Shown here: positions 1-34,951 of the stretch, one piece after another
How the letters are laid out: every line of letters begins with the position of its first letter
Numbering within the stretch: the first letter of the stretch is position 1
Origin: Gammaproteobacteria bacterium
GTDB taxonomy: Bacteria > Pseudomonadota > Gammaproteobacteria > Ga0077554 > Ga007554
Direction: 5' to 3'
Assembly (NCBI GenBank): GCA_021731145.1
Contig: JAKFXX010000018.1
Coordinates: 1 to 34,951, forward strand
DNA: 34,951 nt
Notes under the pieces: generated by a model
Told to the model about the DNA's origin: nothing
The model's input: the letters and a program-made list of their open reading frames with translations, nothing else
The model's database searches: none
Program-made: the position numbers and the translations under genes

Positions 1-2
1 AT

Positions 3-262
3 AAATCCAATAAGGTGAAAGAGTACGTTGCCTCGCTTGAAGGAAAGCTGAGCATTTACCTTTTACCGCCCTATGCACCTGATATTAATCCAGACGACAC
101 GTTTGGAATCAAATGCGTCACATGGGAACATCGAAGAAACCGCTGAAGGAAGGCGAGTCGCTTAAGCAGCGGGTAACCAATGACCTGCAAAGAATCAAAA
201 ACGATAAACCGTTGATAAAATCATTTTTTCAAGAGTCTTCGGTATCCTTTGCAAGTGCTTAG
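3..262 (+). pseudogene. 3' remnant of an IS630-type transposase, frameshifted
   Basis: The reading frame entering at base 3 encodes a segment with LLPPYAPDINPDD, which matches the LPPYSPxLNPxE signature before the last catalytic acidic residue in IS630/Tc1-type DDE transposases. That frame hits a stop at 144-146. The expected continuation (GTSKKPLKEGESLKQRV, then IKSFFQESSV) lies in the next frame and ends with TAG at 260-262, so a frameshift lies around bases 95-120. The 5' part is outside the window. The gene is therefore broken and not expected to make an active enzyme. It lies about 50 bp from the leader-distal repeat of the CRISPR array, so an insertion may have set the old boundary of the array. 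Assignment to IS630 is from motif recognition only. Confidence 0.7.
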
Positions 263-2418
263 TTAGTAAGTCAAACCGGGGAAGCTATGTTTTTAGAAAA
301 AATCAATTTCAAGACCGGTTCATCCCCACGTGCGTGGGGAACACAATTAGGTTCAGCTACTGTATATCTCTCCCAACGGTTCATCCCCACGTGCGTGGGG
401 AACACCTCATACACGCTACCAACATATGGGTTGGCCTCGGTTCATCCCCACGTGCGTGGGGAACACACCGTCATGCCACGGGCCACCGCAATGTATACCG
501 GTTCATCCCCACGTGCGTGGGGAACACTCGATGAGGAAAAAATTCCCGGCTCTACGCGACGGTTCATCCCCACGTGCGTGGGGAACACGAAATCAGGACA
601 GATGATTGTAGGAATATTGACGGTTCATCCCCACGTGCGTGGGGAACACCCGCCGGTGGCTGCCATAGAAGCCGAAATTTCCGGTTCATCCCCACGTGCG
701 TGGGGAACACGAAATATCCGGCATTCGTGCGGCCCATGCAGACGGTTCATCCCCACGTGCGTGGGGAACACCGATCACGGATCGGTGAGGCGGTGGCCAC
801 AGACGGTTCATCCCCACGTGCGTGGGGAACACAGTGGTGGGAAGAATATCCTCATGCAATATCACGGTTCATCCCCACGTGCGTGGGGAACACGTCAAGA
901 AGTTGGCCACAAGATTTTCAAAGCGCGGTTCATCCCCACGTGCGTGGGGAACACTTTTTAGCGTTGGCAATCAGATCATCCATTAGCGGTTCATCCCCAC
1001 GTGCGTGGGGAACACTGTTGTCGAAGCGGTTATTGCAAGGGTATCAACGGTTCATCCCCACGTGCGTGGGGAACACATTTCGGCTCATAAAGATGACCAT
1101 ACTATGCACGGTTCATCCCCACGTGCGTGGGGAACACAGTGGCATTTTTGATATGTCCATATTTTTCGACGGTTCATCCCCACGTGCGTGGGGAACACTC
1201 GGTAAAGAAAATACAGCAAAAATACCCTCGCGGTTCATCCCCACGTGCGTGGGGAACACCTGGCGCAGAGGAGCGTAACGGTATGCCCTATCGGTTCATC
1301 CCCACGTGCGTGGGGAACACCTCCTCCATAAACTCACCCATCGGAACGTGGCCGGTTCATCCCCACGTGCGTGGGGAACACGTCCCGGCGGCTGGCGGGG
1401 ACGGCGGTTACAACGGTTCATCCCCACGTGCGTGGGGAACACGTCAGAACGGTAATTTTTGGTACTGTTACCCGCGGTTCATCCCCACGTGCGTGGGGAA
1501 CACTTTATGAGGATTTGGAGGATGCAGAGGCTGCGCGGTTCATCCCCACGTGCGTGGGGAACACGTGACCTTGGATCGGAGCGTTGATAAATGCCCCGGT
1601 TCATCCCCACGTGCGTGGGGAACACACATACTCGCTCGGTGTAGATGCGGTCGTCGTCGGTTCATCCCCACGTGCGTGGGGAACACCGCCACGGCACGAG
1701 TAAGCGTAGCCTCTGCGGCGGTTCATCCCCACGTGCGTGGGGAACACTTCCCATCCCGGCGGCCGCGCCTGCCGGCGTACGGTTCATCCCCACGTGCGTG
1801 GGGAACACGCGGATACCATAATTTGTATGTGCAGGAGCGGCGGTTCATCCCCACGTGCGTGGGGAACACGAATTCGCTACGCTGAAATCGGAGATATCAA
1901 TCGGTTCATCCCCACGTGCGTGGGGAACACTTTCGCATGGCGATAATGGTAGCCATGTGATTCGGTTCATCCCCACGTGCGTGGGGAACACCCGCACATG
2001 CAAAAACATCTCAACAAAAGCGGCGGTTCATCCCCACGTGCGTGGGGAACACTCGACTCCAGTATTATTTCAGTATCAGGCATTCGGTTCATCCCCACGT
2101 GCGTGGGGAACACTCAATGCTAGGGAGATCAGCGGCAATGCGAACCGGTTCATCCCCACGTGCGTGGGGAACACTCCCCTGCTGATCCGGTGGGAGGGTA
2201 TTGATGCGGTTCATCCCCACGTGCGTGGGGAACACGTAGCATCGCGCTGCTGGCGCTCCATGATAGCCGGTTCATCCCCACGTGCGTGGGGAACACCCCA
2301 AAAATATTTGCACGCTCCAAAATAATCTCGGTTCATCCCCACGTGCGTGGGGAACACGAGACCAATCAACTCGCGGCAGGCACCTATACCGGTTCATCCC
2401 CACGTGCGTGGGGAACAC

Positions 2419-2451
2419 CCTGCAACTGGTCAGTAGGTCTTCCACGTTGCG
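2419..2451. repeat. 33-nt CRISPR spacer (spacer 35 from the left)
   Basis: This spacer lies between repeats starting at 2390 and 2452 and is one base longer than its 32-nt neighbours. The repeat register shifts by +1 here and stays shifted until the deleted repeat at 3123. Occasional 33-nt spacers are known for Cas1-Cas2 of type I-E. Confidence 0.9.
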
Positions 2452-3122
2452 CGGTTCATCCCCACGTGCGTGGGGAACACTGCCAGTCCTTATCCGGATT
2501 CGTGAATTTTGCCGGTTCATCCCCACGTGCGTGGGGAACACCGTCGATGATCCGGCGAAATGATCCCGCTCGCCGGTTCATCCCCACGTGCGTGGGGAAC
2601 ACGCGAGCTCTTTTCCTAGCCGCGCAGCACTTTCCGGTTCATCCCCACGTGCGTGGGGAACACCGCACATGATCAACAAGACCCCTAACCCGCAACGGTT
2701 CATCCCCACGTGCGTGGGGAACACGGCCGCCAATTATTGCGAGACCCAGATCGCCGCGGTTCATCCCCACGTGCGTGGGGAACACCATCCGAGCGAAACC
2801 CTCGATGTGCTCAAGCACGGTTCATCCCCACGTGCGTGGGGAACACAACTGAAGCAAGTGCCCGACTCCCGTAACGCTCGGTTCATCCCCACGTGCGTGG
2901 GGAACACCAAATGTGCGATTTTAATGGCCCTTCCCTCCACGGTTCATCCCCACGTGCGTGGGGAACACTTGCACAGAATGGAGAGGTGTACGCAATGGGC
3001 CGGTTCATCCCCACGTGCGTGGGGAACACGCGGCCTGAATCAGGCGCGGATGCTGTCTCAGCGGTTCATCCCCACGTGCGTGGGGAACACTCCCTGAATA
3101 AATAATTGCAACGGCACATTTT

Positions 3123-3148
3123 CGGTTCATCCCCACGTTGGGGAACAC
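3123..3148 (-). repeat. CRISPR repeat with a 3-nt deletion in the hairpin
   Basis: This repeat reads 26 bp instead of 29; the GCG in the middle of the repeat is missing. In crRNA sense the normal stem CCCCAC/GUGGGG with a 4-nt loop becomes CCCCA/UGGGG with loop ACG. The hairpin survives but is one base pair shorter with a tighter loop. Flanking spacers are both exactly 32 nt, so this is an internal repeat deletion and not a boundary error. Cas6e cleavage here may be weaker; that is inference. Confidence 0.9.
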
Positions 3149-4429
3149 AAAACAGGAGATAAAAATATGAGAGAAGCATGCGGTTCATCCCCACGTGCGT
3201 GGGGAACACTGGTATTGTTGCGAGTTTAGGTGTACTTCTTCCGGTTCATCCCCACGTGCGTGGGGAACACCGTTGCGCTGCATTAAAGTAGGCCGCTCAT
3301 AACGGTTCATCCCCACGTGCGTGGGGAACACTTAAATGGGTTTTGATGTTTTACGTATGTTGCCGGTTCATCCCCACGTGCGTGGGGAACACAGTCAACG
3401 GCTCATTATTGAGCACGTTGACAACGGTTCATCCCCACGTGCGTGGGGAACACAGACGAATATCCGCTGGGGCGCGCACCAACGCCGGTTCATCCCCACG
3501 TGCGTGGGGAACACACGTCACGTGCTCATTGCAATCAACCCGAATTCGGTTCATCCCCACGTGCGTGGGGAACACGCGGGCGTGTCGAGCAGGGAGGATG
3601 CCAGTCCCGGTTCATCCCCACGTGCGTGGGGAACACGGGGCCATCACCACCTGACACCTGTGGCCCGCCGGTTCATCCCCACGTGCGTGGGGAACACGCC
3701 TCTCTGTCGGCGGAGGAGTATGGCAACGCCGGTTCATCCCCACGTGCGTGGGGAACACGCGCGCCGTCACACTGAACGGACTCCGCAGGTCGGTTCATCC
3801 CCACGTGCGTGGGGAACACGCAATTGCGTGATATCATAACCGAGATTGAAGCGGTTCATCCCCACGTGCGTGGGGAACACCTGATCGGTGAAATTTATCA
3901 GCCGTATCAGCACGGTTCATCCCCACGTGCGTGGGGAACACTCTGCGTTCAGCCCGTGTTCTGCGATGATGACCGGTTCATCCCCACGTGCGTGGGGAAC
4001 ACTAAAAGTTTATGAATCATAGATGATAATGGTTCGGTTCATCCCCACGTGCGTGGGGAACACCTGGCGCGCGATACCAGGACATGGGCTGATTCCGGTT
4101 CATCCCCACGTGCGTGGGGAACACTGGATTACAAGAAATCGACCGATTCAACATGGCGGTTCATCCCCACGTGCGTGGGGAACACATCCAAAAGGTTTTC
4201 CAGTCGTTTGTTGTCGTCGGTTCATCCCCACGTGCGTGGGGAACACTGGGTAATGGCCACGACATCGCCGATCTCGACCGGTTCATCCCCACGTGCGTGG
4301 GGAACACTGAGCGGTCGTGATTTTGAAGTGGTCAATGTGCGGTTCATCCCCACGTGCGTGGGGAACACCTAGTATTGGGAGTAGTCCAGCTATAAAGAAG
4401 CGGTTCATCCCCACGTGCGTGGGGAACAC

Positions 4430-4543
4430 ACTTCTTCCATCCCATTGAAAAACCCTTCTTTTTTAATGCGAAAAAATCCACCACGACTTTCAGTGGTGGC
4501 AACCTAAGTTACCGAATCAGCTAACAATAGGCAATCTGAATTG
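4430..4543 (-). promoter_or_regulatory. CRISPR leader between cas2 and the array
   Basis: This is the 114-bp AT-rich gap between the cas2 stop and the first (newest) repeat, the position of the leader in E. coli-type I-E loci. It should carry the array promoter and the integration signals for Cas1-Cas2. I could not find a clear IHF consensus or a strong sigma70 promoter in it. On the minus strand TTGCCT and TAACTT are 17 bp apart, a weak candidate. It also contains a terminator-like hairpin, listed separately. Confidence 0.75.
4471..4499 (-). terminator. Terminator-like hairpin inside the CRISPR leader
   Basis: On the minus strand CCACCAC (4499-4493) pairs perfectly with GTGGTGG (4484-4478) across an 8-nt loop and is followed by ATTTTTT (4477-4471). 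This has the form of an intrinsic terminator for transcripts coming from cas2. It would uncouple cas operon readthrough from array transcription, provided the array promoter lies downstream of it or overlaps it. It could alternatively be a structural leader element. Confidence 0.5.
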
Positions 4544-5735
<1,192 letters not shown>

Positions 5736-5749
5736 AAATCAATTCACTC

Positions 5750-6178
5750 CTATTTCACACCCACTGGCCCCAAAGCGGTAACAGCTTGCAGAAGCTCATC
5801 CGTTAAGACAATAAGCTCCTCAATTAATTGGTCGTCCACTTCAAGATGGCCCTCATATTCAGCTATATTACGCCGCTCATGACAGAGCGAAAACACCTTG
5901 GCCTTTGCTGGAGCAAACCCCAACGTATGCACCAGGCACTGAAAGACCAGATAACGTTTATCAGAACGGTAGCCATGCCAACGCAAGGCCGCCAATGCTA
6001 ACGAGTGTGCCGCGTTATAGGCCAGATCAAAACGGCTATCACGAGAGAGCGAAATATTTTTGGCGTCCACCAACCTCACTATGGCCGACCGTACCATGCC
6101 GTCAAACTCACGTTGATCAGGCGGCTCGGCTTTGAGCTGATTAATCCTTGACAGGTTTTTAAGATTCTCCAATGTCAT
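5750..6178 (-). CDS. HEPN-like protein, candidate toxin of an MNT-HEPN pair
   Basis: The 142-residue product is predicted mostly helical, with a conserved-looking run CHERRNIAEYEGH at residues 100-112. HEPN RNases and toxins carry an R-x4-6-H motif often written RN...H. Here R104-N105 is present, but the next histidine is H112, seven residues on, so the motif is relaxed and catalytic activity is not assured. It resembles HEPN proteins of the SAV_6107-like type by this motif, a low-confidence impression. It overlaps the nucleotidyltransferase gene by 20 bp. The TTG at 6181 is also in frame, but ATG 6178 has GGGG 7 nt upstream. The gene order (nucleotidyltransferase first, HEPN second, overlapping) is that of MNT-HEPN toxin-antitoxin operons. 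It is not a known cas gene. Confidence 0.65.
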   Translation of the reverse strand: MTLENLKNLSRINQLKAEPPDQREFDGMVRSAIVRLVDAKNISLSRDSRFDLAYNAAHSLALAALRWHGYRSDKRYLVFQCLVHTLGFAPAKAKVFSLCHERRNIAEYEGHLEVDDQLIEELIVLTDELLQAVTALGPVGVK

Positions 6179-6758
6179 CAATTGACCCCATCAGTATTGT
6201 TTTTGGTTGCTGCAATACCCGCTGCACAAAGGCGTTGTCCTCTTTACGTTTACGCTTCAACTCGGCAGGTGAATATAACGTTGGATTAACTGCACGGCCC
6301 AACTGCGCTTCGACCTCGCCCAGCAGCGTCATCAGCGCGGTATAAGACAACCCATCAGCAATCACCATCAGGTCAATGTCACTCTCGGCAGTGTCTCGTC
6401 CCTTTGCCACCGAGCCGTAAATGAACGCCAGTTGAATCTTGTCCGCCACAGGTTGCAGCGCTGCTTTAAGCACATCCGCCACTCCGAAGGTTTTCACAAC
6501 GATGCCGCGCAACTCCTCGAAAATAGGCGACGCAGCATTCGCCTGATAGTGCTTCTGATTGCCCTGCCGGGTAACCGTCAACAACCCCACCTCGGAGAGA
6601 CGCGCCAACTCCCGCTGCACTGTGCCGATGCCCAGCCCGGCGTAACGCACAATCTCATTGGCGTAAAAGCTCCGCCCCGGCTGGCCAAACAGCAATCTCA
6701 ACACCTGTTGCTGGGTTTTGGTGAATAGCGCATCACCCAACGATCTGTTCTTGGTCAT
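6159..6758 (-). CDS. HTH-nucleotidyltransferase (MNT-like) protein, candidate antitoxin and autorepressor
   Basis: The 199-residue product has two parts. Residues about 10-75 form a winged HTH of MarR/ArsR type (SFYANEIVRYAGLGIGTVQR, then a basic wing TRQGNQKHY). Residues about 105-199 are a minimal nucleotidyltransferase with the exact GSx10DxD motif: G115-S116, then D127-I-D129 in IYGSVAKGRDTAESDIDLM. In MNT-HEPN systems the nucleotidyltransferase neutralises the HEPN toxin, in studied cases by AMPylation; that role here is inference. A TTG at 6773 would add five residues, but ATG 6758 has GAGG 9 nt upstream. The 38-bp palindrome with a promoter starts 18 bp before this ATG, a natural operator for its HTH. 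The gene lies inside the cas operon between cas6e and cas1. Confidence 0.8.
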   Translation of the reverse strand: MTKNRSLGDALFTKTQQQVLRLLFGQPGRSFYANEIVRYAGLGIGTVQRELARLSEVGLLTVTRQGNQKHYQANAASPIFEELRGIVVKTFGVADVLKAALQPVADKIQLAFIYGSVAKGRDTAESDIDLMVIADGLSYTALMTLLGEVEAQLGRAVNPTLYSPAELKRKRKEDNAFVQRVLQQPKTILMGSIDDIGES

Positions 6759-6775
6759 AACCTGTCGCCTCAATA

Positions 6776-6813
6776 GTTCCCATATTGGGTATTATAATAC
6801 CCAATATGGGAAC
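6776..6813 (-). promoter_or_regulatory. 38-bp perfect palindrome with embedded promoter
   Basis: Bases 6776-6813 form a perfect inverted repeat. Each 19-bp arm reads GTTCCCATATTGGGTATTA, and the centre lies between 6794 and 6795. On the minus strand TTGATG (6818-6813) and TATAAT (6796-6791) are 16 bp apart, a good sigma70 promoter whose -10 sits at the palindrome centre. Transcription would start near 6784, about 25 bp before the HTH-nucleotidyltransferase ATG. A dimeric HTH protein bound here would block the -10, so autoregulation of the MNT-HEPN pair is the simplest reading. The promoter would also drive cas1-cas2 independently of the cas3 promoter. Confidence 0.75.
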
Positions 6814-6828
6814 ATCAAGCCGAGAAAG

Positions 6829-6897
6829 CTACAACCGCCGCACCAACATCAGGCCACAGCCGAAGGCTTTGGCATGGCCGATACGCAGCCCACTCAT
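6829..6897 (-). pseudogene. Orphan C-terminal tail of a second cas6e
   Basis: Immediately after the intact cas6e, the minus strand encodes a 22-codon stretch with RIGHAKAFGCGLMLV, ending at TAG 6831-6829. This is the glycine-rich C-terminal signature of Cas6e. The intact gene upstream ends with its own, different version (GIGHGKAMGLGFLSVV). The fragment is in another frame; its ATG overlaps the cas6e TGA as ATGA. It is too short to function and is best read as the residue of an older cas6e left when the upstream cas genes were replaced. Confidence 0.7.
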
Positions 6898-7568
6898 GAC
6901 ATTGGCACCACGGATAGGAACCCAAGCCCCATGGCTTTGCCATGCCCAATACCGGTTTGCAGCGCAGTCCTGAAATTGTCTGGTTCGGTAACCATGAGAA
7001 TGCCGTCGTACAGCACAGAATAAATCCGGATACCATTACCCGTGTGTTGCTTCCCTCGGAGCATCTGCTCCTGAGAAATCTGCACATCAATACGCTCTTG
7101 CGGCGATTCTGAAAAATCAAAGGATGCTAATCGAGGTAGTGAAAACCCGTGCAATTTCCCTTTTCGCGCAAGCCATGTTTCCTGCTCTTCAATCTGTAGC
7201 AACCCCAGACGCTTGCCACTGCGTGTCACACAAGGATTGGCGCGCAGCCTGAAACGAAAGCGCTGTTTGGCTTTGAGTGAATCGAGCTTGAGTCGAGCAT
7301 TCAGATCAATAGCTGAATCGGTATTTGCCAGCCACCCCTGCACACCAACGCCAGCCCAATCCGGCATTGACTTACTTTGCACAAGAATGCGCGGACACCC
7401 AGCGGGATCAGTCTCCGGCTCAAGCCTCCACAGGAATTCACCTTCAGGGCATTTTTTGTCTGGCGTACTGAATGCTCGACACAGGGTGGAATGCAACTGA
7501 TAAGGATCGGACAAGTCGCGTCGGGCCTCCCGGCAACGTGGGTCAAGGTGAATTCTATGCAGAAACAT
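6894..7568 (-). CDS. cas6e: CRISPR RNA endoribonuclease Cas6e (Cse3/CasE)
   Basis: Cas6e cuts the pre-crRNA at the base of each repeat hairpin and stays bound to the 3' end as part of Cascade. The 224-residue product begins MFLHRIHLD, the first strand of the N-terminal RRM fold. It has the catalytic-region run DPYQLHSTLCRAF with H26 at the position of the active histidine, and ends with the glycine-rich loop GIGHGKAMGLGFLSVV. Its ATG lies 14 bp inside the end of cas5e. A short tail of another cas6e follows its stop codon directly, suggesting a recombination joint at this 3' end. Confidence 0.96.
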   Translation of the reverse strand: MFLHRIHLDPRCREARRDLSDPYQLHSTLCRAFSTPDKKCPEGEFLWRLEPETDPAGCPRILVQSKSMPDWAGVGVQGWLANTDSAIDLNARLKLDSLKAKQRFRFRLRANPCVTRSGKRLGLLQIEEQETWLARKGKLHGFSLPRLASFDFSESPQERIDVQISQEQMLRGKQHTGNGIRIYSVLYDGILMVTEPDNFRTALQTGIGHGKAMGLGFLSVVPMS

Positions 7569-8250
7569 TCGTCACCTCCTGAGGAAGGTCGATCCACTCT
7601 GAGCGCACGAACCGCGTTCCGAAACGTCGTTCAGAAAATGAAGACAACGGCTGATCCATCTTGAGCACGCCTGATCCGTCCTCGGACTCAAAGGAGACCA
7701 AGAGCTGTTCAGGGGGCGATTCCCATTTTCGTGTCGAACTGATCCATGGCCACTGCGTTAAGACTTCATGCAATGGTGCATCCTGTAATCCATTTTCAAT
7801 CCAGATTGACTCGGAAGGCACATAGGATTTTCGTCCCAATGCCAAAGTCCACACCGGATTTTGCAGGGCGGCATAAATCCGTTCCAACAATAAACGATCC
7901 TCGCATTCCAACCCGACAAGAAAAGCTGCGTCAGCAAGATAGTCTCGATGTGAAGGGACACCATCTTTAGATGGTTTTCCATCCGCTTTGATGATGGTAT
8001 CGGTTGTAGCACACCCCGCTGTCTGATAGTCCCGCTTGGGCACTCCCGGTCGATCATGGCGAATCCCCATGACCAAACGTGTAAGCGGTTCAAGATGAGT
8101 CCAGTTCTCGCGCTCGATTCCCATGGCTGCGGCTATGAGGCCGATGACACCAGATTTGCTCGGCTCTTTTCCTGTATCGCGTTGGTCAAAGCGACTGGTG
8201 GTTCCCCACGATTGCATTGGGCCCATCAGGCGAAGCAACAAGGTAGGCAT
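7555..8250 (-). CDS. cas5e: Cascade subunit Cas5e (CasD)
   Basis: Cas5e caps the 5' handle of the crRNA in the Cascade complex and contacts Cas8e. The 231-residue protein opens LLLRLMGPMQSWGTTSRFDQR and continues DTGKEPSKSGVIGLIAAAMG, the hallmark N-terminus of type I-E Cas5. Further on, GRKSYVPSE is the usual family motif (GRKsfvPs). Length fits the family. It starts 3 bp after the cas7e stop and overlaps cas6e, so it sits in a tight polycistron. Confidence 0.97.
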   Translation of the reverse strand: MPTLLLRLMGPMQSWGTTSRFDQRDTGKEPSKSGVIGLIAAAMGIERENWTHLEPLTRLVMGIRHDRPGVPKRDYQTAGCATTDTIIKADGKPSKDGVPSHRDYLADAAFLVGLECEDRLLLERIYAALQNPVWTLALGRKSYVPSESIWIENGLQDAPLHEVLTQWPWISSTRKWESPPEQLLVSFESEDGSGVLKMDQPLSSFSERRFGTRFVRSEWIDLPQEVTNVSA

Positions 8251-8253
8251 GGC

Positions 8254-9414
8254 TCACTCCTGTATGTTCGCAAGAACTCCATCCAGAAGTTCCTGCAAAG
8301 ATGCCGCAGAGCTTCCGAAACCATCCAGCTTGGCATCCGTCAAATTAAGCACCCAGGTTTTTCCCTCACCACCAAATGCGGACTGCAAAACCTTGGCCTT
8401 CTTGGCAAGTTCCTCTGCTGATCTTCTGGTCAGCGACTCGTCCTTTTTTACACGAATAGCTGTCTCAAATGCATTGGCCAAATTGCGGGGTGCGGTATTG
8501 CGGCGCACTGAAACAGCCACAAATTCCGGCGGATTGTGAGCAGCGAAGGTGTTCTGCTTGCCGGTGGGTTCGGCCACCACAAAGCCTTCAAGAAATGCCC
8601 GCAAACCTTTGTTCGCCAGTTCTGTGTCGTTCTGGAGATTTGCCACCAACTTGTCCCAGTCCACCGCAGCATAGCGGTAGAAACAAGCCGAATTGAATTC
8701 CACCGTACCCATCATATCGGCACCGGCAGTATCCTCGGGCTTAAGGTCATCCACGGCAGTATAAAAGTCGAATTCCCGCTCCACGGCATGAGTCGAAATG
8801 GCGTGGGCTACTTGGCAAGCGGCGTTCTGATTCTTCTCGGGCATGTCGGCCAGCATGCGCCCGAAGAGTGCCACATCCAGGGCTTTGCCACCGTTGAAAA
8901 CTTTGTCGAGAGCTTTTTTCAACTCGGGATCGGCATTCTGGGCTGCTTGTTTCTTGGCTTTGCCAGGCTTTTTTCCCTCTACTGGGGCCGTATCGGACGC
9001 GACAATGGAATCCCATTTCTCGTCGATAATGTTGGCTATGCTGGAGACCTCACGCTGTCCTAAAAACAGAAGATATTCACTTTTTCCGTCCTCCTTCACC
9101 GTAAGTTCCATAGCTGCCAGCGCCAAGTGAACCTTGTTGGACGCTTCCGGTTCTGCCCGCCCCTTTGCGACCAATGATTTGGTGAGGGCATCTAAGACGC
9201 GCTTGGTACGAACGGCAACATCATCCGATGCCAATGCATTTTGTTCCACCAGTTCCGCAAAATGCTGGCGCACGGCTCGCTTGAGACACTGGCTAGAAAC
9301 ACGGGCACGGCGGGTGCCACCGAAAAGAGCATCTTTCGGGGCCCCCGTGTCGTCGCGGTTCAGGTTAGATGGAGCAAAGTTCTGCAAGGAATGAATCTCG
9401 ATAATTGTTTTCAT
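8254..9414 (-). CDS. cas7e: Cascade backbone subunit Cas7e (Cse4/CasC)
   Basis: Cas7e polymerises as six copies along the crRNA spacer and forms the backbone of Cascade. The 386-residue protein begins MKTIIEIHSLQNFAPSNLNR and continues through GAPKDALFGGTRRARVSSQC, the standard start of type I-E Cas7. The central stretch FDFYTAVDDL and TVEFNSACFYRYA are also typical. It is slightly longer than E. coli CasC (363), with the extra residues in a lysine- and alanine-rich loop around GKKPGKAKKQAAQ. The start overlaps the cse2 stop as ATGA. Confidence 0.97.
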   Translation of the reverse strand: MKTIIEIHSLQNFAPSNLNRDDTGAPKDALFGGTRRARVSSQCLKRAVRQHFAELVEQNALASDDVAVRTKRVLDALTKSLVAKGRAEPEASNKVHLALAAMELTVKEDGKSEYLLFLGQREVSSIANIIDEKWDSIVASDTAPVEGKKPGKAKKQAAQNADPELKKALDKVFNGGKALDVALFGRMLADMPEKNQNAACQVAHAISTHAVEREFDFYTAVDDLKPEDTAGADMMGTVEFNSACFYRYAAVDWDKLVANLQNDTELANKGLRAFLEGFVVAEPTGKQNTFAAHNPPEFVAVSVRRNTAPRNLANAFETAIRVKKDESLTRRSAEELAKKAKVLQSAFGGEGKTWVLNLTDAKLDGFGSSAASLQELLDGVLANIQE

Positions 9415-9929
9415 TCGCTGATCTCCTCTTTGTTTCGATATACGGTAGCTGTTTCGTTATTCAGGTTACGGTAGAAGTCGCGTGCCCAAGCATTCTGTGT
9501 GCGCTTCTGGTCGTCGCTCCAGTAAAGAAGCCCCTTCAATAAATCGTTGAAGTCGATGGATTGCTCCTTGAGGAGAGTAACCATCTGGCGCAGGCGGTTT
9601 GGCAACTGGTTTGGATCGGAATCCAGCAGGGTGATGAAGCGGCGTTCGGTGCTTGTGGAGCCACTTGCCACCTGATGTGCAGCACACGCCTTCCCGATAG
9701 GCAACGGCGCTCCACTCCTGCCTTCTCGCCAGTGTGCAGCCCAAAGACCAGCCACCAGATATAACATCTCCCGCCGCCAAAAATTGTCTTCCCCCTTAAG
9801 AAATGGTTCGACATAGGGATATGCGGACACGAATGCTCCGGGATCAAAAGCGAGGCTACGTCGCAGCACCGCTCTTACTTTGGTGTCTTTTTCGTTCAGG
9901 CCTTCCAGCCATTCGATAAATCCATTCAT
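9411..9929 (-). CDS. cse2: Cascade small subunit Cse2 (CasB)
   Basis: Cse2 forms a dimer on the belly of Cascade and stabilises the R-loop. The 172-residue, mostly helical protein has RAVLRRSLAFDPG and YLVAGLWAAH near the N-terminus and a C-terminal part with RLRQMVTLLK and FNDLLKGLLYW, in line with the Cse2 family. It overlaps cas8e and cas7e by ATGA at both ends. Sequence conservation of Cse2 is low, so position in the operon contributes to this call. Confidence 0.94.
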   Translation of the reverse strand: MNGFIEWLEGLNEKDTKVRAVLRRSLAFDPGAFVSAYPYVEPFLKGEDNFWRREMLYLVAGLWAAHWREGRSGAPLPIGKACAAHQVASGSTSTERRFITLLDSDPNQLPNRLRQMVTLLKEQSIDFNDLLKGLLYWSDDQKRTQNAWARDFYRNLNNETATVYRNKEEISE

Positions 9930-11446
9930 GCGTCCTCCTGTTGCGGTTCGAGTTTAAAAATTTCTTCCTTCAGCTCATTAAGTTTTCGCCGCACTGGCCC
10001 TTCGGCTTTCACCAGTGCTCGGATGGCCCAGGCATCGCCCGTGGAAACAGAAGCACTATGCTGCGCCCACGCCGCCCCCAAGGTGCCCTGAACGGAGTTC
10101 AACCACAGACAGCGTATATCTTCGGAATCACGTTCAAGAGTGTATTCGTGCAGGATTTCGTGGAAGCGTGTCTCCAAGGTAGACCAGTACCAGGCATTAG
10201 CCGACATTTGCGTTACGAATTTCTTGATATCCTTGCCATCAGGTTTTCGATCACCTCGGCTCAACAAATCTCGCGCGAATGAACTACATGCAGACCATAA
10301 TGATTTTTGTGCATCCTCTGAATCTTTGAGAAGTTGCCTAATTTCCGCCCGAATAAAGCGATCACCTGTCAATGCATCTGGCAGAGCGAAGCGCTCCATG
10401 CGCCAATACTCAATCTTTGCCTTGTTGTTTGCCTGACCAAGAACCATCACTGAACGTGGGAAGCGTCCACGATTCATCCGAGTTAATACCGTTGCATGCT
10501 CGATTACTTGCGGTGCCAGATGTGATTCGTCGGGTAGCAGGGAATCGAAGTCTCGCCAAAGACCTCGGTCACGGAATTGAATCGGCAGCTTTCCCCTCGT
10601 GTCGTCAATTCTGTAACTCAGCATGGGGTCACTCTGTTCAGTGGATGTGTTTCCAACTCCAGAGGCAAAAGCCAGCTTCCCGATCCGACCTGAACTATTT
10701 TCTTCCAGGCGGACAGAGCGGACCCGCCATGTGTACCGATCTGCAAGGCCGCTTGCGGCACGCTCAAAGCCCGTTTTCAGATTTGCCACCGATTCTGGAT
10801 GCCGCTCCCACAAAGGCAGGTCAGCAGCAATGACTTCGCGATTCTGTGGAACAAGAGAAAATAGCAGTGTGTCTTGGAAATCACTCCCAAGAGGCAGTGC
10901 CATAGCAGCCGTTGCAGAGGGCGCTGTGCCGGTATGCGACAGCTCGCTCTTGCCACAACTCACGGAAAAGGTCTGAGTGGCGAGTATCCAGCGGGCTGCA
11001 GCAGCCTCGGTTATGGTGCCGGGTGCCTCGACATCCACATGATCAAAGAGAACCTTGGCATTGTCGGCATTGTGCTCGGCAGCAAGCGCCGTCCAGGCTC
11101 TCCAAGTATTCGGCTCAAATGTTGGAATCTGTCCGAACGGATACTTCTCATCAAACAGCCAGAATCTATCCCGCCATTTTTCCAGATAAGCCGTGATTTT
11201 TTCGCTGGGGAATCCTTCCTTGAATAATGCCTTGGCCTGATCTATGTCCGTCGGCCCTTCCAGAGCGCGGTACAACACCGCGAGCAAAAAGCGATGAAGG
11301 GCTGCCACTACCAGCGGTGACGAGTCCTCAATGGCTGCGATGTCCTTGGATCGCAGCAGTGTGTCGCGGATGCCCAGTTCGTCGCGGGTTCCATCTGGGA
11401 ATCGCACCGGAATCCATTTTTCGTCTATCAGGTTGAATCGGCTCAT
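9926..11446 (-). CDS. cas8e: Cascade large subunit Cas8e (Cse1/CasA)
   Basis: Cas8e recognises the PAM, starts DNA unwinding and recruits Cas3. The 506-residue protein starts MSRFNLIDEKWIPVRFPDG, the well-known CasA N-terminus, with FWLFDEKYPFGQIP and later TFSVSCGKSELSHTGTAPS, both conserved landmarks of the family. The C-terminal four-helix-bundle region follows from about residue 360. It overlaps the end of cas3 as ATGA and the start of cse2 likewise. Confidence 0.97.
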   Translation of the reverse strand: MSRFNLIDEKWIPVRFPDGTRDELGIRDTLLRSKDIAAIEDSSPLVVAALHRFLLAVLYRALEGPTDIDQAKALFKEGFPSEKITAYLEKWRDRFWLFDEKYPFGQIPTFEPNTWRAWTALAAEHNADNAKVLFDHVDVEAPGTITEAAAARWILATQTFSVSCGKSELSHTGTAPSATAAMALPLGSDFQDTLLFSLVPQNREVIAADLPLWERHPESVANLKTGFERAASGLADRYTWRVRSVRLEENSSGRIGKLAFASGVGNTSTEQSDPMLSYRIDDTRGKLPIQFRDRGLWRDFDSLLPDESHLAPQVIEHATVLTRMNRGRFPRSVMVLGQANNKAKIEYWRMERFALPDALTGDRFIRAEIRQLLKDSEDAQKSLWSACSSFARDLLSRGDRKPDGKDIKKFVTQMSANAWYWSTLETRFHEILHEYTLERDSEDIRCLWLNSVQGTLGAAWAQHSASVSTGDAWAIRALVKAEGPVRRKLNELKEEIFKLEPQQEDA

Positions 11447-14088
11447 TCGGCCTCCTTTGGTTCGTATACTAATCCCAAGTCGTCATCCAGTCGCACCTTT
11501 GCGTCCTCAGTCCAGCGTCCTTGCGCGTCCAGTATCAGCGGAAAGCAATTGCGCATGAGTGGCGATTTTTTCCATCCTTCCGGCACTCCAATCGCCTGAA
11601 GTTTCTTGGCCACACCTTTACGCGAAATGCTCACGGCTTGGAGATACCACCGTTTTGCTTGGTCGAAATCTGGTGTCGCTTCGGAACTGAATGCGTCATC
11701 CGGTAATAATGGGATAGCGACAATCGAATCTTCGCCAAGCCTGGTTTTGGCCATCAGTGTTCGATGCACACCGGGTTCGTCTTCATCGTAAAGAACGAAT
11801 CGCGCCGGATCATTCCACGATGCATCGTCGGGGAAACCTATGATCGCTTGGTTCGCCTGCCCCCTGTGGGCGATAACTTCCCCGTCTTCTGCCACCAAGG
11901 ATTTCTCCAGCCGTTCCCGCAAGAATTCCGGTACGTCTACCTTCTCTTCGTACACTGTTTGCACCAAGGTGTCGATTTCATCCGGTAGTGTCAAGCTCTG
12001 TTTCGTCTGCAAAAGAATCCAAGTGCGCAACAGAATATCCTCGCGGTACACCGCGCCCCACCAGAGAGGTTTACCGAATGAGGGAGGTTTATCGCCAACA
12101 AGTCCCGCAACCAGAAGGATCGGCTCCGAAACAGGCCTGGATTTTCGCGCGTGCCGCCACAAGCGACCTGCACGCTGGAGCACGAGATCAATGGGCGCAA
12201 GGTCGGTTGCGATCAGGTCAAAATCAAGATCCAAACTTTGCTCCGCCACTTGGGTAGCGATGAGGATTTTTCGGCCTGCCCGATTCCCTGACTCCCCGAA
12301 TGTCTCCAAGGCATGATCTTCGCGTTTCTGCCGCCGTTCAGCGGGGAAGCGGGCATGGAAAAGATACACTTCCGTTCCATCGGCAAGGCGTTTGCCAATA
12401 CGCTGGCCTTCACGCTCCAGCGGTTCACCCTCGTGGAAAAGCCGATACAAGTCTTGTCCTCGCTGCACCGTATTAACAAGCGCTAGGCCCATGCCGCCAT
12501 TGGCAAGGTGTTCTTCCAGCGCAGAACGTATGCTGGGCAAATCCGCAGAGATGCCCTGTAACTTTAACGTCAGTCGCCGTGCAGGATCGGCCTCGAAATG
12601 TTTTTGAGTCACCTCTTCGCCGGGACAGAATACGGAAAGGCGCGGGTACGCCTTCTCTTGTTCAGGTACCTTGCCCCCCACCGCTTTTGCTAACGCTTCA
12701 CGGATTGACGGTGGCAACGTGGCCGATAGAAGAATTACCGATGAGCCTAATGCCAGCAGCCAGCGCAGCAAATGAACCAGAAGCGTGCCAGTGTAGGCGT
12801 CGTAAGCATGTATCTCATCGAAAACCACTACGCGGTTTGCAAGGCCCCACATGCGAACGAAGTTGTGTCGCACGGGCAAAATAGGCAGCAAAGCCTGATC
12901 AACAGTCCCTACGCCGTATTCAGAAAGGAGCGCCCGCTTCTTGTTGGTAAACCACTCTCCCGCACGAACCTCGCCTCCCATGTTGGAATCATGGATGCCC
13001 GAAAGACGCAAGTTCTGGAAGGTGTCATTGAGTAATGCCCCGCCATGCAGCAGTTGCAGATCAAGTTTTCGATCCGTACCTTGGTCGCGCAAGAATTTAA
13101 GGGTTCGCTTGAACATGGCATTACCCGTGGCCTTGGTTGGCAAGGCCACATACAAGCCACGATGTCCGAAACGACGCTGTAGCTCCAAGTGCGCGAAGTA
13201 GGCGGCCTCGGTTTTGCCCTCGCCCATGGGAGCTTCCACCAGTAGGATAGCGGATCCCTTCAAATCTGCCACGACATCAGCGACAGCTTGCTGCAAGGGA
13301 CGGGGAGGAAATTTAAAAACCTGCTCGAAGGATTTTGGTGCTAAAGAAAGTGGTGTTCGTGGCTCCCATCCGATTGCATCCAATGCCTGCTCAGCACGGA
13401 CTCTGCGTTTTTGGAACCATCCTTTCAGATCATCACAGTCTTGGAGAGTGCCGAAGGAGAACCAATCTTCGTTGGAGCCAATCCAGTCGGCAAAACTCGT
13501 GAGTCCTGACAACAGCATAAAGTCTGGGCCAGTGAGAGCTTGTTTGGTGGGAATCTTGATCGGCTTGAAAACTTCCATCATCGCTTCCACAAGGCCTCGG
13601 CGAACTTGCGCCCAATCATCCTTGCCAATGGCGCGCCTATCGCCCATGAGATGATCGATGGTGCTCGGCGAGGCGCGGCTCCCGTGATGGCACCCCACTG
13701 CATCGGCCACCAGATCTGCCAATTCATCTGACCAACCCTTTTCCTGCAACATTTCTGTCAGCGCAATCTGGCTCACGAAAGCGTGGTTAATCTCTGTATT
13801 TGGACTCGGAGTTGTTCGCAAGCCGGTCATGTCCAACCACTTGCACTGGAAACCAGGGCAGGCCTTCCCCAGATCATGGCAGGCGGCCACTAGCAACAAC
13901 CATGGTCGAGCATCCTCCCACTCCATTCCCAAGCATGCCGCCATTCTTTTGCGAGTAGATTTTGGTTCGCGCGCCAAGATAGCGTCTACAGTAGCGGCCA
14001 CATCCAGCATATGGAGAATGAGGGGATGCCATCTTGCGTCACCGTTTTTGCCGGTTTTCGCCCAGACGTATACCAATGCTTTATTCAT
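11443..14088 (-). CDS. cas3: CRISPR-associated helicase-nuclease Cas3, type I-E
   Basis: Cas3 is recruited by target-bound Cascade and nicks, unwinds and degrades the non-target strand. The 881-residue protein has an N-terminal HD nuclease domain (H21 and H26 in WHPLILHMLD, H71-D72 in HDLGKA, H134-H135 in CHHGSRAS). The SF2 helicase follows: Walker A APMGEGKT at 286-293, DEIH at 424-427, SAT at 455-457, and motif VI in LVLQRAGRLWRH. All catalytic residues look intact. In-frame TTG 14106 and ATG 14103 lie upstream; I chose ATG 14088 because AGG is 7 nt upstream and MNKALVYVWAKTG is a typical Cas3 start. It is first in the operon, about 120 bp from a likely promoter. Confidence 0.97.
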   Translation of the reverse strand: MNKALVYVWAKTGKNGDARWHPLILHMLDVAATVDAILAREPKSTRKRMAACLGMEWEDARPWLLLVAACHDLGKACPGFQCKWLDMTGLRTTPSPNTEINHAFVSQIALTEMLQEKGWSDELADLVADAVGCHHGSRASPSTIDHLMGDRRAIGKDDWAQVRRGLVEAMMEVFKPIKIPTKQALTGPDFMLLSGLTSFADWIGSNEDWFSFGTLQDCDDLKGWFQKRRVRAEQALDAIGWEPRTPLSLAPKSFEQVFKFPPRPLQQAVADVVADLKGSAILLVEAPMGEGKTEAAYFAHLELQRRFGHRGLYVALPTKATGNAMFKRTLKFLRDQGTDRKLDLQLLHGGALLNDTFQNLRLSGIHDSNMGGEVRAGEWFTNKKRALLSEYGVGTVDQALLPILPVRHNFVRMWGLANRVVVFDEIHAYDAYTGTLLVHLLRWLLALGSSVILLSATLPPSIREALAKAVGGKVPEQEKAYPRLSVFCPGEEVTQKHFEADPARRLTLKLQGISADLPSIRSALEEHLANGGMGLALVNTVQRGQDLYRLFHEGEPLEREGQRIGKRLADGTEVYLFHARFPAERRQKREDHALETFGESGNRAGRKILIATQVAEQSLDLDFDLIATDLAPIDLVLQRAGRLWRHARKSRPVSEPILLVAGLVGDKPPSFGKPLWWGAVYREDILLRTWILLQTKQSLTLPDEIDTLVQTVYEEKVDVPEFLRERLEKSLVAEDGEVIAHRGQANQAIIGFPDDASWNDPARFVLYDEDEPGVHRTLMAKTRLGEDSIVAIPLLPDDAFSSEATPDFDQAKRWYLQAVSISRKGVAKKLQAIGVPEGWKKSPLMRNCFPLILDAQGRWTEDAKVRLDDDLGLVYEPKEAE

Positions 14089-14197
14089 CTCCCCACCTAA
14101 CATCAACCTTCACTGACAATCCACCGCTGCCAAATCCAAACAGTGATACACATCGGATGCCACTTTGGTTCAGCCAAATATTTATCGTCGGCCTTGC

Positions 14198-14244
14198 CCC
14201 AGTACTGGGAAATAAAATTTATTTGGCAATTTGGCATGTGTAAA
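14198..14244 (-). promoter_or_regulatory. Candidate cas operon promoter with palindrome at the start site
   Basis: On the minus strand TTTACA (14244-14239) and TAAATT (14221-14216) are 17 bp apart, matching sigma70 at 5/6 and 4/6 positions. The predicted start lands near 14209, at the edge of the perfect 12-bp palindrome CCCAGTACTGGG (14198-14209). A second palindrome, AAATAAA-A-TTTATTT, overlaps the -10 at 14209-14224. This arrangement would suit repressor control of the cas operon, with the WYL protein next door as an obvious candidate. The region 14107-14326 has no other gene. Confidence 0.45.
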
Positions 14245-14326
14245 ATCGCTTTTTAATCCGTAAAGCAAGATAACATCCCCAGTGTCTCAAAACCTGAGCC
14301 GTAACTTTATAAAATGGAAAAATCTT

Positions 14327-15304
14327 TCAGCCCCGCTCCCCATACTGTTCAAATGCCCCCCGCAACCGCTCAACAACCTCCTTCCGCAACCCCTCCGGCC
14401 CCACCACTTCCACATCCGGCCCGTATTTCAGGATATCCATGATTAATTCCCGAGAATCACCGTAGGGTATGCGCAATTCATAGCTGCCGTCTTTCAACCA
14501 GATCCCTTCCTGGGCGGGGTGCCATTGCTCGTCGGCGACCCAGCGGGCGCGTTCGGGGGTGAAGCGGAGTATGGCGGTTTGGGTGGCTTGGCCAGCGAAA
14601 ATGCCATAGGCGCTGGTGAAGTGAAGGTCGAGTTGGGTGTCGTTGATGTCTTCAGCGGGGTTGTTTAGTGTATGGGCGTGTTGAATGCGGTCGATGGAAA
14701 AACTGCGCAGGGCTTGCCGTTCGTGGCACCAGGCGTCTACGTACCAGTTGTCGCGGTAGTGGATGAGCCGTTGCGGTGAGATTTCGCGTTCGGTGAGTTG
14801 GTTTTTTTCGCGCCCGAGGTAACGGATATGCAGGTGTTTGCGTTGCATCAGGGCGCCAGCGATGGTTTGGAAGGATTCGCCTGTGATGCGCCGCGCGGTG
14901 CTGTATAGAATGCGCACGCGGTTGGGGAGTTCGCCGCTGCCCAGGTGTTCGGTTTCGAGGATTGTTTCAATGCGTTTGCGTAATGGGGAAAGATGTGTTT
15001 CCAATAAGCCGGGCTGGGTTTGATTCAGTAATTGCTGCACGGCGAGCAGGGCATAAAGTTCGGAGGCGTTGAACCAGAGGCCAGGGAGTTCGTAGGGATG
15101 TTCGCCGCTTTGTGTGTAATGATAACCGTTGGCTTTGCGATCATAGGCGATGGGCGCACCGATGAAATTTCGCATGTCTTCGATGATGCGGTTTAAGGTG
15201 GCGCGGGAGCATTCGAGGCGCTGTTGCAAAATCTGCCCCGACACCGGATAACGTGCGTTACGCAGTTCTTTGTGCAGGGCGTAGATGCGGTCGAAGCGAT
15301 CCAT
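14327..15304 (-). CDS. WYL-domain transcriptional regulator (HTH-WYL-WCX)
   Basis: The 325-residue protein has an N-terminal DeoR-like winged HTH (about 1-60: DRIYALHKELRNARYPVSGQ, then CSRATLNRIIEDMR). A WYL domain follows at about 170-225, with its core in HYRDNWYVDAWCHERQALRSF and DRI, and then a C-terminal WCX-type region (YELRIPYGDSRELIMDILKYG). WYL proteins sense nucleic-acid-type ligands and commonly regulate defence systems, including CRISPR-Cas. It lies directly upstream of cas3 in the same direction, with 220 bp between them holding the candidate cas promoter. That it controls the cas operon is inference. Its ATG overlaps the upstream region of the MFS gene on the other strand. Confidence 0.85.
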   Translation of the reverse strand: MDRFDRIYALHKELRNARYPVSGQILQQRLECSRATLNRIIEDMRNFIGAPIAYDRKANGYHYTQSGEHPYELPGLWFNASELYALLAVQQLLNQTQPGLLETHLSPLRKRIETILETEHLGSGELPNRVRILYSTARRITGESFQTIAGALMQRKHLHIRYLGREKNQLTEREISPQRLIHYRDNWYVDAWCHERQALRSFSIDRIQHAHTLNNPAEDINDTQLDLHFTSAYGIFAGQATQTAILRFTPERARWVADEQWHPAQEGIWLKDGSYELRIPYGDSRELIMDILKYGPDVEVVGPEGLRKEVVERLRGAFEQYGERG

Positions 15305-15389
15305 GAGTTTTTTGTTTTTTTATGAGTATCATGACGCTACATTAAGTCATTACCTTCCGCAAGGGTTGATTGGTGAGATTATTGCTGCC

Positions 15390-16568
15390 ATGAAAAAGCC
15401 CCTTCCTCGCACTGTTGTCATTCTCGGTCTGGTCAGTTTTTTTAATGACCTGGCCTCGGAAATGGTGACGCCGCTCATTCCCATCCTGCTTGCATCCGTG
15501 CTCGGTGCGGGGCCTGTTGCACTGGGGTTGATCGAAGGGATGGCCGATGCAGTATCGAGTCTTCTCAAACTCTGGTCGGGCAGATTCTCCGATGTGTTGG
15601 GCGGCAGGCGCAAGTGGCTGACATTTTATGGCTACCTGATTTCCAATATCGCCCGGCCCGCGCTGGGTCTGGCTGGAAGCTGGTGGATGATGGCGGGTCT
15701 GCGCAGTATTGACAGGGTGGGCAAGGGGCTGCGCACCGCTCCCCGCGACGCCCTTGTGTCGGACGCGGCGCCGCCGGAAATCAGGGGATACGCCTACGGT
15801 TTTCACCGCGCGTTGGACAACGCCGGGGGCATGGGCGGCAGTCTGCTCGCTGCCGCCGTACTGACGTTGTCCTCACTGTCATTGCCACAGGTCATACTCT
15901 GGTCAGCCATTCCAGGGTTTATCGGCGTCTTGCTGATCGCCTTTGGCATTAAAGAGAAAGTGAAGGAGATCGATCCTCCACAACGAGAGCCTCTCCCGCC
16001 CTTGAGCTGGCGGTTGCTTTCGGCGCCGATGCGGCGTTATCTGATGGTGCTGGTTATTTTTACGTTTGCCCGCGCCTCCGAGACATTCATCGTGTTGCGC
16101 GGTAATGAGCTGGGCATGGGAGTGGTTGAGTTGCTGCTGCTGTGGGCCGCGCTGAACGGCGCCAAGTCGGCCTCCGCGTGGCGGGGCGGCAAACTGGCCG
16201 ATACTCTGGGGCTGGAAAGGCTGGTGTTGATCGGCTGGGTGGCCTACTCTGCCGGCTTCCTGTTGTTAGGCGCGGTGTCGCAAAGTATCACCTTGTGGGC
16301 GGCGGCCATTACCTATGGTTTTTTGGCGGGACTGAGCGAGGGGGGCGAGCGTGCATTGATTGGCGCCTTTGCGGGGGCCGACGAACGCGGCACAGCCTTT
16401 GGCTGGTACCACACGGCGTTGGGTTTGGCCGCTATTCCCGCAGGCCTGCTGTTTGGCGGGACCTGGCATTTTTGGGGTGCGGGAGTGGCATTCACCGCCG
16501 CAGGCCTGTTCGCGGCACTTGCTGCGCTGTTATTGCATTTCTGGGCAAGAGTTTTTATAAGAGACTAA
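15390..16568 (+). CDS. Major facilitator superfamily transporter
   Basis: This is a 392-residue inner-membrane protein with about 12 hydrophobic segments. The first begins after MKKPLPR (TVVILGLVSFFNDLASEMV). The loop between helices 4 and 5 carries DRVGKGLRTAPRDALVSDA, a signature shared by a family of uncharacterised bacterial MFS permeases. The substrate cannot be read from sequence. An upstream GTG-type extension to 15285 is open but would overlap the regulator start and lacks a membrane-protein N-terminus, so ATG 15390 is preferred; GGTGAG lies about 12 nt upstream. It is divergent from the WYL gene. Confidence 0.85.
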   Translation: MKKPLPRTVVILGLVSFFNDLASEMVTPLIPILLASVLGAGPVALGLIEGMADAVSSLLKLWSGRFSDVLGGRRKWLTFYGYLISNIARPALGLAGSWWMMAGLRSIDRVGKGLRTAPRDALVSDAAPPEIRGYAYGFHRALDNAGGMGGSLLAAAVLTLSSLSLPQVILWSAIPGFIGVLLIAFGIKEKVKEIDPPQREPLPPLSWRLLSAPMRRYLMVLVIFTFARASETFIVLRGNELGMGVVELLLLWAALNGAKSASAWRGGKLADTLGLERLVLIGWVAYSAGFLLLGAVSQSITLWAAAITYGFLAGLSEGGERALIGAFAGADERGTAFGWYHTALGLAAIPAGLLFGGTWHFWGAGVAFTAAGLFAALAALLLHFWARVFIRD

Positions 16569-16595
16569 CACCCGTTACGTGCCACGGCTTGAACA

Positions 16596-16633
16596 CCCCT
16601 CATCCTCTCCCAAGGTAAGAGAGAGGCGAGGGG
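16596..16633. terminator. Hairpin between convergent genes
   Basis: CCCCTC plus CCTCTC pair with GAGAGG plus GAGGGG around an 11-nt loop. The hairpin lies in the 72-bp gap between the convergent MFS and aminotransferase genes, where a bidirectional terminator is expected. There is no clear T-tract, so it may instead be a REP-like repeat. Confidence 0.4.
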
Positions 16634-16640
16634 GTGCAGG

Positions 16641-17828
16641 TTATTTGTTGATGAAGTCCTTCATCCTCCGCAACGCTTCCCGCAGGTTGTCCATATGGGT
16701 GGCGAACGACAGGCGCATGTACCCCGGTGCGCCGAATGCCGACCCCGGCACCAGTGCTACGCCGGTTTCATTGAGCAGGTGCTCTGCCAGTTCCACGTCG
16801 GTGGTGATCCCGTCCAGCGCGTCGATCACACCTTGCATGCAGGGGAATGCATAAAACGCACCTTGCGAGGGTAGGCATTTGACCCCATTAATCGTATTCA
16901 GCTCCGCTACTACGAAGTCATGGCGTTTCTTAAAGGCTACAAGCATGGTCTGGATGCAGGATTGGTCACCCTCCAGGGCGGCTTGCGCGGCGACTTGTGA
17001 AATTGAGGTGGGGTTGGATGTGCTTTGTGACTGGACGTTGGTCATGGCCTCAATGAGCTGAGCCGGGCCGGCGGCATAGCCGATGCGCCAGCCGGTCATG
17101 GAATAGGCCTTGGATACGCCGTTCAGCATGATGGTGCGCTCATAGAGATCCGGGCAGGCGTTCAGGATGTTGCAGAAGGGCGCTTCGCTCCACAGAATGT
17201 GCTCGTACATGTCGTCATTGGCGATCAGCACCTGCGGATAATCGCGCAATACTGCGCCCAAGGCCTCCAATTCGGCGCGGGTATAGGCAACGCCGGTAGG
17301 GTTGGAGGGGCTGTTGATGACAAGCAGCCGGGTCTTCGGCGTAATAGCGGCGCGCAATTGTTCGGGAGTGATCTTGAAGCCTTGTTCGATGCCCGCATAA
17401 ACAATGACAGGCTGGCCGTCGGCGAGCAGCACCATGTCGGGATAAGACACCCAATAGGGGGCGGGGATGATCACCTCGTCGCCGGGATTGAGCAGCGCCT
17501 GCGCCAGGTTAAAGAAGCTCTGCTTGCCGCCGCACGACACCAGGATCTGGTTCGGCGCATAGTTAAGGCCGTTGTCACGCGCAAACTTGGCTATAATGGC
17601 CTTCTTCAGGCTGGGGATGCCGTCCACGGCGGTATATTTGGTGAAGCCATTATGGATGGCTTGGATGGCGGCCTGTTTGATGTGCTCCGGTGTGTCGAAA
17701 TCCGGTTCGCCCGCACCCAGGCCAATGATGTCGCGTCCCGCAGCCTTGAGTTGCGCGGCGCGCGCCGTCACGGCGAGGGTGGGTGAGGGTTTAATGCGTT
17801 GGACGCGATTGGAAAGTTGAATGTTCAA
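16641..17828 (-). CDS. Class I PLP-dependent aspartate-type aminotransferase
   Basis: This enzyme transfers the amino group between amino acids such as aspartate and 2-oxoglutarate using pyridoxal phosphate. The 395-residue protein has the subgroup I gamma landmarks: LGAGEPDFDTPEHIK near the N-terminus, PYWVSYPDM, NSPSNPTG, and the PLP-lysine motif SKAYSMTGWRIGYAAGP. SFGAPGYMRLSFA closes the C-terminal domain. No ATG fits the start. TTG 17828 gives the usual N-terminus NIQLSNRVQRIKPSPT and has AGGA 8 nt upstream, whereas TTG 17858 would add ten unlikely residues. It is divergent from uvrB with a 70-bp gap. Substrate preference (AspC/AatA or related) is from family resemblance. Confidence 0.9.
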   Translation of the reverse strand: MNIQLSNRVQRIKPSPTLAVTARAAQLKAAGRDIIGLGAGEPDFDTPEHIKQAAIQAIHNGFTKYTAVDGIPSLKKAIIAKFARDNGLNYAPNQILVSCGGKQSFFNLAQALLNPGDEVIIPAPYWVSYPDMVLLADGQPVIVYAGIEQGFKITPEQLRAAITPKTRLLVINSPSNPTGVAYTRAELEALGAVLRDYPQVLIANDDMYEHILWSEAPFCNILNACPDLYERTIMLNGVSKAYSMTGWRIGYAAGPAQLIEAMTNVQSQSTSNPTSISQVAAQAALEGDQSCIQTMLVAFKKRHDFVVAELNTINGVKCLPSQGAFYAFPCMQGVIDALDGITTDVELAEHLLNETGVALVPGSAFGAPGYMRLSFATHMDNLREALRRMKDFINK

Positions 17829-17898
17829 GCCAGTGTTCCTGAATAGTCTGAATCTCAACCTTTAATAATACTTGAATAGCGGCATTACCAAAATCCCC

Positions 17899-19923
17899 AT
17901 GAGCAAAACTTTTCATATTGATGTGCCCATGACGCCGGCGGGCGATCAGCCTGCGGCGATCAGCGCGCTTGTTGAGGGGCTGGAGGCCGGCCTGGTGAAG
18001 CAGACGCTACTCGGCGTGACCGGCTCAGGCAAGACCTTCACCATCGCCAACGTCATCCAGGCCGTGCAGCGCCCCACCTTGATCCTGGCCCCCAACAAGA
18101 CCCTGGCGGCGCAGCTTTATGGGGAGATGCGCGATTTCTTCCCGGACAACGCTGTGGAGTATTTCGTTTCCTATTACGATTATTACCAGCCCGAGGCCTA
18201 TGTCCCTGCTTCGGATACCTATATAGAGAAAGATTCCTCGATCAACGAGCACATCGAGCAGATGCGTTTGTCTGCCACCAAGGCGCTGTTGCAGCGCAGG
18301 GATTGCATCATTGTCGCCACGGTGTCCGCCATTTACGGCTTGGGTGATCCGCAGGCCTATCTGAGCATGGTGCTGCACGTGGTGCGCGGTGAAACGATCA
18401 ATCAGCGTGACCTGCTACGCCGTCTCGCCGATCTGCAATACACGCGCAACGACATCGAGCTGCACCGCGCCACCTACCGCGTGCGCGGCGAGGTGATCGA
18501 CATCTTTCCTGCGGAATCCGACCGCGAGGCATTGCGCATCGAACTGTTCGATGATGAAGTCGAGTCCCTGGCCTGGTTTGATCCGCTGACCGGCGAGATC
18601 CTGCGCCGCGTGCCGCGCGTGACCATCTTCCCCAAGAGCCACTACGTAACGCCGCGCCAGACCTTGCTCGACGCCATAGAGAGAATCAAAGACGAACTGC
18701 GCGAGCGGCTGGACTACCTGTATGCCCAGAACAAGCTGGTCGAGGCGCAGCGTCTTGAACAGCGCACGCGCTTTGATATCGAGATGATCATGGAGCTGGG
18801 CTATTGTTCCGGCATCGAAAACTACTCGCGCTATCTGTCGGGTCGCCCGGCAGGCGAGCCGCCGCCGACGCTGTTTGATTACCTGCCGAGTGGCGCGCTG
18901 CTGGTGATCGACGAAAGCCACGTCACCCTGCCGCAGCTGGGCGCCATGTACAAAGGCGACCGCTCGCGCAAGGAAAACTTGGTGAATTACGGTTTTCGCA
19001 TGCCGTCGGCGCTGGACAACCGTCCGTTGCGTTTCGATGAATTCGAGCGCATCGCGCCGCAGACTATTTATGTCTCTGCCACGCCGAGCCCTTATGAACT
19101 GGAACACTCCGGGGCGGTGGTCGAGCAGGTGGTGCGCCCCACGGGTCTGGTCGATCCCGAAATCGAGATACGCCCGGTGGGCACGCAGGTGGATGACCTG
19201 CTGTCGGAGATCAAAAAGCGCGCCGCGATTAGCGAGCGCGTTCTGGTGACCACGCTTACCAAGCGCATGTCAGAGGATCTCACTGACTATCTTTCCGATC
19301 ATGGCGTTAAAGTGCGCTATCTGCACTCGGACATCGACACCGTGGAGCGCGTCGAGATCATCCGCGACCTGCGGCTGGGCAAGTTCGACGTGCTGGTGGG
19401 CATCAATCTGTTACGCGAGGGACTGGATATCCCCGAGGTGTCGCTGGTGGCCATTCTTGATGCGGACAAAGAGGGCTTTTTACGCTCCGAGCGCTCCCTC
19501 ATCCAGACCATCGGCCGCGCCGCGCGCAACCTGCATGGCAGGGCGATTCTCTATGCGGACCGGATCACTGGCTCCATGGAACGCGCTATCGGCGAGACCG
19601 ATCGCCGCCGCAACAAGCAGATTGCCCACAATGAGGCTCACGGAATTACCCCGCGTGGCGTGGAAAAAACCATTTCCGACATCATGGAAGGGGCCTATCC
19701 GGGCAGCCCCGGTTCGCCCAAGCAATATGCCCAGATAGCCGATGAAATTGCGACGTATGCCGCACTCTCGCCTGAGAAGCTGATGCAAAAAATCAAGAAG
19801 CTGGAACAGCAGATGTACAAGCACGCCCGTGACCTGGAGTTCGAAGAGGCAGGCCGCATCCGGGATGAAATTCACAAGATCCAGCAATATGGCTTGGGGA
19901 TGCCGGATATGAAGGCGGGATGA
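17899..19923 (+). CDS. uvrB: Excinuclease ABC subunit UvrB
   Basis: UvrB verifies DNA damage delivered by UvrA and then recruits UvrC for incision in nucleotide excision repair. The 674-residue protein has Walker A GVTGSGKT at 39-46, the beta-hairpin region [13 protein letters not shown] around residue 90-105, the DESH box in [15 protein letters not shown], helicase motifs V and VI ([18 protein letters not shown]), and a C-terminal UVR motif ([19 protein letters not shown]). A TTG at 17872 is in frame, but [20 protein letters not shown] is the usual N-terminus. I saw no LexA box (CTG-N10-CAG) in the 70-bp upstream gap, so SOS control is not evident. Confidence 0.98.
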
Positions 19924-20040
19924 GTGTCTTGAGGAATGAAGTGTTTACACGCCGTTAAACATTTGCTGACCAACACAGAAACAGTGAGCGCATTGGCTGG
20001 CGCGCGTCCTTCCATATCATCGTCAAACGAGATTCGGGCA

Positions 20041-20619
20041 ATGAAATACAATAAATTGACACGCTGGCTGCATGCCGGTATTGCGCTGGGTGTCACCTTG
20101 CAGCTATTGCTCAGTTTGGCTATGGAAACACCAAGGCCAGGTCGGCCTTTCGGCGGTCTGGAAGCGGCTGCTTTTGAGTCTCACGAAGTGGTTGGGTTAT
20201 TTGTGTTCGGCGTGCTGCTGTTGCACTGGCTTTTTCTATTGTCCGGTCATGTCCGGCTGGGGAGTGAACATTTGTTCCCATGGTTTTCACGGCAGCGCCG
20301 CGATGCCATGATTGATGAAATCAAGCAGCAATGGGCGCGGCGCCGCCTGGAGGACACGCAACAGCTCAGTACCGTTGCCGGTGCAACTCATGGCCTCGGC
20401 CTGCTGGTGACGAGTATCATGGCGATAACCGGCGTCATCGTCTATTTCGGTATGGCGGAAAACGGTGCGATGCCGCCCGCGGTGGATTTCATCAAGGAAA
20501 CACATGGTTTTTTCGCAACATTTATGTGGATCTACCTGGTCGGTCATGCGGGCGTTGGAATGGTCCATCAGCGGCTGGGGCATCACACAATTTCCGATAT
20601 GTTTGATTTGCGAAAATAG
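20041..20619 (+). CDS. Cytochrome b561-like membrane protein
   Basis: The 192-residue protein has four hydrophobic segments, near residues 11-28, 47-69, 116-138 and 154-177. Histidines suited to b-type haem lie at or near their ends: H11, H48, H62, H117, H155 and H169. This layout fits the prokaryotic cytochrome b561 / hydrogenase b-subunit superfamily, which moves electrons within the inner membrane. The electron donor and acceptor are unknown. MKYNKLTRWLHAG is the standard start for the family, so ATG 20041 is chosen over the longer frame from 19936. No partner redox gene lies beside it. Confidence 0.8.
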   Translation: MKYNKLTRWLHAGIALGVTLQLLLSLAMETPRPGRPFGGLEAAAFESHEVVGLFVFGVLLLHWLFLLSGHVRLGSEHLFPWFSRQRRDAMIDEIKQQWARRRLEDTQQLSTVAGATHGLGLLVTSIMAITGVIVYFGMAENGAMPPAVDFIKETHGFFATFMWIYLVGHAGVGMVHQRLGHHTISDMFDLRK

Positions 20620-20746
20620 ATTGGGTAGCGGTTTGGAGATTGCTATCGTCAAGAAAATCGCCGATCACCATAAGGCTCAAATAGCGCTGGATGAGGGGAT
20701 TGATCGTGCGGGGCTGAAGGTCGCCGTGCTGTTCCGGAGGGGGTGA
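20618..20746 (+). pseudogene. 3' remnant of a histidine kinase
   Basis: Downstream of the cytochrome gene the frame encodes GSGLEIAIVKKIADHHKAQI followed by LKVAVLFRRG and a stop. This matches the G2 box and last strand of the HATPase domain of sensor kinases (GSGLGLAIVKKIA...). No upstream kinase sequence is present; the frame runs into the cytochrome gene in another frame. It is a degraded 3' end and indicates a past deletion or replacement here. Confidence 0.6.
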
Positions 20747-20804
20747 GCGCTTTGGGCGTCCCGTCGCGCCGCCGCCTGTTTGGTGCCGGAATGTGAGATA
20801 TGGC

Positions 20805-20833
20805 TTGTAATTGCCCCCGGGATTATGTTATTT
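20805..20833 (+). promoter_or_regulatory. Candidate promoter of tRNA-Val and thrS
   Basis: TTGTAA (20805-20810) and TTATTT (20828-20833) are 17 bp apart and lie about 20 bp before the tRNA. The -10 match is only moderate. Confidence 0.35.
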
Positions 20834-20852
20834 TTTCGCCTCTTGAATAAGT

Positions 20853-20929
20853 AGGCGCGTAGCTCAGTTGGTTAGAGCACCACCTTGACATGGTGGGGGT
20901 CGTTGGTTCGAGTCCAATCGCGCCTACCA
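20853..20929 (+). tRNA. tRNA-Val (anticodon GAC)
   Basis: The 77-nt cloverleaf has acceptor stem AGGCGCG/CGCGCCT, D-stem GCTC, anticodon stem CCACC/GGTGG around loop TTGACAT (anticodon GAC), T-loop GGTTCGAGTCC and an encoded CCA end. It is 26 bp upstream of thrS and may share its transcript. Confidence 0.97.
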
Positions 20930-20955
20930 GAATTGCTGGTCCCACGTTTGTAATC

Positions 20956-22881
20956 ATGCCCATCATAACCCTTCCCGACGGTAGTCAGCGCAGCTTCGAT
21001 CATCCCGTGACCGTGCAACAGGTCGCCGCGAGCATTGGCGCCGGTTTGGCCAAGGCCGCTCTGGCGGGCAAGGTTGATGATCGGCTGGTCGACGCCTCGT
21101 TTGTCATCGAGCATGACGCCCACCTGGCGATTGTGACCGACAAAGGCCCCGAGGGTCTGGAAGTTATCCGCCATTCCTGTGCTCATTTGCTGGCGCAAGC
21201 CGTTAAGGCGCTGTTTCCCGATGCCCAGGTGACTATCGGCCCGGTGATCGAAGACGGTTTTTACTACGATTTCGCCTATCAGCGCCCCTTTACCCCGGAA
21301 GATCTCCAGGCCATCGAAGACAAGATGCTGGAATTGACTGCCCAGGATCTGCCGGTTTCCCGCTCGGTGATGCCGCGCGATGAAGCCGCGGTCTTCTTCC
21401 GCAACATGGGTGAGGAGTACAAGGCCAAGATCATTGAAGATATCCCGGCGCACGAGGTGTTATCTCTCTATAACCAGGGTGACTTTACCGATCTGTGCCG
21501 TGGTCCGCACGTGCCTTCGACCGGAAAGATAAAGGCCTTCAAGCTGATGAAGGTGGCCGGCGCATATTGGCGCGGCGATTCGAAAAACGCGATGTTGCAG
21601 CGCATCTATGGCACCGCTTGGATCGACAAGAAGGCGCTCGACGCCTATCTGCACCGCCTGGAAGAGGCTGAAAAGCGTGACCACCGCAAGATAGGCAAGG
21701 CCCAGGATCTGTTTCACCTTCAGGAAGAAGCGCCAGGCATGGTGTTCTGGCATCCCAAGGGGTGGGGCATTTGGCAGGTGGTGGAGCAGTACATGCGCCA
21801 AATATTCCGCGACAACGGCTATCAGGAAATCCGCACCCCGCAGGTGATGGACCGGGCGATGTGGGAAAAATCCGGGCACTGGGAAAATTACCGCGAGAAC
21901 ATGTTCACCACGCACTCCGAGTCGCGCGATTATGCGGTCAAGCCGATGAATTGTCCTGGGCACATCCAGGTGTTCAATCAGGGCTTGAAGAGCTACCGTG
22001 ATCTGCCGCTGCGCCTGGCCGAGTTTGGTTCCTGTCACCGCAACGAGCCCTCCGGCGCACTGCACGGCATCATGCGGGTGCGCGGCTTCACCCAGGATGA
22101 TGCGCATATTTTTTGTACCGAAGAACAGGTGCAGGAAGAAGTTTCCGTGTTCATCGATCTGGTGCGCAAGGTGTACGCAGACTTTGGTTTTAACGAGATT
22201 TTAGTGAAGCTCTCCACCCGCCCCGAAAAGCGTGTCGGCCTGGATGAGGCGTGGGACAGGGCGGAGCATGCGCTGGAGCAGGCACTCAATAGCAAAGGCC
22301 TGGCGTGGGATTTGCAGCCGGGCGAGGGCGCCTTCTATGGCCCGAAGATCGAGTTTTCGCTCAAGGATTCCATTGGGCGCGTCTGGCAATGTGGTACAGT
22401 GCAGCTTGATTTTTCCTTGCCGGAGCGGCTTGACGCGTCCTATATCTCCGAAGACAGCTCCCGGAAAGTGCCTGTCATGCTGCACCGTGCTATCCTGGGT
22501 TCGCTGGAGCGTTTTATCGGCATTTTGATCGAGCACCATGCGGGTTTTTTCCCGGCCTGGCTGGCGCCTGTTCAGGTGGTGGTGATGAATATTACCGATA
22601 AACAGGCCGAATATACGCAGGAAATTGAAGAATTACTGAGAAAACAGGGTTTCAGGGTCAAATCAGACTTGAGAAATGAGAAGATCGGCTTTAAAATTCG
22701 CGAGCACACGTTACAACGTGTGCCGTATCTCCTCGTTATAGGAGATCGCGAAGTGAATGAACGTTTGCTGGCCGTGCGTGCGCGTGGTGGAGAAGATCTG
22801 GGCAGCATGTCGCTTGATGCCTTCCTTGATCATCTCAATGCCGATATCGCGAGCCGCGGCCTTACTGTTTCGGAGGGTTAG
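20956..22881 (+). CDS. thrS: Threonine--tRNA ligase
   Basis: ThrS charges tRNA-Thr with threonine in the cytoplasm. The 641-residue length equals the usual bacterial enzyme. It has an N-terminal TGS domain ([18 protein letters not shown]), the editing domain with [10 protein letters not shown], class II catalytic motif 2 around [14 protein letters not shown] and [13 protein letters not shown], the zinc-site cysteine in MNCPGH, and a C-terminal anticodon-binding domain ending near [14 protein letters not shown]. The open frame extends back into the tRNA, but ATG 20956 gives the correct N-terminus. The infC ribosome binding site is inside its last codons, so the two genes are linked. Confidence 0.98.
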
Positions 22882-22884
22882 AGT

Positions 22885-23400
22885 ATCGCCGCTGACAAAG
22901 AGGTTCGCCTCAATGATGAGATTAGGTCCCCGCAGGTTCGCCTGATCGGAGTCGATGGAGAGATGGTTGGCGTGGTTACCTCGAGAGAGGCGCTGCAAAT
23001 GGCTATCGAGGCCGAGCTGGATCTTGTGGAGATTGTCCCGAACGCGACGCCTCCAGTATGCCGCATCATGGATTATGGCAAGTTCCTGTTTGAAGAAAGC
23101 AAGAAGCGCCATGCGGCCAAAAAGAAACAGAAGCAAATCCAGGTTAAGGAAGTAAAGTTTCGGCCAGGGACGGAAGAAGGGGATTATCAGGTAAAACTAC
23201 GCAACCTGATACGTTTCCTGAGTGAAGGGGATAAGGCCAAGGTAACCATCCGGTTCCGTGGCCGAGAGCTGGTGCACCAGGAGCTCGGGTTCAAGATCGT
23301 AAAACGGCTTGAGGTCGATCTGGCGGAAGTCGGTGTTGTTGAACAGCATCCGAAAATGGAAGGCCGCCAGATGGTGATGGTTCTTTCCCCCAAGAAGTAG
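22885..23400 (+). CDS. infC: Translation initiation factor IF-3, with AUC start codon
   Basis: IF-3 binds the 30S subunit, prevents premature 50S joining and checks start-codon pairing. In-frame ATC at 22885 gives a 171-residue protein ([26 protein letters not shown]...), the standard length. GGAGG lies 8 nt upstream, at the very end of thrS. Starting at ATG 22963 would remove the conserved N-terminal region [16 protein letters not shown]. coli infC uses AUU, which lets IF-3 limit its own synthesis by rejecting weak starts; an AUC start implies the same autoregulation here. Other family landmarks are [21 protein letters not shown] and the C-terminal [15 protein letters not shown]. Confidence 0.95.
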
Positions 23401-23479
23401 GAGTGGTAATGCTGCCCTTTAGGGTATTGGCGCTCCTGCAAGGCAAACATTTAATATTAACGAATGCGGAGTTATTGTA

Positions 23480-23677
23480 ATGCCCAAGTTGAAAACCAAT
23501 AGCGGCGCGGCCAAGCGTTTCAAGCGCACGGCCTCTGGCGGCTTTAAACACAAACAATCGTTCCGTAACCACATCCTCACTAAAAAGAGCTCAAAGCGGA
23601 AGCGGCACTTGCGTCATAACGCGATGCTGGACCACTCCGATGTGGCAGGACTTAACCGCCTGCTGCCCAACAGTTAA
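23480..23677 (+). CDS. rpmI: 50S ribosomal protein L35
   Basis: This 65-residue, very basic protein starts [20 protein letters not shown] and has [11 protein letters not shown] in the middle, as in L35. It is a late-assembling component of the large subunit. Its ATG lies 79 bp after infC, with a good GGAG upstream. In relatives this intergenic stretch carries an L20-responsive structure; here I see only the short hairpin CCCTTTAGGG (near 23415-23424) and cannot confirm it. Confidence 0.98.
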
Positions 23678-23695
23678 GGAACGAGGAACTAAGCT

Positions 23696-24055
23696 ATGCC
23701 AAGAGTAAAACGTGGCGTTACCGCGCGCGCCAGACACAAAAAAATTATCGATCAGGCCAAGGGCCATCGTGGTAGACGCAATAGCGTTTTCCGCGTAGCA
23801 ACCCAGAGCGTCATCAAGGCCGGCCAGTATGCCTACCGTGATCGCCGCCAGAAGAAGCGCCAATTCCGCGCCCTGTGGATTACCCGCATCAACGCCGCCG
23901 CGCGTGAATGTGGCCTGTCCTACAGCCGCATGATCAACGGTCTGAACAAGGCCGCTGTGGCAATCGACCGTAAGGTTTTGGCTGATATTGCAGTCTATGA
24001 CAAAGCCGCATTCGCCTTATTGGCGGAAAAGGCCAAGGCTGGACTGTCGAGCTGA
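23696..24055 (+). CDS. rplT: 50S ribosomal protein L20
   Basis: L20 is an early 23S rRNA-binding protein required for large-subunit assembly, and in E. coli it represses translation of rpmI-rplT. The 119-residue length and start [20 protein letters not shown], then KGHRGRRN and [15 protein letters not shown], are characteristic. It starts 18 bp after rpmI and ends before a strong terminator hairpin that separates it from pheST. Confidence 0.98.
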
Positions 24056-24106
24056 AAACATTGATGTGATTATCCGCCATCGTTGATGGCGGTGTAAGCG
24101 ATAAAG

Positions 24107-24146
24107 ACAGGGGAAAGGCCAAAACCTTTCCCCTGTTTTGTTATTT
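24107..24146 (+). terminator. Strong intrinsic terminator between rplT and pheS
   Basis: ACAGGGGAAAGG (24107-24118) pairs perfectly with CCTTTCCCCTGT (24125-24136) around a 6-nt loop and is followed by TTTGTTATTT. A second, T-less hairpin (CCGCCATC/GATGGCGG, 24074-24092) precedes it. This would end the thrS-infC-rpmI-rplT transcript or act as a pheST attenuator. I saw no phenylalanine-rich leader peptide (pheM-like), so a plain terminator is more likely. Confidence 0.85.
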
Positions 24147-24205
24147 GGGTCTGTAAGCCATAGTTCATTGTAATCTGTACATTTAGAATGATGGGAACAG
24201 CATAA

Positions 24206-25234
<1,029 letters not shown>

Positions 25235-25248
25235 TACGGTAAAGCATC

Positions 25249-27630
25249 ATGAAATTCAGCGAACACTGGTTGCGGGAATGGGTGAATCCCGCTATCAGCA
25301 CCGAACAATTATCCGTGCAGTTGACCATGGCTGGCCTGGAAGTCGATGCCATTGAGCCTGTCGCGCCTGCCTTTTCAAAAATAGTAGTAGGCGAGGTGCT
25401 GGAGGTTGTGCAGCATCCGGATGCCGAGCGTCTCAAGGTGTGCCAGGTGAATATCGGTGAGGCGCAGCCCTTGCAGATCGTGTGCGGTGCGGCCAATGTG
25501 CAGGCGGGTTTGCGCGTGCCCGCCGCGCTGGTAGGAGCACGGCTCCCCGGCGGGCTGGAAATCAAGCGCGCGAAACTACGTGGTGTCGAATCCTTCGGCA
25601 TGTTGTGCTCCACGAAAGAGCTGGGTTTGGCCGAAAGCTCTACTGGCTTGATGGTGTTGCCGCCCGATGCCGTACCCGGTGTTGATGTGCGCGCCTATCT
25701 TCAGCTCGACGATGTCAGCATTGAGTTGGGGATAACGCCGAATCGCGGTGATTGCCTGAGCATCGCCGGGATTGCGCGCGAGGCGGGGGTGTTGAATCGC
25801 TGTGCTGTCACGGTGCCGGGCATTGCGGAAGCGCCAGCTACCGTAACCGATGTGTTGCCGGTCGAAGTCGCCGCCCCCGCTGCGTGCCCGCGTTATGTGG
25901 GGCGTGTCATCAAGGGCGTCAACCCGGGTGCCGAGACGCCGCTGTGGATGCGCGAACGTCTGCGCCGCAGCGGTGTGCGCAGCATCAGCCCGGTGGTGGA
26001 CGTTACCAATTATGTTCTGCTGGAAATGGGGCAGCCGATGCACGCCTTTGATCTGGCGAAGCTGAGCGGCGGCATTCATGTGCGGTACGCTCGCGCAGGG
26101 GAGGCTATTACGCTATTGGATGGACAGCAGGTCACCCTCGAAGCAGGTACTTTGCTGATTTGCGATCAGCGCCAGCCGCAGGCTATCGCCGGGATCATGG
26201 GCGGGATGGACGCGGCGATCAGTGACGTGACGGATACGCTGTTTCTGGAAAGCGCCTTCTTTCCCCCGGCGGCTGTGAGTGGTCATGCGCGCCGCTACGG
26301 GCTGCATACAGATTCATCGCACCGCTTCGAGCGCGGGGTTGATCCAAGTCTGCCGCGACGCGCCATGGAGCGCGCTACAGCCTTGCTGCTGGCGATTGTA
26401 GGGGGGCAGGCGGGACCCGTGGTCGAGGCCGTGGCCCACGAACATCTGCCTGAACGCAAACCTATCAAGCTGCGCGCCGCACGCGTGCGGCGTTTGCTGG
26501 GTGTGATTATTCCTGGCGATCAGGTTGCGGACATCCTGGTACGGCTTGGGATGGGTGTGGTTCAAGAGGGGGAAGAGTGGCAGGTTACCCCACCGAGCTT
26601 CCGTTTTGATATTGCCATCGAGGCCGATCTCATCGAGGAAGTCGGGCGGATTTACGGCTATACAGAACTCCCCAGCACCCGGCCTGAGGGGCCGTTAATC
26701 ATTCATCCGCAGCCGGAATCACATCTTGATGTGGGGCGGATGCGCCAGGTATTGATAGATCGGGGTTATCAGGAGGCGATTACCTATAGTTTTGTCGACC
26801 CCGCTTTGCAGCGTGTGCTGGATCCGCAAACCGCCCCCTTGGCGCTGGCCAACCCGATTTCGGCGGATATGGCAGTGATGCGCACCAGTCTCTGGCCGGG
26901 CCTCATGCAGGCGCTGATATATAACCAAAATCGTCAGCAGGGGCGGATCAGGCTGTTTGAGACGGGCGTGAGATTCTTGCCGCAAGACAGCGAAATTAAA
27001 GAAGAAAAAATGATCGCTGGGATTGTTGCCGGTAACCTTGGTCCGGAGCAATGGGGCGAGCAGACGCGGTTTGCTGACTTTTATGATCTCAAGGCTGATG
27101 TCGAAACCTTGCTGGGATTGACTGCGTGTGCAAAGGAGTTTATTTTCACTCCAAAGCAACACCCGGCGCTTCATCCGGGCCAATCCGCCGCCATTACCCG
27201 GTGCGACGGTGAACTGGTAGGCTGGATAGGCACGGCTCACCCTGTCGTGGAGCGTGAGCTGGGATTGACGGGGCGCGCGTTACTGTTTGAGTTGCGCTTG
27301 TCGGCCATCGGGCTGGCGAGACTGCCGCGCTTCCATGAGCTATCCAAGTACCCGGCAATCCGCCGCGACATCGCTATCGTCGTGGATGAGACGGTTTCGG
27401 CGCAGGCCGTGCATGATTGCGCGACCGGTGTGGCTGGCGAGTTGCTACGGAACTTGCAGTTGTTTGATGTGTATCGAGGCAAAGGTATTGATCCTGGAAG
27501 AAAAAGTCTTGCGTTGGGCTTGACGTGGCAGGATTCTTCGCGCACTCTTACGGACGAGGATGTTAACGGCCTCATGGAAACAGTGTTAAATAAGCTTGGG
27601 TTGGACCTTGGCGCTAAATTGAGAGACTAG
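25249..27630 (+). CDS. pheT: Phenylalanine--tRNA ligase beta subunit
   Basis: PheT provides tRNA binding and editing functions to the synthetase. The 793-residue protein has the usual order: a start [14 protein letters not shown], a tRNA-binding OB fold (about 40-150, with [15 protein letters not shown] and [11 protein letters not shown]), the B3/B4 editing region ([20 protein letters not shown]), the B5 domain, the catalytic-like core ([13 protein letters not shown]) and a C-terminal FDX-ACB domain ([16 protein letters not shown] ending [10 protein letters not shown]). It is followed by ihfA after 4 bp, the conserved pheST-ihfA arrangement. Confidence 0.97.
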
Positions 27631-27634
27631 AATC

Positions 27635-27937
27635 ATGGCGTTGACAAAGGCGGAATTGGCTGAAAAATTGTTCGAAGACCTCGGATTGAACAAGCGTGAA
27701 GCCAAAGAACTGGTGGAAATGTTTTTTGAGGAGGTTCGCGACGCGTTGGCCAAAGGGGTGCAGGTCAAGCTCTCCGGTTTCGGCAATTTCAATCTGCGTG
27801 ACAAGCGGCAGCGCCCTGGGCGTAACCCCAAGACAGGCGAGGAGATTCCAATCACGTCACGCCGTGTCGTAACCTTTCATCCTGGTCAGAAATTAAAAGC
27901 GCGGGTAGAGGCGTATGCTGGAAGCCAGCAGCCATAA
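27635..27937 (+). CDS. ihfA: Integration host factor subunit alpha
   Basis: IHF-alpha pairs with IHF-beta to bend DNA in transcription, recombination and, in type I-E systems, spacer integration at the leader. The 100-residue protein begins [20 protein letters not shown] and contains the DNA-intercalating arm around [20 protein letters not shown]. Length and position after pheT are standard. Confidence 0.97.
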
Positions 27938-28271
27938 CGGATTGCCGGTCATTCCCGGCAAGCGCTACTTCACTATCGGTGAGGTAAGTGACCTGTGCGA
28001 TGTCAAGCCGCATGTGTTGCGCTACTGGGAGCAGGAGTTCCCCCAGCTCAAGCCTCTCAAACGGCGCGGTAACCGGCGTTATTATCAGCGGCAGGACGTG
28101 ATCATAGTGCGCCAGATCCGCAGCTTGCTCTATGAACACGGTTTCACTATCGGCGGCGCGCGCCAACGTTTGTCTGGCGACGATGCCAAGAGCGACGTTA
28201 CCCATAGCCAGCAGATTGTCCAGCAAATGCAGCATGAGCTGGAGGAGTTGCTGGATATTCTGAAAGGGTGA
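27915..28271 (+). CDS. MerR-family transcriptional regulator
   Basis: The 118-residue protein has an N-terminal MerR-type winged HTH ([27 protein letters not shown], then [12 protein letters not shown]) and a C-terminal helix ([20 protein letters not shown]) that would dimerise. No ligand-binding cysteines or extra domain follow. It overlaps the end of ihfA by 23 bp, an arrangement conserved in many gammaproteobacteria. Its regulon is not known from sequence. Confidence 0.92.
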
Positions 28272-28335
28272 TCGGCTATTGGACGATGCCGCAAAATTAA
28301 GTGAGCTGCAAAGCCGAATAAATGTCATTTTTTGT

Positions 28336-28365
28336 TTGTTATCAGATGTGCATTTGAAGTATCAT
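28336..28365 (+). promoter_or_regulatory. Candidate tRNA-Pro promoter
   Basis: TTGTTA (28336-28341) and TATCAT (28360-28365) are 18 bp apart. A GC-rich stretch TAGCCCCCTCG follows, resembling the discriminator of stringently controlled stable-RNA promoters. The tRNA begins about 45 bp after the predicted start. Confidence 0.5.
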
Positions 28366-28417
28366 TAGCCCCCTCGCTTCATCCCCAGTTGATATCCGCT
28401 GGGTGTACCAAAAAAAT

Positions 28418-28495
<78 letters not shown>

Positions 28496-28523
28496 CAATT
28501 ATCAATTTTCAGAATAGTATTAA

Positions 28524-28542
28524 GGCTCACGTCCGGTGAGCC
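28524..28542 (+). terminator. Hairpin downstream of tRNA-Pro
   Basis: GGCTCAC pairs with GTGAGCC around GTCCG, 30 bp after the tRNA. The following ATACTTCTTG is only weakly T-rich, so termination here is tentative. Between this and the repeat element at 28627 I see nothing. Confidence 0.35.
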
Positions 28543-28626
28543 ATACTTCTTGCGTAGCGGGATCCTCTCGCCTTCCATTTTCACAATAATTTTCTTTGTC
28601 ATTTCCTCCAGGGCGATATTCAATTA

Positions 28627-28750
28627 AACCCAGATTGTCCCATGCCCCAAAACCGTTCGCCCTGAGCCTGTCAAAGGGCCGGTCATGGTTCGACAAGCTC
28701 ACCACGAACGGCGTTACGCGCTCTATTTCGCCTAATGGACAATCTGGGTT
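28627..28750. repeat. MITE-like element with 14-bp terminal inverted repeats
   Basis: AACCCAGATTGTCC at 28627-28640 is repeated exactly inverted as GGACAATCTGGGTT at 28737-28750. Inside lies a second, imperfect inverted repeat (28653-28711) with arms starting CCGTTCGCCCTGAGCC and ending CACCACGAACGG, a type of repeat common between genes in many proteobacteria. The 124-bp unit has no coding capacity. It may be a non-autonomous mobile element or a REP pair framed by chance repeats. Confidence 0.6.
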
Positions 28751-28827
28751 AAAGTAACTAGCAGGACGTGGCGATATAGAGGCATTGTCTTCTAACCACA
28801 GCAGGGATAACCCAGAGGGAACAAATC

Positions 28828-29745
28828 ATGAAAATGGCATTGATAGGATTGGGTAAAATGGGCGGCAACATGGCACGTCGCTTGTGCCGGGGTGGTGTCG
28901 AGGTGGTGGGTTACAACCGATCACAAGACATAGTCAAGAAAATCGCCGCCGAAGAGGGCATGATCCCTGCGGCATCGGTGGCCGAGGCGGTGCAACAACT
29001 GCCGTCACCGCGCGTGGTTTGGATAATGTTGCCCAGCGGAGAGCCGACCGAGCAGCAGATCCGTGATTTGATCCCGCTGCTTTCCAGGGGTGACGTCGTG
29101 GTGGACGGAGGCAATTCCAATTACCACGACAGCGAGCGCCGAGGCGCGTGGCTGGCGGAACATGGCATCGGGTTCATGGATGCGGGCACGTCGGGCGGTA
29201 TCTGGGGGCTGGATAATGGCTACTGTCTGATGGTGGGTGGCACGTCGGAGGTCGCTGCGGTGCTTGAACCGGCGCTCAAAGTACTGGCCCCCGCGCCAGA
29301 TCGCGGCTGGGCGCATGTCGGGCCGGTTGGCGCCGGCCACTTCACCAAAATGATCCACAATGGCATTGAATATGGAATGATGCAGGCCTTCGCCGAAGGC
29401 CTGTCCTTGCTGCGTGGCAAAGAGGAGTTTGCGCTGGATTTGGCAAAAATCACCGAGCTGTGGCGGCACAGTTCCGTGGTGCGGAGTTGGTTGCTGGATC
29501 TCACGGCGGAGGCGCTGAAGAACGGTGGTCAGACGCTGGAGAATATCGCGCCCTACGTCGCGGATTCCGGTGAGGGACGCTGGACGGCGGTGGAAGGCAT
29601 CGACCAGGGTATTGCAACGCCAGTCATGACGCTGGCATTGCAGATGCGGTTCGCGAGCCAGGACAAGGAAGGCTATCCTTATCGCCTGTTGTCTTTGATG
29701 CGGAATGCCTTTGGCGGACACGCCATCAAGAGCGCGGGTGAATAA
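28828..29745 (+). CDS. gnd: 6-phosphogluconate dehydrogenase, decarboxylating, short type
   Basis: The enzyme oxidises and decarboxylates 6-phosphogluconate to ribulose 5-phosphate. The 305-residue protein has the NAD(P)-binding [13 protein letters not shown] at the start, [13 protein letters not shown] (substrate loop), [19 protein letters not shown], and the catalytic [18 protein letters not shown]. At about 300 residues it belongs to the short, often NAD-preferring class and not the 470-residue E. coli type. The start has GAGGG upstream. It lies immediately before zwf, so both steps around 6-phosphogluconate (except lactonase) are encoded together. Confidence 0.94.
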
Positions 29746-29746
29746 G

Positions 29747-31246
29747 ATGATCGATCCTTGCACTCTGGTGATATTTGGTGCCACCGGGAATCTGGCGCGG
29801 CGCAAGCTGATACCCGCGCTGTTCCAGTTGGAGGTGGCGGGGCGGCTGCCTGACAAAATGGTCATACTTGCGTTCGCGCGCCGTCCCTGGCAACGCGAGC
29901 AGTGGATCGATGAAGTGTCCGGTATGCTGCGCGAAAAATTTCCGCACGGCCTCAATGAAAAGGCTTTCGAGCGTTTCCGTGAGAGATTGCATTATCATGA
30001 AGGTGATTTGGACGACGCCGCCGCTTACCAGCGTTTGCAGCAGACGCTTGATGTAGACCCGGATTTTCCACCCAATGCCATGTTTTATATGTCGATTCGC
30101 CCTGCCGAATTTGGCTCGGTGATCGAGAAGTTAACCGGGGCCGGTTTGCTTGCAGAGAAAAATGGCTGGCGCAGAGTGGTGATCGAAAAACCCTTTGGCT
30201 ATGACTTGCTCAGCGCGCAGATCCTGCAGCAGGGGTTGAGCAAACATTTAAACGAGAATCAGATTTACCGTATTGATCACTACCTTGGCAAGGGCACGGT
30301 GCAGAACGTGTTGGTGTTCCGCTTTGCCAATCTGCTGCTGGAGCCGTTGTGGAATCGCAACTACATTGATCATGTGCAAATCACGCATTCCGAAACCTTG
30401 GGTATCGAAGCGCGCGCCGATTATTACGAAGGCGCGGGCGCGCTGCGTGACATGATTCAGAGCCATTTGATGCAATTATTGACACTGGTGGCGATGGAGC
30501 CGCCGGTGATGATGGATGCCGAGTCGTTGCGTGATGAAAAGGTCAAAGTGCTTAAGGCCATCCGTCCCATCCCGCAGAACGCCGTGCATGCCCATGCCTT
30601 CCGCGCGCAATATGCCCGTGGCACGGTGAACGGAAAGCCTGTGCCGGGTTATCTTGAGGAGGAGGGCGTGGCGTCCGACAGTTCCACCGAGACCTACGCC
30701 GCGCTAAAACTCTACATAGATAACTGGCGGTGGAAGGGCGTACCGTTTTATCTGCGCACCGGCAAGCGTATGATAGAAGGAAGTTCGGCGATTTATATCC
30801 GCCTCAAAAACCCACCACAACACTTGCTGCGGCACACGCACCATGAGCCACTTACACCAAACTGGATCATGCTGGGTATTCAACCCAGCGAGGCCATGAG
30901 AGTGGAGTTGCAAGTCAAAGTGCCGGGCCTGGAAATGCATACCCGCACTATCGGTCTTGACGCGTCATACCGAAAAGACGATGACCGTGAATATGACGCT
31001 TATGAAGACCTGTTGCTTGACGCCATGCGAGGCGATCATTCATTGTTCCTGCGCTATGATGAGATCGAATGGGCGTGGCGCGTAGTGGATCCGATTCTCA
31101 AAGTATGGGCTATGGAGCGGGAGTTCATCAATACCTATCCGTCAGGCACCTGGGGGCCGCGCGGCACATATCGTCTGTTTGACCGCGAGGATCAGTTCTG
31201 GCGGCATTCGCTGGATGTGGATGGCGGGAACCTGGAGGCGTATTAA
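29747..31246 (+). CDS. zwf: Glucose-6-phosphate 1-dehydrogenase
   Basis: Zwf oxidises glucose 6-phosphate to 6-phosphogluconolactone, the entry to the oxidative pentose phosphate pathway. The 499-residue protein has the dinucleotide loop [18 protein letters not shown], the active-site signature [20 protein letters not shown], and later FYLRTGKRM. The frame is open to 29705 inside gnd, but ATG 29747, one base after the gnd stop, gives the normal N-terminus [15 protein letters not shown]. No separate lactonase gene (pgl) is present in the window. Confidence 0.97.
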
Positions 31247-31278
31247 GCAAGGTGGGCATAACCCACCATAAGGAATAA

Positions 31279-32940
<1,662 letters not shown>

Positions 32941-32974
32941 GCTGGGGTGGGCGGAATCTCTTGTATCATAATGT

Positions 32975-32994
32975 GCTCCAGCTCGGGCTGGAGC
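32975..32994 (+). terminator. Hairpin downstream of pgi
   Basis: GCTCCAGC pairs with GCTGGAGC around TCGG, 34 bp after the pgi stop. There is no T-tract after it, so it may be a Rho-independent-like structure of low efficiency or an mRNA-end stabiliser. Confidence 0.4.
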
Positions 32995-33046
32995 GAGGAA
33001 TTCTGGATTTGATTTATAATTTATGGATGTAGATACCTGATTTCTA

Positions 33047-34366
33047 TCACTAGCGTCCGGTTAAAAGCCGAACAAATTTAGTTGGTTAGCGAAGTCGGTT
33101 TGTTCTGGAATGTACCCACTGCCCGCGAAGGCTTGAGATAGCTGGGTTTTCTCAAAAACAGAGACCGACAAAATCTGTATCAAAGTGTAGAGCGAGGCAT
33201 CAATTTGAAGCTCCTTTTTGACAATGGCAATCAGCACGTAGGTAGCGACGGCGCACCAGATTTGCGTCTTCACGGCATTCTCGCTGTTGCCGATGAAACG
33301 TTTGATGCGCAGATGCTGCTTGATCCACTTGAAGAACAACTCGACTTGCCAGCGGCTCTTGTAAAGCGCGGGCAAAGCAGTGTTGTTGGTCAGAAACACC
33401 AATGTCTTGCCGGTTTCCGGGTCTTTGAAGCGAATGCGTCTGAGCTGCTCGGGATAGTTCTGCGAAACATAAAACCCGTCCAACGCGATGCGCTGGTCGC
33501 AAATAATTCCGGTACTCCGGTCGGTCGGCATCGAGTACACCCTGTGCGCATTCATGCCGCGCTTGGCTCGGGTCACGAAGAACGTTCCCGCTTGGTGGAG
33601 TGCGAACAACCGACCAAAGTCGAGATAGCCTCGATCCATCACATAGAACGCGCCGGCCTCGATGGGCAACATATCCAGCACGTTGACATCGCCCATCTTG
33701 CCGTCCGAGATATGGATGAAAGAGGGGATGTTGCCGCGCAGATCCAGCAGGGTGTGAAGCTTCACGGCCGCCTTGGTGGAACGAAACGGCGCCCATGGAA
33801 AAAGAGACAGGCACAAGTCGATGGTCGTGGCATCCAGGGCGTAGACCGTGTGGGCGAGATCGATGCCGAAACCCTCGTTGCAATACAGTTTGCGCGCACG
33901 CCGGATAAGCACCGCCGCCAATTCTTCCCATATGTGCCAATCGCGACCTTCGTTGGCATCGGCCAGCGTCGAGCGCCTGACTGGCGAGCGAAAGCCCATC
34001 CCGTACAGCTTCTTCTGGTTGGCCTGCAAACAAATTTCGATATCGCGCAGACTCTCGCGGGAAGTCAGTTGCGCGAAGGCCATGACGCGGAATTGCTCGG
34101 TACAACTCAAGGTGCGCACGCCGGAATCGCCGCCATAACGCGCCACGATTCTCGCAAAGCTGGTCCATGGCACAAACTCCATGAGTTGCGCGAACAACGT
34201 CTTGCCCAAGTTCATAGTTCACCTCCAGAGAAATCGATCTCTGGAAGTTACTCGAATTTGAATGTGAGAAATCCGCTTTCAAATCGGCACCAAAATATTT
34301 GCTCTGCAACCCGCATTAATACTGGGTTTCATGCTGTGAATACCCAATTTAACCGGACACTAGTGA
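33047..34366 (-). mobile_element. Complete IS4-family insertion sequence, about 1.32 kb
   Basis: The left end reads TCACTAGCGTCCGGTTAAA and the right end, reverse-complemented, TCACTAGTGTCCGGTTAAA, with one mismatch over 19 bp. The direct repeat ATTTCTA flanks the element on both sides (33040-33046 and 34367-34373), consistent with a 7-bp target duplication; 9 bp with one mismatch is also possible. The intact ends and duplication indicate a simple, fairly recent insertion into the AT-rich stretch after pgi. It holds one transposase gene. Confidence 0.9.
33061..34215 (-). CDS. IS4-family DDE transposase
   Basis: The 384-residue protein catalyses cut-and-paste movement of the element. The acidic triad is visible as D128 in YALDATTIDL, D194 in VMDRGYLDF and E292 within the YREK signature Y285-x2-R288-x3-E292-x6-K299, diagnostic for IS4. 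The N-terminal region (QFRVMAFAQLTSRESLRDIE, then MGFRSPVRRSTLADANEGRD) matches a large group of proteobacterial IS4 transposases. The reading frame is intact. The start is ATG with GGAGGTG upstream. Confidence 0.95.
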   Translation of the reverse strand: MNLGKTLFAQLMEFVPWTSFARIVARYGGDSGVRTLSCTEQFRVMAFAQLTSRESLRDIEICLQANQKKLYGMGFRSPVRRSTLADANEGRDWHIWEELAAVLIRRARKLYCNEGFGIDLAHTVYALDATTIDLCLSLFPWAPFRSTKAAVKLHTLLDLRGNIPSFIHISDGKMGDVNVLDMLPIEAGAFYVMDRGYLDFGRLFALHQAGTFFVTRAKRGMNAHRVYSMPTDRSTGIICDQRIALDGFYVSQNYPEQLRRIRFKDPETGKTLVFLTNNTALPALYKSRWQVELFFKWIKQHLRIKRFIGNSENAVKTQIWCAVATYVLIAIVKKELQIDASLYTLIQILSVSVFEKTQLSQAFAGSGYIPEQTDFANQLNLFGF

Positions 34367-34438
34367 ATTTCTATATATGCTAATTATATATCTATATGTA
34401 TAAACAGTTTCTATATTTGGAAATGATGTCTACTTTTA

Positions 34439-34536
34439 GTTAGGCCTCTCTGAAAAGAGCAGTCGTTTTTCGAAGTGTGGTTACACCCGCAGGCCAGAGC
34501 AAGAACACCTGAAAGTGCTTGCTTCGTTGCTTGCCG
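34439..34536 (+). repeat. 98-bp direct repeat, copy 1 (5' end of cassette 1)
   Basis: Beginning exactly at GTTAGGC, this 98-bp stretch recurs at 34854-34951 with only two mismatches (34473 and 34474). Sequence upstream of GTTAGGC differs between copies, so the repeat starts at the recombination point. The second copy is cut by the window edge. Confidence 0.95.
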
Positions 34537-34854
34537 ATGTGAGGAGAAGCATCATCCCTCACCCTGCTCATAATGAAAGAGATCGGCTCACGGGCAAGTG
34601 CAGTGGTCGCTGGCAGGCTTCACTCCACCCCATAGTAAGTCGTTCCTGGCCACGCATCGAGGACCATTAAATGCAAGGAAAAATCGGGGCTTTTTTCTTT
34701 GGCGCGCTGGTACTAATATAGTGCTCAGAGCACATCAGGCCTAACACGTCATTCAAGAGGGACACGCCTTGGCGAGGCATTTTCAGGTGATGGGTTTCAT
34801 CAGCGCAGGGGCGTTGTTCGGGCTTCATCGTTGGCGTGCCCCTTAATTCTCACG
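34440..34854 (+). mobile_element. Integron-type gene cassette
   Basis: The 415-bp segment between two GTTAGGC core sites has the layout of an integron cassette: a body (34446-34738) followed by an attC site. No intI gene lies to its left, where it would be expected, so this is an integrase-less array or one whose integrase is elsewhere. The body contains no conventional ORF. One frame is open from 34440 to TAA 34668-34670 (EQEHLKVLASLLADVRRS and onward) but has no ATG and only an internal GTG, so coding is doubtful. Confidence 0.7.
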
Positions 34855-34860
34855 TTAGGC
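34739..34860 (+). other. attC recombination site (integron)
   Basis: R'' GCCTAAC (34739-34745) and R' GTTAGGC (34854-34860) are complementary. Inside them ATTCAAGAGGGACACGCC pairs with the reverse complement of GGCGTGCCCCTTAATT, leaving an unpaired spacer (ACGTC versus GTGAG) and one extra-helical purine. This is the folded bottom-strand architecture recognised by IntI. At 122 bp it is in the normal size range. Confidence 0.8.
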
Positions 34861-34951
34861 CTCTCTGAAAAGAGCAGTCGTTTTTCGGTGTGTGGTTACA
34901 CCCGCAGGCCAGAGCAAGAACACCTGAAAGTGCTTGCTTCGTTGCTTGCCG
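34854..34951 (+). repeat. 98-bp direct repeat, copy 2 (5' end of cassette 2)
   Basis: This is the second copy of the cassette start, offset by 415 bp from copy 1 and running off the window end. It shows that the next cassette begins with nearly the same body, so the array is probably a tandem of related cassettes. Confidence 0.9.

Follow-up and report, generated by a model that had tools for sequence, protein, structure and literature searches.

The window analysed here (34,951 nt) is one whole contig, C31, of the draft assembly G000 from a member of the Gammaproteobacteria, and its right end carries an integron-like cassette array, with no integrase gene on the contig. Integrons typically have one attI site, close to the integrase (PMC9024848), and a cluster of attC sites lacking an integron integrase is termed CALIN (PMC9024848). 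The question raised by this locus is what kind of array it is. The first-pass annotation offered three readings, namely a CALIN-type array, a chromosomal integron that lost its integrase, and cassette insertion at a secondary site. It is proposed here, with a probability of about 0.68, that the array belongs to a chromosomal integron with dispersed attI platforms, which a single integrase (IntI) would serve in trans. Among the relatives compared, G001 and G003 belong to the same genus as G000, and G005 belongs to another genus; G001, G005, and G006 are MAGs. The features discussed below are listed in Table 1.

Table 1. Features of the window (contig C31 of G000) and of related loci. L numbers denote loci.
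Feature	Location	Strand	Basis or remarks
pgi	C31 31291-32940	+	Pfam PGI, E 4e-252; chromosomal gene at the left flank
Left part of attI leader	C31 32953-33039	+	Homology to G005:C96; decayed end of gene X and AT-rich DNA
Insertion sequence (IS)	C31 33040-34362	-	Sequence and Pfam; interrupts the attI leader
IS transposase	C31 33061-34215	-	Pfam DUF4372/DDE_Tnp_1
Right part of attI leader	C31 34363-34423	+	AT-rich; common to G005:C96
attI core	C31 34424-34444	+	L-like box GTCTAC, R box GTTAGGC; 1 mismatch in 19; profile R2
Shared 98-bp cassette start, copy 1	C31 34439-34536	+	
Cassette 1	C31 34440-34854	+	415 bp; GTTAGGC core sites at both ends
attC of cassette 1	C31 34739-34860	+	140 bits, covariance model R1
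Cassette 2 start (98-bp start, copy 2)	C31 34854-34951	+	Cut by contig end
Relatives of the 98-bp start	L074 13361-13460, 13939-14032; L072 10533-10625; L082 7613-7707		
Ectopic attI, G000	C11 (L109 5171-5302), C38 (L110 4728-4859), C12		Profile, E below 1e-4
Ectopic attI, G001	C60		Profile, E below 1e-4
Ectopic attI, G004	C15		Profile, E below 1e-4
Ectopic attI, G005	C129		Profile, E below 1e-4
Ectopic attI, G006	C84, C19, C73, C2, C12 (L190, oriented about 3639)		Profile, E below 1e-4
Ectopic attI, G007	C34		Profile, E below 1e-4
Lone attC-like sites, G000	C20 (L014 7816-7933), C9 (L016 8542-8664), C3 (L017 8846-8952), C1 (L018 8479-8574)		No attI
Lone full-length attC, G003	C9 123086-123205 (L192 5087-5206)		132 bits
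Palindromic MITE-like repeat, G006	C19 52187-52323; C73 28027 onwards		

The cassette array

The attC site proposed for cassette 1 is real. It is bordered by GCCTAAC at 34739 and GTTAGGC at 34854-34860, both within complementary 27-nt ends, and it is recovered with 140 bits (E 1.7e-42) by a covariance model built from 29 sites of G000 and its relatives, the window site being among the 29. Since BLAST alone detects 84-96% identical attC sites, both spaced along a large integron in G003 and elsewhere in G000, the kinship of the window attC is independent of this model. The G003 integron comprises about 29 attC matches on one contig stretch. In known integrons, the recombining form of attC is the folded bottom strand, and the bottom strand of the window site folds as DNA at -18 kcal/mol (z -2.2). 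The array thus has attC sites with paired ends, as a complete integron does, and the attC family is uniform in G000 and its genus, as in a sedentary chromosomal integron. A regular-expression scan for attC found the window site, the sites on contig C2, and one candidate on C20 without support from the other searches.

The two successive cassettes, which had been noted to share their first 98 bp from the core site onwards, do so with 98% identity (two mismatches), and both copies open with GTTAGGC. No convincing reading frame occurs in cassette 1. The contig stops inside cassette 2, and one complete attC is visible before that point, the minimum for a CALIN being two by the IntegronFinder 2 default. 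The array presumably goes on past the contig end, and contigs C2 and C41, which carry cassette ends, are candidate continuations.

The 98-bp start represents a family of its own: starts that are 73-76% identical lie directly behind attC in G002, G003, and G004, and two successive cassettes in G003 carry a start of this type. It was considered as a coding element and as an RNA element. No frame is kept in the relatives and the covariation term of the consensus fold is near zero, and it is therefore left as a conserved non-coding start.

The left flank and an attI core

In the first-pass annotation, pgi and an IS were described at the place where attI and intI would be expected. Both are confirmed by Pfam, and intI is indeed absent from the window (no TIGR02249 match on C31), but attI is not, as an attI core stands at the head of the array. 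The IS has inverted copies of CTAGYGTCCGGTTAAA at both of its ends. Rfam searches of the window and of 34300-34951 gave two tRNAs and otherwise chance matches; in the latter interval, nothing resembling a promoter or terminator was detected. Downstream of pgi, neither attI nor cassettes were found in the relatives compared, which have other DNA there instead.

The attI adjacent to intI in the relatives reads TTTTAGGTATTTTATTGGTGTCTACTTTTA^GTTAG, and the bases before the first cassette of the window read GATGTCTACTTTTA^GTTAG. In comparison with the attI beside intI in G001 and G003, the window core shows 1 mismatch in 19; on the left of the crossover, which lies between G34439 and T34440, 13 of 14 bases agree with the family attI. 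An attI therefore heads the array, as in a complete integron. This attI may be weak, because it retains the core only (about 13 nt left of the crossover) and has none of the repeats of the intI-adjacent attI. Further upstream, the window departs from the family attI and resembles contig C96 of G005 instead: identity is 81% in the 70 bp preceding the crossover, and 74% over 172 bp with both IS flanks taken together.

The integron integrase of the genome

A search of the genome for intI revealed one full-length integron integrase, which is located on contig C30 and hence outside the window contig. The protein has 338 aa without stops, scores 492 bits against TIGR02249 (cut-off 265), keeps the catalytic residues R154, R288, H311, and Y320, and is 88-94% identical to the integrases of G001, G002, G005, and G006. 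The suggestion that the integron had lost its integrase is therefore wrong at the genome level. The gene adjoins recG, likewise in G001-G004 and G007. Behind the same intI, the genomes G001, G002, and G003 have attI and then a cassette array of the window's attC type. In G000, the attI beside intI breaks off after the first 51 model positions, its crossover half being gone; beyond it lie DNA with a degenerate transposase (a degenerate IS) and then cysE. No attC was found beside intI on C30, and no large array stands behind intI in G000.

Integrase and array, which adjoin each other in a complete integron, are thus found on different contigs (C30 and C31). In formal terms the array resembles a CALIN, as attC without an adjoining integrase on C31; the attI core heading the array and the intact intI elsewhere set it apart. 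An inversion between two IS that split attI from intI was also considered and was rejected, because the left half of the attI beside intI is still present on C30 and the leader of the window attI is a different one.

Ectopic attI copies and probable cassette exchange

With the attI profile, 12 longer ectopic attI copies (E below 1e-4) were detected in six genomes of the family, and no match below E 0.003 was found outside the family. In the copies examined, the intI 5'/attI side is represented by about 90 to 361 bp. Where the contig is long enough, their left flanks are other genes, and binning of a second intact integron therefore does not explain them. Those on G000:C12, G006:C2, G006:C12, and G007:C34 look degenerate. 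Behind the ectopic attI on G006:C84 there are nine attC matches (two full-length), away from the G006 intI, which has its own attI on C57. An antitoxin/ParE-like pair lies directly behind the attI on G006:C19, and FRG and GmrSD-like genes directly behind that on G006:C73.

The attIs on G000:C11 and G001:C60 lie behind the same upstream gene and therefore represent one inherited locus; to the left of the crossover they are 86% alike over 70 bp, whereas their right sides show no likeness. Three other pairs (C31/G005:C96, G006:C19/C73, and G006:C57/C84) are 83-97% alike left of the crossover, and their right sides yielded no match by BLAST and nothing that exceeded the maximum of the shuffles. 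Paired copies agree up to the G of G^TT and diverge after it. G005 has two near-identical attIs at whose GTTA two contigs terminate exactly, a pattern expected when an assembly graph forks at the crossover. Such junctions, alike on the left and unlike on the right, are consistent with what cassette capture at ectopic attI sites would predict. Since the left sides are kept and the right sides differ, exchange appears to have continued after the attI copies arose.

In the proposed scheme of dispersed platforms, the window end would be the head of a cassette array on an ectopic attI. IntI, from the single intact gene beside recG, would act on it in trans, pairing the folded bottom strand of attC with the double-stranded attI, and the cassettes would have been inserted at G^TT (34439/34440). 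Several attI copies are present at separate loci of G000, and more of them in its family. IntI is presumably expressed, and it presumably also acts on the window attI (34424-34444), with which the junction comparisons are in agreement. A more specific version has about an even chance of being right: a distributed integron, in which one integrase serves several inherited attI platforms at separate chromosomal loci, each platform exchanging cassettes on its own, and in which the G000 integrase, without its own crossover half, is confined to remote attIs.

The rival that survives best, although it is unlikely, regards the array as the decaying CALIN of an old second integron whose intI was lost, so that the attI core would be a fossil and recombination would have ended. 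CALINs are often interpreted as degraded integrons (PMC9024848); several of the ectopic attI copies are degenerate, and the lengths of the intI 5' end that they retain vary, as decay leaves them. However, an intact IntI of the same lineage is present in the genome, and exchange took place after the copies arose, which leaves room for a halt in G000.

Two observations on single copies may be added. The attIs on C11 and C38 of G000 have unlike left flanks and share the same 127 bp rightward to the contig ends, a stretch with no third copy in the G000 assembly; it may be a single cassette present at both attIs, or else an insertion element with attI as its target. The degenerate attI-like sequence on G006:C12 (27.8 bits) lies upstream of cas1/cas3-like genes, which may be a coincidence.

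Chance insertion and assembly artefact as improbable alternatives

It is highly improbable that IntI inserted the cassettes at a random secondary site (attG) by pgi and that the likeness to attI is due to chance. Cassettes off the integron platform are also what characterizes the attG insertions of Loot et al. 2024, as cited in PMC12444791; according to that citation, attG sites are neither attI nor attC, whereas an attI-like core stands exactly at the first cassette boundary of the window. Lone attC sites without attI do occur in G000 (on C20, C9, C3, and C1), and secondary insertion therefore probably takes place in this genome. Nevertheless, none of 200,000 shuffles of the local sequence came within one mismatch of the attI core, and the leader and core are common to another genus (G005). 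In about 230 kb of G000, on both strands, matches with at most four mismatches are otherwise confined to the C11 and C38 attI copies, and the next-best unrelated match has 5 mismatches. Profile R2, which was built from 12 attI sites with the window's excluded, matches at 34422-34444, although the score of 15 bits is modest (E 0.003 for 199 kb and 0.046 for the genome). The likeness of the core therefore speaks for an attI, located in trans to its integrase, at the head of the array rather than for a random secondary site, and the latter reading of the first-pass annotation is disfavoured.

The lone attC-like sites of G000 lie beside small toxin-antitoxin-like gene pairs and are candidates for attG-type insertions. 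In G003, a lone full-length attC is located about 85 kb from the main integron.

The least probable of all is an assembly or binning artefact, in which the array would truly adjoin intI: arrays break assemblies, draft genomes inflate CALIN and In0 counts (PMC9024848), and the contig ends within the array, but the left flank is continuous with pgi, the attI side of C30 is continuous via the degenerate transposase to cysE, and the independent assembly G005 has the same leader and attI with different cassettes.

Relation to known systems and significance

Like a CALIN, the window array consists of attC without an adjoining intI and is in principle mobilisable in trans (PMC9024848; for Xanthomonas, PMC12444791); here, however, an attI core heads the array and the matching IntI is intact elsewhere, and CALIN definitions ignore attI. 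With sedentary chromosomal integrons it shares the uniform attC family, the recG-linked intI, and the large array seen in G003, but attI and array lie away from intI, and intI is without the crossover half of its own attI. A prophage of Shewanella sp. has two attI-headed arrays (an integron and a CALIN) and one integrase; that case is a single prophage, whereas several chromosomal loci in several genomes, with some positions shared, are involved here. DeltaattI-type cassettes of mobile integrons keep 8-12 nt of attI, and their recombination with IntI1 has been demonstrated (PMC12901181). They resemble the window site in having short attI remnants and differ in occurring in class 1 and 2 arrays instead of at chromosomal loci away from the integron.

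In the open-licence literature, no account was found of several attI-headed arrays that share a chromosome and lie in trans to a single integrase, and the Shewanella prophage was the only case found of several, second, duplicated, or orphan attI sites. The dispersed attI-headed chromosomal arrays would thus extend the CALIN, Shewanella, and DeltaattI precedents, with a trans activity that is putative.

Arrays away from intI are currently read as degraded integrons or attG insertions. If remote attI copies still capture cassettes, part of the "integrase-less" arrays would be live capture sites, and several loci of one cell could take up cassettes. Since IntegronFinder recognises no attI other than that of class 1, such a pattern would be missed by standard tools. 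With an attI profile specific to the clade, it can be tested for in any group, such as the Xanthomonas CALINs at conserved positions, which were remarked to be unlike the broad spread of attG insertions (PMC12444791).

Gene X and the origin of the attI copies

With regard to the origin of the window attI, one possibility, compatible with the scheme of dispersed platforms and somewhat short of an even chance, is that gene X was a DeltaattI-type cassette with the window attI as its 3' end; on insertion in the chromosome it would have carried a short attI along, onto which further cassettes were stacked. The G005:C96 leader is preceded by an intact gene X (116 aa), while the window retains only the end of this gene, directly behind pgi; the attI core stands behind gene X in G005 and behind what is left of this gene in the window. 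Gene X adjoins varied chromosomal genes (pgi, hda, and xth), and the length of attI kept left of the crossover (about 13 nt) is close to the 8-12 nt of DeltaattI cassettes (PMC12901181). In G002, the initial 82 codons of gene X lead into a cassette-like tail that has an attC. On the other hand, neither attI nor attC was found upstream of gene X, and the copies that hold as much as 361 bp from the intI/attI side are left unexplained, so that these longer copies need another route.

The G002 tail is found on contig C52 (L181, L184), where it follows the first 82 codons of gene X. Its attC is short and of another type, and an exonuclease III gene adjoins; no attI was seen at this cassette array headed by gene X.

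The other route considered is duplication. On G006:C19 and G006:C73, the same junction is present between attI and a repeat that occurs some 40 times, and the composite was therefore duplicated as a unit in G006. Both the DeltaattI-type cassette and duplication are candidate routes. The repeat itself is palindromic and MITE-like, with some 40 further places in G006 and fewer in G000, G001, and G005, and another copy of it lies near intI on G006:C57.
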